A stretch of 64,000 nt of DNA from Chloroflexota bacterium (GTDB taxonomy: Bacteria > Chloroflexota > Anaerolineae > J102). This document shows positions 1 through 64,000 of the stretch, in pieces. Below the pieces are notes generated by a model. It was not told where the DNA came from. It ran no database searches and saw nothing but the letters and a program-made list of their open reading frames with translations. A program made the translations under genes and the position numbers. The stretch is from positions 62,001 to 126,000 of the forward strand of contig JAKOVD010000178.1 of NCBI GenBank assembly GCA_029782215.1. Direction: 5' to 3'. Positions within the stretch are counted from its first letter, which is position 1. Each line of letters opens with the position of its first letter.

Positions 1-369
1 GTATGTGTGCTTGATGGCGTTGGCGACCTGGTTGTCGGCGGAAAGTTCCATGAAGAAACCGCCATATTCCGCGTCGAAAAAGCGTTTTGTAAGCACATCG
101 TAGGCCCGATCCGCTATTGCGCCGTAGGCCTGATCTTTGTACATTTTCGCGGCGGCAGAGAACGCCCACAAAATACGCGCATTCAGGACGCAAGAGCGAT
201 TGACGCCGGGAACAGGACAATTTTGCAGATCGACGGCGCCATAGAAGCCATCGCCCCTCTCATCGACGGCATACGTCATCCAGTATGAAAGGATATTGTT
301 CCTGAGCTCGTTCTCGAAAGCCGCACGATACGCAAGTAATTCGTCCCTTTTCATAGGTGTCTGCATCAT
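1..369 (-). CDS. AGE-family sugar 2-epimerase (cellobiose 2-epimerase-like), partial
   Basis: Reading the complement from 369 gives a protein that starts MMQTPMKRDELL and runs off the left edge, so only about 123 N-terminal residues are visible. Stretches such as NARILWAFSAA and FFDAEYGGFFMEL are typical of the N-acylglucosamine 2-epimerase / cellobiose 2-epimerase (alpha/alpha barrel) family, which interconverts sugars at C2 in the cytoplasm. I chose the ATG at 369 because GGAG lies 8 bases upstream; the in-frame ATG at 354 is an alternative. It is the last visible gene of a minus-strand operon, 18 bases after the URO-D-like gene, so a role in sugar catabolism fits. The catalytic histidines lie outside the window, so the substrate cannot be judged. 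Confidence 0.75.
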   Translation of the reverse strand, partial: MMQTPMKRDELLAYRAAFENELRNNILSYWMTYAVDERGDGFYGAVDLQNCPVPGVNRSCVLNARILWAFSAAAKMYKDQAYGAIADRAYDVLTKRFFDAEYGGFFMELSADNQVANAIKHTY

Positions 370-387
370 CTCATGGGCTCCGGCGCC

Positions 388-1461
388 TCAGTCTGCGGCC
401 TCAAGGCTGCCGTCTGCGCGATAGCGTCCATAGCGGTGCGCCGTCTCGATCAGGGCGTGGACGTTGGCCGGCGGGGTCGTGGGGGGCAGCGCACAGCCCG
501 GGCCCAGGATGAGACCGCCGCCGGGGGCCAGGATGTCCAGCTCCTCGCGCACCTTATCCACCACCAGCTCCGGAGCACCCAGGGCCAGCACCCCGCTGGG
601 GTCGATCACGCCCAGGATCGTACTCTTGCCGCGCGTCGCCTCCTTGATCTTGGGCAGGTCGCACTTGTAGTCCAGCTCCAGCACGGCCGCGCCTGTGTCC
701 GCCATCTCACCGGCAATGCGCGTGGCGTTGCCGCAGATGTGGTAGGACAGGGGAATCCCCTTCTCCTTCAGCCGCGCCACCAGCCGCTGTGCGTAGGGCC
801 ATTCATACGCCTTGTAGATCTTGGGCGAACACACATCGGGTCCCGCCAGGGACTCACCGATGGACGTCATGCGGGCGCCCTGGTCCATTTGCGCCACGCA
901 GTAGCGGTAGCTGGCCTCCAGGCTGAACTCGAGCAGGCGTCCGATGGCATCCAGACGCTTGCCCACGCCCAGCTCGTACAGAAAGACGTCCATGCCCAGG
1001 ATCATCGCCGCCAGGGAAAACGGTCCCTGGTCAGCCCTGCCCATGACATAGGCCTTGTCGCCGATCTCAGAGGCAACGATGCGTGTGGCCTTCAGCAGCT
1101 CGGGCAGACTGCCGTCCTTGGTGGGATCGGGCATGCGCAGGCTGTCGAGATCGTCGAGGCCCTTGATGGCGGGTGTGAACGACACGGGTGCGCTCTCATC
1201 GAAGTACTCGACGCCGCATCCGCAGGCCTGCGCCAGGGCGGCGGTGCCGTTTTCCAGGAGCAGCACATCATGGCCGAACTCACGCCAGGCCTTGATCTGC
1301 CCCTCCGCCATGGCCTCGCCATCCAGGAAGAACTCCGGAAACAGTGCGCCGGAGGCCTGCGCCGTCATCATGAAATTGTGCAGATCGATGGGCACACGGT
1401 CGGGGATGCCTCCCCGCAGCACGGTTTCGACCCGTTCAATCGACGTCATGGTCTGAGTCAT
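388..1461 (-). CDS. URO-D/MtaA superfamily protein (methyltransferase-like), copy 1
   Basis: This 357-residue protein belongs to the uroporphyrinogen decarboxylase superfamily (PF01208), which includes HemE and the zinc-dependent corrinoid methyltransferases MtaA, MtbA and CmuA. The N-terminal SIERVETVLRG..PDRVPID is the usual family opening. It carries H-I-C-G near residue 245 and GPGC near residue 320, which match the His-x-Cys...Cys zinc ligands of the methyltransferase branch. It is therefore the best candidate among the five copies here for real methyl transfer. It lies between a fucose-isomerase-like gene and an AGE epimerase in one operon; no corrinoid protein or activator gene is near. 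It is not a HemE, because it sits in a sugar operon and there are no haem genes around. The exact reaction is unknown. Confidence 0.85.
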   Translation of the reverse strand: MTQTMTSIERVETVLRGGIPDRVPIDLHNFMMTAQASGALFPEFFLDGEAMAEGQIKAWREFGHDVLLLENGTAALAQACGCGVEYFDESAPVSFTPAIKGLDDLDSLRMPDPTKDGSLPELLKATRIVASEIGDKAYVMGRADQGPFSLAAMILGMDVFLYELGVGKRLDAIGRLLEFSLEASYRYCVAQMDQGARMTSIGESLAGPDVCSPKIYKAYEWPYAQRLVARLKEKGIPLSYHICGNATRIAGEMADTGAAVLELDYKCDLPKIKEATRGKSTILGVIDPSGVLALGAPELVVDKVREELDILAPGGGLILGPGCALPPTTPPANVHALIETAHRYGRYRADGSLEAAD

Positions 1462-1497
1462 GGAACCCTCAAAAAGGCATGGTGGCGGCTTGGAGCC

Positions 1498-3021
1498 TCA
1501 GTTCCTCGCCGCCAGGCTGTCGAGATACTCCCGCATGGAGTCGTTGGAATCGAGCCGCACAATCGGGATGCCCCACTGGCGGCAGGCATAGGTGATCTCC
1601 TGGGACACGTCGCCGTCGGTCGCCACGGGATGGTTGGAGGTGGCGACACGGAACAGCAGGTCTGGGTCCGTGCCCAGGCGTACGTACACATTCGGCCACA
1701 TATTCCCGAAGAAACTCATGACCTTTTCCTTGACCTTGCCCTCCACCGCCACGGACTCACCCACGCCCAGGTGCATGACGTACTTGCCCTGGACGCGACC
1801 GAGGCGGGCCGTCGTAACAGGCCCCGCTTTGCCCAGGAAGCCCACGGCCGCGCCGGTGAAGCCATCGACATTGGCCTGGATGGTGACGTTGGGCAGGACC
1901 CTGGCGGGATCATTGCTCTTGCCCGCCCACCAGATCGACGCCGCCCCGCAGTTGGAGATGGCAAAGAAGTCCTCGCCGATGTACTTCAGGTCGCCGAAGA
2001 TCGGTCCCACATCCGGCCGGAGCTGGTGCAGCAGCACCGAAGTCAGCAGTCCCTTGATATCCCCCTCGCAGACTGTGGAGATGATCGGCTTGGGACCCTG
2101 GTCGTCGAAGCCAAAGGGCAGAAAGGCGGGCAGGGTGCAGCCCACAATGCCGTACTCAACGGAGAGGGCGGGCTGGCAGCGCACGGAAACGCCCACGATG
2201 TTCTCGTCCTTCAGCTCTTCCAGGCGATCCCGGGCGGCCAGATAGTAGCCGATCTGGACCTGGAAGTTGCGCGGGCTGGCGCTAACCTCGTCATAGCGGA
2301 TGCGGGCGCCGTTCTGGTGCAGCCAGTCCAGGAAGCTCTGGACGCGCCCGGGCTGCGTCGCCAGGATCTTCTCGGCCCGGCGGATCAGGGCAAACTCATC
2401 CTCGTTGAGCACATCGCGGATCATCAGGCGCTTGAGCGCCGGAATGTCGTCCTGGAGATGCTCCATGTGCAGCGCATAGGTGCCGCCCCACAGCATCACG
2501 GCGCTCTTGCGCATGCGGGCTGCCGCCGAAACGCCGCGGATCCAGGGCAGCATTCGCTCCGGGTTGCCGCGCAGCCGCTCGTGCTGGATGGCGTGCTGGT
2601 TGGCGCCTGATTCGAGCAGGCTGGCCCCCACGGCGCTGATGCTGACCGTCCCCGGCATGCCAGGATCGTCGACCGTGTAGAGCAGGACGGGCAGATTGGC
2701 CTCGCGCACCACGTCCACGACGACCATCGGCGGGGTCCAGAAGTGAGAGCTCAGGACCATGCACTCGGCGCCGCCCGCGGCAAGCTCCCGCGCACAGTGC
2801 GCGGCGTCGGCATAGCGGCGCACGCCAAACCAGCCCTCCGGCTCCGGCCGCAGCGTCGCCATGGGGTCGACGACATCGCAGCCGTGGTCGGTGAGGAACT
2901 GCGCCAACTCCTGGTGGCGCGCCCGCAGATAGGTTTCCCGCGGCTGGTCGAAGAAACTGTCACGGCCATCGGTGAAGGTCACCAGCCCGACGCGGGGCCG
3001 GAAGGTGGGAGAGGACGCCAT
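1498..3021 (-). CDS. L-fucose/L-arabinose isomerase-like protein
   Basis: The 507-residue product resembles the L-fucose isomerase superfamily: an N-terminal Rossmann-like half (RVGLVTFTDGRDSFF, then a VLLYTVDDPG strand) and a C-terminal half with conserved acidic and small-residue segments (FGDLKYIGEDFFAISNCGAAS). Family members interconvert aldoses and ketoses in the cytoplasm using a divalent metal. Length matches the 450-600 residue range of such proteins. GGAGG lies 7 bases before the ATG at 3021. The upstream URO-D-like gene ends 12 bases away and the downstream one starts 36 bases on, so they are co-transcribed. The substrate cannot be named from sequence; a deoxy-sugar or methylated hexose would fit the company it keeps. 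Confidence 0.75.
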   Translation of the reverse strand: MASSPTFRPRVGLVTFTDGRDSFFDQPRETYLRARHQELAQFLTDHGCDVVDPMATLRPEPEGWFGVRRYADAAHCARELAAGGAECMVLSSHFWTPPMVVVDVVREANLPVLLYTVDDPGMPGTVSISAVGASLLESGANQHAIQHERLRGNPERMLPWIRGVSAAARMRKSAVMLWGGTYALHMEHLQDDIPALKRLMIRDVLNEDEFALIRRAEKILATQPGRVQSFLDWLHQNGARIRYDEVSASPRNFQVQIGYYLAARDRLEELKDENIVGVSVRCQPALSVEYGIVGCTLPAFLPFGFDDQGPKPIISTVCEGDIKGLLTSVLLHQLRPDVGPIFGDLKYIGEDFFAISNCGAASIWWAGKSNDPARVLPNVTIQANVDGFTGAAVGFLGKAGPVTTARLGRVQGKYVMHLGVGESVAVEGKVKEKVMSFFGNMWPNVYVRLGTDPDLLFRVATSNHPVATDGDVSQEITYACRQWGIPIVRLDSNDSMREYLDSLAARN

Positions 3022-3033
3022 TGTCTCGCCTCC

Positions 3034-4161
3034 TTAAGCATAGCGCCCGTATTCGCGGGCTGTCTCGAACATCGCCAGGACCAGCTCGGGCCTGACATCG
3101 ATCATGTGATTGCACGTTGACAACACAAAGCCACCGCCCGGCGCAAAGACGTCGATGCGGCGGCGCACCTGGGCCACCACCTCGTCAACCGTGATGTCGC
3201 CCTCAACGCCCTCCACCGTGCCGTGGAAGGTGAGCTGTGGGCCGAAAGCTGCCTTCAGACGGCTCGCTTCCATGCCCTTGGCCGAGGTCTGCGTGGGGTT
3301 GAGCACGTCCACGCCCACCTCGATGAGGTCGGGGAGCAAGTCGAACACTGCCCCATCCGTGTGGCGGAAGAGCGCCGCCTGCGGCGCCTTCTCGTGGATG
3401 AGCTGGTAGAGCTCCTGTTCGGCGGGCTTGATGAACTGCCGGTACATCTTGGGCGAGATCAGCAGGTTCTGCTGGGCGCCCAGGTCGTCCCCGATCTCCA
3501 CCATGTGCACATAGGGCCCGACCGCATCCAGGAACATCGTGAAGATGCCCTTGTACACCTCCAGCAGGTGAGCGATGATGGCCTCCGCCACCAGCGGGCG
3601 CGTCACCATCGTCATCAGGAACTCCGGCATCTCCATCATCTGGCAGCCGCGGTCGAGGAAACCGTAGGTCAGGGGATTGCGGGCGACCAGCGCATAGTCG
3701 GTCTCCTCGTAGAGCTTCCTTGCCTCCTCCGCCAGGCCCTCGGCCGAGAAGACATCCTCCGCCTTCGGCCAGGCGTAGTTGTCGACCTCAGCCACCGTCG
3801 TCGCCCCATGCAGCGGGCTTAGGGTCGTGTGCACCCACAGGCCGGCCTTCTGGTAACCAATGCCCCAGAAGTCGACGATCGTGCCATCCTCCAGTTCCAA
3901 GCCGCCGGCGCGGGGACCTTTCTTCAGGAAGAGACGGCGAAAGTCGATGTCGAGCAGGTCCAGGATGCGCGTGTCGTAGTAGTTGGCCGTCGTCCCGGAA
4001 CGGGCAGGCGGAATAGGTGTAAGCCCCAGCGCATCGCGCAGCCGGAGATAGGTCTCATCCAGCAGCATGGTGGCATTTCCCATCAGGTCGATGGGAACAC
4101 GATCGGGCTCTTCGTGGTGGAAGGCGGCGAGCACACGCTCGCGGTGGGTCCAGCCGGACAT
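3034..4161 (-). CDS. URO-D superfamily protein, copy 2
   Basis: A 375-residue member of the same superfamily, opening with RERVLAAFHHEEPDRVPIDL. The first metal-ligand motif reads R-H-T-D-G instead of H-x-C, while a cysteine persists in STCNHMIDV near residue 350. The ligand set is thus altered from that of MtaA-type methyltransferases, and activity may differ from copy 1. The start at 4161 has AAGGAG 5 bases upstream. It lies between the SDR gene (50 bases upstream) and the fucose-isomerase-like gene. Function is unknown beyond family and context; sugar demethylation or a C-C bond reaction are both possible. Confidence 0.83.
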   Translation of the reverse strand: MSGWTHRERVLAAFHHEEPDRVPIDLMGNATMLLDETYLRLRDALGLTPIPPARSGTTANYYDTRILDLLDIDFRRLFLKKGPRAGGLELEDGTIVDFWGIGYQKAGLWVHTTLSPLHGATTVAEVDNYAWPKAEDVFSAEGLAEEARKLYEETDYALVARNPLTYGFLDRGCQMMEMPEFLMTMVTRPLVAEAIIAHLLEVYKGIFTMFLDAVGPYVHMVEIGDDLGAQQNLLISPKMYRQFIKPAEQELYQLIHEKAPQAALFRHTDGAVFDLLPDLIEVGVDVLNPTQTSAKGMEASRLKAAFGPQLTFHGTVEGVEGDITVDEVVAQVRRRIDVFAPGGGFVLSTCNHMIDVRPELVLAMFETAREYGRYA

Positions 4162-4211
4162 AGCATCTCCTTGCGGTGCGACGCACTTTGAAAGTGCGTC
4201 GCACCTTCAGA

Positions 4212-5006
4212 CTACGACGAAGTCATCACGCCGCCATCGGGAGCGATCGCCTGCCCGGTGATCAGGCGGGCGCTGTCAGAGACCAGGAACTCGGCCAGGC
4301 CGGTGATGTCGGCCAGGCCGGTGAACTCGTGCATAGGAATGCCCACCAGGCGCTCCTCAAGATAGGCATCTGTGCTGATGCCGCGTTGGGCAGCGGTTTG
4401 CTCGGCATAGCTCACCTGCATCGGGGTCAGGGTCACGCCGGGACAAAGCGCATTGACCGTGACGCCGTAGGGAGCCAGCACCAACGCCAGGCAGCGGGCG
4501 TACATGATCGTCGCCGCCTTGGTCACGCGATACGGAATCACGTGACTGCCCGCCCGGACGCCGTTGTAGGAGGCGGTGATGAGGATGCGTCCCTGGCGGC
4601 GCTCCATCATGTGGGGCACAACCGCCCGGCAGGTATGCACCACACCCTTGATGTTGACGTCGAGCGACAGATCCCAATCCGCCGGGGTGATGTCCAGGTA
4701 TTCGGCCGGCCCCAACACGCCCGCATTGGCAAACAGGAAGTCGATCTGTCCGAACCGCGCCAGAGCGGCGGCGACCGCCTCACCGGCGGCTTCCGCATCC
4801 CGCACATCCAGGCGCAGACCCAATGCCTGGCCGCCGGCGGCTTCGATTTCGCCGGCCACGGCGATGGCCCTTGCCTCGTCGAGGTCGGTGACGGTCACGG
4901 CAGCCCCATCCAGGGCCATCTGCAACGCCAGGCTGCGACCGATGCCACTGCCGCCACCGGTAATGAAAGCGACCTTTCCGTGCAAATCAACGCTGACCCT
5001 CGACAT
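4212..5006 (-). CDS. SDR-family NAD(P)-dependent oxidoreductase
   Basis: The ORF track runs from 5468, but homology begins at MSRVSVDLHGKVAFITGGG, so I place the start at 5006 (264 residues) with AAAGGA about 10 bases before it. It shows the TGGGSGIG nucleotide-binding loop, NAG in FANAGVLG, the catalytic Ser in ITASYNG and the YRVTK catalytic Tyr/Lys. This is a classical short-chain dehydrogenase, likely acting on a sugar or polyol hydroxyl. It is the first gene of the minus-strand operon and is divergent from the chimeric DeoR regulator, with about 300 bases holding promoters for both directions. Confidence 0.88.
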   Translation of the reverse strand: MSRVSVDLHGKVAFITGGGSGIGRSLALQMALDGAAVTVTDLDEARAIAVAGEIEAAGGQALGLRLDVRDAEAAGEAVAAALARFGQIDFLFANAGVLGPAEYLDITPADWDLSLDVNIKGVVHTCRAVVPHMMERRQGRILITASYNGVRAGSHVIPYRVTKAATIMYARCLALVLAPYGVTVNALCPGVTLTPMQVSYAEQTAAQRGISTDAYLEERLVGIPMHEFTGLADITGLAEFLVSDSARLITGQAIAPDGGVMTSS

Positions 5007-5146
5007 CGTCACGGCATCCTTTGCTGTCGCGCCACGAAGGGCAGGCGACTCAAGTGCAGCGGGTTGGTTGGCCGGCAGCGGAGGTGCACTTGAGGCACCC
5101 GCCATGCCAGTAGGGCTCATCCTGGGAGCGCCCCCGGCATTGCCGT

Positions 5147-5176
5147 AACCTACCACAGGCGAAAAGGATTTGTCAA
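5147..5176 (-). promoter_or_regulatory. Candidate promoter of the minus-strand SDR/URO-D operon
   Basis: On the complement, TTGACA (5176-5171) is followed after 18 bases by TAGGTT (5152-5147). The -35 box is perfect and the -10 box is fair. It faces the SDR gene that starts at 5006. Confidence 0.45.
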
Positions 5177-5217
5177 ACGCCTTGACCGAAGTTGAATGCC
5201 TGGGAGACAGTTTGCGA

Positions 5218-5247
5218 TTGACTTCGTAACAAGAAATGCGGTAGAAT
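5218..5247 (+). promoter_or_regulatory. Candidate promoter of the chimeric regulator operon
   Basis: TTGACT (5218-5223), an 18-base spacer and TAGAAT (5242-5247) form a good sigma-70-type promoter ahead of the regulator start at 5314. CGAAGT (5188-5193) and ACTTCG (5221-5226) form a spaced inverted repeat overlapping the -35 box and could be an operator. Confidence 0.5.
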
Positions 5248-5313
5248 GGGGCAATTGACTTTCGACTCCGAACATTCGACCGGCGGCGCACGCGATCCGT
5301 TCTGAGGTTGACC

Positions 5314-7044
5314 ATGTCCGCGACACAGCGGCTCGACGAAATCGTGACCTTGATTGAAGAGCGGGGCTTTGTGTCGGTGCGCGAGCTGAGCCAGCTCTGC
5401 GCCGTTTCCGAGGTGACGGTCCGGCGTGACCTGCAGACGCTGCACGAGCAGGGGCGGCTCCAGCGCACCTACGGCGGCGCCGCTTCGGTGCGTGCCCTGC
5501 CGGATGACAATGGCCATGCCGAGGCTGAGGCAGGCGCTGGCGTGGGCGCTGAGGCCGGCGGCTTCCTCACCGATCGCGTCGATGTGCTGGTGGCCGCTGC
5601 CGCCGATCCCCAGTTCGGCCGGGTGCTGCTGGAACAGGCACAGCGCAAGCACATCCCCATCGTCGCCGAGTCCTTGAGCATGATGGGGATGTCCACCCTC
5701 GTCGCCCTCGACAACCAGCAGGCAGGCTTCGACCTGGGCTGCTGGGCCGGGCGCTATGCCCTGGAGCACTTTGGCGGCAAGGCCCGCGTTCTGGACCTGG
5801 GGCATACGCTCACCAACACGGCCGCCCGCAGCCGGGGCTTCCTGGCCGGCATGCGCCAGGTCATCCCCTCCGCCGAGCTGATGCTCTCGATCAACGCCCA
5901 GTCGCGCTTCGAGACTGCCTACCAGCTCGCCAGCGACGCCCTGCGCGTCTATCCCGGCATCAACATCATCTTCGCCATCAACGATATCACCGCCTGGGGC
6001 GCACACGAGGCCTGTCGCGACCTGGGCGTTGACCCGGCTTCGCTTCTCCTCGTCACCTTCGGTCTCGAGGGCAACACGATGCGGACCATCCTGTCCGAGA
6101 CGGATTACTGCCGGGCAGGCCTGGCCATGTTCCCGGAGATCGTGGGACCGGTCTGCGTCGAGGCTGCCCTGCGCGTCCACAGCGGCGAGGTGATGCCCCC
6201 CCACCTGGTGACCCCGCACGCCATCCTGACGCCGGAAACGCTGCACGAGTATTATGTCAAAACCGACGGGGGTTGGCGCTTGCAGTGGCAGACGGTGCGC
6301 GAGCGCCTCCGCGTCCCCTTCCTCACCGAAGCCGCCCAGGCCCGCAGCCGTACGCCCCTGCCCCGGCGCATTGCCTTCGTCGTCCCCTACAGCGAGCACG
6401 AGTGGTACCGCAACCTGATGGCGGCGATGCAGGAGTACACGCAGCGCCTGGGCATCGAGCTGGAGATCGTCGACGCCGAGAAGAACCTGCGCGACGAGAT
6501 GGACCTGCGGCGCCGGGGCATTGCCATCGCCGCCGCCGAGCTCGTACAGCCGGGCGATGTCATCCTCATCGACGGCGGCCAGGTAACCACCCGCCTGGCC
6601 GAAGAGCTGGCCAAGAAGCACGGATTCACCGTGATCACCAACTCGGTGCGCGTCTTCGACGCCCTGCGCCACTGCCGTGACATCACCCTGATCTCCACGG
6701 GGGGCGTGCTGCGCCATGAATCCGGCACCCTGATCGGCCCCACCGCCGAAGCCGTGCTGCGGGACCTGCGCGCCGACCGGCTCTTTCTGACCGTCAGCGG
6801 CGCCTCGCTTGCGTTTGGCCTGTCGCACACCAACCTGGCCGAGGTCACGGTCAAGCAGGCCATGATCCGGGCCGCACGCGAGGTCATTCTGCTGGCCGAC
6901 CACACCAAGTTCGACCAGGAAGCGGTGGTCCAGATTGCCCCGCTCAGCGCCGTCAACCGGCTCGTCACCGACAGCGCCCTCGCCGCAAGCTTGCGGCTGG
7001 AGTTGTCGAAGCTGGGCTTGCACATTATCGTTGCGCAAACGTGA
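5314..7044 (+). CDS. Chimeric regulator: DeoR HTH, periplasmic-binding-type domain, DeoR sensor domain
   Basis: The start is taken as the ATG at 5314, with TGAGG 6 bases upstream; the track uses the TTG at 5308. Residues 1-60 are a DeoR helix-turn-helix with the signature VTVRRDLQTLHEQGRLQRTYGG. About residues 85-310 resemble the type I periplasmic-binding fold of LacI regulators and sugar-binding proteins (IVAESL, VALDNQQAGFDLG, RSRGFLAGM, INIIFAINDITAWGA). Near residue 360 a second partial binding-fold start appears (RIAFVVPYSEHEWYRNLM). The last 180 residues are a DeoR C-terminal sensor (GDVILIDGGQ, STGGVLRHESG, EVILLADHTKF). At 576 residues it is over twice the usual DeoR length of about 250. 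It probably represses one or both divergent operons and senses two ligands, one being a sugar phosphate. A paralogue lies at 18293-20098. Confidence 0.85.
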   Translation: MSATQRLDEIVTLIEERGFVSVRELSQLCAVSEVTVRRDLQTLHEQGRLQRTYGGAASVRALPDDNGHAEAEAGAGVGAEAGGFLTDRVDVLVAAAADPQFGRVLLEQAQRKHIPIVAESLSMMGMSTLVALDNQQAGFDLGCWAGRYALEHFGGKARVLDLGHTLTNTAARSRGFLAGMRQVIPSAELMLSINAQSRFETAYQLASDALRVYPGINIIFAINDITAWGAHEACRDLGVDPASLLLVTFGLEGNTMRTILSETDYCRAGLAMFPEIVGPVCVEAALRVHSGEVMPPHLVTPHAILTPETLHEYYVKTDGGWRLQWQTVRERLRVPFLTEAAQARSRTPLPRRIAFVVPYSEHEWYRNLMAAMQEYTQRLGIELEIVDAEKNLRDEMDLRRRGIAIAAAELVQPGDVILIDGGQVTTRLAEELAKKHGFTVITNSVRVFDALRHCRDITLISTGGVLRHESGTLIGPTAEAVLRDLRADRLFLTVSGASLAFGLSHTNLAEVTVKQAMIRAAREVILLADHTKFDQEAVVQIAPLSAVNRLVTDSALAASLRLELSKLGLHIIVAQT

Positions 7045-7057
7045 GCAGCAGGCTGCC

Positions 7058-7987
7058 ATGATCGTCACCGTCACCCTCAATCCCACCCTCGATCGCACGC
7101 TCATCGTGCCGGAGCTTCGCCTGGGCGAAGTCAACCGGGCGCGGGCTGTGCGCGACGACTTGGGCGGCAAAGGCGTCAATGTCTCCCGTGCGCTGCAGGC
7201 CCTGGGGCTGCCCAGCACGATCGTGGCCCTGCTGGCAGGCTGGACGGGCAGAGCGATGCAGGAGGGCCTGCTGGCGGCCGGCTTCGACGTGGTCGCCCTG
7301 GAGGTGCCCGGCGAAACGCGGCGCAACGTCACCCTGCGCGACGAGGCCACCAACCAGACCACCAAGATCAACGAACCCGGCCCCGTCCTGGACTCTGACC
7401 ATGCCGAAGCCCTGGCGGAGCGCATCGCCGGCCTGGCGCGCCCCGGGGACCTGTGGGCCTTTTGCGGCGCCCTGCCCCCGGGCGCACCGTCCGGCTTCTA
7501 TGCCCGGCTGATCGATATCGTGCAGAGCGCCGGCGCCCGCGCCTTCCTGGACACCAGCGGCGCTGCTCTGGCCCAGGGACTGCAGGCGCGGCCCTTCGGC
7601 GCCAAGCCCAACCGTGAGGAAGCGTCCGAACTGCTTGGCGTGCCCCTCATTGGCGGCATCACCGACGTCTCCGCCGCCCGCGCCCTGCACGCAGTCGGCG
7701 TGGAAGTCGTCGCGCTGTCGGCCGGGGCCGATGCGCTGGTCCTGGCGATGGGAGACGCCACCATCGCCGCCTATCCTCCTCCTATCCCTGTTGCCAGCCC
7801 CATTGGCGCCGGCGACAGCGCCCTGGCCGGACTGCTCTGGGCCGTCGCGGAGGACTGCGAACCGGTCGAGTGCGCCCGCCGCGCCGTGGCCTGCGGCGCC
7901 GCCGCCGCCATGCAGGAAGGCACCGGCGTCGGCGACCGCGCCCTGGTCGAGAAGCTTCTGCCGATGGTCGAAGTCGTTCTTGCATAG
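7058..7987 (+). CDS. PfkB-family hexose-phosphate kinase (1-phosphofructokinase-like)
   Basis: The ATG at 7058 starts MIVTVTLNPTLDRTLIVPEL, the opening of 1-phosphofructokinase (FruK) and tagatose-6-phosphate kinase (LacC). GGKGVNVSRAL near residue 35 binds substrate and IGAGDSALAG near residue 250 holds the catalytic Asp. At 309 residues the length is normal. It begins 13 bases after the regulator and precedes a URO-D-like gene. It phosphorylates a ketose or sugar phosphate in the cytoplasm. FruK and LacC cannot be told apart from sequence alone; no PTS gene is in the window. Confidence 0.87.
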   Translation: MIVTVTLNPTLDRTLIVPELRLGEVNRARAVRDDLGGKGVNVSRALQALGLPSTIVALLAGWTGRAMQEGLLAAGFDVVALEVPGETRRNVTLRDEATNQTTKINEPGPVLDSDHAEALAERIAGLARPGDLWAFCGALPPGAPSGFYARLIDIVQSAGARAFLDTSGAALAQGLQARPFGAKPNREEASELLGVPLIGGITDVSAARALHAVGVEVVALSAGADALVLAMGDATIAAYPPPIPVASPIGAGDSALAGLLWAVAEDCEPVECARRAVACGAAAAMQEGTGVGDRALVEKLLPMVEVVLA

Positions 7988-8032
7988 CAGAAAACCTGCC
8001 CCCCTCCACCCACCACACCCTTGAGGTTACCC

Positions 8033-9190
8033 ATGTCCTACACCTTCCAGCCACCCCCCAACCGCCGCGAACGCGTGTTCAAGGCCATCCAACACCAGGA
8101 GACCGATTTCGTCCCCTTCAATTTCCACGCCATCCCGATGGTCTACCACAACATCAGGGATTACTACGGCTTGAAGGACAGCGAAGAGGTCGCCGAGTTC
8201 ATCGGCAACCACATCGTCAAGATCGGCACCGACTTCAACTACAACCCGTGGGCGGCCGAGGTGCAGCAGGTAGACCTGACGCCCAGCGGCGGGCCCGTCC
8301 ACACCAACCTCGACGCCGGCGGCGCCCTGCACATGGACGAGTTCGGCTGCGTTTGGGACCGCCAGTCGGGGATGCCGCATCCGGTCCAGTACCCCCTGGC
8401 CGAGGATCCCCGGCTGCTGGAAACCTACAAGATGCCCGACCCCTTCCGCCAGGGCCGCTTCGACAGCGCCCGCGCCCTTGCCGACCGCTGGCGTGACCGC
8501 GCCTTCATCTTCGGCAAGCTGGGCATGGTCATGTTCGAGCGGGCGTGGAGCATCCGCGGCATGAAGGAGCTCATGGTCGACTTCCTGCAGCGGCCCCAGT
8601 TCGTCCATGACCTCATGGACCGCATCCTCTACGAGTGGGACATCCCCATCATCGACCTGCAGTGCGACATCGGCGTCGATGGCTTTTACTTCGCCGACGA
8701 TTGGGGCACCTCCTCCGGCCTGATGTTCAGTCCTAAGCTGTGGCGGCAGTTCATCAAGCCCCGTCTCGCCGTCATCTTCGAGCACTGCCACAAGCGCGGC
8801 GTCTACGTCGGCCTGCACTCGGATGGCCGCATCGCACCCTTCTTCCCCGAGCTGATCGAGATCGGTCTTGACATCTTCAACCCCCTCGAACCGGCCGCCA
8901 TGGACCGCCTGGAGATGAAGCAGCTCTACGGCGACAAGCTCACCTTCTACGGCGGCCTGGACGTGGAGCACACCATGCCCTTCGGCACGCCGGACGACGT
9001 GCGCAAGGAGACGCGCTGGCTGGCCGAGAACCTGGGCAAGGGGGGCGGCTACATCCTGCAGACCAGCCACCAGGTATTGTGGGACACGCCCATGGCGAAC
9101 ATCATCGCCTACGTCGAGACCGTGCGCGAAATGGCCGGCCTGCCCACGCCCACGGCGGAAGAAGTCCGCAAGGAGCAAGCCCTCGCATGA
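8033..9190 (+). CDS. URO-D superfamily protein, copy 3
   Basis: The ATG at 8033 has TGAGG 6 bases upstream; the track's TTG at 8021 is unlikely. The 385-residue protein opens with RRERVFKAIQHQETDFVPFNF. The ligand motif reads L-H-S-D-G and the later Cys position reads LQTSHQVLW with no Cys, so the zinc site of methyltransferases is not conserved. FYGGLDVEHTMP fits the family's late barrel strand. The stop overlaps the start of the next gene (ATGA), which implies translational coupling to the MDR dehydrogenase. Function is inferred only from the sugar-operon context. Confidence 0.83.
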   Translation: MSYTFQPPPNRRERVFKAIQHQETDFVPFNFHAIPMVYHNIRDYYGLKDSEEVAEFIGNHIVKIGTDFNYNPWAAEVQQVDLTPSGGPVHTNLDAGGALHMDEFGCVWDRQSGMPHPVQYPLAEDPRLLETYKMPDPFRQGRFDSARALADRWRDRAFIFGKLGMVMFERAWSIRGMKELMVDFLQRPQFVHDLMDRILYEWDIPIIDLQCDIGVDGFYFADDWGTSSGLMFSPKLWRQFIKPRLAVIFEHCHKRGVYVGLHSDGRIAPFFPELIEIGLDIFNPLEPAAMDRLEMKQLYGDKLTFYGGLDVEHTMPFGTPDDVRKETRWLAENLGKGGGYILQTSHQVLWDTPMANIIAYVETVREMAGLPTPTAEEVRKEQALA

Positions 9191-10443
9191 ACGTGAACAC
9201 CGCCCTCCCCACCACCATGCGCGCCCTGGTGCTCGACGGCCCCGGCTTTGAGCACCTCCAGGTGCGGGGAGTTCCTCTGCCCCGGCCGGGTCCCAACCAG
9301 CTCCTGGCCCGGGTTGACGCCGCTGGCATCTGCACCAGCCTGATCAAGCTGATCGAACAGGGCCCCAAGCACAGCCTGCTCAACGGCTGGGACATCAGCC
9401 GCTACCCCCTGATCCTGGGCGATGAAGGGTCCGTCACCCTGGTCGAGGTCGGCTCTAACCTCACCGGGCACTACCACCCCGGCGAACGTTATGTCCTCCA
9501 GCCGGCGGTGGATCACGCACCCATCAACCACCGTGAGCGCTATCGTGACAACGCCCGCGGGATGGACAAGGTCGCCGTCGGCTACAGCCTGCCCGGCCAC
9601 CTGGCGGAATACATCCTGATCGGCGAAGAGGTTCTGGCGGCAGACTGCCTGTTGTCGCTGCCGGACGAATCCCTGCCCTTTGCCCATGCCGCCATGGGCG
9701 AGCCGCTCTCGTGCGTCATCTCGGCGCAGGACCACCACGTCCATCTGGTGCAGGCCGGCCCCCTCTCCCGCCGCGAGGTGATCAAGGGTCTGAAGCCCGG
9801 AGGCGTCACCGTCGTCATCGGCGCTGGCGCCATGGGCCGCATGCACGTGGACCTGGCCCTCAGCTACCGGCCGCGGGCCGTGGTCGTCAGCGACTTTATC
9901 GACGACCGCCTGGACAAGGTGAAGGAGCTCTTTGCCGCCCGCGCCGCCGGCATGGGCATCGAGCTGCACGTGCTCAACGGCAGCCAAACCAACGTCAAGG
10001 AGTTCGTGGACCAACTGACCGGCTACCGGGGTGCGGACGATGTCATCGTCGCCGTCGGTTCGGCGCGGGCCATCGAGTCGGCGCAGCAGCTCACGGGCCG
10101 CGGCGCCGTCCTCAACCTCTTCGGCGGCCTGAAGAAGGGCGACGACATCGTGGGCCTGGATACGACCCTCGTCCACTACAAGGAGATCAACGTCACCGGT
10201 TCGTCAGGCGGCTCGCCCTGGGATATCGCCCGCACGCTCGAGGTCATGGCCGCCGGCCAGATCGACGCCGCCGCGCACATCACCCGCATTGGCGACCTGG
10301 CGCACGCCCCGGCCTTCCTGGAGATGGTCAAGGCGCAGGCCCTCGACGGCAAGGCCGTCGTCTACCCCCACCGCCGCACCGCCGACATCCTGGCCGTCCC
10401 CTCCTGGTCCGCCGCCGACGAAGCTGCCTGGCTCGCCTCCTGA
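9187..10443 (+). CDS. Medium-chain dehydrogenase, L-sorbose-1-phosphate reductase-like
   Basis: The protein begins MNVNTALPTTMRALVLDGPGF at the ATGA overlap (418 residues). It has the MDR zinc-site segments DAAGICTSLIKL and MGEPLSCVISA and a Rossmann motif VVIGAGAMGRMHVDLAL near residue 220. The GPLSRREVIKGLKPG insertion recalls SorE-type sugar-phosphate reductases, but identity to SorE is a judgement. It likely oxidises or reduces a ketose phosphate or polyol phosphate with NAD(P). It sits between the URO-D-like gene and the mannitol-phosphate-dehydrogenase-like gene. Confidence 0.78.
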   Translation: MNVNTALPTTMRALVLDGPGFEHLQVRGVPLPRPGPNQLLARVDAAGICTSLIKLIEQGPKHSLLNGWDISRYPLILGDEGSVTLVEVGSNLTGHYHPGERYVLQPAVDHAPINHRERYRDNARGMDKVAVGYSLPGHLAEYILIGEEVLAADCLLSLPDESLPFAHAAMGEPLSCVISAQDHHVHLVQAGPLSRREVIKGLKPGGVTVVIGAGAMGRMHVDLALSYRPRAVVVSDFIDDRLDKVKELFAARAAGMGIELHVLNGSQTNVKEFVDQLTGYRGADDVIVAVGSARAIESAQQLTGRGAVLNLFGGLKKGDDIVGLDTTLVHYKEINVTGSSGGSPWDIARTLEVMAAGQIDAAAHITRIGDLAHAPAFLEMVKAQALDGKAVVYPHRRTADILAVPSWSAADEAAWLAS

Positions 10444-10452
10444 TCCCATTTA

Positions 10453-10485
10453 AGAAGTCCGACTTCTCTCAGAAGTCGGACTTCT
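10453..10485. repeat. Nested perfect palindrome between the MDR and mtlD-like genes
   Basis: AGAAGTCCGACTTCT (10453-10467) and its exact reverse complement (10471-10485) are separated by CTC. Each arm is itself a near-palindrome (AGAAGTC-N-GACTTCT). A pyrimidine-rich tract follows. It could act as a processing or attenuation hairpin inside the operon, or be a mobile palindromic repeat. A related core, AAGTCCGGACTT, occurs at 49516-49527. Confidence 0.7.
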
Positions 10486-10514
10486 CTTCTTCCCTCCCCC
10501 CAGGAAACGCTCCC

Positions 10515-11798
10515 ATGACCCTCCACGGTTCCAAGACCTTCGTCGGCTTCGGCTTCGGCGCCATCCAGGCCGGACTCTTCCTCTATGAGGCCCACCGCTC
10601 CGGCAACTTCGGCCGGCTCGTCGTGGCCGAGGTCGTGCCCGACGTCGTGGCCATGCTCCGCCAGGCTGGGGGCGTCTACGCCGTCAACGTCGCCCACCCC
10701 GAGGGCGTTGAGCACGCCCACATCGGTCCCGTCACCATCGAGCAGCCGGGGGTGGAGGCGGATCGGGCGCGCCTCATTGCCGACATCGCCGCCGCCGAAG
10801 AGATCGGCACCGCCATCCCCAGCGTCGCCTACTACGTGTCGGACGGTCCCGGCAGCCTGCACCGAGTGCTGGCCGCCGGTCTGCGGCGCAAGGCCGCGAT
10901 CGGGGGTCCCCGCGCCGTGGTCTACGCCGCCGAAAACCACAACCACGCCGCCGAGATCCTCGAAGCGGCCGTCATGGCCGAGGTGCCGGAGGAAGAACGG
11001 GCGGCAGTGGCGGACCGCGTGCGCTTCCTCAACACCGTCATCGGCAAGATGAGCGGGGTCATCACCGACCCCGGCGAGATCGCCGAGCAGGCGCTGGAGC
11101 CGGTGGCGCCCGGCAGCACGCGCGCCTTCCTGGTCGAGGAGTTCAACCGCATCCTGATCACCCGGATCAGCTTCGAGGCGCCCTTCCAGCGCGGCATCGA
11201 CGTCTTCGCCGAGAAGGACGACCTGCTGCCGTTCGAGGAAGCCAAGCTCTACGGGCACAACGCCACGCACGCCTTGGCCGCCTACCTGGCGGCGCTGGCT
11301 GGGCTGACCGTCATGTCCGGCCTGCGCCAGCTTTCCAAGGCCATGGCCTTCCTGCGTGCGGCCTTCCTCGAGGAGTCCGGCGCCGCCCTCATCCGCAAGC
11401 GCGCCGGCGTGGACCCGCTGTTCACGCCGGAGGGTTACGCCGCCTACGCCTATGACCTGCTCGTGCGCATGACCAACCCCTACCTGCACGACCTGGTCGA
11501 GCGCGTCGGCCGCGACCCCCAGCGCAAGCTGGGCTGGGACGACCGCCTGATCGGCACCATGCGGGTGGCCCTGGGCCAGGGCGTCACCCCCTGGCGCTAC
11601 GCCGTGGGCGCCGCTGCGGCCGCCGCCGTCCTCGACCGGCGCACCCTGGACGACCCCACCCTCCTGCGTGACGTCCTCACCGGCCTCTGGCAGCCCGCTT
11701 CCCCCGCCCCTGCCGAGCAGGAAGCCGTCCTGGCGCTGGTGGCGGAGAACCAGGGATGGGTGAGGCAATGGATTCGGGGCAGCGCAGAGATCAACTAA
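10515..11798 (+). CDS. Mannitol-1-phosphate 5-dehydrogenase-like protein
   Basis: The ATG at 10515 follows AGGAAA and gives 427 residues. TFVGFGFGAIQAGLF is a glycine-rich NAD-binding start, and KLYGHNATHALAAYLA near residue 240 carries the K-x4-N-x2-H catalytic pattern of the mannitol dehydrogenase family. Members oxidise mannitol-1-phosphate to fructose-6-phosphate or related polyol phosphates. It is the last gene of the operon that begins with the chimeric regulator. Its C-terminal segment (EQEAVLALVAENQGWVRQW) is repeated in degraded form at 12661-12762, which shows that this end was duplicated. Confidence 0.8.
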   Translation: MTLHGSKTFVGFGFGAIQAGLFLYEAHRSGNFGRLVVAEVVPDVVAMLRQAGGVYAVNVAHPEGVEHAHIGPVTIEQPGVEADRARLIADIAAAEEIGTAIPSVAYYVSDGPGSLHRVLAAGLRRKAAIGGPRAVVYAAENHNHAAEILEAAVMAEVPEEERAAVADRVRFLNTVIGKMSGVITDPGEIAEQALEPVAPGSTRAFLVEEFNRILITRISFEAPFQRGIDVFAEKDDLLPFEEAKLYGHNATHALAAYLAALAGLTVMSGLRQLSKAMAFLRAAFLEESGAALIRKRAGVDPLFTPEGYAAYAYDLLVRMTNPYLHDLVERVGRDPQRKLGWDDRLIGTMRVALGQGVTPWRYAVGAAAAAAVLDRRTLDDPTLLRDVLTGLWQPASPAPAEQEAVLALVAENQGWVRQWIRGSAEIN

Positions 11799-11813
11799 GG
11801 CTCATTGCACCGA

Positions 11814-11841
11814 TTGATGGCTGCCTCCTTGATGCTATAAT
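11814..11841 (+). promoter_or_regulatory. Candidate promoter of the MNT/HEPN pair
   Basis: TTGATG (11814-11819), a 16-base spacer and a perfect TATAAT (11836-11841). The predicted start of transcription falls almost on the ATG at 11848, so either the message is leaderless or translation starts further down, at the GTG at 11953. Confidence 0.55.
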
Positions 11842-11847
11842 GCCTGC

Positions 11848-12267
11848 ATGATGCCGCAAGTGACGCAGAGGGATAGGTTTGACGAGGCCAGACCGTCACC
11901 GCCTTGGGCCTTGTCGCTTCCCGCCGTCACGCCGCGGGGTTGCGCCCACCCCGTGTCCAAGACGCTTCCCCAGGCTATTGAGCGCATCGCCGGGGAACTC
12001 AAGCCAGAACGCATCATCCTCTTCGGCTCTTACGCCTACGGCAATCCGACGCCCGACAGCGACGTCGATCTGCTGGTCGTTATGGAGACTGACAGACCCT
12101 ACAGCGAACGCTCATGGGCTGTATCGCGGCTGCTTCTGCCGCGCGAGTTTCCAGTCGATATCCTGGTGAAGACTCCGTCGGAGCTGGCAGTAGGGCTGAA
12201 CAAGGGCGACTTTTTCCTCCGCGAGATCACCGAACGGGGCCTTGTGCTCTATGAGCGACCCTACTGA
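11848..12267 (+). CDS. MNT-type nucleotidyltransferase (antitoxin-like)
   Basis: The core FGSYAYGNPTPDSDVDLLV holds the GS...DxD motif of minimal nucleotidyltransferases. Such proteins pair with HEPN proteins, and studied cases neutralise the HEPN RNase by adding AMP to it. The full ORF is 139 residues; the first 35 look non-homologous, so the real start may be the GTG at 11953, giving 105 residues, which is the usual size. The end overlaps the HEPN start by 17 bases. A decayed copy of its C-terminal 30 residues lies at 12759-12851. Confidence 0.82.
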   Translation: MMPQVTQRDRFDEARPSPPWALSLPAVTPRGCAHPVSKTLPQAIERIAGELKPERIILFGSYAYGNPTPDSDVDLLVVMETDRPYSERSWAVSRLLLPREFPVDILVKTPSELAVGLNKGDFFLREITERGLVLYERPY

Positions 12268-12640
12268 TCCTTTGGCGTGGGTGGAAAGGGCCGAAGAGGA
12301 CTTCCTGATGTCTCGGTCGGCTTTGCGCCGGAAGAGACCGCTGACCTATAGCGCCTGTTTTCACGCTCAGCAATGCGCTGAGAAGTATTTGAAGGCGCTT
12401 CTTGTCGCTCAGGGGGTTGCGTTTCCGCGCACTCACGACCTCCTGCTGATCGAGCAGCTTTGCGCCGCGGCAGGGATCGTCATTGGCATCCCGCTTGAAC
12501 GGCTGAATGCACTCTCCGAGTACGCGGTGCGTGCCCGTTACCCGGGTGAGGAACCGATCCCGGAAGAGGCAAAAGACGCCGTTGCCGTTGCCAGGCTGGT
12601 GAGGCGCTTCGCACGGCACTGGCTTGGCGTCTCGTCGTAG
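12251..12640 (+). CDS. HEPN-domain protein (toxin-like)
   Basis: A 129-residue helical protein starting MSDPTDPLAWVERAEEDFLMS, with the typical COG2250 segment ACFHAQQCAEKYLKALL and PRTHDLLLIEQL. HEPN proteins are often RNases with an R-x4-6-H motif; RRFARH near the C-terminus is a possible match, but I cannot confirm it is the catalytic one. It overlaps the MNT gene by 17 bases, the usual layout of a toxin-antitoxin pair. The track's upstream TTG start is rejected in favour of the ATG at 12251. Confidence 0.82.
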   Translation: MSDPTDPLAWVERAEEDFLMSRSALRRKRPLTYSACFHAQQCAEKYLKALLVAQGVAFPRTHDLLLIEQLCAAAGIVIGIPLERLNALSEYAVRARYPGEEPIPEEAKDAVAVARLVRRFARHWLGVSS

Positions 12641-12660
12641 CGTCTGTGGGCTGGCAGGGG

Positions 12661-12762
12661 GTGGCCAGGCAGCCCACCTCCCCGTCCGCCGCCGAGCGGG
12701 AGGCCGTGCTGGCGCTGGTGGTGGAGAACCAGGGGTGGGTGAGGGAGTGGCTGGCTTCGTAA
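12661..12762 (+). pseudogene. Degraded copy of the mtlD-like 3' end
   Basis: In frame from 12661 the sequence reads ERE AVLALVVENQGWVREWLAS and stops at 12760-12762. This closely matches the C-terminus of the 10515-11798 protein (EQEAVLALVAENQGWVRQW). Nothing of the rest of that gene is present. Together with the two remnants that follow, it shows a partial second copy of the segment running from the mtlD-like 3' end to the HEPN gene. Confidence 0.75.
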
Positions 12763-12851
12763 AGACGCCGTCGGAGCTAGCAGCGGCCCGCAACGGGGTC
12801 GAAACCTTCCTACACGAGATCACAGGTGGTGGCTTCATAGTGTACGAGTAG
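12759..12851 (+). pseudogene. Degraded copy of the MNT C-terminus
   Basis: The frame from 12759 gives VKTPSELAAARNGVETFLHE..., matching VKTPSELAVGLNKGDFFLRE of the intact MNT gene, and ends at a stop at 12849-12851. It overlaps the mtlD-tail remnant by 4 bases, so the intergenic region and most of the MNT gene were deleted at this junction. The 75-residue ORF in the track that spans both is a chimera of two remnants. Confidence 0.75.
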
Positions 12852-13070
12852 GCAATTGACCCGCTGGCATGGGTGGACAAGGCTGCGATGAACTCCGGGG
12901 CCCACACGACCTCTTAACAATCGAGCAGCTTTGGCCAGACCGGCATCACTTCGGGCTTACTGCTTGAACGGATGATGCCTTGTCCGACTGCGCTATGCGA
13001 TCTCGCCGTCCAGACGAAGAGCCAATTCGGACGGGGCGCAAGATGCCGCTGTCATAGTCAGGCTGACGAT
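12852..13070 (+). pseudogene. Degraded copy of the HEPN gene
   Basis: The DNA keeps scattered matches to the intact HEPN gene in the same order: GACCCGCTGGCATGGGTGGA near the start, CACGACCTCTTAACAATCGA in the middle and a GACGATGCG end. There are frame breaks and an internal deletion. No open frame survives. It is in the place expected if the whole segment had been duplicated. Confidence 0.65.
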
Positions 13071-13463
13071 GCGCCCCCATATCCGCGTTGAGCGGTGGAT
13101 AGGTATCATTAAGGACCTCCGCTCAGGTTCTTTACAGCAGTGAATTGAGACGTCCAAGGTCCGGACTTTCATGGCTTGTGCGATTTCCGAACCGCAGAGG
13201 CACCCATTAGTTGTTCCATCCTCCCTGTAAGCACCTTGGCTTCACGCGAACTGCGTGGGAGCCCCCCCATTTGCCAAACACGCCCCCTTCTGCGCCCATC
13301 CTGACCCCCACCGCTGTGCATGCCCTTCGGGAACCGGTGGACCCACGTTCCGGTTCCGATACCTCCTGGACCCTCACCTGGCCCTACAAATCATTTCCGT
13401 TCTGGCGGGAGCCATAGAACGAGTGGAATGGCCCGTACCCTGGTCGACAACCAACCGATACCG
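13071..13463. other. Intergenic stretch without a supported gene
   Basis: About 390 bases between the HEPN remnant and the XRE gene. The short plus-strand ORFs listed there have no recognisable motif, no good ribosome binding site and overlap one another. Composition is less GC-rich than the flanking operons, as elsewhere in this accessory island. I see nothing further. Confidence 0.5.
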
Positions 13464-13754
13464 CTACGCGCGGTTCCTTGGCAGGATTCGGACCTCAACA
13501 TCAGCATCAAGTGCGTTTGCCACCCGTACAAGAAAGCTGAGCGACGGGAGGGCGGCAGCATTCTCTAGACGAGAGATGGCCGACTGCTTGGTGTCAACAA
13601 GTGCTGCCAGTGCTGCCTGCGTCAGACCATGTCGCTGCCGACAACGAATCACGTCATCAGCGATGTCAAACTGCAAGTCACGCGCATGATAGCGTTCGGC
13701 GAAGAAGGCATCGCCCAGCTCTTCTGCCAGAAGCTCATCGACGGTAATCGCCAT
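13464..13754 (-). CDS. XRE-family HTH antitoxin (HigA-like)
   Basis: A 96-residue protein with a helix-turn-helix at residues 35-90 (DVIRCRQRHGLTQAALAALVDTKQSAISRLEN). This is the Cro/C1 fold found in HigA-type antitoxins, which bind both the toxin and the operator DNA. It follows the RelE/HigB-like toxin gene on the same strand, 101 bases downstream, so the order is toxin first, as in higBA. The spacer holds a strong hairpin. Confidence 0.85.
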   Translation of the reverse strand: MAITVDELLAEELGDAFFAERYHARDLQFDIADDVIRCRQRHGLTQAALAALVDTKQSAISRLENAAALPSLSFLVRVANALDADVEVRILPRNRA

Positions 13755-13813
13755 ACAGTCTCGCCATTCGATAATGTACCGAATCTAGCCTCAACAGTCT
13801 GGAAAAACGGGGT

Positions 13814-13844
13814 GGGGGTGACCGTTCGACTATTGGTCACCCCC
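13814..13844 (-). terminator. Hairpin between toxin and antitoxin genes
   Basis: GGGGGTGACC (13814-13823) and GGTCACCCCC (13835-13844) form a perfect 10-bp stem with an 11-base loop. On the minus strand it is followed by ACCCCGTTTTTCC, so it could be a partial terminator or attenuator that uncouples antitoxin from toxin expression. It could instead be an operator. Confidence 0.5.
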
Positions 13845-13855
13845 AAGCCCTTCGA

Positions 13856-14284
13856 CTAAGCGGCTTTCTCTAGACAACTTCTCAAGTAGATAGGACGTGC
13901 CAACAAGGAACGTCGAGCGGTATTCCTCGCCCTGTCTTCATTCATCCGTCCAAGCGCTAAGTCAACATCTGGTTTTGGCAACCTGTTGGACTTCTTGAAG
14001 ATGGCGTGGAGCAGCACAACAACACCTGGCTCTGCCACGTAGTAGAAAACACGAATCTGACGGTTGCCGACACTGAGCCGGAATTCATGGAGGTCTCCAC
14101 GAACCTGCTTCGCCTCTGCGTCGGTCAGATATCCAGGGGTGGCTAGCCTACCTCCATACCTGGTCATTCTCTGGTACCAGTCAATCCGGTCGTCTACCGG
14201 AAGTCCTCTAGCGAAATCCTCTACCGGACGTCGATCCATTGCGGTTGAGTAGAAGACGAAGGTTACGGTTTTGGATGTGAACAT
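13856..14284 (-). CDS. RelE/HigB-like toxin (phage Gp49-like family)
   Basis: Starting at MFTSKTVTFVFYSTAMDRRPVEDF (ATG at 14284) the protein has 142 residues. GDLHEFRLSVGNRQIRVFYYVAEPGVVVLLHAIFKKSNRLP is the characteristic beta-sheet core of the Gp49/HigB-like mRNA interferase family. The C-terminus is longer than usual (about 110-120 residues). The ORF track starts at 14341, but its first 19 residues overlap the first candidate operator. The neighbour is a HigA-like antitoxin. Confidence 0.8.
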   Translation of the reverse strand: MFTSKTVTFVFYSTAMDRRPVEDFARGLPVDDRIDWYQRMTRYGGRLATPGYLTDAEAKQVRGDLHEFRLSVGNRQIRVFYYVAEPGVVVLLHAIFKKSNRLPKPDVDLALGRMNEDRARNTARRSLLARPIYLRSCLEKAA

Positions 14285-14306
14285 GATAGGGGACACGACG
14301 TCATTG

Positions 14307-14322
14307 GTCAGATTCCTCTGAC
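14307..14322. promoter_or_regulatory. Candidate operator 1 upstream of the toxin gene
   Basis: GTCAGATTCCTCTGAC is a 16-base inverted repeat (6-bp arms) ending 23 bases upstream of the chosen toxin start. A nearly identical site occurs at 14378-14393. Paired sites of this kind upstream of a toxin-antitoxin operon suggest HigA-type autoregulation. Confidence 0.55.
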
Positions 14323-14377
14323 ATGCCGTCCGACAACTCATTCCTGGCCGCTAATGTGCAGCAGGACATCGTTTTTG

Positions 14378-14393
14378 GTCAGACTGCTCTGAC
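14378..14393. promoter_or_regulatory. Candidate operator 2 upstream of the toxin gene
   Basis: GTCAGACTGCTCTGAC has the same 6-bp arms as the site at 14307, with a different 4-base centre. The two centres are 71 bases apart, about seven helical turns, which would place them on the same face of the DNA. Confidence 0.55.
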
Positions 14394-15080
14394 CGCGGCC
14401 TGCCGTTAGGCTAGTTTTGGTTTTCTCTCATAGGCAATCACTCCTTGAGTGTATCTTGAGCTACCGATCTCGTTCGTACAACTGCCTGCATTGGCAACGT
14501 GCGTACGAATGTCTGTAACCCCAGCATTCTTGCCAACGAATTGACATGGCCGACACTGACAATAACACAATATTGTGATAATTGTATGTAATATGACATA
14601 CAATTAGGTTCCTGGGGTGTTCCACAAGCCCATGTGTCCTCGGAAAGCAGTGCCCTACTTGCCAGAACAAGCCCACCCAAAGTCATTGTCAGGTTGTGGT
14701 TCAATGCTTCGCGCTACAGCGAGTGGGTGAGGTCCACTCGCCCCGATCCTGCCAATCCGACCCGCTAGGTTTGGGTCCCATTGCCGCAGAGATGGCGCTG
14801 TAATGCCCGCCCAGACGCCGCCTTGCGCGAGTGTGTCACGGCAAACTTGGGGAGTTGAGCGGCACCCACTGAGCCAAGATTGCCCTGCATCAGCGGCCAT
14901 CTGTGGATCATGGGGGTCAGCGAGCCACAGGTGCGGCATGGGGCCACACCATCATCGTGCGGTCTTGGCCCTGCAAGTAGCTTGGAGCCAAGTAGCGGGC
15001 CGGGCGGGCAGACGGCTGGTGGGTGTTGACCGTTTCGGTCGCCAACTACCAAAGCGGTCAAATTCGGTCAGAAAAAGGCC
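14394..15080. other. Gene-poor, AT-richer stretch with palindromes
   Basis: No ORF here has a recognisable domain or convincing start. Within it, CACAATATTGTG (14566-14577) is a perfect 12-base palindrome. AATTGTATGT (14580-14589) pairs with ACATACAATT (14596-14605) across 6 bases. The composition is clearly lower in GC than the operons on either side, consistent with acquired DNA. The overlapping minus-strand ORFs of 66-98 codons are not supported as genes. Confidence 0.45.
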
Positions 15081-15109
15081 TTGACAGCCGGCACGCGCAC
15101 GCCTACTAT
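15081..15109 (+). promoter_or_regulatory. Strong promoter of the first GH38 gene
   Basis: A perfect TTGACA (15081-15086) is followed after exactly 17 bases by TACTAT (15104-15109). The GH38 start codon is 150 bases downstream, which leaves a 5' leader of about 145 bases with no obvious terminator hairpin. Confidence 0.65.
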
Positions 15110-15261
15110 GGGATTGTCGGCTAGGATACCCCAGAAGCAGGCGAAAGCGGTCATGGGACCGTCTGTGGTGTCCGGAACGACAGTCGTGGTGTTGGTACCG
15201 TCTCTTTCGACGACGCGCATGGGCGCGCTGGTCGAACCTGGACTGCAAGCGGAGGCAAAGC

Positions 15262-17883
15262 ATGCCCGAAATCAAGACCATTTACCTTATCGCCCACACC
15301 CACACGGATATCGGCTACACCGACTATCAGGATACCGTGTTCCGCCAGCTCCTGGGCTTTATCGACAAAGCCGTCGAGCTGGGCGAAGCCACGGCGGACT
15401 ATCCGCCCGAGGCGCGGTTCAAGTGGACGTGCGAGGTCAGCTCCTTTGCGGAGCGCTATCTGCAGGAACGCCCTGGCCGCCAGGTGGACCGCTTCCTGGA
15501 GCTGCACAGGCGGGGCCAGATGGCCGTAGCCGGCATGGCCTACCACTGGACGCCGCTGCTGTCCACGGCAGGTATGATCCGCTCGCTGTACCCGGCGATG
15601 CGCCTGCGCCGTGACTACGGTCTCAAGGTCGAGACCGCCATGCAGTGCGATGTGGACGGGGCCAGTTGGCTCTGGGCGGACATCCTGCCGGCGGCCGGCT
15701 TCAAGGCCTTCACGATGTCGATCAACATGTACCGGGGCCGGCGCCCCGTGCCCGACCTGAACGCCTTCTGGTGGGAGGGTCCCGGCGGCAGCCGCCTGCT
15801 CAGCTACAACGGCCCCCACTACCTCTACGGCATCTTCCGCTACGGCATCGGCAACTGGCAGACGGTCGAGGAGCTGCTGCCCCCCCAGATCGACAAGCTG
15901 GAGAAGCGAACCGACTACCCCTACGACTTCCTCTACGCCCAGGTGACGCACGCCGCCCGCGTCGACAACGGCCCGCCCACCGACAACCTGGCCGAGTTCG
16001 TGCGCGATTGGAACGCCGCCGGCCGCACACCGCGCATGGAGTTCGTCACGGTCGATGACTTTGCGACGATGCTGCACACGCGCTATGCCGACAAGCTCTT
16101 CACGTGGAAGGGTGACTGGGCCGACTGGTGGGCGGATGGCCCCGCTTCCTCGTCCTACGAGACGGCGCTGAATCGCCAGACCGAGGAGCTGCTGCCCCTG
16201 GTGGACCTGCTTTCCACCCAGGTGGGCAGCCTCGACGAGAAGCTGGTGGAAGAGGCCTACAACGCGGTCTCTCTCTACGATGAACACACCTGGGGCGGAT
16301 TTGCCAGCACACGGCAGCCCTACTCGCCCTTCACCAAGGCGATCTTCAACTTCAAGTCCGGCTACGCCTATCGCGGCTACGGCCTGACCCACGAGCTCCT
16401 TTCGGAAGGCGGTCGCCGGCTCGCCCAGCAGTTGACCGGCGTGACGCCTGAGGGCGAAAAGTGGCGCCGCTGGGGCCAGTACGTGTCGTCCGACCCCTCC
16501 TCCGACCCCGGCGCCCACCGCTTCCTCGTCGTGAACCCGCTGGCTTGGACCCGGCACGTGCGCTATCCCCTGCCCCCGGATATCGGCGGCGCCGCCCCGT
16601 ACGCCGTGCTGGAGATGTTCCTGGTGGACAACCTGCGCGAGGGTTCGGTGTTGGCCACCCAGGAGAAGGCGGGCATGCTGATCGACACGACCCTGCCCCC
16701 CTTCGGCTACGAGGTGCTGGACTACCAGCAGATCGCCAAAGACCCCGAGCTGAAGGTCGGCGAGGGCCTGCTGGAGAACCGCTGGTACCGCGTCCGGGTG
16801 GACACCGTGACGGGCGGCCTGACGAGCTGGTACGACAAGGAATTGGGCCGCGAGCTGATCGACGCCCAGTCACCCTGGAAGCTCGGCCAGTACCTGTACG
16901 AGTGGATCGACTCCCCGGCCGACCGCCAGACCATGTTCTCGTTCAACTACTACGACGAGGATTTTGGCGAGCGCTTCACCAACACGCCGTTCCGCCGCCA
17001 GGGCCCCGACCACGTCGACGTGATGCCGGCGTTGGTCACGCCCACCGGCGCCGTCATCGAGGTGCGCTTCAATGGCATGGGCATCCGCTCCGGCAAGGTG
17101 CGCTTCACGCTGCCAGGCCATGAGAAGGCCCTGAACATCGAGATGCTGCTGGACAAGGAGCTCCGCACGCTGGCCGAGGCCGTCTACGTCCCCTTCCCCT
17201 TCGCCATCGACAAGCCGCAGTTCCACCTGGACCTGAACGGCGTGGCGTTGGAGCCGGAGGTCGAGCAGCTCCCCGGTTCCTGCCGCGACTGGTACGGCAT
17301 CCACCGCTGGGCCGAGGTCGGCAACGGAGATGTGTCGGTGGTGCTCGTGCCCATCGACGCCCCCCTGATCCAGGTCGGGGGCATCACCACCAGCCGCTGG
17401 GCCTGGAAGCTCGACACCGGCCAGGCGACCCTCGTCTCCTGGGCGCTGCAGAATCACTGGGACACCAACTTCAAGGGCAGCCAGGGCGAAGACCTGCTCT
17501 TCCGCTACAAGCTCACCTCGCAGTCCCGGTATGACGCCGCCGCCACAAGTCGCTTCGCCACCGAGACCACCGTGCCGCCCCTGATCGTACGCGTGGCCGG
17601 CGCCGACACCTCCATCCGCGGCCAGTTCCTCAGCGTGGCGCCCGAAGGCGTGGCCGAGGTCCACATCAAGCGCGCCATCGACGGCCGCGGGGTCATCGTT
17701 CATGCGTCCAACCTGACGAGCGAGGCCCAGACCCTGACGCTGGCCTTCCCGGCAGCGCCTGCGGCCGCCTGCGAGTGCTCGGCCATCGAAGAAGACGGCG
17801 CCGCCCTGCCTGTGCAGGGGAACGCCGTGACGCTCTCCGTGCCCTCGCGCTCGGTGGCCTGCGCCAGGGTGGTGTTCGCCTGA
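15262..17883 (+). CDS. GH38-family alpha-mannosidase-like glycosidase, copy 1
   Basis: GGAGG lies 6 bases before the ATG. The 873-residue protein opens with HTHTDIGYTD (residues 12-21), the zinc-binding H-x-H-x-D of glycoside hydrolase family 38. QCDVDGASW near residue 130 supplies the likely catalytic Asp, and YDEHTWGG near residue 340 a further zinc or substrate ligand. The C-terminal half is beta-rich, as in family 38. No signal peptide is present, so it acts in the cytoplasm on imported alpha-mannosides or related glycosides. It heads the mannoside locus, and a paralogue follows at 21206. Confidence 0.87.
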   Translation: MPEIKTIYLIAHTHTDIGYTDYQDTVFRQLLGFIDKAVELGEATADYPPEARFKWTCEVSSFAERYLQERPGRQVDRFLELHRRGQMAVAGMAYHWTPLLSTAGMIRSLYPAMRLRRDYGLKVETAMQCDVDGASWLWADILPAAGFKAFTMSINMYRGRRPVPDLNAFWWEGPGGSRLLSYNGPHYLYGIFRYGIGNWQTVEELLPPQIDKLEKRTDYPYDFLYAQVTHAARVDNGPPTDNLAEFVRDWNAAGRTPRMEFVTVDDFATMLHTRYADKLFTWKGDWADWWADGPASSSYETALNRQTEELLPLVDLLSTQVGSLDEKLVEEAYNAVSLYDEHTWGGFASTRQPYSPFTKAIFNFKSGYAYRGYGLTHELLSEGGRRLAQQLTGVTPEGEKWRRWGQYVSSDPSSDPGAHRFLVVNPLAWTRHVRYPLPPDIGGAAPYAVLEMFLVDNLREGSVLATQEKAGMLIDTTLPPFGYEVLDYQQIAKDPELKVGEGLLENRWYRVRVDTVTGGLTSWYDKELGRELIDAQSPWKLGQYLYEWIDSPADRQTMFSFNYYDEDFGERFTNTPFRRQGPDHVDVMPALVTPTGAVIEVRFNGMGIRSGKVRFTLPGHEKALNIEMLLDKELRTLAEAVYVPFPFAIDKPQFHLDLNGVALEPEVEQLPGSCRDWYGIHRWAEVGNGDVSVVLVPIDAPLIQVGGITTSRWAWKLDTGQATLVSWALQNHWDTNFKGSQGEDLLFRYKLTSQSRYDAAATSRFATETTVPPLIVRVAGADTSIRGQFLSVAPEGVAEVHIKRAIDGRGVIVHASNLTSEAQTLTLAFPAAPAAACECSAIEEDGAALPVQGNAVTLSVPSRSVACARVVFA

Positions 17884-17893
17884 TACCGTACAT

Positions 17894-18135
17894 CTGTCAT
17901 TCTGAGGAGCGAAGTGACGAAGAATCTGGAGGCTTCCCTTGCAGAGACCTGGATTCTTCGCTCCCCGCGGTCGCTGCTTAGAGACTCCCACTCACTCTGT
18001 CACTGCGAACGAAGTGAAGCAGTCTCCAACGTGCCAGTTGGGGATTGCTTCAGGGCTATCGCCCTTCGCAATGACATAGGGAGTTTCTTGCCCGGCCATT
18101 TGTAGGGCCGCGACATAGAAAACTCAGAATGACAG
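17894..18135. repeat. Nested palindromic intergenic element
   Basis: CTGTCATTCTGAG (17894-17906) pairs exactly with CTCAGAATGACAG (18123-18135), bounding the unit. Inside lies a second inverted repeat, TGTCACTGCGAA (17998-18009) against TTCGCAATGACA (18065-18076), with one mismatch. Arms of this kind (GAGCGAAG..., GAATCTGG...) belong to widespread bacterial intergenic repeats. The arrangement looks like one element inserted into, or adjacent within, another. No coding potential is seen. Confidence 0.65.
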
Positions 18136-18292
18136 TTTGAGAGTTGTGTGGTTGCGGGACTGGACTACTTCGCTCTTCATTCAGCGCACTTCCCTTCTGG
18201 GCCTGGGGGCAATGCTCGCCGCTGCTCCCAGGCCCCTCCCGACTGCTCCCGACACCCTTCGCTCCTCCTCACCTGCCTACGGGGTTTGGACC

Positions 18293-20098
18293 TTGATCCC
18301 AAGCCAGCGCGACACCGTCATCCTCAGCCTGCTCAAGCAAAACGGGGTCGTCACCGTCGCCGAGATCTGCACGTATTGTGACTGCTCGGCCGAGACCGCG
18401 CGCCGCGACCTGCGCCGCCTGGAAGAGGAAGGCAGACTCATCCGCACGCACGGGGGTGGGGTGGCTGCCCACGGGGCGGCGCCTCTGCCGACCCGGACCA
18501 ACGGCGCCGGGTTGACGGAGGCCCGCGCCGCGCTGGTGGACCGCGCCGACGCCCTGGTCGTCACCGCGACCGAAACCAAGGCCATGCGCCTGCTGGTGGA
18601 CCGCAGCCGCCGCGCCGGCATTCCCATCGTGGCCGAAGCCACCGGCTACCCCGGCGCCCGCACGGTGGTGGCCGTGGACAACTACCGGGCAGGCTATGAG
18701 CTGGGGCAGTGGGTGGCGGTGCACGCAGCCGAGCGCCTGGGCGCCAACATCACGGTCCTTGACGTCGGGTATCCGCAGCCCAACACCGAAGCGCGCAGCC
18801 GGGGGTTTGCAGATGGGCTGCGCGAACGCCGCATCCAGGCCATCATCCCCTCCAGCCTGCCCCTGGCGCAGGAGCAGGGCTTCGATGAAGGGTCCCGGGA
18901 CCCCTCGCAGCTCCGGCGCACGATCCTGCACGTCGACGGCCAGGTTCACTTCGAGGCCGCCCGCCAGATCGCCGCCGACGCCCTGAGCGTGCATCCTGAG
19001 ATCAACGTCATTTTCGGCATCAACGACCAGTCGGCGCTGGGCGCCCTTGAGGCCTACCGCGAGGCCGGCCTGGACGAAAACAACCTCATTCTTGCCATCT
19101 TCGGCCTGGAAGGCGCACGCACGCGTGAGCTGCTTGCCCGCGGCACGCCCTTCACCGTCGCCGTCGCCATGTTCCCCGAGCTGGTGGGCCGGGCCTGCAT
19201 CGATGCCGCGATCTGCGCCTACCACAACTGCACACTCTCCGAGCGCATCATCACGCCCTTCGCCATCGTCAGCCACGACAACCTGAGCCGGTACTACCGC
19301 CGGGACCCTCACACGGGCGATTGGCAGCTCAATTGGGCGCTGGTCGAGCAGCTTCCCACTGCCGGACCTGGCTTCGCCGACCTCGGCCAATGCCATGAGC
19401 GGCCGCGACCGCGGCGCATCGGCTACGTCCAGACCTTCAGCGGCCACGACTGGTATCAGAACGTGCAGCGGGCCATGCAGGATCGCTGCCGCAGCCTGGG
19501 CATCAGCCTGGAGGTCGTCGACGCCAGCCAGGACCTCGACCACGAGATCGAGGTGATGAAGCAGGCAATCGGCCAGATGGCGGCGCGTTATGTCCACGAA
19601 GGCGACACGATCATTCTCGATGCCGGGCAAACCACCGCCCATCTCGCCCGCGCCCTGCGCGGCCGGCAGAACCTCACCGTGATCACCAGCTCCCTGCCCG
19701 TCCTCAACATCCTGCGGGATGAGCCAGGCATCACGCTGGTTGCTACGGGCGGCATCCTGCGGCGGGAGACCAACGCTATGGTGGGCCCGGGAGCGGAGAG
19801 CGCTCTCTACGGGCTGCGCGCCGACCGGGCCTTCATCTCCGTGACCGGCCTCAGTTTCAGCTTCGGGCTGTCAAACACGAACATCGCCGAAGCGACGGTC
19901 AAACGAGCCATGATCGCCGCCGCCCGCGAGGTCATCCTGCTGGCCGACTACAGCAAGATCGGCTCGGATTCCCTCGTCAAGATCGCCTCGCTCGAAAGCA
20001 TCCAGCGCCTGATCACCGACGGCGGCATCAGCGCCCACGACCGCCTGGCCTTCACCCAGCGAGGGATCGAAGTGACCCTCGCCGAGGACCCTCACTAG
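18293..20098 (+). CDS. Chimeric regulator: DeoR HTH, periplasmic-binding-type domain, DeoR sensor domain (second copy)
   Basis: The ORF opens upstream, but homology starts at IPSQRDTVILSLLKQNG, so I take the TTG at 18293 (601 residues). An ATG at 18212 is the alternative, although a GGGCCTGGG...CCCAGGCCC hairpin spans it. The architecture repeats that of the 5314 gene: DeoR HTH (AETARRDLRRLEEEGRLIRTHGGG), a LacI-type binding fold (VVAVDNYRAGYELGQW, INVIFGINDQSALGA), a second partial binding-fold start (RRIGYVQTFSGHDWYQN) and a DeoR sensor (GDTIILDAGQTT, ATGGILRRETN, EVILLADYSKI). It lies between the two GH38 genes and probably controls the mannoside locus. Confidence 0.82.
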   Translation: MIPSQRDTVILSLLKQNGVVTVAEICTYCDCSAETARRDLRRLEEEGRLIRTHGGGVAAHGAAPLPTRTNGAGLTEARAALVDRADALVVTATETKAMRLLVDRSRRAGIPIVAEATGYPGARTVVAVDNYRAGYELGQWVAVHAAERLGANITVLDVGYPQPNTEARSRGFADGLRERRIQAIIPSSLPLAQEQGFDEGSRDPSQLRRTILHVDGQVHFEAARQIAADALSVHPEINVIFGINDQSALGALEAYREAGLDENNLILAIFGLEGARTRELLARGTPFTVAVAMFPELVGRACIDAAICAYHNCTLSERIITPFAIVSHDNLSRYYRRDPHTGDWQLNWALVEQLPTAGPGFADLGQCHERPRPRRIGYVQTFSGHDWYQNVQRAMQDRCRSLGISLEVVDASQDLDHEIEVMKQAIGQMAARYVHEGDTIILDAGQTTAHLARALRGRQNLTVITSSLPVLNILRDEPGITLVATGGILRRETNAMVGPGAESALYGLRADRAFISVTGLSFSFGLSNTNIAEATVKRAMIAAAREVILLADYSKIGSDSLVKIASLESIQRLITDGGISAHDRLAFTQRGIEVTLAEDPH

Positions 20099-20110
20099 GT
20101 CAACGTCCCC

Positions 20111-21199
20111 ATGTCCTTCCGCCAACCCCGCAATCACGGCTGCCGCCTGTCCGATGCCTGGACCTACGATGGCATGCAGGCGCTCGTGCTGGAGAATGAG
20201 CTGCTGCGCGTCACCGTCCTGGCCGGCAAGGGCAGCGATATCGTCGAGTTCCGCTACAAGCCGCTCGACCTGGACTTTCTTTTCTTTGCCCCCGGCGGCA
20301 TTCGCAACCCCAACCGGGGCGTCCTCTCCGCCCCCTCCGGCGGCCCTTTCCTGGACTACTTCAGCGGCGGCTGGAACGAGGTGCTGCCGAACGGCGGCCC
20401 CCTGGTCAACTACCAGGGCGCAGAGCTCGGCCAGCACGGCGAGGTCAGCCTGCTGCCCTGGGACCACGCCATCCTGGAGGACTCGCCGCAGGGCGTGGCC
20501 GTGCGGATGTGGGTGCGCCCCCTGCGCACGCCCTTCTACCTGGAAAAGACCCTTTCCATGCAGCCGGGCCGTCCCGCCCTCCACATCGAGGAGCGCCTGA
20601 CCAACGAGGGCGGCGAACCGCTGCACGCAATGTGGGGACACCATATCGCCTTCGGCAGACCCTTCCTGGACGATGCCTGTGTCATCGACGCTCCTGCCGG
20701 TCGCTTCATCGTGCATGAGGCCATGCCCGGCTACGAGCCGCGCCGCTTCCAGCCCGGCTACGACGGCGCCTGGCCGTTGGTGACGGCCCCCGATGGCCGC
20801 CTTGCCGACGCCGCCTTCGTCCCCCCCTTTGGCGCCACCCAGGCGCAGGAGATGGCCTACTTGGCCGAGCTGGCGGATGGCTGGTATGCTATCACCAACC
20901 AGGACCGCAAGATAGGCGTTGGTTTGCGCTTTGATCACACTTTGTTCCGCTATGTCTGGTATTGGCAGCAATTGGGCAACGTTGCCCAAGGCTACCCGTG
21001 GTGGGGACACGTCCACACGGCAGCCCTCGAACCCTGGACCAGTTATCCCACCGGTGGCCTGAACGAAGCCATCGCCAACGGCACCGCTCTGCACCTGCAG
21101 CCCGGCGAATCCGTGAGCACCACCCTGACCGCCCTCGTCTACACTGGTCTGGAACGGGTCACCACCATCAGTGCTGAAGGAACCGTCGAAGGAAGATGA
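20111..21199 (+). CDS. DUF4432 / aldose-1-epimerase-like protein
   Basis: A 362-residue beta-rich protein beginning 12 bases after the regulator. Features such as LRVTVLAGKGSDIVEFRYKPLDLDFLF, GGWNEVLPNGG and GHHIAFGRPFL recall galactose-mutarotase-like folds of the DUF4432 family. A histidine-rich GHHIAFG is in the expected catalytic area. It may interconvert anomers of the sugar released by the two GH38 enzymes, between which it is encoded. It could also be a related lyase fold; the exact substrate is unknown. Confidence 0.75.
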   Translation: MSFRQPRNHGCRLSDAWTYDGMQALVLENELLRVTVLAGKGSDIVEFRYKPLDLDFLFFAPGGIRNPNRGVLSAPSGGPFLDYFSGGWNEVLPNGGPLVNYQGAELGQHGEVSLLPWDHAILEDSPQGVAVRMWVRPLRTPFYLEKTLSMQPGRPALHIEERLTNEGGEPLHAMWGHHIAFGRPFLDDACVIDAPAGRFIVHEAMPGYEPRRFQPGYDGAWPLVTAPDGRLADAAFVPPFGATQAQEMAYLAELADGWYAITNQDRKIGVGLRFDHTLFRYVWYWQQLGNVAQGYPWWGHVHTAALEPWTSYPTGGLNEAIANGTALHLQPGESVSTTLTALVYTGLERVTTISAEGTVEGR

Positions 21200-21205
21200 G
21201 CCCTC

Positions 21206-23860
21206 ATGAGCCGGATCAACACCGTCTACATCATCGGCCACACCCATACCGACATCGGCTATACAGACCACCAGCCGGTCCTCTTCCGCCAGCATGCGGC
21301 CTTTCTGGACCGGGCCGTGGAGCTGTGCGAGGCAACCGCCGACTATCCGGTGGAGGCGCAGTTTAAGTGGACCTGTGAGCTGGCGTCAACCGTGCGCTTC
21401 TTCATGGAGACGCGCTCCAGCCGGGACATCGACCGCTTCCTGGCGCTGCACCGGGCAGGCCGCATCGCCGTCAATGCCATGGCGTACCATTGGACGCCGA
21501 TGCTTTCCCCGGCGGCCATGGTGCGCTCGCTCTACACCGCCATGCGCCTGCGCCGCGACTACGGTCTGCAGATTCGCTCGGCCATGCAGTGCGACGTGGA
21601 CGGGGTGAGCTGGCTGTGGGCCGACCTGCTTTCGGCCATCGGCATCCAGGGCCTGACCATGTCGATCAACACCTTCCGCGGCGACAAGCCGCGCCCCCGC
21701 CTTCACGCTTTCTGGTGGGAAGGGCCGTCGGGGCGCCGTCTGCTGACCTACAATGGGCCGCACTACGCCTACGGCCTGTTCTTCTACGGCTTCACCAGCC
21801 TCGAACGGGCCATCGACGTCCTGCCGCGTGTAGTTGCCCGCCTGGAGGCCAGCGAAGACTATCCTTACGACTTCCTGTACGCCCAGGTGACGCATCCGGC
21901 CCTGGTCGACAACGGCCCGCCCTATGCCATCACCTCCGACCTTGTCCGCCAGTGGAACGAATCGGGCCGCTCACCGCGGCTGGTCTTCACCACCGTAGAC
22001 GGCTTCCTGTCAATGCTCAACGAGCGCTGGGGCAGCCAGGCGCCCGTGTGGAAGGGCGACTGGGCCGACTGGTGGGCGGACGGCGTGGGCACGTCAGCCT
22101 TTGAGACCTCCGTCAGCCGCACCGCCGAATCGCTGCTGCCCGGGCTGGACCTGCTGGCCACACAGGTGGACGGCATGGACCTGGGGCTGATCGAGGAAGC
22201 GTACCGGCAGGTGTCGCTCTACGATGAGCATACCTGGGGCTCTTTCAACAGCATCGGCCAGCCCGATTCGCCCTTCACCAAGGCCCAGTGGAACGCCAAG
22301 GCCGGGTTTGCCTACAACGGCTATTCCCTGACCCACGAATCCCTGGCCCATGCCGGCCGCAAGCTGGCGCGCCGGGTCACCGGCCAGGCGCCTGAAGGTG
22401 AGGTCTGGCGGGCATGGACGCAGGGCGAGGCGGAGCAGCTCGCCGTCGACACCAGCCAGCGCTTCCTGGTCGTCAACCCGCTTTCCTGGGAGCGCCGTAT
22501 CGTCCTCCCCTTGCCGCCCGACAGCGGCGGGCGGGCGCCGCACAACTTCCTCGACGCCTACCTGGCGGGCAACTACCGCGACGGCTATCCCAACGACTCG
22601 GAATCCGTCCCGGAACGGGCGCCGCGCGGCAAGGACTTCGACCCCAACTCCGTGCTGGACGTCACGTTGCCCGCTTTCGGCTACAAGGTCGTGGCGCCGG
22701 CGCCGGCGCCTGCTCCCGCCGAGGTGACGCTCGATGAGGGTGTGATCGCCAACCGCTGGTATCGCATCGAGATCGACCCGGCCACGGGCGGCCTCTTGAG
22801 CTGGTTCGACCAAGAGCAGGGCCGCGAGCTGGCATCGCGCAGCGGGCCGTGGCGCTTTGGCCAGTACGTCTATGAGCTGACGGACTCGCCCGAGGGGCGG
22901 GCGGCGCTCTTCACCGGCGACTTCAGCGTGGAGATGTACGGAACCCAGCGCACAGATACACCCTTCCGGCGCCAGGGTCCGACCCAGGTGCGCTGCGCTC
23001 CCGCCCATGCCGGTCCGCTGGACGTGAGCATTGAGGTGTTCATGCAAGCGCCCGGCGCTCGCTCCGTGCGTGTGCGCTACTCGCTTCCCCACCACGAGAA
23101 AGCCCTGCATGTCGACATGGTCGTGGACAAGGAGCACGTCACCGACCCCGAGGCCATCTACGTCGTCTTCCCCTGCGCCCTCCAGGCGCCTACCTTCCAT
23201 CTCGACCTGAATGGCGTCCCGCTCGTGCCCGACGCCGAGCAGTTGCCCGGCACTTGCCGCGACTGGTACGGCATCCAGCGCTGGGCGGAAGTCAGCGATG
23301 AACTGACTTCGGTCGTGCTGGCGCCCATCGATGCGCCCTTGGTCCAGGTGGGCGGCATCACGACAGGGCGCTGGGCGCAGCATCTGGAAGCCGCCAGTCC
23401 CACCCTGGTCTCCTGGCCCGTCAACAACTATTGGACCACCAACTTCGTGGCCAGCCAGGGCGGCGAGCTGCTCTTCCGCTACCGCCTGACCTCCGGCCCA
23501 ACCTACGACCCGGCCGCCGCCAGCCGCTTTGCTGCCGGGTTCCTGGCGCCGCCGGTCATCGTGCGGGCGCCGGGCGCCGAGCCGCAGGCAGGGGGTCAGT
23601 TCCTCAAGGTAGCCCCGGAGGGCGTCGCCGATGTGCAGGTCAAGGCCGCCGACGATGGCCGCGGCTGGGTCATCCACGCGTTCAACCTGACAGCATCCAG
23701 CCAGCAGGTAGCGCTCGGTTTCGACCGCCCGCTTGCAGCTGCCTGCACGTGTTCGCCTATCGAGGATGATGGCGCTGAGCTTGCCCTCACGGGCAGTGTG
23801 GTGCATTTGGAAGCGCCCCCTCGTTCTTTGGCGTCCGTTCGTGTTATCTTCCGCCCCTGA
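21206..23860 (+). CDS. GH38-family alpha-mannosidase-like glycosidase, copy 2
   Basis: 884 residues and a clear paralogue of the 15262 gene along its full length. It keeps HTHTDIGYTD (residues 12-21), QCDVDGVSW near residue 130 and YDEHTWGS near residue 340. It lacks a signal peptide. The start lies 6 bases after the DUF4432 gene, so the two are co-transcribed. Two GH38 enzymes in one locus suggest different linkages or differently decorated mannosides. An insertion (PNDSESVPERAPRGKDFDP) distinguishes it from copy 1. Confidence 0.87.
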   Translation: MSRINTVYIIGHTHTDIGYTDHQPVLFRQHAAFLDRAVELCEATADYPVEAQFKWTCELASTVRFFMETRSSRDIDRFLALHRAGRIAVNAMAYHWTPMLSPAAMVRSLYTAMRLRRDYGLQIRSAMQCDVDGVSWLWADLLSAIGIQGLTMSINTFRGDKPRPRLHAFWWEGPSGRRLLTYNGPHYAYGLFFYGFTSLERAIDVLPRVVARLEASEDYPYDFLYAQVTHPALVDNGPPYAITSDLVRQWNESGRSPRLVFTTVDGFLSMLNERWGSQAPVWKGDWADWWADGVGTSAFETSVSRTAESLLPGLDLLATQVDGMDLGLIEEAYRQVSLYDEHTWGSFNSIGQPDSPFTKAQWNAKAGFAYNGYSLTHESLAHAGRKLARRVTGQAPEGEVWRAWTQGEAEQLAVDTSQRFLVVNPLSWERRIVLPLPPDSGGRAPHNFLDAYLAGNYRDGYPNDSESVPERAPRGKDFDPNSVLDVTLPAFGYKVVAPAPAPAPAEVTLDEGVIANRWYRIEIDPATGGLLSWFDQEQGRELASRSGPWRFGQYVYELTDSPEGRAALFTGDFSVEMYGTQRTDTPFRRQGPTQVRCAPAHAGPLDVSIEVFMQAPGARSVRVRYSLPHHEKALHVDMVVDKEHVTDPEAIYVVFPCALQAPTFHLDLNGVPLVPDAEQLPGTCRDWYGIQRWAEVSDELTSVVLAPIDAPLVQVGGITTGRWAQHLEAASPTLVSWPVNNYWTTNFVASQGGELLFRYRLTSGPTYDPAAASRFAAGFLAPPVIVRAPGAEPQAGGQFLKVAPEGVADVQVKAADDGRGWVIHAFNLTASSQQVALGFDRPLAAACTCSPIEDDGAELALTGSVVHLEAPPRSLASVRVIFRP

Positions 23861-23960
23861 TAAGGAGGTGCGCTATCGCCAGAGGCAACAAGCCTGATTC
23901 ACAACTCGCCGTTTCAACCGTTTCTACCCGCACGCAGTTTCCCCACTTGGAGGAGAATCC

Positions 23961-25379
23961 ATGCAACGCAAGAACCTGTTCATCCTGATCGCCATGGTGG
24001 TGGTCATGGGCGTCCTGCTGGCCGCCTGTGGTGGCGCCGCCGCCCCTGCGCCCGCTGCAACCCAGGCGCCCGCGGCTGAGCCCACCAAGGCCCCGGAACC
24101 GACCAAGGCCCCTGAGCCCACCAAGGCTCCGGAACCGACCATGGCCCCCGAGCCCACCAAGGCCCCGGAACCGACCGCAGCGCCTGCGGCTGCTGCCAAG
24201 ATGCTCGAGATGTACCATGATAAGGCCGACTGGGAGAAGAACACCAACACCATGGGTGAGTCGGCCGCCAAGGACATCGGAGTCGGTTGGAAGACTGTGC
24301 CTTTTGCCAACACCACCGACTACCAGACCACGGTGCGCGCCTCGCTCCCCACGGACAAGGCGCCCGACCTGTACACCTGGTGGTCCGGCTACCGCATGGA
24401 GGACATCGTCAAGGCCGGCGTCGCCGCTGACCTGACCGACATCTGGAAGAAGTACATCGACTCAGGCGAGTACACCCAGGATGTCGCCAATGCCTTCAGC
24501 TTCAATGGCAAGACGTACGCCGTGCCGCTGTTGACCGCCAACTGGGTGGTTTACTACAACAAGAAGGTCTTCGCCGACAACAACTTGACGCCCCCGAAGA
24601 CCTGGGACGAGTTCATCAAGATCAACGATACCCTTAAGGCCAAGGGCATCACGCCCCTCGCCATGACGATCAGCGGCCGCTGGCCCGCCTTCATCATGTT
24701 CGAGGAGATGGTCCTACGCACGGCCGGTCCTGACTTCTACAACAAGCTTGTGGCGGGTGAGGCTAAGTACACAGACCCCGAAGTCGTGAACGCCATGAAG
24801 CTCTGGAAAGAGTTCATCGACAAGGGCTACATGAGCGACCCTGGCATCGGTTTCGGCACCACGGAGAATGATCTGCTTCCGTATTTCCAGACCGGCAAGA
24901 TCGCCATGATCCCCATCGGCGACTGGTACTCCGCTACCCTGAACGGCGGCGGCATGAAGCCAGGCGTGGATTATGACGCCTTCATCATGCCCAACCAGAA
25001 CGCCTCGCTGCCCCCGGCCCTGTTCTTCGAAGCCGGCCCGCTGTTGGTCGGCGCCAAGAGCCCCAACGTGGAAGACGCCAAGAAGGCGGTGGAATGGTGG
25101 ATGTCCGTGCCTGCGCAGAACGAGTGGAGCAAGCTGGCTGGCTTCACTTCTGCCAACAGCAAGGCCGATCCAGCCAATGAAGTAGGCGCCGGCGTCCAGA
25201 AGTGGATTTCCGACAATAAGGCCGTCCGCGTGCAGCGCTATTGGGAAGCCACGCCTCCCGACATCGTCGAGGTCGCCGTGGATGAGCTGGCTCGCTTCAT
25301 GACCGATCCGAGCACCATGGACAGCGTTCTGAAGAACATCCAGGCCAAGGCCGACGAAGTCTGGGCCTCCCGCCAGTAG
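23961..25379 (+). CDS. Sugar ABC transporter substrate-binding lipoprotein
   Basis: GGAGGAG precedes the ATG. A 20-residue hydrophobic signal ends in the lipobox LLAAC, so the mature protein is lipid-anchored outside the membrane. A flexible linker of repeated PEPTKA units (residues 38-75) follows. The remaining 390 residues are a family 1 solute-binding protein (YYNKKVFADNNLTPPKTWDEF, FFEAGPLLVGAKS). It delivers a sugar or oligosaccharide, probably a mannoside, to the permeases encoded downstream. Total length of 472 is normal for the family with a linker. Confidence 0.92.
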   Translation: MQRKNLFILIAMVVVMGVLLAACGGAAAPAPAATQAPAAEPTKAPEPTKAPEPTKAPEPTMAPEPTKAPEPTAAPAAAAKMLEMYHDKADWEKNTNTMGESAAKDIGVGWKTVPFANTTDYQTTVRASLPTDKAPDLYTWWSGYRMEDIVKAGVAADLTDIWKKYIDSGEYTQDVANAFSFNGKTYAVPLLTANWVVYYNKKVFADNNLTPPKTWDEFIKINDTLKAKGITPLAMTISGRWPAFIMFEEMVLRTAGPDFYNKLVAGEAKYTDPEVVNAMKLWKEFIDKGYMSDPGIGFGTTENDLLPYFQTGKIAMIPIGDWYSATLNGGGMKPGVDYDAFIMPNQNASLPPALFFEAGPLLVGAKSPNVEDAKKAVEWWMSVPAQNEWSKLAGFTSANSKADPANEVGAGVQKWISDNKAVRVQRYWEATPPDIVEVAVDELARFMTDPSTMDSVLKNIQAKADEVWASRQ

Positions 25380-25403
25380 GCGCGACGCCTCTCCAGTCGA
25401 TGA

Positions 25404-25437
25404 TCAGGTGCGTCTCACTTGGGTGGGACGCACCTGA
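25404..25437 (+). terminator. Hairpin between binding-protein and permease genes
   Basis: TCAGGTGCGTC (25404-25414) and GACGCACCTGA (25427-25437) form a perfect 11-bp stem with a 12-base loop, 24 bases after the binding-protein stop. There is no T-run, so it more likely protects the upstream mRNA or partly terminates it. This would keep binding protein in excess over permeases, as is common in such operons. Confidence 0.55.
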
Positions 25438-25527
25438 GTCCATCCCCAATGGGCGCCGGCGGCGTCCTTCTATCACAGCCGCCGACACGCCGCTGGCGCC
25501 CATCTCTACACTTAGAGGAGAGCCACC

Positions 25528-26442
25528 TTGGTCACGGAATTGGCAGCCTCACGACCACCTTCCACTCGCACCCTCAAGCAGCGATCCTGGGCGCATATCG
25601 AGCCGTACATTTACCTGGTGCCGGCGCTCGCCTTCGTTGGTGTGTTTCTGCTTTACCCAGCGGTTTATACGTTCTACATCAGCCTTACTAAATGGGATGG
25701 CCTGACGCCGCCCGTATTCATCGGCCTGCAGAACTACATACAGCTCGTTAAGACGCCGATCTTCCGCACCTCCTTCGGCAACTCGGTCATCTGGGTGGTA
25801 GCCACGCTGGCGCTTCCGGTAGGTCTCGGCCTGCTGCTGGCAGTGCTGATCAACCGCATTCCCCTACAAGGCTTTTTCAAGGCCATCTTCTATCTTCCCT
25901 ATGCGATCTCGGCCACCAGTGTGGCAGTGATCTGGGCCTTCATCCTCGCCAATGGCGGCATCGTCAACGCTGGTCTGCGCCAGGTAGGACTGGATTCGGT
26001 GGCGAGGTCCTGGCTGATCTCGCCGCCTTGGAACACGGTGGCGATGATCATTGCCTACACTTGGCTCAGCACCGGCACGAACATGATCCTGTTCCTGGTG
26101 GGTCTGCAGAACATCCCCACGGACCCAGTGGAAGCTGCCAAAATCGACGGCGCTAGCGGTTGGCAGGCGTTCTGGAAGGTGGTTTTTCCGCTGCTAAAGC
26201 CCATTACCACAGTAGTCGTCACGATCGCAGTCATCAACGGCTTCAAGGTTTTTGACCTGATCTGGGTGATGACACAGGGCGGCCCGTACCGCTCGTCGGA
26301 AACGCTGGCCGTCACCATGTACCGCGAGTCTTTTGTATCGTACCGCCTTGGCTACGGCGCCGCCATCGCGAACGTCCTTTCACTTATTGTGATCGTATTC
26401 TCGGTATTCTACCTGCGGTCGATCTTCAGACGGGAGGAGTGA
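25528..26442 (+). CDS. Sugar ABC transporter permease 1 (MalF-like)
   Basis: The start is a TTG at 25528, supported by AGAGGAG 7 bases upstream. The 304-residue protein has about six membrane segments, beginning with YIYLVPALAFVGVFLLYPAVYTFYISLT. The permease-ATPase contact loop reads EAAKIDGASGWQAFWKVVFP near residue 205. It forms the inner membrane channel with the 26446 product. No ATPase gene is present in the window, so it probably uses a shared MsmK/UgpC-type ATPase encoded elsewhere. Confidence 0.92.
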   Translation: MVTELAASRPPSTRTLKQRSWAHIEPYIYLVPALAFVGVFLLYPAVYTFYISLTKWDGLTPPVFIGLQNYIQLVKTPIFRTSFGNSVIWVVATLALPVGLGLLLAVLINRIPLQGFFKAIFYLPYAISATSVAVIWAFILANGGIVNAGLRQVGLDSVARSWLISPPWNTVAMIIAYTWLSTGTNMILFLVGLQNIPTDPVEAAKIDGASGWQAFWKVVFPLLKPITTVVVTIAVINGFKVFDLIWVMTQGGPYRSSETLAVTMYRESFVSYRLGYGAAIANVLSLIVIVFSVFYLRSIFRREE

Positions 26443-26445
26443 TTC

Positions 26446-27285
26446 ATGCCTTCGCGTAGAACCCTTACCCGTGCCGTGCTGCTGGCGGGGGTGACCATCC
26501 TGGTCATTGTTTGGCTCTTTCCCCTGGCGATCTCGTTCATGACCGCGTTCAAGAGCTCGGCGGAGTACGCGCAGACCGCTCGCTGGGAGCTGCCAAAGAA
26601 CAATGCTTTTCTCGCGAATCTCAAGTTCGCCTGGACCAACGGCAAGTTGGGCGCTAGCTTTGCCAGAAGCATGGTGTACGCCAGCGTAGGCGCCGGGCTG
26701 GCCATCCTCATGGCGTCCCTGGCCGGATACTCCCTCGTCCAGCTCAAGGTCTGGAATACCTTTTTCTGGTTCTTACTAATCTACAGCGGCACCATATTTC
26801 CCTTTCAAATGTATCTGGTGCCGCTCTTTTACATGTACCAGAAAACCAATCTCTATGACACTCAGGTGGGGATGTTGGCATTCTACACAGCCATAGCAAT
26901 TCCTTTCTGCCTGTTCGTGCTGCGGAATCACTTTACGACGATATCGTCGGAAATCATCGAGGCCGCCAAGATGGATGGCTTGAGCAATTTCGGCATCTAC
27001 CTGCGCATGTACATGCCGCTGTCCGTCGCGCCTGTCGCCGCCCTCTTCCTCTTTCAGTTTACATGGATCTGGAACGACCTGCTCTTCGGCATCACCCTGG
27101 CCAAGTCGGCAAATGTTCGTCCGGTCATGGCCGGTCTGGCCAGCCTGCGCGGGAGCTATTCGGCCGACAACACACCCGCCGTCCTGGCAGGCGCCCTGTT
27201 GGCCTCAGTGCCGACATTGCTCATCTTCATTCTATTGGGCCGCTACCTGCTGCGCGGCATGACGCTGACGACCAGCGGCGAATAG
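26446..27285 (+). CDS. Sugar ABC transporter permease 2 (MalG-like)
   Basis: Begins 3 bases after permease 1, with GGGAGGAG upstream. At 279 residues it has the family's usual length, six predicted membrane segments and the EAA loop EAAKMDGLSNFGIYLRMYMP near residue 180. It is the second half of the heterodimeric carbohydrate channel. The operon ends here and is followed by a palindromic repeat. Confidence 0.92.
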   Translation: MPSRRTLTRAVLLAGVTILVIVWLFPLAISFMTAFKSSAEYAQTARWELPKNNAFLANLKFAWTNGKLGASFARSMVYASVGAGLAILMASLAGYSLVQLKVWNTFFWFLLIYSGTIFPFQMYLVPLFYMYQKTNLYDTQVGMLAFYTAIAIPFCLFVLRNHFTTISSEIIEAAKMDGLSNFGIYLRMYMPLSVAPVAALFLFQFTWIWNDLLFGITLAKSANVRPVMAGLASLRGSYSADNTPAVLAGALLASVPTLLIFILLGRYLLRGMTLTTSGE

Positions 27286-27291
27286 AGCGGC

Positions 27292-27347
27292 GTAGTAGCG
27301 ACTTCAGTCGCTCTTGCGCCAACCACAACGACTGAAGTCGTAACTAC
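27292..27347. repeat. ACGACTGAAGTCGT-type palindromic repeat, copy 1
   Basis: GCGACTTCAGTCGC (27298-27311) and ACGACTGAAGTCGT (27328-27341) are each palindromic and pair with one another. Outer sequence GTAGTAG...AACTAC completes the element. The same family occurs twice at 53095-53263. It follows the last ABC gene and could also act as a terminator. Confidence 0.7.
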
Positions 27348-27498
27348 GACTCGGCGGGTTCACCTGGTGCGCAACCTGCGGCCGCGGACTTCCTGCCAAC
27401 ATACGCCAGAATCCTCTGGTGGCGATCGACAACCATGTCGCCTTCCGGAGCAGGTAGATCATGCTCTGGAACGGCGATGCAGACGATAGGAGACCCTG

Positions 27499-28566
27499 AT
27501 GAAAAGCGAGATGACCAGCACCGAACGGGTGCTTACTGTGCTGCGGCGCCAGGAGCCTGACCGCATCCCCACCTTCGAATGGGATATCGACCCGGATGTC
27601 ATTAAGACCATGACCGGCGGCGGTGGCTATGAGGACTTCATCGAGAAGTTCGACCTTGACGCCGTCATGTGCGGCCCGGACTACATCAAGACCCCACTGC
27701 CCGACGGCAACCTGTTCGACGAGTGGGGTGTGACCCGGACCCGCGGCCACGAGGACTATGCGATGGCCATCGACGCCTTTGCGCCGATCAAGAGCTGGGC
27801 CGACCTGGAGAAGTGGAACCCGCCCGATCCCTACGCCCCCCACCGCTTCGAAACCATGAAGAGACGGATCAAGCGCTTCAAGGGCAAGCGTGCGATCTTC
27901 GTACAGTTGCGCGACGTTTGGTCCAACCCCCGCGACCTCTTCGGTTATGCCCAGCTTTTCGTGCTCTGTAAGAAGCAGCCGGACCTGGTCGAAGGGCTGG
28001 TCGACAAGTGCGTGAACCAGAGCATTGCCCTGGCGCAGATCGCCGCCGAGCTGGGCGCCGAGGTAGTGATGTCGGGCGATGACATCGCCGACAACCGCCG
28101 CATCATGATCTCACCGGTGATGTGGGAAAGCATCTTCATGCCCCACTTCCGGCGCTGGGTGAAGGCTATTCATGACTGCGGCCTCTTGTACTGGAAGCAT
28201 ACGGACGGCAACATCATGCAGGTCATCGACGGCCTCATCGACGCCGGCATCGACGGCATCGACCCCATCGATCCCCTGGCCAAGATGGACCTGGCGACGG
28301 TCAAGCAGCAGTACGGCCACCGTGTGGCCATCAAGGGCAACGTCGACTGCGCCTATCTGCTCCTGGACGGCCCCGAAGAGAAGGTAGTGGAGTCGGTCAA
28401 GAACTGCATCCGCATCGCCGGCCCCGGCGGGGGCTATGCCTGCTCCTCCAGCAACTCGATCCATTCCGGGGTCAAGCCGGCCTTCTACATCGCCATGCTC
28501 AATGCCATTCGCGAGTACGGCGTCTATCCCCTGGACATGGACAGACTGGCGCCGAACGAGGCGTGA
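27499..28566 (+). CDS. URO-D superfamily protein, copy 4
   Basis: 355 residues, opening STERVLTVLRRQEPDRIPTFEWD, with TAGGAGA upstream of the ATG at 27499. The ligand motif reads W-K-H-T-D-G-N, while the later region reads ACSSSNSIHSG, with the cysteine shifted by several residues from its place in MtaA-type enzymes. GDDIADNRRIMISP and IKGNVDCAYLL are family barrel strands. It precedes a signal-less binding protein, a carbohydrate kinase and D-lyxose isomerase. Reaction unknown. Confidence 0.83.
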   Translation: MKSEMTSTERVLTVLRRQEPDRIPTFEWDIDPDVIKTMTGGGGYEDFIEKFDLDAVMCGPDYIKTPLPDGNLFDEWGVTRTRGHEDYAMAIDAFAPIKSWADLEKWNPPDPYAPHRFETMKRRIKRFKGKRAIFVQLRDVWSNPRDLFGYAQLFVLCKKQPDLVEGLVDKCVNQSIALAQIAAELGAEVVMSGDDIADNRRIMISPVMWESIFMPHFRRWVKAIHDCGLLYWKHTDGNIMQVIDGLIDAGIDGIDPIDPLAKMDLATVKQQYGHRVAIKGNVDCAYLLLDGPEEKVVESVKNCIRIAGPGGGYACSSSNSIHSGVKPAFYIAMLNAIREYGVYPLDMDRLAPNEA

Positions 28567-28647
28567 GGCGTGGTGCATACCCCGTACTCCGTCATGCGTC
28601 ATAGGTGATGCGTTGAAACACGTAGCAGCAAGAGCCCAGGCACTGGC

Positions 28648-29871
28648 ATGATGACCGGACCCACGATTCGCGTGCTCAACGAGGATATTTCGAACTTCCA
28701 CCACTGGCGGACGACGGCCGAGTCGTTCACGGCCGCGACCGGCATCCGCCTGGAGTTCGAGTATTTGTGGCTCAACGACTACTGGCAGGCCATCATCGCG
28801 GCCTATACGCATCGCGCCGGTGAGTTCGATGTCGTCGCCGCCGACGAGATGCTGCTGCCGCTCTACGCCCGCCGCGGCGCCGTCACACCGCTTGGTCCTT
28901 ATGTCGAGCGGGATGGCTTCGACCTGTCGCCTTTCAACCCCGCGGCGCTCGCCTGCGCCAGTGTGGATGGGGTGCTGTACGGCATTCCCTATTCGAACAT
29001 GTCCAACATCCTTGTCTATCGGGCGGACCTGTTCGAGCGCTATGGCTTCCACGCTCCGCGCACCCTGGCGGAGCTGCACGAGGTGGCTGTGGGCATCCGC
29101 CAGGCGTTGGTCGCCGACAGGCAAGATCGTATCTACGGTCTGATCGCGCGCGGCAAGCCCGGTGCGGGCGCCAACGTCTGGATTCTGGGTTCGACGATTG
29201 CTCCCTGTTTCGGTGCCCGCTGGTACGACGAGCACGGGCGGCCCACCTTCAACAGCCCGACCATGGTGGCGGCTCTGACCTACTATGCCGGCCTCCTGCG
29301 CCAGGCGGCGCCGCCAGACTCAGCCGAGATCGACTGGTACAACGGCTCCGAGCGCTACTTCCAGGGCGAAGCGGCCATGTTCATCGAGGCGGCCTCCGAG
29401 ATCGGCAAATGGTATGACCGGCAGTCGCCGGTCGCAGCGCTGTCGCGGGCAACCCTGGTGCCCTCAGGTCCAGGCGGCGACCGGCACGCCGGTCTCTACA
29501 GCCCGGCCTGGAACATTCCCGCCGCCTCCCGGCACCCCGAAGCGGCATGGCAGTTCATTCGCTGGGCCGCCAGCGCCGAACCCGCGGCCGTCGACCTCGC
29601 CAGCGGGCACGTCGAGCAGGCACGGCTCACCGCCCTCCTGGACCCGCGCGCCACCCAGCGCTACCCATCTGACCTGGTGGACGCCGTCCTCACCACGCGC
29701 GCCTTTGCCCGCAACGAGCGTACCGTGGAAGACGACTGGCTGCCCGTGGGCGACGCCTTCGGCGAAGCCATCGCCGCGGCCATCGCCGGGCGCAAAGACC
29801 CGCAGACCGCGCTCGACAACGCCCAGGCTCAGATCGAGCGCCTCCATACGATGTCAGGCGGCCGCGCCTGA
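28648..29871 (+). CDS. Solute-binding-protein family 1 protein lacking a signal peptide
   Basis: The 407-residue protein starts MMTGPTIRVLNEDISNFHHW and enters the mature fold of family 1 binding proteins at once. An in-frame stop at 28606 rules out an undetected signal upstream. Segments GVLYGIPYSNMSNILVYRADLFERYGF and YFQGEAAMFIEAASEIGKW match sugar-binding proteins of ABC importers. If the start is right, the protein is cytoplasmic. It could be a soluble sugar sensor or carrier, or a gene whose 5' end was lost. The company of a URO-D-like gene and a kinase argues for a role in intracellular sugar metabolism. RBS is weak. Confidence 0.8.
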   Translation: MMTGPTIRVLNEDISNFHHWRTTAESFTAATGIRLEFEYLWLNDYWQAIIAAYTHRAGEFDVVAADEMLLPLYARRGAVTPLGPYVERDGFDLSPFNPAALACASVDGVLYGIPYSNMSNILVYRADLFERYGFHAPRTLAELHEVAVGIRQALVADRQDRIYGLIARGKPGAGANVWILGSTIAPCFGARWYDEHGRPTFNSPTMVAALTYYAGLLRQAAPPDSAEIDWYNGSERYFQGEAAMFIEAASEIGKWYDRQSPVAALSRATLVPSGPGGDRHAGLYSPAWNIPAASRHPEAAWQFIRWAASAEPAAVDLASGHVEQARLTALLDPRATQRYPSDLVDAVLTTRAFARNERTVEDDWLPVGDAFGEAIAAAIAGRKDPQTALDNAQAQIERLHTMSGGRA

Positions 29872-29907
29872 AGTCGCTTTTGCCAGCATACGACAGACAG
29901 GAGACCC

Positions 29908-31452
29908 ATGAGCACCACGTACCTGATCGGCATCGACATAGGCTCCAGCTTCACCAAGACCACGATCATGGACATCCAGGGCGTGATCCTGGGCGACGCC
30001 AAGCGCGATACGCATCCCCAGCAGCCGCGACCCGGTGTGGCAGAGTACGATGGGCCGGCGTTGTTGGCTGCCGTGTACGAGTCCATGCGCGAGCTGGTGG
30101 ATAAGTCGGGCGTCGATCCGACCCGCATTGCCGCCATCTGCCTCGACGGCATGATCAGCGGCTGCATGGGCATCGATGAAAACGGCGACGCCGTCACTCC
30201 CTATACGACGACCCTGGACCAGCGGTTCACGCCCCAGCTCAACTGGACCTTGGACAACTTCCACGACCCGATCCGCCAGCTCACCGGTTCGGGCCAGCCG
30301 ACTGTGGCGCCTAAGATGCTGTGGATTCGGGAGGAGTTTCCCGGCGTATTCAAGCGCTCGGCCAAGTTCGTCACGATCAGCGCCTACCTGTTGGGCAAGA
30401 TGGCCGGGCTGCGGGCCGATCAGGCCTTCATCGACTACACCTACCTCTGGGCGACGGGCCTGAGCGACACGCAGCGCTACGCCTGGTCGGATGAGCTGTG
30501 CCGCGTCCTGAACATCCCCATGGACAAACTGCCACGCATCGTCAAGTCGACGGACATCGTCGGCGGCCTCAGCAGCGAGGCGGCGGTGGCCACGGGGCTG
30601 CGCCAGGGGACGCCGGTGGTGGCCGGGGCGGGCGACCAGTCCTCCGGGTACGTGGGCGCCGGTATCACCAAGGCCGACCGCATGGCCTCTAACGCCGGGA
30701 CCTATCCCGTGCTGGCGCTGTGCACCGACCAGTTCCGGCCCGACATGACCAACCGCATGGCCGAGATCATTCCCTCCGTCATTCCCGGACTGTGGAACCC
30801 TACCTCCTACATCATCGGCGGCGGCCTCAGCCATCACTGGTTCCAGGAAACTTTCGCCTATGCCGATGAGGTTGCCGCGGAAGCCGAAGGCAAGTCGGTC
30901 TACGACATCCTGGACGCCCGCGCCAGCGTGCTGCCTCCCGGCGCTGACAAGCTGTTCTTCATCCCCCACCTCGGCGGTCGCGCGTGTCCGGCCAACACCG
31001 ACCTCAAAGGCGCCTGGTTCGGCTTCACCTGGACGCACAAGCGCGAGCATTTCTATCGCGCCGTCCTGGAATCGATCGCCTATGACCAGTACCAGCAGTA
31101 CCAGTCCCTCCAAGCCACCTACCCCGAGTCGAACGTGGTCGAGGTGACGGCCTACGGCGGCGGCGCCAAAAGCGTACTGTGGAACCAGATCCGCGCCGAC
31201 GTGTTGGGGCTTCCCCAGGTTCTGCTCGGGCGTGAGGACCTGGCCGCTTTGGGCAACGCCATCCTCGCAGGCTACGCCCTCGGCATCTTCGACGACATGG
31301 CGGCGACCGCCGAGCGCTGGGTGACGCGCGCCGCCCGCGTGGAGCCGCGCCCCGGCATGCACGAACGCTACCGGCCGCTTGCCGAATTCTACGGCCGTCT
31401 GCTGATGCAGACGGCGCCCGCCTTCGCCGACCTGACCTCAGTGCCGGGTTGA
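29908..31452 (+). CDS. FGGY-family carbohydrate kinase (xylulokinase-like)
   Basis: 514 residues with ACAGGAGACCC before the ATG. GIDIGSSFTKTTIMD at the N-terminus is the phosphate-binding loop and VVAGAGDQSSGYVGAG near residue 240 the second conserved segment; YGGGAKSVLWNQIRADV is the C-terminal FGGY signature area. Members phosphorylate D-xylulose, L-ribulose, glycerol and similar. The next gene encodes D-lyxose isomerase, which makes D-xylulose from D-lyxose, so xylulokinase activity is the most coherent reading. Confidence 0.85.
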   Translation: MSTTYLIGIDIGSSFTKTTIMDIQGVILGDAKRDTHPQQPRPGVAEYDGPALLAAVYESMRELVDKSGVDPTRIAAICLDGMISGCMGIDENGDAVTPYTTTLDQRFTPQLNWTLDNFHDPIRQLTGSGQPTVAPKMLWIREEFPGVFKRSAKFVTISAYLLGKMAGLRADQAFIDYTYLWATGLSDTQRYAWSDELCRVLNIPMDKLPRIVKSTDIVGGLSSEAAVATGLRQGTPVVAGAGDQSSGYVGAGITKADRMASNAGTYPVLALCTDQFRPDMTNRMAEIIPSVIPGLWNPTSYIIGGGLSHHWFQETFAYADEVAAEAEGKSVYDILDARASVLPPGADKLFFIPHLGGRACPANTDLKGAWFGFTWTHKREHFYRAVLESIAYDQYQQYQSLQATYPESNVVEVTAYGGGAKSVLWNQIRADVLGLPQVLLGREDLAALGNAILAGYALGIFDDMAATAERWVTRAARVEPRPGMHERYRPLAEFYGRLLMQTAPAFADLTSVPG

Positions 31453-31553
31453 GGAAGACCAGGAGACCGGGAGAGCCGGACCCGGTCTCCTGGCTCCCGA
31501 TCCGCCGGCCCCCCCAATACCGCATTTCGCCATACCCCCAAAGGATTCACCCG

Positions 31554-32246
31554 ATGAAACGATCCCAAATCAACGCCATCATGGCCGAAGCTGATGCTTT
31601 CGCCAGGGCGCATCATTTCTATTTGCCGCCGTTCGCCTACTGGACCCCGGAAGAATGGCGCCGCAAAGGCCCCGAAGCCCGCGAGATCGTCGAGCACAAC
31701 CTGGGCTGGGACATCACCGACTTTGGCTTGGGCGATTACGCCGGCATGGGCCTCTTCCTCTTCACCATCCGCAACGGATCGGTGGACAATCTGCGCCTGG
31801 GCCAAGGCAAAGTCTATGCCGAGAAGCTCCTGATCGTGGACGTGGACCAGGTGACGCCCTACCACTTCCACTGGCAGAAGGTCGAGGACATCATCAACCG
31901 CGGCGGCGGCAAGCTGCTCCTTCAGCTCTACAACTCGACCCCCGAGGGCGGCCTCGACGATACGGACGTCACGGTCAGCCTGGACGGGGTCGTGCGTACG
32001 CTCAGGGCAGGCGCCATCGTCACCCTGGGCAACGGGGAGAGCATCACCCTCCCCACCGGGCTCTACCACAAGTTCTGGGGCGCCGAAGGCCGGGTGCTCG
32101 TGGGCGAAGTCTCCACCGTCAACGATGACCATACCGACAACCGCTTCCTCGATCCGGTCGGCCGCTTCCCTGAGATCGAGGAGGATGAGCCGCCTCTGCA
32201 CCTGCTGATGGGCGACTACGGCCGGTATTACCATCCGGGAGCGTAG
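31554..32246 (+). CDS. D-lyxose ketol-isomerase
   Basis: The ATG at 31554 has AAGGA 8 bases upstream and gives 230 residues, the normal length for D-lyxose isomerases (about 227). The cupin metal site is visible as TPYHFHWQKVEDIINRGGG (H-x-H...E) and YHKFWG later. The enzyme converts D-lyxose to D-xylulose and often D-mannose to D-fructose, using a divalent metal. Both reactions fit here: the kinase upstream would trap xylulose, and the GH38 enzymes would supply mannose. A URO-D-like gene starts 4 bases after. Confidence 0.87.
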   Translation: MKRSQINAIMAEADAFARAHHFYLPPFAYWTPEEWRRKGPEAREIVEHNLGWDITDFGLGDYAGMGLFLFTIRNGSVDNLRLGQGKVYAEKLLIVDVDQVTPYHFHWQKVEDIINRGGGKLLLQLYNSTPEGGLDDTDVTVSLDGVVRTLRAGAIVTLGNGESITLPTGLYHKFWGAEGRVLVGEVSTVNDDHTDNRFLDPVGRFPEIEEDEPPLHLLMGDYGRYYHPGA

Positions 32247-32250
32247 CGGC

Positions 32251-33315
32251 ATGTCTTTCCAGCCTGACTACCGCCACATGCTGGATGTGCTGCGGAATGT
32301 CCGTCCCTCGCGCCTGCCGATCTATGAGCACAAGATCAGCCCTGAGATCATGGAGCAGGTGTTGGATGTCCGTTTTGCGGCTCTGGAACAGGGCGACGAA
32401 GCCGATCTCAGGGAGTTCTTCACCCAGTACTGTCGCTTCTACCGGGAGATGACCTACGACACCGTGTCGTGGGAAGTCACTATCAGCCGCAGCCTTCCCG
32501 ACCACGGTGCCATCTACGGCGGGCGTCCGGGACCGATCCAGAGCCGCGCCGATTTCGAGGCCTACCCGTGGGATGAAGTGCCCCAGCGCTACTGGAAGGC
32601 GGCGGACCGCAAGTTCGCCATGATGGCGCAGTGCCTGCCGGCGGGCATGAAGGCCTTGGGCGGCCCCGGCAACGGTGTCCTGGAACTGAGCGAGGACCTG
32701 GTTGGCTACCAGTACTTGGCCTACATGCTCGTGGACGATCCTGAGCTCTTCGCCGACCTCTTCCGCCGCATCGGCGACCTGATGGTCACAGTCTGGACGA
32801 CCTTCCTGGAACGTCACGGCGAGGCGTATGCCATCTGCCGATTTGGCGATGACCTGGGCTTCAAGACGAGCACCCTGCTGGCGCCGCCGACCATCCGCGA
32901 GCACATTCTGCCGCAGTACAAGCGCGTCATCGACCTGGTGCATGCGGCGGGCAAGCCTTTCCTCTGGCACTCGTGCGGTAAGATCTTCCCCATCATGGAT
33001 GACGTCATCGCCCTGGGCATCAACGCCAAGCACTCCAACGAGGACACCATCGCACCCTTCGACGAGTGGGTCCATCGCTACGCCGACCGCATCGGCCTTC
33101 TGGGCGGCATCGACGTCGACATCCTCTGCCAGCGTCCTCCCGCCGACGTCTTTGCTGACGTGGTCGCCAAGGCCGAGCGGTTCCGCCGCCAGGCGCACGG
33201 CTATGCCCTGGGATCAGGCAATTCCATCCCCGAATACGTGCCGGTGGAGGGCTACCTGGCCATGATCGACGCCGCCCGCCACCTGCGCCAGGCCGAGGCC
33301 CAGGCCACCGGCTGA
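32251..33315 (+). CDS. URO-D superfamily protein, copy 5
   Basis: 354 residues. It is divergent from the other copies at the N-terminus (YRHMLDVLRNVRPSRLPIYE). It keeps the H-S-C-G ligand motif (PFLWHSCGKIFPIMDD) but the later cysteine is replaced (ALGSGNSIPEYVPVEGYLAMID). LLGGIDVDILCQ is the late barrel strand. It starts 4 bases after D-lyxose isomerase and is probably co-transcribed with it. A related fold in this subgroup could act on a sugar phosphate, but no reaction is established. Confidence 0.83.
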   Translation: MSFQPDYRHMLDVLRNVRPSRLPIYEHKISPEIMEQVLDVRFAALEQGDEADLREFFTQYCRFYREMTYDTVSWEVTISRSLPDHGAIYGGRPGPIQSRADFEAYPWDEVPQRYWKAADRKFAMMAQCLPAGMKALGGPGNGVLELSEDLVGYQYLAYMLVDDPELFADLFRRIGDLMVTVWTTFLERHGEAYAICRFGDDLGFKTSTLLAPPTIREHILPQYKRVIDLVHAAGKPFLWHSCGKIFPIMDDVIALGINAKHSNEDTIAPFDEWVHRYADRIGLLGGIDVDILCQRPPADVFADVVAKAERFRRQAHGYALGSGNSIPEYVPVEGYLAMIDAARHLRQAEAQATG

Positions 33316-33334
33316 CCGGCGCCATGCGTAAACC

Positions 33335-33420
33335 GTAATGCGTAATGCGTAATGCGTAATGCGTAAAAACGTGATGTTTGATGACATATTACGTATTACG
33401 CAGTACGGAGTACGTGATAC
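33335..33420. repeat. GTAATGC tandem repeat with palindromic partner
   Basis: Four to five consecutive 7-base GTAATGC units (33335-33366) are followed by TTACGTATTACGCA, which pairs with TGCGTAATGCGTAA, leaving one mismatch. ATTACGCAGTACG and GTACGTGATAC here recur at 45661-45706. The unit lies between the URO-D-like gene and the PfkB gene. A CCACCTGCTACCCGCC stretch follows at 33477-33492 and is shared with the ilvN-ilvC gap. Confidence 0.65.
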
Positions 33421-33510
33421 TCGATAGCTGCTACCATTCGCAATCCGAATTTCGAATTTCGCAATTCCCTGCCTGCCACCTGCTACCCGCCACCTTCCCG
33501 AGGCCATCCC

Positions 33511-34701
33511 GTGTCCGACAACTTTGACGCCGTCGTCGCCGGCCATATCTGCCTGGATGTCATCCCCGATCTGAGCGGCACGCCCGCCGGCACCTTCCAG
33601 CGCACCTTTGCGCCGGGACGGCTGGTGGAGGTCGGCCCGATCGCCTTCTCTACCGGCGGGCCAGTCTCCAACACCGGTTTGGCGCTCAACAAGCTCGGAG
33701 TCCGCACCCTGCTCATGGGCAAGGTCGGCGACGACGCCTTCGGCCATACCATCCGCGACATGGTCGCCGCCTACGACCCTCACCTGGCCGACGGCATGGT
33801 GGTGGACGCGGCGGCGCGCACCTCCTACACCGTCGTCATCAACCCACCCCAGATCGACCGCATCTTTCTGCACTTTGCTGGCGCCAACGACACCTTCACT
33901 TCTAGCGATGTCCGCTATGACGTGCTGCACCAGGTGCGGCTGATGCACTTCGGCTACCCGCCCATCATGCGGCAGATGTACAGCCATAACGGGGCTGAGC
34001 TGGCAGCCATCTTCCGCCAGGCCAAGGCGACAGGCGTCACCACATCCCTCGACATGTCACTGCCGCCGCCGAACACCGACAGCGGCCGTTCGGACTGGCG
34101 CGCCATTCTCACCGCCACCCTGCCCAACGTCGACGTCTTCCTGCCCAGCGGCGAGGAGGTGCTGTTCATGCTCCGGCGCCAAACTTACGACGAGCTCTGG
34201 GCTGCGGCAGGGCACGACGTGCTTTCGGCCATCACCCCCGAACTGCTGACCAGCGTCAGCGACGAGATCCTCGAGATGGGCGTCAAGGTTCTGGGCATCA
34301 AACTGGGGCACCACGGCTTCTATCTCCGCACCGGCAGCGAGGCGGCTGTTGCCTCCCTGGGCCGGGCGGCCCCCCCCCACGCCGGTGCATGGGCCAACCA
34401 GGAGATGTGGGCGCCCGCCTTCCGTGCCAACGAGGTCGGCGCCACCGGCTCCGGTGATTCCTCGATTGCCGGGTTCCTGGCTGCGCTCCTGGCCGGCCTG
34501 CCGCCAGCGCAAACCCTCACCGCCGCCACCGCAGTCGGCGCCTGCAATGTCGAGGCCGCCGACGCCTTGAGCGGCATCAGGTCGTGGGAAGCCACCTGGC
34601 AGCGCATCAACGCTGGCTGGCCCAAGCACGAGCTGGCGCTGCAGGCGCCGGGCTGGCGTTGGGACGACCGGCAGAGGCTTTGGCTGGGTCGGGGACAGTA
34701 G
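33511..34701 (+). CDS. PfkB-family carbohydrate kinase
   Basis: The GTG at 33511 starts VSDNFDAVVAGHICLDVIPDL, the usual strand-loop start of ribokinase/PfkB proteins. STGGPVSNTGLALNKLG near residue 50 is the substrate-binding glycine segment. GATGSGDSSIAGFLAALLAG near residue 310 replaces the usual GAGD with GSGD but keeps the catalytic Asp. At 396 residues it is longer than most ribokinases (about 310). It phosphorylates a sugar or nucleoside; the substrate is unknown. It is followed by a terminator-like hairpin. Confidence 0.83.
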   Translation: MSDNFDAVVAGHICLDVIPDLSGTPAGTFQRTFAPGRLVEVGPIAFSTGGPVSNTGLALNKLGVRTLLMGKVGDDAFGHTIRDMVAAYDPHLADGMVVDAAARTSYTVVINPPQIDRIFLHFAGANDTFTSSDVRYDVLHQVRLMHFGYPPIMRQMYSHNGAELAAIFRQAKATGVTTSLDMSLPPPNTDSGRSDWRAILTATLPNVDVFLPSGEEVLFMLRRQTYDELWAAAGHDVLSAITPELLTSVSDEILEMGVKVLGIKLGHHGFYLRTGSEAAVASLGRAAPPHAGAWANQEMWAPAFRANEVGATGSGDSSIAGFLAALLAGLPPAQTLTAATAVGACNVEAADALSGIRSWEATWQRINAGWPKHELALQAPGWRWDDRQRLWLGRGQ

Positions 34702-34707
34702 TCCGCG

Positions 34708-34747
34708 GGCCAGAAAACCAGGCGTCTGTAGACCGAGTTTTCTGGCC
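34708..34747 (+). terminator. Terminator-like hairpin after the PfkB gene
   Basis: GGCCAGAAAAC (34708-34718) and GTTTTCTGGCC (34737-34747) are perfectly complementary, and the loop holds a second stem, GTCT-gt-AGAC. It begins 6 bases after the kinase stop. There is no T-run, so Rho-independent termination is uncertain. Confidence 0.5.
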
Positions 34748-34785
34748 AAGGGTTGCCCGGTCTCCAGTTCTCCCCACTTCCACGC

Positions 34786-35592
34786 ATGACTACCCCGAAC
34801 TCAAACCGTCTCTACCTGCTCGGCGACATCCACGGTTACCTCCCGCAGGCGCAGCTTCTGCTGCAGCAGGCGGGGATCGTCGGTGAGAGCCTCCACTGGC
34901 GCGGCGGCGATGCGACGCTCTGGTTCACCGGCGATCTCTGCGACCGCGGGCCTGACGGCGTCGGCGCCTATGACATGGTGATGCGCCTCCAGGAGGAAGC
35001 CGCCGCCGCAGGGGGCAGTGTCGGCTGTCTTCTGGGCAACCACGATCTGGCCCTGCTCGCCGCCTACCTTATGGGCGACCAGCCCAACACGCTCAAAGGT
35101 GGCACCTACCTGCGCTACTGGCTGCGCTACGGCGGCATCCCCTCGGACCTGGAACGACTCACCTCACGGCACGTTGACTGGCTGCTGGGTCTGCCCATCA
35201 TGGCGCGCGAGGGCGACTGGCTGTTGATCCACGCCGACGGCGAATTCTATCGCCGCTACGGTCCCGCCCTGGACGAGGTGAACGCACAAGCCGGAGCGCT
35301 CATGCGGCAGAACGATGGCGGCGCCTGGGACTTCTACCTCGACGACTTCACCGAACGCCATGCCTTCGACCGCGACCACGGCGAAGCCCTGGATGCTTTT
35401 CTCGCCAGCTACGGCGGCAGCCGCCTGGTCCATGGCCACACGCCCATCCCCGACCTGACCGGCCAGCCGCCGGCCACGGTGACGGGGCCTTGGCGCTATG
35501 CGCAGGGCCGCGCCATGAACATCGATGGGGGCATCTACCTCGGCGGGCCGGGGTTCGTGGTGGAAGTGGACAGGGTGGCAGGAGGCGGGTGA
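34786..35592 (+). CDS. Calcineurin-like metallophosphoesterase
   Basis: The ATG at 34786 gives 268 residues. All the family motifs are present in order: GDIHG (residues 14-18), GDLCDRG, GNHD near residue 86, a later His in LLIHADGEF, and GHTP near residue 218. These bind a two-metal centre that hydrolyses phosphoesters. It resembles Ser/Thr protein phosphatase / diadenosine tetraphosphatase types. Coming after a sugar kinase it might also act on a sugar phosphate, but the substrate cannot be read from sequence. Confidence 0.85.
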   Translation: MTTPNSNRLYLLGDIHGYLPQAQLLLQQAGIVGESLHWRGGDATLWFTGDLCDRGPDGVGAYDMVMRLQEEAAAAGGSVGCLLGNHDLALLAAYLMGDQPNTLKGGTYLRYWLRYGGIPSDLERLTSRHVDWLLGLPIMAREGDWLLIHADGEFYRRYGPALDEVNAQAGALMRQNDGGAWDFYLDDFTERHAFDRDHGEALDAFLASYGGSRLVHGHTPIPDLTGQPPATVTGPWRYAQGRAMNIDGGIYLGGPGFVVEVDRVAGGG

Positions 35593-35686
35593 CGGGTTGC
35601 GAGGGCTCAGAACCCTGTCCGCATGGACGGGCTGAGGGAGATGGCGGACTGCAACCGTCGTCCATGGGGATGGCAGCCAATCATCA

Positions 35687-35715
35687 TTGACCTTCGGCAT
35701 GGCCCGTGCTACGAT
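35687..35715 (+). promoter_or_regulatory. Candidate promoter of the small gene and pfkA
   Basis: TTGACC (35687-35692), 17 bases, TACGAT (35710-35715). It lies 33 bases upstream of the ATG at 35749 and could also serve pfkA at 35992. Confidence 0.45.
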
Positions 35716-35748
35716 CCCACCCATATCATATTGAGCTGGAATTGCAGA

Positions 35749-35988
35749 ATGCATGCCAAAGACGAGATCAGACCAAAAGTTGAAGAAGCGATCGAAAAGG
35801 TGCCATCACAAGGCTGCGAGGAGCTTTCTCACTTACTTGATTCTCTTTCCTTTAGGTATGAACTTGAGAAAGCAGATCGAATCGTAGCGTTAGGCTGGCT
35901 TTGGAAAGATGTCCCCCTTGAGAGCTCGGATCAGGACATTCAATCGTTCAGAGAGCAATTATCGATGCAATCGTTGCACCAGGTGTAA
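35749..35988 (+). CDS. Small hypothetical protein upstream of pfkA
   Basis: The likely start is the ATG at 35749 (MHAKDEIRPKVEEAIEKV), giving 79 residues rather than the 121 of the track. The predicted protein is helical, with no cysteine motif or membrane segment. I do not recognise the family. Codon use is lower in GC than in the surrounding genes, which hints at acquired or fast-evolving DNA. It has its own candidate promoter and ends 3 bases before pfkA, so it could be co-transcribed with it. Size and helical content would fit a small addiction-module component, but there is no partner gene. Confidence 0.5.
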   Translation: MHAKDEIRPKVEEAIEKVPSQGCEELSHLLDSLSFRYELEKADRIVALGWLWKDVPLESSDQDIQSFREQLSMQSLHQV

Positions 35989-35991
35989 ACT

Positions 35992-37098
35992 ATGGCAAAA
36001 TCAATCAAACGCATTGCTATTTGCACCGGCGGCGGAGACGCGCCGGGACTGAACGCCGTCATCCGCGCCGTGGTCCTCGCCGCCCGCAAGCGCGGCTGGG
36101 ACTGCTGCGGCATCCGTGAGGGCTTCAACGGGCTCCTGCTGCCCGAACGATTCCCCGAGGGGGGCCTCATTCCCCTGACGCGCGACAGCGTGCGTGGGAT
36201 CACCCACCTGGGCGGCACCATCCTGGGCACGACCAACCGCGGCAATCCCCTGCACTTCCCGGTTCATCTTCCAGACGGCACCGTGGAAGAAGTAGACCGT
36301 ACGGACGAGCTCATCCGCGCCTTCGCCATGCACGAGATCGACGCCCTCATCTCCATCGGCGGTGACGGCTCGATGACCATCGCCAACGCCCTGGCCCAGA
36401 AGGGGCTGCGCGTGATCGGCGTGCCCAAAACCATCGACAACGACCTGGAGGGAACGGTGGCCACCTTCGGCTTCGACACCGCCGTCGCCTTCGCCACCGA
36501 ATGCCTCGACCGGCTCCACTCCACGGCCGAATCGCACAATCGCCTCATGGTCGTCGAGGTGATGGGCCGCTATGCCGGCTGGATTGCCCTGCACACCGGC
36601 ATCGCCGGGTCGGCCGACGTCATCCTCATCCCCGAGATTCCCTACCAGTTGGACAAGGTGGCGGCCAAGATCAACGAGCGCGACGAGCAGGGCCGCAACT
36701 TCAGCATCGTCGTGGTGGCCGAAGGCGCCATGCCCGTGGGCGGCAGCGTCTCCGTCATCGGCCGCGAGGTCGGGCGAGCTGAACGCCTGGGCGGCGCCGG
36801 CGAACAGGTGGCGGCAGAACTGCAGGCGCTCACTGGCAAGGAAACGCGGGTGGTCGTGCTGGGCCACCTTCTGCGCGGGGGCAGCCCCACCACCTCAGAC
36901 CGTCTGCTGGCCCTGCGCTTCGGCGCCGCCGCCGTGCGGGCTCTGGAGGAAGGCCAGTCGGCCGTCATGGTCGCCTTGGACCCGCCTGTGGTGCGCTACG
37001 TTCCCCTGGTCGAGGCCACACGCCGCATGAAGCTGGTGCCGCTGGATGGCGACACCGTGCTCACGGCGCGGGACATGGGCATCAGCTTCGGCGACTAA
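35992..37098 (+). CDS. pfkA: 6-phosphofructokinase (PFK-A type)
   Basis: 368 residues starting MAKSIKRIAICTGGGDAPGLNAVIRA, the ATP/PPi-binding glycine loop. GGDGS near residue 123 and PKTIDNDLEGT near residue 145 hold the catalytic Asp and the phosphoryl-donor determinants. The Gly in GGDGS favours ATP, since PPi-dependent enzymes have GGDD; the Lys in PKTIDND is seen in both PPi enzymes and some ATP enzymes. MGRYAGWIAL and EIPY are the substrate segments. It commits fructose-6-phosphate to glycolysis, the destination of the sugars handled upstream. Confidence 0.93.
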   Translation: MAKSIKRIAICTGGGDAPGLNAVIRAVVLAARKRGWDCCGIREGFNGLLLPERFPEGGLIPLTRDSVRGITHLGGTILGTTNRGNPLHFPVHLPDGTVEEVDRTDELIRAFAMHEIDALISIGGDGSMTIANALAQKGLRVIGVPKTIDNDLEGTVATFGFDTAVAFATECLDRLHSTAESHNRLMVVEVMGRYAGWIALHTGIAGSADVILIPEIPYQLDKVAAKINERDEQGRNFSIVVVAEGAMPVGGSVSVIGREVGRAERLGGAGEQVAAELQALTGKETRVVVLGHLLRGGSPTTSDRLLALRFGAAAVRALEEGQSAVMVALDPPVVRYVPLVEATRRMKLVPLDGDTVLTARDMGISFGD

Positions 37099-37110
37099 CG
37101 ACCGGCGCCG

Positions 37111-38676
37111 CTAGCGGGCAGCGGTCGCTGCCTGCCAAACCAGCGGCAGCCACACCTGCGTGACGGGCGCCGTGGGCGAGGCGGTGGGCGTTTCCGTCGC
37201 TGTCGCCGTGGCTGTGGGCGTCGGCGTTTCTGTGGGCGTCAGCGTCGCCGTCGGCGTGACCGTGGCCGTGGGCGTCTCGGTCGGCGTCGGCGTGGGTGTG
37301 GACGTGGCCCCGGCGGCCTGCACCGCTTGCAGCGCGCTCGCGATCTGGATCAGGCCGTAGCCGAACGTGGTGTCGGGGCCAGGGGTGCCCAGGTCGAGGG
37401 CCGTGCTCTGCAGCGCGTCCTGCACCTGCTGGCGCGTGGCGCCGGGCACGAACGAGCGCAGCAAGGCCGCCGCCGCCGAAACGTGCGCCGTGGCCATCGA
37501 GGTGCCCTGTTTGTAGACATAGGCGTTCCAGTTCGACCCGTCTTTCGACTGCTGAAGAATGCCGCCCCCGTGTTCGACGCCGTTCCAGGTAAGGGCCGTG
37601 TTGCCGCCAGGCGCCGCCAGATCCAAGCCGGACCCCCAGTCAGCGTAGGGCGCCTTGACCATGTTCGGGTCAACGGCGGTCACGGCGATGACGTTGGGAT
37701 GGTTGGCAGGGTACATCAGCGTACCCAGGTTGTTGTTCCCTGCCGCCGCCGCGATCACGATGTCCGCTGCCGCTGCTGCCGCAATTGCGTCATTCAGAAG
37801 GTTTCCGCCGCCGAATCTCTCGGAACAAGTCTGCCAGGTATCGAAAGGCGGATAGCACTGAGCCCCTAAAGACAGGTTGATCACCCTCGCGCCGTGGGCG
37901 CGCGCCCAGTCAACACCCTTGGCAACGTTGGAGAACGATCCATTGCCGCTGGCGTCGAGCACCTTCACCGGCATCAACTGAGCGTCAGGAGCCACCCCCG
38001 CCACGCCGATGCCGTTGTCGGTGCACTGGGCGATCGTTCCTGCTACGTGCGTGCCGTGGCCGTAGTCGTCATCGGCAACGCCCGGACCCGCCTTGTTGGT
38101 GATGGCATTGTAGTCATCCACGAAGGTGGCACAGGCCAGATCATCGCCGCGATGGACCCCCGAATCGACCACCGCTACCTTGACGCCGGAACCTGTGGCC
38201 ACATCCCACGCCTGCTCTGTCTGGATCATGGGGAAGTTCCACTGCCTGGAGTAGAGCGGGTCGTTGGGGGCCAGGTCCGCGCCCAGGCCCGCAGCCGCCC
38301 TGGCTGCCGGCGCCTCCGCCGCGGGGATGGCGGCGACCTCCTCGCGATCGACGTGGATGACGGTGTCTGGCTGGGCAAGGACGACGCCGGACACCGCAGC
38401 CCATCGCTGCGCCGCCGCACGGGGATCCTCCCCTTCGACAATCGGGACCTTGTACCAGGCGCCAAGAATGTGCTCGCTCCCGGCCGGCAGGATGGCTGCC
38501 GGGGCCTGCGGTTCCAGCTTGACCAGGACATAGCCCGGCGCCACATCCACCTGCTGGGGCCGCGAAGGCGCCGCGCGCCCCAGCACGGCCGGGACGACGG
38601 CAAAGCCCACGACGAACACCGTCGCCAGCAGAAGGAAACGCAGCCAGGTATAGCGCAGAAGCATGTGGGTCAGCAC
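37111..38676 (-). CDS. Secreted subtilisin-like serine protease with PT-rich tail
   Basis: 521 residues. An N-terminal hydrophobic segment (FLLLATVFVVGFAVVPAVL) is a signal peptide. A propeptide-like region follows (residues 40-125). The S8 catalytic triad is present: Asp in VVDSGV near 170, His in GHGTHVAG near 207, Ser in GTSMATAH near 394. Residues about 455-505 are a [10 protein letters not shown] linker, and the protein ends VWLPLVWQAATAAR. The terminal W-L-P motif also ends the 38841-41540 protein, suggesting a shared cell-surface handling signal. The gene converges on pfkA with only 12 bases between them. Confidence 0.9.
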   Translation of the reverse strand: MLTHMLLRYTWLRFLLLATVFVVGFAVVPAVLGRAAPSRPQQVDVAPGYVLVKLEPQAPAAILPAGSEHILGAWYKVPIVEGEDPRAAAQRWAAVSGVVLAQPDTVIHVDREEVAAIPAAEAPAARAAAGLGADLAPNDPLYSRQWNFPMIQTEQAWDVATGSGVKVAVVDSGVHRGDDLACATFVDDYNAITNKAGPGVADDDYGHGTHVAGTIAQCTDNGIGVAGVAPDAQLMPVKVLDASGNGSFSNVAKGVDWARAHGARVINLSLGAQCYPPFDTWQTCSERFGGGNLLNDAIAAAAAADIVIAAAAGNNNLGTLMYPANHPNVIAVTAVDPNMVKAPYADWGSGLDLAAPGGNTALTWNGVEHGGGILQQSKDGSNWNAYVYKQGTSMATAHVSAAAALLRSFVPGATRQQVQDALQSTALDLGTPGPDTTFGYGLIQIASALQAVQAAGATSTPTPTPTETPTATVTPTATLTPTETPTPTATATATETPTASPTAPVTQVWLPLVWQAATAAR

Positions 38677-38765
38677 CGATGGCAGTGGGAGTTCATAACA
38701 CCCTTATGTGACGCATGGTAGCGCACAACCCGGTCGCGAGCCAACCCCGCGCGCAGGGGAAAGAA

Positions 38766-38828
38766 ACCTCCGGGAGGCGGCTCGCACACCTCGCCCTTGC
38801 GCAACGAATGCAGCCGCCTCCCGGAGGT
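38766..38828 (-). terminator. Terminator of the cohesin/dockerin gene
   Basis: A perfect 17-bp inverted repeat (ACCTCCGGGAGGCGGCT at 38766-38782, its complement at 38812-38828) begins 13 bases beyond the minus-strand stop. On that strand the hairpin is followed by TTCTTTCCCC, so it resembles a Rho-independent terminator with a weak T-tract. Confidence 0.65.
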
Positions 38829-38840
38829 CACCGGTCGCGT

Positions 38841-41540
38841 CTACCTCAGCATCACCGGCAGCCACAGGCCGCCCTCGACGCGACCACTGCCGGCGTAGAC
38901 GATGGCGCCGTAGCGCCCGCCGGCCATCACATCGCCCTGGTGGTAGAGGCCGCTGGTATCCAGCACCTGCAGCGCCGTCACCCTGCCCTCTGTGCTCACC
39001 GGTTTGATGCGGATGGTCGCCAGCAGCAGGTCGCCGCTGGGCGCCGGTTTCCACGGCGCGCGCCCGATGGCAAGGCGAATCCGTCCGGCCGTGTTGTCGG
39101 CCTCATTCTTCAGCACGACATCCAGCGCGCTTCCCGGCGCCACGGTGCTGGCATCATCGCCGCCAGTGTCGACGATGTGCAGGACGGACGGATCGAACGC
39201 GATCTGCACGTCAGCGCTGTCCACCGGTCCGGCGCCAACGGCCCAGACGCCGAGGCTGACCGTTCCCGCATCCGGGGACGTGACCGAGACGGGCAAGACG
39301 CGCAGAGCGACCTGCGACGCTGCCGCGCTCGCTGCCGACGGTGCCGGGACAATGATGGGGCTGTTCTGACCGAAATTGCTCACCAGGAGCGAATAGTCAC
39401 CGGCGTCGACGCAGCCGTTGCCGTTGAAGTCAGCCGTCGCCACATAGCCGGGGTCGCCGCAGCAGGCGCCATACGCCTGCACCAGCAGCGAGTAATCGAC
39501 CCCGTCGATGTCGCCGTCACCGTCGACATCGCCCTCGACCAGGGCGCCGAAGTCCACATAATTGTAGGTCCCATTCAGGAAAACGGACTGGCGCAGATTG
39601 GTCAGGCTGGCCGGTCCCTTCACCGAGATCTCATAGGGCGGGCCGTAGGCGAGTGCCGTCACCGGCACCGTAAAGACGCCGGACGCGTCGGTGTTGACGC
39701 TCACCACCGTCGTTACCACACCACTGGCGGCGAGCGCCGCACTGCTGTGTGCGCCTGTCGTCCCCGCCGCCCCAGGGACGGGGCTAAAGCCCAGCTCCAG
39801 CGAATAGCCATTCCACGAGGCAGACGGCGGATCGCCGCGGCCCTGCAGCTCGACCTGGCCCACCAGCCAGCGATCGACGGTGACCGCTGTTCCCGAAGTT
39901 CCGGCCAACACCGAGCTGCCGGCATAGAGTGCCTGGCTTCCCGCCGTGTAATCGACGTTCGCGGCGGTGTGACCGATCGTCTTGAAGAGCACGGTCGCCA
40001 CCCGGAAACGGCCACTGACAGCGATGGTCTGTGGTGAGCGCCCGGCCTCGTAGACGATGGCGCCGGTGCCGTTGTTGGCCGAGTTGCTGAGCACCGCGGG
40101 CAACATGGTCGTGTCAGGCAAAAGAGTCGTTGTCGGCGGCGGCGTGCCGGCGCAGGGGCTGGGAACGAAGTTCGTCGTGGCCGATGCCAGCGATGTGCCA
40201 TTGGGCATCACGGCCAGTTTCGTCGGGTCAAAGGAGAGCCTGGCGCGAACATAGTCGACCCAACCGCCGTGGGTGTCCACCACCAGGTCCACGGTGAAAC
40301 AACTGCCGTTGGTCGTGTTGACGCTGGCCGGGTCGAGCTCCAGCGTCGTCGTCTCGCCCACTCTGCGGGTAGGCGTCGGCGTGTGCGTGGGTGTGGGCGT
40401 CGGCGTGGGGGTATCCGTCGGCGTCGGCGTATCGGTAGGTGTGGGTGTATCCGTCGGCGTCGGTGTGTCTGTCGGCGTGTCTGTCGGCGTTGGGGTGTCT
40501 GTGGGCGTCGGCGTATCCGTAGGTGTGGGTGTATCCGTCGGCGTCGGTGTGTCTGTCGGTGTGTCTGTCGGCGTTGGGGTGTCTGTGGGCGTCGGCGTAT
40601 CCGTAGGGGTGGGGGTATCCGTCGGCGTCGGTGTGTCTGTCGGTGTGTCTGTCGGCGTTGGGGTATCTGTGGGCGTCGGCGTATCGGTAGGGGTGGGGGT
40701 ATCCGTCGGCGTCTCCGTGGGCGTCGGTGTGTCGGTAGGGGTCGGCGTCACGGTCGGCGTCGGCGTGTGGGTAGGCGTAGGAGTCAGGGTCGGCGTGTTC
40801 GTGGCAGTCGGCGTCGGCGTCTTGGTGGGCGTATGCGTCGGCGTCGGGGTCCAGGTGGCGGTCGGCGATGGGGTGGCCGTCACATTCCGGCAAGACTGCA
40901 CGCTGACCTGGTCCAGGAACATCCAGGTCCGGCCCGTGGAACCCGTGCTGTTGTTGTAGACCTCGAAATAGAGAACCACCGATCGTCCTCTGTAGGCCGA
41001 CAGATCATACGAGGCCCAGTACCATCCATTGGCATCGATGTGGACGTCCATAAGCTTCTCGATGACGGAGAAGGTGCCGGGACGCAGCAGGTACATCCGC
41101 TGCCAGTCTCCGCTGGTGGACTCACTTCCGGGCAGAAAGTAGTAGTCCAGCGTGACGTCGTTGGCATCGGCCGGAATCGTGATCGTCTGGTAGGTGGTCG
41201 AGTACGTGGCCCCAAGCGGCGCCGTCTCGCCCAGCAGGTTCGTTTCCTGCACCGGCGCCCCCGCGGCCGTGACCGCCGCCGGTAGCAGACCAAGGCGGGC
41301 AGAGCGAAGGCCCTTGTACGCCTCCAGGGTGCTGTAGCCGGCGCGGCTCGCTGTGTCAGGAAACGTCCATGCCGCGTTCTGCTCGAAGCCACCGTTGGTC
41401 ACGAGTTCGGTACACAAGGGAACCAGGGGCGGCACGGACGCAGTATGCTGCCCGCTCTCTCCCGCCGCCGCCGCGACCGCAGCCACGGGGACGAGGATCA
41501 AAAGAAGTGTGAGCATCGCCAACAAGATGGGCCTTTTCAT
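38841..41540 (-). CDS. Secreted cohesin/dockerin surface protein with PT-repeat linker
   Basis: 899 residues. Signal peptide ([20 protein letters not shown]), an N-terminal jelly-roll-like domain ([14 protein letters not shown], residues 40-215), and a PTPTDTP linker (about 220-392). A cohesin-like domain follows ([18 protein letters not shown], about 393-540), then a carboxypeptidase-regulatory-like segment. A dockerin pair ([21 protein letters not shown] and [21 protein letters not shown], about 668-722) gives two Ca-binding loops, and a second cohesin-like domain ends the protein. The tail reads [10 protein letters not shown]. Carrying both partner domains in one chain would let the protein self-assemble or scaffold others. 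The linker DNA shows an 84-base repeat. Domain assignments are from motif reading. Confidence 0.85.
40370..40830 (-). repeat. Coding tandem repeat with 84-base higher-order period
   Basis: This stretch encodes the PTPTDTP linker of the cohesin/dockerin protein. A GTATCCGTCGGCGTCGGTGT block recurs at 40447, 40531 and 40615, exactly 84 bases apart (28 codons). Within it lie 6- and 18-base sub-repeats. Near-identity of the units points to recent unequal exchange or slippage. Confidence 0.8.
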
Positions 41541-41863
41541 GTGACCTCTACGTTATCTACAGGTGCTTCGATGAGTCTGATGTCGAGCAACGGTCCCCGG
41601 GGTGTGCGCAGGCGTCGAACTTCATCGCCATCCTCAAGTCCGCATGCCACGCCTTGCGATGAGGAGGAAGCACTGCGAGAGCCGGCGAACTGCGGGCAGG
41701 TCACCCGGCACACCCACTCTTAGTAAGTGCTGCTACATATCGTGACGCCTGCAGGCTTCAAAGGTTACGCCGCCAACTGTTGGGAATGAGCAGCAGTCTC
41801 CAAATGCTGTCCTCGAGCCCGTCCACCGGGTCGCCGTCTTGCCTGCGGCGCACCCAACGGGAT

Positions 41864-41892
41864 TTGACACACCCCCACGGTGAGGGTATACT
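41864..41892 (+). promoter_or_regulatory. Consensus promoter of the ilv-leu operon
   Basis: TTGACA (41864-41869), a spacer of exactly 17 bases, then TATACT (41887-41892). Transcription would start near 41899, about 22 bases upstream of the leader peptide ATG. No other promoter this good precedes ilvB. It is divergent from the cohesin/dockerin gene. Confidence 0.75.
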
Positions 41893-41920
41893 CCGCCGCA
41901 TTCTGTAGCCTGACGCACAC

Positions 41921-42028
41921 ATGTCCACTCGACCTGCCATCCTCAGCGTAGTCATTATTGTAGAGCTCCTCGCCCTTATTCTGGGCCAGGAGCTGCAACC
42001 GGTTGGAAGGCAGGCGCACAGCCTCTAG
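41921..42028 (+). CDS. ilv-leu operon leader peptide (attenuation)
   Basis: A 35-codon ORF, too short for the track, begins MSTRPAILSVVIIVELLALI and ends at a TAG at 42026-42028. Fifteen of 35 residues are Ile (4), Val (4) or Leu (7), most in one run (AILSVVIIVELLALIL). This is the hallmark of leader peptides that couple translation to transcription of branched-chain amino acid operons. Ribosome stalling in the run would leave 42001-42010 free to form an antiterminator. No strong Shine-Dalgarno is visible. The ORF lies between a consensus promoter and a strong terminator ahead of ilvB. Confidence 0.75.
   Translation: MSTRPAILSVVIIVELLALILGQELQPVGRQAHSL
42001..42010 (+). promoter_or_regulatory. 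Antiterminator arm in the leader peptide gene
   Basis: GGTTGGAAGG (42001-42010) is exactly complementary to CCTTCCAACC (42060-42069), which overlaps the 5' arm and loop of the terminator. The two structures are mutually exclusive. A ribosome reaching the leader stop codon at 42028 would cover this arm and favour termination. Confidence 0.65.
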
Positions 42029-42055
42029 GCAACAGCGCACACCCACGTAAGACCC

Positions 42056-42088
42056 GCCCCCTTCCAACCCGGAAGGGGGCTTGTTTTT
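42056..42088 (+). terminator. Rho-independent terminator (attenuator) before ilvB
   Basis: GCCCCCTTCC (42056-42065), loop AACCC, GGAAGGGGGC (42071-42080), then TTGTTTTT (42081-42088). A perfect 10-bp GC-rich stem with a T-tract is a textbook terminator. It lies 28 bases after the leader stop and 175 bases before ilvB, with no gene between, so its role must be regulatory. Confidence 0.82.
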
Positions 42089-42263
42089 CCGCCGCCGGTG
42101 GCGCTCGCCGGCAGTGCCCCCCAACCAGCACCCATCCCGGCGACGCCGACGGTCGCCACCGGGCAGCGCAGCCCCACTTCCCTTCCGGCAGCGGCAGGGG
42201 GTGGGGCTGTCTTTCTTTTCAGGCTCTTATCTTCATCACGCTCCACGCAGAGGACTCGTCTCT

Positions 42264-43985
42264 ATGAAGCTCAAAGGCTCACAGATCATCTGGGAAGCAC
42301 TCATCCGCGAAGGCGTCAAGGTGGTGTTCGGCTTTCCCGGCGGCACGGTTTTGCCTGCCTATGATGCCCTGGTGTCGTACCCGCAGATCCATCACGTTCT
42401 GGTTCGCCATGAGCAGGGCGCCGCCCACATGGCCGAAGGCTACGCCCGCGTCACCGGCGACGTCGGTGTCTGCGTGGCCACTTCGGGTCCTGGCGCCACC
42501 AACCTTGTGACGGGGCTCGCCGATGCTATGATGGATTCGATCCCGCTCGTCGCCATCACTGGCCAGGTGCCGACCAATCTTCTTGGCAATGATGCGTTTC
42601 AGGAGACCGATGTCACCGGCATCACACAGCCGATCACGAAGCACAACTACCTGGTGACCGACATCCACGAGCTGCCGCAAGTGATGAAGGAAGCCTTCTA
42701 CGTCGCCCGCGAGGGCCGGCCGGGCCCGGTGCTCATCGACATCTGCAAAGACGTGCAGAACCAAAGCACCGAGTTCGACTACGACGCTCTCACGGTCACG
42801 CTGGCGGGCTACAATCCCTGGCATGGTATCAGCGAGCAGGACGTGGAACAAGCGGCAGAGCTCATCAATCAGGCGCAGAAGCCGCTGATCATCGCCGGCC
42901 ACGGCGTGCAGATGGGCGGCGCCACCGCCGAGCTGCGGGCGCTGGCCGAGAAGGCTGAGATCCCGATCACCACTACCCTCTTGGGTACGGGCGACATCCC
43001 TGAGACCCATCCTCTGGCGCTGGGCATGTGCGGGATGCACGGCGAAGCGCATCCCAACCTGGCGATCCAGGAATGTGACGTGCTGATCGGCATTGGCATG
43101 CGCTTCGATGATCGTGTGACGGGACGGCTCGATTCCTTTGCGCCCAAGGCCAAGATCATCCACCTGGAGATGGATGCGGCAGAGGTTGGCAAGAATGTGA
43201 GGCCGACGGTCGCCCTGGTCGGGGACTGCAAGGCGTCGCTGCAGGCGCTGCTGCCCAGGGTGCAGCAGGCGCGCCACCCGGACTGGCTGCACGAAATCAA
43301 GGCCTGGGAAAGCGACGGCGGTGATCGCGACATTCTCAACGCCGAGGTGGACGAGCTGATCCCACCCTACGTCATGCGGCAGCTTTGGCACGCCACGAAC
43401 GGCGGCAAGTGCATCGTGGCCACCGACGTGGGCCAGCACCAGATGTGGGAAGCCCAGTACTTTGTCCACGACCGGCCGCACCAGCTCATCACCTCGGGTG
43501 GCCTGGGGACGATGGGCTTCGCCCTCCCCGCCGCCATCGGCGCCCAGTTCGCGGCGCCCGACGCCCTGGTGTGGGCTGTGGCCGGCGACGGCGGCTTCCA
43601 GATGACCATGCAGGAACTGGCCGTGCTGGTGCAGGAAAAGCTCTCCGTCAAGATCGCCATCATCAACAACGGTTTCCTCGGCATGGTGCGGCAGTGGCAG
43701 CAGTTGTTTTATGACAAGCGCTACAGCGCCACCCCCATGCTCAGCCCCGACTTTGTCAAGATCGCCGACGCGTATGACATTCCCGGCCGCCGCGTGACCC
43801 GCCGCGAAGAGGTGGCGGATGCCATTGCCGAAGCCAATGCCTACCCCGGCCCCTTCCTGATCGACTTCCGCGTCAAAGAAGAAGTCAACGTGTACCCCAT
43901 GGTGCCGCCCGGCGCCGCCGTGGGCGAATTGATTCGCCGGCCCAAGATCGTGCAGGGCCCCAGCGGCGTTCAGCCCGCCTGGTGA
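42264..43985 (+). CDS. ilvB: Acetolactate synthase, catalytic subunit
   Basis: The track runs from 42081, but homology starts [27 protein letters not shown] at 42264 (573 residues). [15 protein letters not shown] holds the catalytic Glu, and [17 protein letters not shown]...[13 protein letters not shown] is the thiamine-diphosphate and Mg site. The enzyme condenses pyruvate with pyruvate or 2-oxobutyrate, the first common step to Val, Leu and Ile. It needs FAD and the IlvN regulatory subunit, encoded 15 bases downstream. Expression is probably under attenuation control by the leader at 41921. Confidence 0.95.
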
Positions 43986-44000
43986 GACCTGAAGAGGAAC

Positions 44001-44555
44001 ATGATGAGCACACCCAGCCCCTACAACTCCCTTGGCAAACACACCGTCATTGCCTGGCTGGAAGACAAGCCGGGCGCCCTCCAGCGCGTCGTCGGCCTGT
44101 TCCGGCGCCGGGGTTTCAACATCGAGAGCCTCACCGTCGGCCATAGTGAGACGCCGGGCATTAGCCGCCTGACGTTCGTGGTGGACGGCGATGACCGCAT
44201 GGTCGACCAGGCCGTCAAGCAGCTCTACAAGCTGATCAACGTGGTCAAGGTCGACGACGTGACCGACCGCCCCGCCATCGTGCGCGAGATGGCGCTGATC
44301 CGCGTCAAGGTGGACAGCAAGACACGCGGCGAGATCATGCAGATCGTCGACATCTACCGCGCTCGCATCGTGGACGTCAGCCTCGACGCCGTCGTCATCC
44401 AGGCGGTCGGCGGCGAGGACCAGGTGGCGAGCCTGATCGACCTGCTCAGCAACTATCCCGTGTTGGAAATGGTGCGCACCGGCGCCGTGGCCATGACCCG
44501 TGGCCACGTCGGCCGCAACGGCTCCGCCAAGGCCAAACGCACGATCGCCCTCTAG
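44001..44555 (+). CDS. ilvN: Acetolactate synthase, regulatory subunit
   Basis: 184 residues with AGAGGA upstream of the tandem ATGATG (44001 or 44004). The N-terminal ACT domain reads [34 protein letters not shown], where valine binds for feedback control. The C-terminal domain ([16 protein letters not shown]...) matches the second IlvN domain. It activates IlvB and confers valine inhibition. Length agrees with the larger bacterial IlvH/IlvN type. Confidence 0.94.
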
Positions 44556-44576
44556 CGTCAGCGTGGTGCGGGCGAC

Positions 44577-44628
44577 AGTACCTGCCACCCGCCACCCGCT
44601 ACCCGCCACCTGCTACCCGCTATCCCAC
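44577..44628 (+). repeat. CCACCCGC-type short repeat in the ilvN-ilvC gap
   Basis: Alternating CCACCCGC, TACCCGC and CCACCTGC units fill most of the 92-base gap. GCCACCTGCTACCCGC occurs here and, as the same string, at 33476-33491. Low-complexity, pyrimidine-rich; perhaps a slippage-prone or mobile intergenic unit. Confidence 0.5.
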
Positions 44629-44647
44629 TTCACAAGGACTTATCTCC

Positions 44648-45649
44648 ATGGCAACTATCTTCTACGACAACGACGCCGACCTCGAACGCCTCAAGGGCCG
44701 CAAGATCGCAGTCCTGGGCTACGGCAGCCAGGGCCATGCCCATTCGCTCAACCTACGGGACAACGGCATGGATGTGCGCGTGGGTCTTTACAAGGGCTCC
44801 GGCTCCTGGCAGAAGGCCGAGGCCGAGGGTCTGCGCGTGGTCTCGACCGAACAGGCCTGCGCCGAGGCCGAGATCATCATGGTCCTGTTGCCCGACACAA
44901 GCCAGGCCAAGGTCTACAAGGAGAGCATCGAGCGGCACCTAACGCCGGGCAAGACCCTGATGTTCGGCCACGGCTTCAATATCCGCTATGGCCAGATCGT
45001 CCCGCCCGCGGGCGTCGACGTGTCCATGGTGGCCCCCAAGGCGCCCGGCCACCGGGTGCGCGAGGTCTTTGTAGAAGGCGCTGGCACCCCCGGTCTGGTG
45101 GCCGTGCACCAGGACGCCAGCGGGAACGCCCTGGCGGATGCCCTGGCTTATGCCAAGGGGATTGGCTGCACCCGCGCCGGGGTCATCCTGACCACCTTCA
45201 AAGAAGAGACCGAGACCGACCTCTTCGGTGAGCAGGCGGTCCTTTGCGGCGGCGTCAGCGCTCTGGTCAAGGCCGGTTTCGACACCCTGGTCAATGCCGG
45301 CTACCAGCCTGAGATCGCCTATTTCGAGTGCATGCACGAGCTCAAGCTCATCGTCGACCTGATGTACCAGGGCGGCCTCAACTACATGCGCTACAGCGTC
45401 AGCGACACCGCTGAGCACGGCGACTACCACGCCGGCGATATGCTCATCACCGATGAGACCAAGGCCACCATGGTCCACATCCTGAGCGACATCCAGTCCG
45501 GCGCCTACGCCGAAGAGTGGATCGAGGAAAACAACAACGGCCGCCCGAACTTCAATGCCCGGCGCGCCGCCGAACGCGATTCGCAGATCGAGCAGGTGGG
45601 CCGTGACCTGCGCCGCATGATGCCCTGGCTGAAAGCGAAAGAAGTATGA
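44648..45649 (+). CDS. ilvC: Ketol-acid reductoisomerase
   Basis: 333 residues, the length of the class I enzyme. The NAD(P)-binding loop reads [45 protein letters not shown] and [12 protein letters not shown]...[26 protein letters not shown] carry the metal and substrate ligands. It converts acetolactate or acetohydroxybutyrate to the dihydroxy acids used by IlvD. AAGGA precedes the ATG at 44648. A palindrome (45661-45706) separates it from leuA. Confidence 0.96.
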
Positions 45650-45660
45650 CCCCACGTCGT

Positions 45661-45706
45661 ACGCATTACGCAGTACGTGATACATGGTACGTACTGTGTA
45701 ATGCGT
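45661..45706. repeat. Palindromic repeat between ilvC and leuA
   Basis: ACGCATTACGCAGTACGT (45661-45678) pairs with ACGTACTGTGTAATGCGT (45689-45706) with one G-T wobble, an 18-bp stem with a 10-base loop. TAATGCG units follow up to 45720. It shares words with the repeat at 33335-33420 and may attenuate or stabilise the message. Confidence 0.65.
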
Positions 45707-45727
45707 AATGCGTAATGGAGGAACCCC

Positions 45728-47395
<1,668 letters not shown>

Positions 47396-47493
47396 CGCCC
47401 GGCGCAGGCGCGGCGAGGCCGGTGGCTTTCTGGCCATTACGGTGCCGGCCGCTCGCACGGTCGCTTCCCTGCCTCACTGTCTTCTTTCGATCC

Positions 47494-48896
<1,403 letters not shown>

Positions 48897-48900
<4 letters not shown>

Positions 48901-49499
48901 AACCATTCACCACCCTTACCTCCACTGCCGTACCGCTGCGGGCTGAGAACGTCGACACCGACCAGATCATCCCCGCCCGCTACCTGACCGCCGTCACCAA
49001 GGCGGGCATGGGCGACGGCCTGTTTGCCGCCTGGCGCTACCATGCTGACGGCAGCCACAGGCAGGATTTTGTGCTGAACCGGCCGCACCACAAGGGAGCC
49101 GAAATCCTGCTGGCAGGGCGCAACTTTGGCAGCGGCTCCAGCCGTGAGCACGCCGTCTGGGCGCTGACTGAGTATGGCTTCCGGGCCGTCATCAGCCCCG
49201 GCTTCGCCGACATCTTCTACAACAACGCCCTCAAGAACGGTCTGCTGCCCGTCGCCCTGCCCGAGGACACTGTCTACATGCTGCTGGACCTGGTCGAAGA
49301 GCACCCGCAGACCCGGCTGCACATCGACCTGGCCGCCCAGACCGTTAGCCTGCCCGACGGCCAGCAAGCCAGTTTTGCCATCGACCCCTACCGCAAGCTC
49401 TGCCTGCTGCAGGGCCTGGATGACCTGGGCTATCTGCTCGCCCAGGACGCGGCCATCGCCGCCTACGAACAAGCCCACGCCCGCATGCTTGCTGTGTAG
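48897..49499 (+). CDS. leuD: 3-isopropylmalate dehydratase, small subunit
   Basis: 200 residues, overlapping leuC by 4 bases. [13 protein letters not shown] near the start and [17 protein letters not shown] near residue 78 are the LeuD signature segments that complete the active site of LeuC. It acts as a LeuCD heterodimer. The 5' coupling implies equal synthesis of both subunits. Confidence 0.96.
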
Positions 49500-49590
49500 G
49501 AACGCCCCAGGAACCAAGTCCGGACTTCTGCCCACCACCACACCGGAAGCCCAGACCCCAGTCTTGTCGCCAGCAAAGGAGGCCCAACCG

Positions 49591-49776
49591 ATGAACCCCA
49601 TCCATCCGCCGACCGCAGCCCCGGATCCCAACGAGGTGAATGCCGAGTCCAACCTTGAAGACGACCGCACCGCCGGGCGCCAGCCGCCTTCATCTGTGCG
49701 CGAAGCGATCGAAGTTCAGGATCGCCGCTGGCGCACCCCCACCTTGGAACACGATTGCACCGACTGCCAGGACTGA
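49591..49776 (+). CDS. Small CxxC protein in the leu operon (unknown function)
   Basis: A 61-residue ORF starting MNPIHPPTAAPDPNEVNAES has AAAGGAGG 8 bases upstream, one of the best Shine-Dalgarno sites in the window. The protein is polar, probably disordered, and ends DCTDCQD, a C-x2-C pair that could bind metal or form a disulfide. It lies between leuD and leuB, in the same direction. I do not recognise it. It could modulate the [4Fe-4S] LeuCD enzyme or be a metal-handling peptide, but this is a guess from position only. Confidence 0.6.
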   Translation: MNPIHPPTAAPDPNEVNAESNLEDDRTAGRQPPSSVREAIEVQDRRWRTPTLEHDCTDCQD

Positions 49777-49787
49777 CACCCAAACAC

Positions 49788-49829
49788 GTTGAAGGCTAAA
49801 CGTTGAACGTTCAACGTTTAGCCTTCAAC
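49788..49829. repeat. Perfect 42-base palindrome before leuB
   Basis: Two 21-base arms, starting GTTGAAGGCTAAACG and ending at 49829, are exact reverse complements with no spacer. It lies 11 bases after the small CxxC gene and 21 bases before leuB. As RNA it would form a long hairpin close to the leuB ribosome site; as DNA it could extrude or bind a dimeric protein. Confidence 0.8.
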
Positions 49830-49850
49830 TTTCAACTTGATCCTTCACCC

Positions 49851-50966
49851 ATGACCCATTACTCGATCGTCCTTCTCCCCGGCGACGGCATCGGCCCGGA
49901 AGTCGTGCGCGAAGCACGGCTGACCCTGGAAGCACTGGCCCCGCGCTTTGACCTGGATTTCTCCTTTGACACGCACCTGATGGGTGGGTGCGCCATCGAC
50001 GAGCACGGCAACAGCCTGCCCGACTCGACCTTGCTGGCCTGCCAGTGTGTCGATGCCGTCCTCCTCGGCGCCGTGGGTGGACCCAAGTGGGACAACCCCC
50101 ACGCCGCCGACCGGCCCGAGCGCGGCCTGCTGGCTCTGCGCAAAGGCCTGAACCTGTTCGCCAACCTGCGCCCGGTCAAGCTCTTCCCTGAGTTGATCGG
50201 GGCCAGCGCCCTCAAGGAAGAAGTGCTGGCGGGCGTCGACCTCCTGGTCATCCGCGAGCTGACGGGCGGCGCCTACTTCGGGCCGCGCCAGGAGGCGGGC
50301 GCCAGCGGCGAGGAAGCCTACGACACCATGCTCTACACGCGGCCGGAGATCGAGCGCGTGGTGCGGGTGGCGGCCGTGGCCGCCCTCCAGCGCCGCCGCA
50401 AGCTGGCGAGCGTGGACAAGGCCAACGTGCTGGCCTCCAGCCGCCTCTGGCGCCGGGTGGCCGTGGAAGTGCTCAAGGACTACCCCGACCTGGAGGTCGA
50501 GCACGTACTGGTGGACGCCATGGCGATGCACCTGATCCGGCGTCCGGCCAGCTTCGACGTGATCGTGGCCGAGAACCTGTTTGGCGACATTCTCACCGAT
50601 GAGGCGGCGATGCTGGCCGGGTCGATGGGCATGCTCCCCTCGGCCAGCCTGGGGGACGTGATGAACACCCATGGGCTGCCGTTGGGTCTCTATGAGCCCA
50701 TCCACGGCTCCGCCCCCGACATCGCCGGCAAGGGCATCGCCAATCCGCTCGCCACCATTCTGTCAACTGCTATGCTCCTGCGCCATTCGCTGGGCCAGGA
50801 GGCCGCAGCGCAGGCCGTCGAGGATGCCGTCGCCCGCGCTCTGGCGGCCGGCTACCGCACCCGTGACATCGCCGGCTTCGATGCGCCGGAGAAGCATGTC
50901 GAGGTGGTCAGCACCGAGGCGATGGGCGCCATCGTGCGCGGGTTTCTCACAGAGGCAACCGCATGA
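49851..50966 (+). CDS. leuB: 3-isopropylmalate dehydrogenase
   Basis: The ATG at 49851 starts [22 protein letters not shown] (371 residues). [26 protein letters not shown] and [13 protein letters not shown] are IPMDH signatures. The catalytic Tyr lies in [17 protein letters not shown] and the Asp/Glu metal ligands in [21 protein letters not shown]. The NAD site reads [24 protein letters not shown]. It oxidatively decarboxylates 3-isopropylmalate, and probably methylmalate in the CimA route. Confidence 0.96.
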
Positions 50967-52549
50967 CCATCCAACTCTACGACACGACACTGCGCGACGG
51001 CACCCAGGGTGAAGGCATCAGCTTCTCCGCCGGTGACAAGCTGCGCATCGCCCGCAGGCTCGATGAGCTGGGCGTTCACTACATCGAGGGAGGCTGGCCC
51101 GGCTCGAACCCCAAGGACATGGAGTTCTTCGCCCGCGCCCGCACTGAGCTGCACTTGCAGCATGCCCGCGTGGCTGCCTTTGGCTCGACCCGCAAAGCCA
51201 ACATCTCCGCCGCCAAGGACTCCCAGGTCCAGACCCTGATCGAGGCAGACACCCCCGTCGTCACCATTTTCGGCAAGACCTGGGACCTGCACGTGCACGA
51301 GGTCTTGCGCACCGACCTGGAAGAGAACCTGGACATGATCCAGGACACCGTGGCCTTCCTCAAGGCCGCGGGCAAAGAGGTCATCTACGACGCCGAGCAC
51401 TTTTTCGACGGCTTCCGCGCCAACCCCGACTACGCCCTGCTCACCTTGAAGGCCGCCGAACGCGGCGGGGCGGACATGATCGTGCTCTGTGACACCAACG
51501 GCGGCACCCTTCCCTGGCAGATCGAGGAGGCCATGCACTCGGTGCAGGCGTCCGGCCTGGCCGCGCCGCTGGGCATCCACACGCACAATGACGGCGACGT
51601 CGGCGTCGCCAACGCCCTGGCCGCCGTCCGGGCAGGCGCCGTGCAGGTCCAGGGGACGATCAACGGCTACGGCGAGCGCTGCGGCAACAGCAACCTGGTC
51701 AGCATCATCGCCAACCTGAACCTCAAGATGGGCGAGGTCTCCGTGACTCCCGACCAGCTTCGCCGCCTGACCGAGCTCTCGGCCTTTGTCGCCGAGCTGG
51801 CCAACGTCGCGCTCAACGACCACGCCGCGTTCGTGGGCCAGAGCGCCTTTGCGCACAAGGGCGGAACCCACGTCAACGCGGTCGTCAAGAACGTCAACAC
51901 CTACCAGCACATCGATCCATCCCTGGTGGGCAACCGCACCCGCGTGGTCGTGTCGGACCTGGCGGGCAAGGACAATATCGCCGTCAAGCGCCAGGAGCTG
52001 GGCCTCACCGGTCTGACCCGCGAGCAGGAAAAGGAAGTCCTGGCGCAGATCAAGGAAATGGAGAACCGCGGCTTCTCGTTTGAGGCCGCCGACGCCTCCG
52101 TCGACCTGATGCTGCGGCGTACGCAGGCTGACTATGTGGCGCCGTTTGAGATGATCGACTTCACGGCCACGGTCGAGCACCGGCACGGCCGCGGCATGTT
52201 CTCAGAGGCCACGGTCAAGGTCCGCGTCTGCAACGAGATCTACCACGAGGTGGCCGAGGGCAACGGCCCCGTCAACGCCCTCAACCTGGCCCTGCGCAAG
52301 GCGCTGAGCCCCTTCTATCCCCAGTTGCACGACGTGCACCTCGCGGACTACAAGGTGCGCATCCTGGATACCAACATGGCGACGGCTGCCACCACGCGCG
52401 TGCTCATCGACTTCGTCGCCGGCACCCAGTCATGGACCACCGTTGGCGCCAGCCCGAATATCATCGAGGCAAGCTGGCAGGCCCTGGCCGATGGGCTGGA
52501 ATACGCCCTGTTGATCGGGGCGCATGGCGACACGAACGGCCAATCGTAG
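50963..52549 (+). CDS. cimA: Citramalate synthase
   Basis: 528 residues, overlapping leuB by [22 protein letters not shown] opens the HMGL-like barrel. [39 protein letters not shown] and [21 protein letters not shown] are typical of the CimA branch rather than LeuA. The C-terminal regulatory domain ends near [11 protein letters not shown]. It makes citramalate from pyruvate and acetyl-CoA, so 2-oxobutyrate for isoleucine can be formed without threonine deaminase. Confidence 0.94.
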
Positions 52550-52586
52550 AGGGCATCTTGGGGATCGGCGCCCCAACGGCCGCGTC

Positions 52587-52609
52587 CCCCTGCCCGGTCA
52601 GGGCAGGGG
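52587..52609. terminator. Hairpin between convergent cimA and cupin genes
   Basis: CCCCTGCCC (52587-52595), loop GGTCA, GGGCAGGGG (52601-52609). It overlaps the stop codon of the minus-strand cupin gene and lies 38 bases past cimA. A smaller stem, TTGGGG...CCCCAA, precedes it at 52558-52576. No T-run, so it may work in both directions with Rho. Confidence 0.5.
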
Positions 52610-53071
52610 TGGTCCCACAAACTCAATGCCGTAGCGCGCCGCCGTCGCGGTGAGCAGGCGAACGGCCTCGGCGGACGGCTCCCTGACAAACTCTGGCAGT
52701 TCCGGGCGCTCGGCGGGACGGGCCATCGCCCGCACGAAGCGCTCGAAGTCCCCTTTGGCGGTGATGGTCAGGAAGCGGCCGCCGGCGGGCGAGTCGATCT
52801 GGAAGGTGTGCGGCAGGCCCTTGGGCGCGATCAGGATGGCGCCCGGGCCAAGCGGATGCACCTTGCCGTCGACCATCATGCGGAACTCCCCCTCCAGGAT
52901 GACAAACACCTCGTCCTCGGAGTGGTGGACGTGCAGCGGCGGTGAATCGCCCTGCGGCGCCCGGTGCTCCAGGACCGAAAGGCTGTCCTGCCCGTGCGCC
53001 TCGGACACGCGCACGGTGACAAGGGTGTTCTGGAACCAGAGATCGATGTCGGGGTTCATCGTAGAGGCCAT
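52598..53071 (-). CDS. Cupin-domain protein
   Basis: 157 residues. The cupin metal motif reads PLHVHHSEDEVFVILEGEFRMMVDG (H-x-H...E) and the second motif GAILIAPKGLPHTFQ. These small beta-barrels include isomerases, dioxygenases and sugar-binding proteins; the reaction is not identifiable. The start at 53071 is followed on the minus strand by its stop in a hairpin shared with cimA. It lies last in a loose minus-strand group, separated from the methyltransferase by repeats. Confidence 0.82.
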   Translation of the reverse strand: MASTMNPDIDLWFQNTLVTVRVSEAHGQDSLSVLEHRAPQGDSPPLHVHHSEDEVFVILEGEFRMMVDGKVHPLGPGAILIAPKGLPHTFQIDSPAGGRFLTITAKGDFERFVRAMARPAERPELPEFVREPSAEAVRLLTATAARYGIEFVGPPLP

Positions 53072-53094
53072 ATCGCGTCTCCTATCGGATCCGC

Positions 53095-53263
53095 AGTAGT
53101 AACGACTTCAGTCGTCATGTGTGCAAGAAACGACTGAAGTCGTCAGTGCTTCATACGGATGACAATGCTGCCAATCCGTGAGAAAAGCGCCAAAAATCGT
53201 TACTTGCGCAAGAAACAATTAAGGTCGTTGCTGCGTTGAAGAAACGACTAAAGTCGTTACTAC
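53095..53263. repeat. ACGACTGAAGTCGT-type palindromic repeats, copies 2 and 3
   Basis: Unit A: ACGACTTCAGTCGT (53102-53115) and ACGACTGAAGTCGT (53130-53143) complement one another. Unit B: a degenerate arm near 53213-53230 and AACGACTAAAGTCGTTACTAC (53243-53263). GCAAGAAA is shared by both loops. The family also occurs at 27292-27347, and the shared ends suggest a mobile palindromic element. Confidence 0.72.
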
Positions 53264-53266
53264 ATG

Positions 53267-54124
53267 CTACATCCGAAAACGATAGTGTACCGTATACTGC
53301 ATCCACCGCAGGCGCGGCAGCTTGCCAAATACTCGCATCCAGCCCAGCTTGGGCTCGTCCTCCTGGAAGTAGGTCCAGGCGTCCAGAAACTCCAGGCCCG
53401 GTGACCAGGTCTCCATCTCGCGGCGGTCATCCATGCCGAATTCGTAGACCACATCTTCTGTCAGCCCGAAGTTGCGCCGGAACTTGCCGCGGCCGTAGCG
53501 GCTGTGGAACACGCTCACCGTCCAGCGGCTGGCCACCTCGGCCACAAGTTCGGCGCCCGGATAGGTTCGGCACAACCTGATCACCAGGGCGCGGACCGCT
53601 TCCGGCGGCAGGTACATCAACAGCCCTTCGGCGACAAAAAGGAACCTGCGGCCCGGCTCTGCGGGCAGCGCCTCCATCCAGACGAAGTCCAACACGGACG
53701 AGGGGAGGAAGTGCATGCGCTCGTTCTCGCCCAGGAACCTGCGGCGGAAGGCAATCACCTCCGGGAGGTCCAGGTCGTACCAGCGCAGCCTCCCGTTGTC
53801 GACGCGCCGCCGGCGGTCATCCAGCCCGCAGCCCAGGTTGACCACGACCGCGTTCGGCTCACGCGCCAGGAATGCCCTCACATAACGGTCGTATTCGCGG
53901 ATGCGCAGCGACATGCTCACGAGCAGAGCGCTCGGGAGCTGGCCCCGGGCCAGGCGGCGGAACATGGGCTTGTCGGAATCGGCGAAGAACTCGTTGAGGC
54001 GCCGCGTCAGGGCCACTGCGCCCTCATCGACCGTGATTGGATCAGGCCGCTGCGATTCCAGCGCCAGGGCGTAGAGCGGCAGAAACAGCGTTTCCGAAAC
54101 CGGTGTGAAATCCTCGCCGGCCAT
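53267..54124 (-). CDS. SAM-dependent methyltransferase, leucine carboxyl methyltransferase family
   Basis: The track starts at 54376; I take MAGEDFTPVSETLFLPLYALALESQ at 54124 (285 residues). VVNLGCGLDDRRRRV is the SAM-binding glycine loop, WYDLDLPEVIAFRRRFL and RFLFVAEGLLMYLPPEAVRAL are the LCMT/PPM1-family strands. Bacterial members methylate carboxylates in small molecules, or polyketide precursors; the acceptor is unknown. The start lies 1 base after the VOC gene stop, so translation is likely coupled. Confidence 0.85.
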   Translation of the reverse strand: MAGEDFTPVSETLFLPLYALALESQRPDPITVDEGAVALTRRLNEFFADSDKPMFRRLARGQLPSALLVSMSLRIREYDRYVRAFLAREPNAVVVNLGCGLDDRRRRVDNGRLRWYDLDLPEVIAFRRRFLGENERMHFLPSSVLDFVWMEALPAEPGRRFLFVAEGLLMYLPPEAVRALVIRLCRTYPGAELVAEVASRWTVSVFHSRYGRGKFRRNFGLTEDVVYEFGMDDRREMETWSPGLEFLDAWTYFQEDEPKLGWMRVFGKLPRLRWMQYTVHYRFRM

Positions 54125-54125
54125 G

Positions 54126-54533
54126 TCAGTCCGTCCTGATGGCGCTCGGATCCATATAGAAAAGCTCCCAGATGTGGCCGTCAAGGTCCTGGAAACCATG
54201 TTGGTACATGAAGCCCATATCCCTGGGCTCGGCGTAGACCGTTCCGCCCGCCGCCACTGCCCGGGCGACCAGGTCCTTGACCTGGTCCCGGCTCTCGCAC
54301 GAGAGTGACACCAGCACCTCCGTGGCGGTGGCAGCATCGACGATGGGCTTGGGGGTGAACTCCCGGAACTTGTCATGCGTGAGAAGCATGACGTAGATGT
54401 CCTCGCTGATGACGATGCAGGCCGCCGTTTCGTCGGTGAACTGGGGATTGTGGCTGTAGCCCAGCGCCCTGTAGAACGCCATGGCGTCCGGCAGGTTGGC
54501 GACGGGCAGGTTGACGAAGATCATCGTTTTCAT
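54126..54533 (-). CDS. VOC-superfamily protein (glyoxalase-like)
   Basis: GGAGG lies 7 bases before the ATG at 54533, which gives 135 residues starting MKTMIFVNLPVANLPDAMAFYRALGY. LDGHIWELFYMDPSAI is the conserved C-terminal strand with the metal-binding Glu. The fold includes glyoxalase I, extradiol dioxygenases and resistance proteins; this one resembles the YaeR/PhnB-like type. No specific substrate is indicated. It overlaps the neighbour methyltransferase closely. Confidence 0.85.
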   Translation of the reverse strand: MKTMIFVNLPVANLPDAMAFYRALGYSHNPQFTDETAACIVISEDIYVMLLTHDKFREFTPKPIVDAATATEVLVSLSCESRDQVKDLVARAVAAGGTVYAEPRDMGFMYQHGFQDLDGHIWELFYMDPSAIRTD

Positions 54534-54629
54534 TTCGCATCCTCCATGGGGAGCGTGATGGGACACCACCATCGTGCAATCTGGCTGCACGAAGCCGCTA
54601 AGCCGTGGCGACGACCTGGAAGCTGCCGG

Positions 54630-55235
54630 CTATTCGCCGCTGCGGATGTCGTTGAGCGCTCCCTTACGATACTGTATCTCAGAGAAGATGGCAGTGCACT
54701 TGCTTCCTGTCGGCGCCTGGGCCGACAGGCCCGCACGCAGGTTGTCCAGGCTTCCGAGGCTGAAGTACCTGACCAGGCGCCAGAAATGGCCGTCGAGAGA
54801 GTAATGCAAGGCGATCGTCGGCGGCGTCACCGCCGCGCGAAGATAGACTTCTGTACCATCGACAGGGGCCGAGTTGCAGTCGTCGGAGGTTCCGAGCGTG
54901 ACGACCGAGACGATCGTGGGCTGTCCTTGCGGCGAGTACTCGAAGCACAGCTTGGCCCAGCGGTCCTCGCCGTCGCGGATCTGGATCACGCCGGCGTCGA
55001 AGGTTGAGGCGAAGTCCACCTTGACCCTGGCGCTGAACAGAAAGCTGTCATCCGGCGGCGTGAACAGCGCTACCGGCGCGTTGTCTTTGGGTGGGTGGCC
55101 GCCGGGATCGACAAACAGGTCGGTGAGCTCACCAGCGACCACGGTCAGGCTTTCGCCGGCCCCAAGGCTCCAGGTGAGGGGTTTGTTTGTCCAGTGAAAC
55201 TCCCCCGGAATGGACGGCAAGATGAAGGTATCCAA
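54630..55235 (-). CDS. DUF1349 family protein
   Basis: 201 residues from a TTG start at 55235 that has AAGGAG 8 bases upstream. The sequence FHWTNKPLTWSL, DSFLFSARVKVDF, AGVIQIRDGEDRWAKLCFEYSPQGQPTIVSVVT and YSLDGHFWRLVRYF match DUF1349, a concanavalin-like beta sandwich related to YybT/RegI-type proteins. Cytoplasmic, no signal peptide. Function not established. The upstream small ORF stops within the ribosome binding site region, so the two are probably co-translated. Confidence 0.82.
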   Translation of the reverse strand: MDTFILPSIPGEFHWTNKPLTWSLGAGESLTVVAGELTDLFVDPGGHPPKDNAPVALFTPPDDSFLFSARVKVDFASTFDAGVIQIRDGEDRWAKLCFEYSPQGQPTIVSVVTLGTSDDCNSAPVDGTEVYLRAAVTPPTIALHYSLDGHFWRLVRYFSLGSLDNLRAGLSAQAPTGSKCTAIFSEIQYRKGALNDIRSGE

Positions 55236-55247
55236 GGATGGTTCTCC

Positions 55248-55484
55248 TTATGGCGTGGCGCCGCCGGCACTGGCTTCAGTGGCGGCGTAGAGATTGGCAA
55301 CGGCGCAGAGCCGCCGCTCACCCACATGCCCGGGGCCGCCTTCGGCGCTGAATACCGGCACATCGAGCTGATGTTCGGCGCTGCCGTCTTCTGTGCCTGT
55401 CGCGTCACCTGGTGCAAGCCCCCAGCGCGCCGCATTGGCGGCAGCCACCAAACGCCTCACTTCCGACAGCGGCAAGTCATTCAT
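55248..55484 (-). CDS. Small hypothetical protein
   Basis: A 78-residue ORF starting MNDLPLSEVRRLVAAANAARWGLAPG, ending at 55248 just 12 bases before the DUF1349 start. I do not recognise it. It is alanine-rich with an amphipathic helical start and a LCAVANLYAATEA end. Tight spacing to the next gene and codon use like its neighbours support translation. The track's longer version begins inside the end of the NTPase gene. Confidence 0.45.
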   Translation of the reverse strand: MNDLPLSEVRRLVAAANAARWGLAPGDATGTEDGSAEHQLDVPVFSAEGGPGHVGERRLCAVANLYAATEASAGGATP

Positions 55485-55539
55485 GGATGCGCCTGTTCTC
55501 CTCACAGGCCATTGGGGCTCTGGATGTCTCGAACTCCCG

Positions 55540-56091
55540 TCAGGCATCTGCCAAGATCGAGCAGATCTCCTCGGGGAGCTTTTCGCGATTGTGCATCGTC
55601 ACCTGCCTGATGGCAACCCTGGGATGGGCCTTGACGGCGTCCGCAAAGCGATAGGGACGCTCGACAATCGTGCCGACAAGGGGAACGCTTGGGTCATCAA
55701 GCATCTGCAGAACCGTATCGCAGAATCGAGCCGAGAATATCTCCATAGGCCCGATTTCGTCAACTAGGACGATCTTGTGGTCTTCCAGGGCCTGAAGCAT
55801 TGAAGGGATGGCTATCTGTTCGATAGCGTCAATATTCACGCGATAAGCGCCGACCAGCACTTGTTTGGCAAAGTTGGCGTCTGGTCCTGTTGTCGCCAAC
55901 AAACCTGTTTCGCCTCTAAGGGTCACGATCTCAAACCCGGTGCGCCTGCCTGCCGCTCTGACCTCGCGCGTGTAGAACCCCTGCAAGCGGCTCGAGGTCA
56001 GGGCAACGATCTTCCTGATCACCGTTGACTTGCCGATTCCAGGTGGCCCCGTCAGAAGGATCGCTGGCTTCGTACTCATCGCCGCCATCAT
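55540..56091 (-). CDS. NTPase of the THEP1 family
   Basis: 183 residues. Walker A reads GPPGIGKST (residues 15-23), Walker B is KIVLVDEIGPMEIFS near residue 108, and GTIVERPYRFADAVK a later switch region. THEP1-family proteins are nucleoside-triphosphatases with cation-independent or broad NTP specificity. Three ATGs (56091, 56088, 56079) are possible starts. It is divergent from ybaK and heads the minus-strand group. Confidence 0.87.
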   Translation of the reverse strand: MMAAMSTKPAILLTGPPGIGKSTVIRKIVALTSSRLQGFYTREVRAAGRRTGFEIVTLRGETGLLATTGPDANFAKQVLVGAYRVNIDAIEQIAIPSMLQALEDHKIVLVDEIGPMEIFSARFCDTVLQMLDDPSVPLVGTIVERPYRFADAVKAHPRVAIRQVTMHNREKLPEEICSILADA

Positions 56092-56328
56092 ACCACGTTG
56101 GCCATTCAGTCGATCGACCCCAAGTCACGGCGGCACTGTGTTCACGGCATCGGAATCGCCCGGCGAGGCGGCACGCCCGGCAGCGAGTCTGGCTGGCGCC
56201 GGTTGGCAACAGACCCGGCTGCCCGCATAATGTGGCGGGCAGGCTCGCTTGCCTGCCTCATGTTTCGATCATTGACCCTGTCTTGGTCCGAAACGTTCTT
56301 CCCACCTGTCGGCTTTTCCTTCCCGCCT

Positions 56329-56814
56329 ATGCACCCTGCCACCCACCCCACCGCCCTCCGCGTCCAGGAAGCGGGCCGCGCCCTGGGCCTGGATATCGAG
56401 GTCGTCGAGTTCGACGCCAGCACCCGCACCGCCGAGGATGCCGCCGCCGCCGTTGGCTGCCAGGTGGGCCAGATCGTCAAGTCCCTGGTCTTCCTGGTCG
56501 CCGGCAAGCCGGTGATCTGCCTGGTTTCGGGCAGCAACCGCCTGGACGAGCGGCTGCTGGCCCACTGGGCGAGCGTGGGACGCAAGCAGGTGCAGCGGGC
56601 TGACGCCGAAGTCGTGCGCAGCGCCACCGGCTATGCGATTGGCGGCGTCGCCCCGTTCGGCTATCCCGAGGCGCTGGTCGTGCTGTTCGACGAGGATTTC
56701 CTTACCTACGAGGTCATCTGGGCGGCGGCCGGTACGCCCAACGCCGTCTTTCGCACCACACCGCAGGCCCTGGCGGCAGCCACGCAAGCGGTTGTCACGA
56801 AGCTTGCAGGATGA
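56329..56814 (+). CDS. YbaK/EbsC-family aminoacyl-tRNA deacylase
   Basis: The homologous start is the ATG at 56329 (161 residues), not the track's 56098. GCQVGQIVKSLVFLVAGKPVICLVSGSNRLDERLL and GYAIGGVAPFGYPEALVVLFDEDFL are the YbaK motifs; the central Lys in VKSL is catalytic. These proteins hydrolyse mischarged tRNA, chiefly Cys- or Ala-tRNAPro. Its stop overlaps the acetyltransferase start. Confidence 0.87.
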   Translation: MHPATHPTALRVQEAGRALGLDIEVVEFDASTRTAEDAAAAVGCQVGQIVKSLVFLVAGKPVICLVSGSNRLDERLLAHWASVGRKQVQRADAEVVRSATGYAIGGVAPFGYPEALVVLFDEDFLTYEVIWAAAGTPNAVFRTTPQALAAATQAVVTKLAG

Positions 56815-57332
56815 AGGACGCCCCGACCCGGCGCCGTCACACCCCGCTGGCGTGCAGGTTGGCGACACTGGCGGAGATGCCGGCCATCAGTGCATTAGCC
56901 ATTCGCAGCTTCCAGCAGTCGATCGCGCCTCTATATGATGCGCTTGGCGTGGCGAACTTCCTGGCCTACGCCAGCAGCGCCGCCATGGAGGGGCGCTGGG
57001 GGCACGATCAGTTTGTGCTCGTCTCCGAGGATGCAGGACGCGCCCTGCTGGGTATGATCGAAGTGCGTGCGAACCGGCACATTTCGATGTTCTTCGTCGA
57101 TCCCGATCATTTTCGCCAGGGGGTGGGACGCACCCTCTTGACGCAGGCGATCGCCCTCATCCGGCAGCGCAACCCAACCCTGGAGGCGCTGACCGTGAAC
57201 GCCTCCCCAAACGCCGTCGGCGCCTACCGGCGCTTCGGCTTCCACTATGCGGCGCCGATGCAGCAAACCGACGGCATCCTGTATCGCCCGATGGTTCTGT
57301 ACCTGACAGACTGGCCAGGCGCCAGCGCCTGA
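56811..57332 (+). CDS. GNAT-family N-acetyltransferase
   Basis: 173 residues overlapping ybaK by 4 bases. The acetyl-CoA-binding motif A reads MFFVDPDHFRQGVGRTLLTQAIALIRQ (Q/R-x-x-G-x-G/A pattern RQGVGR), and LTVNASPNAVGAYRRFGFHYA is motif B. Many such proteins acetylate small molecules or protein N-termini; the substrate is not apparent. Context with a tRNA-proofreading enzyme is not informative. Confidence 0.86.
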   Translation: MKDAPTRRRHTPLACRLATLAEMPAISALAIRSFQQSIAPLYDALGVANFLAYASSAAMEGRWGHDQFVLVSEDAGRALLGMIEVRANRHISMFFVDPDHFRQGVGRTLLTQAIALIRQRNPTLEALTVNASPNAVGAYRRFGFHYAAPMQQTDGILYRPMVLYLTDWPGASA

Positions 57333-57512
57333 GGAAGCGGGGGGCCGGTAGTTTCCCGTCACCGGAGGCGCCGGCAGCCTGGATCATTTGAGTTGTCCCC
57401 TCGCATCAGGTGTGGGAAAATTCGCTGGTGCGCTTCCCGCCCTCGACCGGCAACGGGCGTTGGGAAGTCGCCAGCCTCTGCCTCCATTCATCTCCAACCG
57501 CGAGGTTTCCCG
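57333..57512. other. Gap before ilvD without a leader peptide
   Basis: I searched this 180-base gap for an attenuator like the one before ilvB. There is no branched-chain-rich ORF and no terminator with a T-tract. ilvD therefore seems to be controlled differently from the main operon. Confidence 0.45.
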
Positions 57513-59210
57513 ATGCCGAATCCGTCCAATGGCCACCGCCCCATGCGTTCTGACACGATCAAAAAGGGCGTTGAACGCGCCCCCCATCGCGCCCTCCTTC
57601 GCGCCACCGGCGTCAAGGAAGAGGATTTCGGTAAGCCCTTCATCGCCATTGCGAACAGTTATGTCGATATCATTCCGGGCCATGTCCACCTGGACAAGTT
57701 CGGCGAGATCGTCAAACAGGCCGTGCGCGAGGCGGGCGGCGTCCCCTTCCTGTTCAACACCATCGGCGTCGATGACGGCATTGCCATGGGGCACTTCGGC
57801 ATGAAGTACAGCCTTCCCAGCCGCGAGATCATCGCCGATGCGGTGGAGACGATGGTCAACGCCCACCAGTTCGATGCCATGATTTGCATCCCCAACTGTG
57901 ACAAGATCGTGCCAGGCATGCTGATGGCGGCGATGCGCTGCAACATCCCCACCATCTTCGTCTCCGGCGGCCCCATGTATGCCGGCAAGACCGAGGACGG
58001 CCAGTCCGTCGATCTGATCTCCGTGTTTGAGGGCGTGGGCTCCGTGGCGGCGGGCACCATGACCGAAGCCCGGCTCGCCGAGATCGAAAAGGTCGCTTGC
58101 CCCACCTGCGGCTCATGCTCGGGCATGTTCACCGCGAACAGCATGAACTGCCTGTGCGAAGCCCTGGGCATCGCCCTGCCCGGCAACGGCACCGCCATGG
58201 CGCTCAGCCCCGAACGCGAGGCCCTGGCCCGCCAGGCCGCACGCCAGATCATGTGGCTCCTGGAACAGGATGTGTGTCCGCTGGACATCGTCACGCCGGC
58301 CAGCCTCGACAACGCCATGGCGCTTGACGTGGCCATGGGCGGCAGCACGAACACCATTCTGCACGCCCTTGCCATCGCCCTCGAGGCGAAGCTCGATTAT
58401 CCCATCTCCCGCATCGACCAGGTCAGCCGACGCACGCCCAACATCTGCAAGGTTTCTCCCTCCAGCCAGTATCACGTCGAAGACGTGGCCAAGGCCGGCG
58501 GGATCAGCGCTATCCTCTATGAGTTGAGCAGCAAGCCCGGAGCGCTGAACCTTGACTGCATGACGGTCACAGGCAAGACACTGGGCGAGAACATCGCCGG
58601 CTGCGCCACCAGAGACCCTGACTGCATCCGCACCCTGGACAATGCCTATAGCGAGCAGGGCGGCCTGGCCATCCTGTTTGGCAACCTGGCGCCCGATGGC
58701 TGTGTGGTCAAGACGGCAGGCGTCAAGCCGGAGATGATGACGCATACCGGTCCTGCCATCATCTACGAGAGCCAGGAAGATGCCTGCGCCGGCATCCTGG
58801 CGGGCGAGGTACAGCCGGGAAACGTCGTCGTCATCCGCTACGAAGGTCCCAAGGGCGGTCCCGGCATGCAGGAAATGCTTTCCCCAACCAGCTACATTAT
58901 GGGTCGCGGCCTGGGCAACAGCGTGGCGCTGATCACCGACGGCCGCTTCAGCGGCGGTACGCGCGGCGCCTGCGTGGGCCACGTGAGCCCGGAGGCCGCG
59001 GCCGGAGGCCCCATCGCCCTGGTGCAGGCCGGCGATCTCGTGACCGTTGACATTCCCAACCGCCGCCTCGAGCTCCTCGTGGACGATGCCGAGCTGCAGC
59101 GGCGGCGGTCAGCCTGGCAGCCCCTCGTGCGCGAGGACCTGCCGCGCTATCTCAGCAAGTACGTTCGCATGGTGACCAGCGGCTCCCAGGGCGCCGTCCT
59201 CAGTTGGTAG
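57513..59210 (+). CDS. ilvD: Dihydroxy-acid dehydratase
   Basis: Start ATG 57513 ([29 protein letters not shown]), 565 residues, normal length. Fe-S ligands: Cys in [11 protein letters not shown] near residue 125 and [19 protein letters not shown] near 195. [14 protein letters not shown] and [24 protein letters not shown] are family signatures. It dehydrates the dihydroxy acids made by IlvC. It is separated from the rest of the pathway by 5 kb. GAGG lies 7 bases before the ATG. Confidence 0.96.
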
Positions 59211-59273
59211 CCCCGCTTGCCAGCGCCCCTTCCACCTTGTGCCCCTCTGCAAACCATCACGGAGAAGAATGCA

Positions 59274-59765
59274 ATGACCACCAAAGACCAGTATTCTGCT
59301 GACGAATGGCAGCTCCTGAAAGAAGTGCCCATGCTGATCGGTACCGCCGTCATGGCAGTCGGCGGACCTACCAAGAAGGAGGCGTGGACGCTTGTCCAGT
59401 CCGTTGCGGCTGCGGCCGAGGACTACCCCACCAATGATCTGATCCAGTCACTCCTGAGCCCGGCTGAGTGGGGCGAAGAGGTGCAGAAGCAGTTCACCAG
59501 CCAGTACCAGGGGCTGAGCGCCGAGGCCATCGCCTCCGACATCTTCGCCAAAGTTGGGCAGGCGCTGGGTGTCCTGGGGGCCAAGGCATCAAGCCAGGAA
59601 ACAGCCGACTACAAAGCCTGGGCCTATTCCGTGGGCGTCGCCGTGGCCAGGGCATCCAAGGAAGGCGGTTTCCTGGGCATGGGTGGCGAGCGCATCAGCG
59701 CAGCCGAGAAGGAAGCACTGAACAGCGTCGCCGAAGCCCTGGGCGTCGAGGCCCGCGGTCTTTAG
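59274..59765 (+). CDS. Conserved hypothetical helical protein
   Basis: The ATG at 59274 follows GGAGAAG and gives 163 residues. The sequence is mostly helical (EWQLLKEVPMLIGTAVMAVG, EAWTLVQSVAAAAEDYP). No cofactor motif or membrane segment. I do not recognise the family. It lies 63 bases after ilvD and before a deoxynucleoside kinase. It could be co-transcribed with ilvD. Confidence 0.7.
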   Translation: MTTKDQYSADEWQLLKEVPMLIGTAVMAVGGPTKKEAWTLVQSVAAAAEDYPTNDLIQSLLSPAEWGEEVQKQFTSQYQGLSAEAIASDIFAKVGQALGVLGAKASSQETADYKAWAYSVGVAVARASKEGGFLGMGGERISAAEKEALNSVAEALGVEARGL

Positions 59766-59810
59766 GCCCCGGCATCCCGGACCCTGAACGTCCGCCGTGC
59801 TCCTTCTGCT

Positions 59811-60449
59811 ATGACTAAGCGTTTCGTCCTCGTCGCTGGCAACATCGGCACCGGCAAGACTTCGGTCACGGAGCGCATCGGCGCCCGGCTCGGCTGGCAG
59901 ACCAGCTATGAGTCGGTGGCCGACAATCCCTACCTGGCCGATTTCTACGGCGACATGCGGCAGTGGTCGTTTCACCTGCAGATCTTCTTCCTGGGCCACC
60001 GCGCCCAACAGCACCTCGCCCTGGCGCAGAACCCTCAATCGGCCATTTCCGACCGCAGCATTTACGAGGACGCCCACATTTTCGCCCGCGCCCTGTTCGA
60101 GCTGGGCAACCTCAGCGAACGGGACTTCCTGGCGTACCGCAAGGTCTATGACCTGGTGGTCGCCAACCTGCCCCGTCCCGACCTTCTCCTGTTCCTGACC
60201 GCGCCCGTGGCGGTGCTTGAGAAACGCATCCACCGCCGCGGGCGGTCCATCGAAAGCGGGATCACGTCGGAGTACCTGGGCCTCCTCGATCGCTACTACG
60301 AGGAATGGCTGGAGACCTTCGACCTGTGCCCGGTCTTGACCATTCGTTCGCAGGACCTCGACTTCGTGCATAAGCCCCAGCACCTCGATATCGTGATCAA
60401 CCGTATCCAGGAGAGGCTGGCGGGGCGCGAGGACATGATCCTGACGTAG
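59811..60449 (+). CDS. Deoxynucleoside kinase
   Basis: 212 residues. The P-loop reads VLVAGNIGTGKTSVTERIG (residues 6-24). DRSIYEDAHIFA near residue 82 is the DRS motif typical of the dCK/dGK-type kinases, and RRGRSIESGI the LID arginines. It phosphorylates deoxyadenosine, deoxyguanosine or deoxycytidine for nucleotide salvage. Which one cannot be told here. Confidence 0.9.
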   Translation: MTKRFVLVAGNIGTGKTSVTERIGARLGWQTSYESVADNPYLADFYGDMRQWSFHLQIFFLGHRAQQHLALAQNPQSAISDRSIYEDAHIFARALFELGNLSERDFLAYRKVYDLVVANLPRPDLLLFLTAPVAVLEKRIHRRGRSIESGITSEYLGLLDRYYEEWLETFDLCPVLTIRSQDLDFVHKPQHLDIVINRIQERLAGREDMILT

Positions 60450-60465
60450 AGGCCAGCCACCAGAC

Positions 60466-60687
60466 GTGTCCAACCAACAGCTTGGACTTCTCATCGCCGG
60501 CGCCGGGCTGGTCGTGGTCCTGGTCGGTCTTGTGGTCTGGACCGGCGGCCTCTCCTGGTTTGGCCGGCTTCCCGGCGACATCCATATCGAGCGCGACAAC
60601 GTCACGATCTTCATTCCCATCACCTCGATGCTGCTCGTGTCGGTCGCACTTAGCCTGATCCTGGCGGTGGTGCGTAGAATCTTCTGA
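60466..60687 (+). CDS. DUF2905 membrane protein
   Basis: The GTG at 60466 gives 73 residues with two membrane helices (LGLLIAGAGLVVVLVGLVVWTGGLSWF and ITSMLLVSVALSLILAVV) around the signature GRLPGDIHIERDN. This is the DUF2905 family of small membrane proteins, of unknown role and often near nucleotide or recombination genes. 16 bases after the kinase. Confidence 0.85.
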   Translation: MSNQQLGLLIAGAGLVVVLVGLVVWTGGLSWFGRLPGDIHIERDNVTIFIPITSMLLVSVALSLILAVVRRIF

Positions 60688-60707
60688 ACGGCTAACTGCG
60701 CCACGAC

Positions 60708-60736
60708 TTGGTGCGGCCAGGCGAAGCCGTTACAAT
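60708..60736 (+). promoter_or_regulatory. Candidate promoter before the DUF3052-like gene
   Basis: TTGGTG (60708-60713), a 17-base spacer, TACAAT (60731-60736). The start codon at 60760 is 23 bases downstream. A short 5' leader is implied. It could serve the sigma factor gene as well. Confidence 0.5.
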
Positions 60737-60759
60737 AGGCGGTTCCAGGACGGCGACCA

Positions 60760-61155
60760 TTGAGCGACTCTGCACTGATCAAGAAGCTGCAACTCAAGCC
60801 GGGTATGCGTTTGCTGTTGTTGAACGCGCCCGAAGGCTACCGCGCCCGCCTTGGCGACCTCACCATCCATGAGACGCCCGACGGGTCTGGGTACGATTTC
60901 GTGCAGGTCTTTGCCGCCAACGCCTCCGACCTGACACGTCTTGCCGCCGTGGCCGTCCAGACGGCTAAACAAGATGGCATCCTTTGGCTCTGCTACCCCA
61001 AGCTGACCGGCGCCATCGCGAGCGACCTCTCCCGCGATCGGGTCTGGGCACTGGCTGCGCCGCTGGGCATCAGGCCCGTGGCGCAGGTGGCCGTCGACGA
61101 CACCTGGTCGGCGCTGCGTTTCCGGCCTTCGCAAGCAGGGGAACACCAGGCATGA
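60760..61155 (+). CDS. DUF3052-like small protein
   Basis: TTG start, 131 residues: MSDSALIKKLQLKPGMRLLLLNAPEGYRARL. The sequence LKPGMRLLLLNAP and DGILWLCYPKLTGAIASDLSRD resemble DUF3052 proteins, which are small alpha/beta proteins of unknown role. No cysteine or membrane segments. It ends 19 bases before the sigma factor gene and may be co-transcribed with it. Confidence 0.7.
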   Translation: MSDSALIKKLQLKPGMRLLLLNAPEGYRARLGDLTIHETPDGSGYDFVQVFAANASDLTRLAAVAVQTAKQDGILWLCYPKLTGAIASDLSRDRVWALAAPLGIRPVAQVAVDDTWSALRFRPSQAGEHQA

Positions 61156-61174
61156 GCGCCGGCAAAACCTGTTC

Positions 61175-61813
61175 ATGACTACCGAACGCAGCAACGAAGC
61201 CTGGATCGCCGACCTGAGGTCCGAAGGCGCCCGTCGCGACAACGCCATTCAGGCGCTTCTGGTCTGGTTGCGCCGCCGCCTGTTCTACTACCTGCAGGAG
61301 CGGAGCGACCTGCGCGACCTGGGCGAAGAAGAGCTGCAGCAGATGGCCGCCGACTTTGCCCAGGACAGCGTTCTGATCATCCTGCAGAAGCTTGACCAGT
61401 TTGAGGGGCGGAGCAAGTTCACGACCTGGGCGGCCAAGATCGCCGTTCACCAGGCCTTGGGCGAGCTGCGCCGGGCGCGCTGGCGTGATGTCTCTTTGGA
61501 CGCACTGACCGCGGACGGGCAGCCTGATTTCTCTTTCCTGGCCGCGGATGAGGCCACGCCCGAAGAAAGCACGGTGCGGCAGGCGGTGGTGGACACGGTG
61601 CTTGACGTGCTGGAGCATGAACTGAGTGACCGCCAGCGCAGCGCTCTGTATTCGCGCCTGGTGCTGGGGACACCTATCGAGCTCCTGGCGGAGCAGTTGG
61701 ATACCAACCCCAACGCCCTCTACAAACTCATGCACGATGCGCGCAAACGCCTCAAGAACAGACTGCGCGAGCGCGGCATCAGTCCGGAAGAGGTCCTTGC
61801 CACTTTCGCCTGA
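61175..61813 (+). CDS. RNA polymerase sigma factor, ECF-like
   Basis: 212 residues. Region 2 reads FEGRSKFTTWAAKIAVHQALGELRRARW near residue 70, with the polymerase-binding and -10-melting segments. Region 4 reads LSDRQRSALYSRLVLGTPIELLAEQLDTNPNALYKLMHDARKRLKNRL, a helix-turn-helix for -35 recognition. There is no region 1.1 or 3, so it is an extracytoplasmic-function type. The next gene encodes a zinc-finger protein that fits an anti-sigma factor. Confidence 0.88.
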   Translation: MTTERSNEAWIADLRSEGARRDNAIQALLVWLRRRLFYYLQERSDLRDLGEEELQQMAADFAQDSVLIILQKLDQFEGRSKFTTWAAKIAVHQALGELRRARWRDVSLDALTADGQPDFSFLAADEATPEESTVRQAVVDTVLDVLEHELSDRQRSALYSRLVLGTPIELLAEQLDTNPNALYKLMHDARKRLKNRLRERGISPEEVLATFA

Positions 61814-61871
61814 ACGGCGGCATCTATTAGCGTTTCGTAAGAATTCGCGCCGGCATGGCGTCGATCTTGTG

Positions 61872-62150
61872 ATGACCACCCCAAGCACACCCACCACCAC
61901 GCCTCGCCGGACAGAAGTTCTCGCCAAGCTCATGCGTATCCTGTCTCTGACCGAGGAGCGAGAGCTGTCGTGTCCTGAGGCCTTCCTCCTCGTCGACTAC
62001 TACACGGAGCTGGAGATGGAGGGGGAGAACGTGCATGGGCTGATGCCGCGGGTGGCGCATCACCTGCACCTCTGCGGCGAATGCTTCGAGGAATACGTGG
62101 CGGTGCGCCGCCTGCTCAGCATCCAGATCGAGGATGAGACGGAGGACTGA
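61872..62150 (+). CDS. Soluble zinc-finger anti-sigma-like protein
   Basis: The ATG at 61872 gives 92 residues. HHLHLCGECFEEYVAVRRLLS carries the H-x3-C-x2-C zinc pattern of anti-sigma (ZAS/zf-HC2) domains. Unlike most anti-sigma factors there is no membrane segment, so it would be cytoplasmic, like RsrA-type redox sensors. It lies 58 bases after the sigma gene and probably sequesters that sigma factor. Confidence 0.75.
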   Translation: MTTPSTPTTTPRRTEVLAKLMRILSLTEERELSCPEAFLLVDYYTELEMEGENVHGLMPRVAHHLHLCGECFEEYVAVRRLLSIQIEDETED

Positions 62151-62188
62151 GGCTTCGGGGCGGCCGGCCGGCGGCTCCTCTGGGCCTA

Positions 62189-62452
62189 TCAGGCGACGTC
62201 CGTGCGATCCAGGGCGGTGAGCAGCAGGCGGGACCGACCGGCAGCGACATACTCCAGGTAGCTGGCGTTGGCGGTGTGAAGCACGAGGGTGAAAGACTCC
62301 GCTGCTTCCACCTCCACCACCTGGCCTGCGCCCGTCTCTTTCCCGAGCGTCAGCACCCCCCACGGTGCCGTCCACTGGGCGCCAGGACCGGCTCCTTCAA
62401 GCCACACCTCGACCGTGCGACTCTCGTCGTTCACTTGCAGCGTTGCGGCCAT
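62189..62452 (-). CDS. Small hypothetical protein
   Basis: 87 residues on the minus strand between two plus-strand genes: MAATLQVNDESRTVEVWLEGAG. Beta-rich with no recognised domain. Start ATG 62452 is 38 bases from the SDR start, so divergent promoters would be needed. Coding use of the third position is consistent with a gene, but it could be spurious. Confidence 0.45.
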   Translation of the reverse strand: MAATLQVNDESRTVEVWLEGAGPGAQWTAPWGVLTLGKETGAGQVVEVEAAESFTLVLHTANASYLEYVAAGRSRLLLTALDRTDVA

Positions 62453-62490
62453 GCGCGTCTCAACGCTCGTCAGTTCTGTAGGCCATTGCG

Positions 62491-63222
62491 ATGGATTTGA
62501 AAGGCAAAACCGCTATCGTCACCGGCGGCGCCCACCGGGTGGGCCGGGCGCTCGTGCTGGCTCTCGCCGAAGCTGGCTGTAACATCCTGCTGTATTATAA
62601 CCGCTCGGGCGATGAGGCGGCCCAAACCGCCGCCGAAGCCCGGCAGTACGGCGTGCAGGTGCTCGCGCACCAGGCTGATCTGGCCCAGATCGAAGCCGTG
62701 GCGGCCCTGCCTGTGCTGGCGGCCGAACGCTTGGGTCCCGCCCAGATCCTGGTCAACAGCGCCGCCTCCTTCCCCAAAGACACCCTCGCTGATCTTACCC
62801 CCGAGGGTTGGGCCGCCAGCCTGCAGACCAACCTGCAGGCGCCTGTCTTCCTCACCCAGGCCTTCGTGCGCGCCCTGCCGGAAACGGCCGAGGGTGCGGT
62901 GGTCAACATCACGGACTGGCGCACGAGCCGGCCGTTTCGCACCCATCTCAGTTACATGGTGGCCAAGGGCGCCCTGGACACCTTCACGCTGACGGCCGCC
63001 CTCACCTTGGCACCGCGGGTGCGCGTCAATGCCATCGCCCTCGGCGCCATGCTGCCCCCGCCCGGCACCGATCAGGCCTATCTCGATGCCCTGATCGCCA
63101 CCATTCCCCTGGGGCATGCCGGCGGGACGGGCGTGATCGCCGGCACCCTGTTGTACTTGCTGCGCAATGACTTCGTCACCGGCGAGATCATCAGGCTCAA
63201 CGGCGGCGCTCACCTTAAGTAA
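62491..63222 (+). CDS. SDR-family pteridine reductase-like protein
   Basis: 243 residues. TGGAHRVGRALVLALAEAG is the SDR cofactor loop of PTR1/FolM-like enzymes (TGxxxRxG), NSAASF the structural motif, and YMVAKGALD the catalytic YxxxK. The gene lies 12 bases before folB and folK. It thus probably reduces dihydropteridines (a FolM-like or PTR1-like role) in folate or tetrahydromonapterin metabolism. Confidence 0.82.
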   Translation: MDLKGKTAIVTGGAHRVGRALVLALAEAGCNILLYYNRSGDEAAQTAAEARQYGVQVLAHQADLAQIEAVAALPVLAAERLGPAQILVNSAASFPKDTLADLTPEGWAASLQTNLQAPVFLTQAFVRALPETAEGAVVNITDWRTSRPFRTHLSYMVAKGALDTFTLTAALTLAPRVRVNAIALGAMLPPPGTDQAYLDALIATIPLGHAGGTGVIAGTLLYLLRNDFVTGEIIRLNGGAHLK

Positions 63223-63234
63223 CCGGATAGGAAC

Positions 63235-63615
63235 ATGGAACTCGACCGCGTCTTCATTCGCGACCTGATGGTGCGCGGCATCGTCGGCATCAACCCCGAG
63301 GAACGCACCAATCGCCAGGATGTCCTCATCAACGTCACCCTGTGGGCCGATACACGCCGCGCCGGCGCTAGCGACGACATCGCCGACGCCGTGAACTACC
63401 GGTCCGTCGCCAAGGCCATCATCCGCCACGTGGAAGAAGGCGAGCCAATGCTCGTGGAACGTCTTGTGGCCGAGATTGCCCGTCTCTGCTGCGAATGCGA
63501 CAGCCGCATTCAGACCGTCGAAGTCACGGTGGAGAAACCGGGCGCCCTGCGGTTTGCCCGTTCGGTAGGGGTCACCATTCATCGCACGCGCGCGGAAGCC
63601 TTGGGCCATGACTGA
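63235..63615 (+). CDS. folB: Dihydroneopterin aldolase
   Basis: 126 residues. VFIRDLMVRGIVGINPEERTNRQDVLINVTLW is the FolB N-terminus (GhGh-type), with the conserved Glu in GINPEER. The active Lys is in VTVEKPGALRFARSVGVTI near residue 100. It cleaves dihydroneopterin to 6-hydroxymethyl-dihydropterin. It overlaps folK by 8 bases. Confidence 0.95.
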   Translation: MELDRVFIRDLMVRGIVGINPEERTNRQDVLINVTLWADTRRAGASDDIADAVNYRSVAKAIIRHVEEGEPMLVERLVAEIARLCCECDSRIQTVEVTVEKPGALRFARSVGVTIHRTRAEALGHD

Positions 63616-64000
63616 GCAGGTGCTGCTCACGCTCGGCAGCAACGTCGAGCGCGCCCGCAATCTGCCTCGTGCCATCGCAGCCCTTGGCGAACGGCCGGAC
63701 TGGCGTCTGCGCGCCGTGAGCCCCTTCTATGAAACGGCTGCCGTGGGCGGCAGCTCGCCGCAGCCTGTGTTCTGGAACGCTGCGGCCTGGATCGAGACGA
63801 GACTCGAACCGGCCCTCTTGCGGCGCGCCCTGCGTGAGTTGGAGGCGGCGCTGGGTCGTGTCCGCACCACCGACAAGTATGCACCCCGCCCGATCGACCT
63901 GGACATCGCCTTCTATGGCGACAGCGTCCTCAGCGTCGACGGCCATGAGATACCCGATCCCGATGTCGCCCGCTTCCCGCACCTGGCGCTCCCCCTGGCC
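63608..64000 (+). CDS. folK: HPPK: hydroxymethyldihydropterin pyrophosphokinase, partial
   Basis: Starts at the ATG at 63608 within folB and runs past the window's right edge (131 residues seen). LLTLGSNVERARNLPRAIAALGE, VSPFYETAAVG and RPIDLDIAFYGD are HPPK signatures; the Asp pair in DLDI binds the two Mg ions. It attaches pyrophosphate to 6-hydroxymethyl-dihydropterin, the step after FolB. Confidence 0.95.
   Translation, partial: MTEQVLLTLGSNVERARNLPRAIAALGERPDWRLRAVSPFYETAAVGGSSPQPVFWNAAAWIETRLEPALLRRALRELEAALGRVRTTDKYAPRPIDLDIAFYGDSVLSVDGHEIPDPDVARFPHLALPLA

Follow-up and report, generated by a model that had tools for sequence, protein, structure and literature searches.

The region at 41864–42088 of the window (the whole 64,000-nucleotide stretch of DNA analysed here) is very probably a ribosome-mediated transcription attenuator of the ilv-leu operon that acts like the trp, his and ilv attenuators, a judgement based on the conservation of the region, the covariation of its antiterminator, a drift of the leader peptide that preserves Ile, Leu and Val, and folds of truncated transcripts. 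It is real and conserved within a group of uncultivated bacteria and is most likely of a known kind, lying in a phylum for which a literature search found no leader-peptide attenuation described, although an earlier mention of such attenuators may exist. The new part would be an ANTAR-like element, placed in series with the attenuator before the first structural gene.

Leader-peptide attenuation is documented mainly in Proteobacteria and Actinobacteria. The enterobacterial trp, his, ilvGMEDA, ilvBN and leu attenuators have a leader ORF with regulatory codons, an antiterminator and terminator that exclude each other, and a hairpin within the leader ORF. Regulatory codons, exclusive stems and an ORF-internal hairpin are likewise found here.

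Architecture of the ilv-leu Leader

The leader region comprises a promoter, a short ORF with clustered codons for the controlled amino acids, and an intrinsic terminator between this ORF and the first structural gene.

41864–41892, plus strand: sigma-70-type promoter TTGACA-N17-TATACT (11/12), with a counterpart in 14/14 compared loci
41922–42029, plus strand: leader ORF MSTRPAILSVVIIVELLALILGQELQPVGRQAHSL, 35 codons and TAG, kept in relatives
41937–41984, plus strand: regulatory codon run AILSVVIIVELLALIL, which retains its I/L/V richness while the residues drift
41965–41993, plus strand: hairpin P1 within the leader ORF, 41965–41974 with 41984–41993, encoding LLAL..GQE, with conserved pairing
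42001–42010, plus strand: antiterminator arm 2 GGTTGGAAGG, codons of VGR, with covariation
42056–42080, plus strand: terminator 1 hairpin, 10 bp, loop AACCC
42060–42069, plus strand: antiterminator arm 3 CCTTCCAACC, overlapping terminator 1 in its 5' arm and loop
42081–42088, plus strand: terminator 1 U tract TTGTTTTT
42264–43985, plus strand: ilvB, acetolactate synthase large subunit, the first gene of the operon
44001–52549, plus strand: remaining operon, ilvN/H, ilvC, leuA, leuC, leuD, leuB and citramalate synthase

The promoter counterparts stand at the equivalent position and read TTGACA-17/18-TATAMT, and two promoter-like sites were found in the region against 0.2 expected. Ile, Leu and Val account for 15 of the 35 leader residues, with 12 of them inside a 16-residue run. 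The leader ORF lacks a Shine-Dalgarno sequence, the best energy being 0 to -2.8 kcal/mol as compared with -4.0 to -11.6 kcal/mol before ilvB. The whole leader folds at z = -4.25, with an energy below that of 200/200 shuffles, and the terminator 1 segment alone folds at z = -3.4 against shuffles. Arm 2 is the exact complement of arm 3 and can pair with it only in exclusion of terminator 1. Hairpin P1, upstream of arm 2, is probably a pause hairpin; across 18 sequences its pairing holds in 95.5% of cells, three pairs being changed on both sides, whereas slid versions reach at most 62.6%. A further pairing seen in the leader fold (41933–41942 with 42005–42014) was weighed as a possible protection of arm 2 and not adopted.

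The sequence-only reading had reported the promoter at this position, a 35-codon leader with 15 Ile/Val/Leu residues, a 10-bp terminator with a T-tract at 42056–42088 and an arm exactly complementary to 42060–42069, overlapping the terminator, all of which were borne out. Its wider statement that every element of attenuation was visible is right for the promoter, leader, terminator and arm, and passed over both hairpin P1 and a second terminator at 42161–42219.

Divergent from the ilv operon, the minus strand at 38841–41540 encodes an 899-aa protein with a long repeat and dockerin-like segments.

Conservation and Distribution

IlvB relatives were taken from 61 related genomes and a named genome collection. 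Promoter, leader and terminator 1 are present in all 13 family genomes with a testable upstream region, where the leaders end ...GQE..-(P/S)(V/F)G... and the terminators are of the CTTCC-(A/G)A/C-rich-loop type. All three elements are also found in a locus of another family (L017), the leader of which ends KKPVSVG.... The leader and terminator 1 also occur in many other Anaerolineae, and a covariance model of the leader, R1, matched 171/396 genomes of the class (E <= 0.01). In an even, phylum-wide sample of 201 genomes R1 gave 15 matches at E <= 0.001, of which 12 fell in the same class and three among the ~176 phylum genomes outside it. When 13 matches outside the family were inspected, with the next ORF assigned by eye from sequence, this ORF was IlvB-like in nine, IlvD-like in one and unassignable in three; wherever the next gene was assignable, R1 matches preceded ilvB or ilvD. 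The earlier assignment of the DNA to Chloroflexota is correct, as the relatives that carry a name are MAGs of Chloroflexota and the element is concentrated in one class.

The leader peptide drifts while its I/L/V richness is kept. Swaps within I/L/V make up 218 of the 545 amino acid differences in the run, and the leader indels in front of arm 2 are multiples of three.

Some loci carry a pair of Ile/Val/Leu leaders in tandem, with a separate terminator after each; these pairs precede an ilvD-like gene in L043 and L062 and ilvB in L028, and both tandem leaders of L043 have 13-bp antiterminator arms. Tandem leaders are possible in L058 and L103, with a second switch that is weaker or ambiguous. 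The cultivated Bellilinea caldifistulae also has a leader of this kind, upstream of an ilvD-like gene (L086). Similar leaders precede an ilvE-looking aminotransferase gene in L027 and L048, with the antiterminator arm right after the stop codon, and Ile/Val/Leu leaders with terminators lie upstream of ilvB in L069, L076 and L106 (Acidobacteriota) and in L100 and L105 (Myxococcales).

Covariation of the Antiterminator

Across 28 leaders with 12-nt arms, 295/336 cells are paired. In this hand-anchored count the arms of the most distant leaders were positioned in part by complementarity, which biases it towards pairing; MAFFT lost register on short or distant arms. Permutation of whole arms (20,000 runs) gave a mean of 251 and a maximum of 271, with no run reaching the observed value. 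Over 64 leader/terminator pairs, a set that takes in leaders from other phyla, exchanging arms between loci reduced mean complementarity from a score of 21.5 to one of 15.3. In the swap and shuffle controls alike, the best complementary run was sought identically in real and control pairs. The arm complementarity of the window was equalled by 0/300 shuffles and that of 9/13 family loci by 0 to 4 of 300, whereas these controls are weak for genus g6 (L010, L012, L013 and L014), in which a 7-bp core only is equalled by 45 to 121 of 300 shuffles and is not individually significant.

The antiterminator, mutually exclusive with the terminator, is kept by compensatory changes. Changes of PVG to PFG or PAG in the ORF match terminator-loop changes that are neutral for terminator 1: GTTTGG faces CCAAAC where the peptide reads PFG (L008 and L009), and GCTGG faces CCAGC where it reads PAG (L033). 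A further compensated pair, AGTTGG with CCAACT, is found in L004. A comparison with relatives, as the sequence-only reading had proposed, thus found both the leader ORF and the alternative stems conserved, with covariation. Because the pairings of P1 and arm 2 are conserved, the conservation of GQE and PVG in the peptide probably serves the RNA, at least in part, and leader peptide families should consequently be read with care.

Ribosome Position and the Proposed Mechanism

Transcripts truncated within terminator 1, shortly beyond its 5' arm and loop, were folded with a 30-nt ribosome mask (footprint -18..+11) advanced codon by codon, an approach that applies thermodynamics to a kinetic process and speaks to feasibility only. 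The antiterminator formed with a probability of ~1 as long as the mask lay in the first half of the run, dropping to 0 on the codons after that, a pattern that holds in every family species tested and in most others. In silico, a ribosome stalled in the Ile/Val/Leu run therefore leaves the arm free, as had been claimed. The companion claim, that a finishing ribosome covers the arm, stands in the window for the last codons and fails at the stop codon itself (42027–42029), where arm 2 is exposed. The arm is blocked at the stop in L007, L008, L009, L017, L019, L038 and L041, with complete coverage in L019, L038 and L041, whose ORF ends closer to the arm.

With no ribosome present, the arm is hidden in L005, L009, L010, L014, L018, L026, L033, L038 and L041 but not in the window; here arm 2 is free before terminator 1 completes, which leaves it doubtful that the untranslated state is OFF. 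Equilibrium folds that include the complete terminator 1 favour termination in the window wherever the ribosome sits, so that switching has to be kinetic. As a test of switching, equilibrium folds of the complete leader were uninformative, since terminator 1 wins in nearly all cases.

In the mechanism that we infer, which covers stalling, pausing and every effect on expression, transcription would start at ~41899 and a ribosome would load on the leader without a Shine-Dalgarno sequence, while P1 probably pauses RNA polymerase until the ribosome arrives. If Ile-, Val- or Leu-tRNA were short, the ribosome would stall in the run and leave 42001–42010 free to pair with 42060–42069 before RNA polymerase has transcribed the second half of terminator 1, and transcription would continue. 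If charging were sufficient, the ribosome would move over the last codons and block arm 2, terminator 1 would form and transcription would stop. Polymerases that pass terminator 1 would meet terminator 2, whose hexaloop hairpin may be held open by the ANTAR response regulator of the genome, a step that by analogy with known ANTAR systems we regard as about evenly balanced. How ribosomes would load early enough on leaders that lack a Shine-Dalgarno sequence is a further question posed by the element.

A Second Terminator Before ilvB

Two overlapping elements lie between terminator 1 and ilvB.

42161–42174, plus strand: hexaloop mini-hairpin GGGC[AGCGCA]GCCC, with A1 and G4 in the loop, overlapping the 5' arm of terminator 2
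42169–42219, plus strand: terminator 2, CAGCCCCAC at 42169–42177 with GTGGGGCTG at 42201–42209 and tail TCTTTCTTTT at 42210–42219

A second hairpin with a U tract is found downstream of terminator 1 in 14/14 compared ilvB leaders, and in all 14 its 5' arm can also fold, at the 5' base of the terminator, into a small hairpin whose hexaloop carries A1 and G4; the hexaloop stems vary (GGGC/GCCC, AGGC/GCCT, GAGGC/GCCTC and others). ANTAR targets are hexaloops with A1 and G4, the second of which sits at the terminator base (PMC3369931). An upstream second hexaloop hairpin at a set distance is absent at the ilvB leaders, and terminator 2 was for this reason classed as ANTAR-target-like rather than as a member. 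By this likeness, terminator 2 is probably an ANTAR-like element in series with the attenuator.

Covariance searches suggest a restricted distribution. Model R2, built from ilvB leaders only, matched at ilvB in 14/20 family genomes and, more weakly, before gltB in four genomes, and model R3 again gave gltB and ilvB with few other places, which rules out terminator 2 as a general terminator type of the family genomes. On its own the motif GGCARCGNNGCC, which occurs often in GC-rich coding sequence, is of no use as a marker. Weak R3 matches directly precede a conserved gene that starts with MKRR...GAWTW/GAWAR in L251, L254 and L255, from three genomes of genus g6, a possible third target. Between the two terminators of the window, 42095–42162 forms a long imperfect inverted repeat with 18-nt arms (83%), which extends into the first bases of the stem of the hexaloop hairpin.

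gltB Leaders and ANTAR Regulators

An element similar to terminator 2 precedes gltB in 15/15 main-type family copies (L192–L206), and in eight of these leaders (L198–L200 and L202–L206) a pair of hexaloop hairpins follows the -10 box. The gltB hexaloop-terminator elements are candidates for an ANTAR nitrogen regulon. A second gltB type (L207, L209 and L211) has terminators with CGC[N6]GCG hexaloops; L209 carries two of them in tandem.

The genome of the window encodes a response regulator-ANTAR protein, at 1471–2115 on the minus strand of L217, beside a HisKA_2 kinase, and exactly one ANTAR domain was detected in each of 17/20 family genomes; at least one is present in 141/199 genomes of the class (71%). 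In family f21, R2 matches occur in two class genomes only, in both cases immediately 3' of an ANTAR gene. The gene order in one of them (L190) is kinase, ANTAR, element, LysE exporter and glnA, and the other contig ends near the element.

Collectively, the A1/G4 hexaloop, the gltB element and the single ANTAR regulator suggest that amino acid charging and nitrogen status gate the operon in series. The ilv-leu operon of this family would then carry a leader-peptide attenuator that responds to Ile/Val/Leu-tRNA charging, in series with an ANTAR-type terminator, possibly of a single-hexaloop form, that responds to nitrogen status together with gltB, and both would have to open for full expression; we give this combined reading an even chance.

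Alternative Explanations

T-boxes often control the ilv-leu operons of Gram-positive bacteria. Control of this operon by a T-box or another known riboswitch is nevertheless hardly credible, as the window and the loci of five relatives gave no match to any Rfam family at the gathering score, and nothing above chance was obtained at a lax threshold. It is unlikely that the leader is untranslated, or translated without consequence, with terminator 1 being constitutive or regulated otherwise (by Rho, a protein or translation coupling only). The missing Shine-Dalgarno sequence would fit such a leader, as would the comparable Streptomyces coelicolor ilvB leader, where changing candidate regulatory codons had no effect (PMC1262725), but the ORF is conserved in its I/L/V richness, its indels before the arm keep to multiples of three and the antiterminator is preserved by compensatory change. 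A nascent stall peptide acting in place of codon-specific slow decoding is very unlikely; the conserved segments GQEP and PVG and the hydrophobic run might be read in this way, yet the conserved parts coincide with the covarying RNA arms of P1 and arm 2, and the residues of the run interchange freely among I, L and V.

A more serious alternative concerns terminator 2, which could be a backup intrinsic terminator or an mRNA-end element whose hexaloop is coincidental or serves another RNA-binding protein, such that the operon has one regulated terminator. We consider this a real contender, at somewhat less than an even chance. It is favoured by the absence at ilvB of the dual hairpin that defines EutV targets, by the frequency of ANTAR domains in the class, which makes co-occurrence alone weak, and by the proximal gltB loop, where position 1 is often T or G. 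Against it, A1 and G4 persist in every compared ilvB leader despite the varying stems, the main-type gltB copies all have a similar element, with dual hexaloops in eight, and the element adjoins an ANTAR gene in another family.

Relationship to Known Systems

The element in the window differs from the enterobacterial attenuators: it shows no overlap between P1 and arm 2 when only strict pairs are counted, has arm 2 in the 3' portion of the ORF, and lacks both a Shine-Dalgarno sequence and an Rfam match. The nearest described case is that of the actinobacterial ilvB leaders (PMC1262725), which include ilvL of Corynebacterium glutamicum and the ilvB-II motif and also combine an Ile/Val/Leu leader with a terminator upstream of ilvB (PMC1262725, PMC11857589, PMC10272879). 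The C. glutamicum ilvL peptide is reported to be translated with no ribosome binding site (Morbach et al. 2000, as cited in PMC11857589), and in this it resembles the leaders here, which lack a Shine-Dalgarno sequence. It differs in length, with 15 codons (MTIIRLVVVTARRLP) as compared with 35, and no second, hexaloop terminator like the one here was found described in the actinobacterial literature consulted.

These results extend leader-peptide attenuation to a large class of Chloroflexota, with compensatory base changes as support, and the element, at present without an Rfam entry, is a candidate for one. Should terminator 2 prove to be an ANTAR target, synthesis of the branched-chain amino acids would be tied to nitrogen regulation by terminators in series, a testable two-input switch. 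The literature search found no ANTAR target described before ilv genes, and no description of an attenuator combined with an ANTAR-like terminator.

Terminator 2 resembles the ANTAR targets of eut, nasF, amiE and the Desulfotomaculum reducens glutamate synthase genes in its A1/G4 hexaloop at the terminator 5' base (PMC3369931), and the pairing of a response regulator-ANTAR protein with a HisKA_2 kinase in the genome of the window parallels EutVW. It has a single hexaloop at ilvB, unlike the dual-hexaloop targets, a form that some of the gltB copies do share. In six of the eight dual gltB leaders the hexaloops are 17–18 nt apart, as compared with the 24 nt between A29 and A53 of eutP (PMC3369931).
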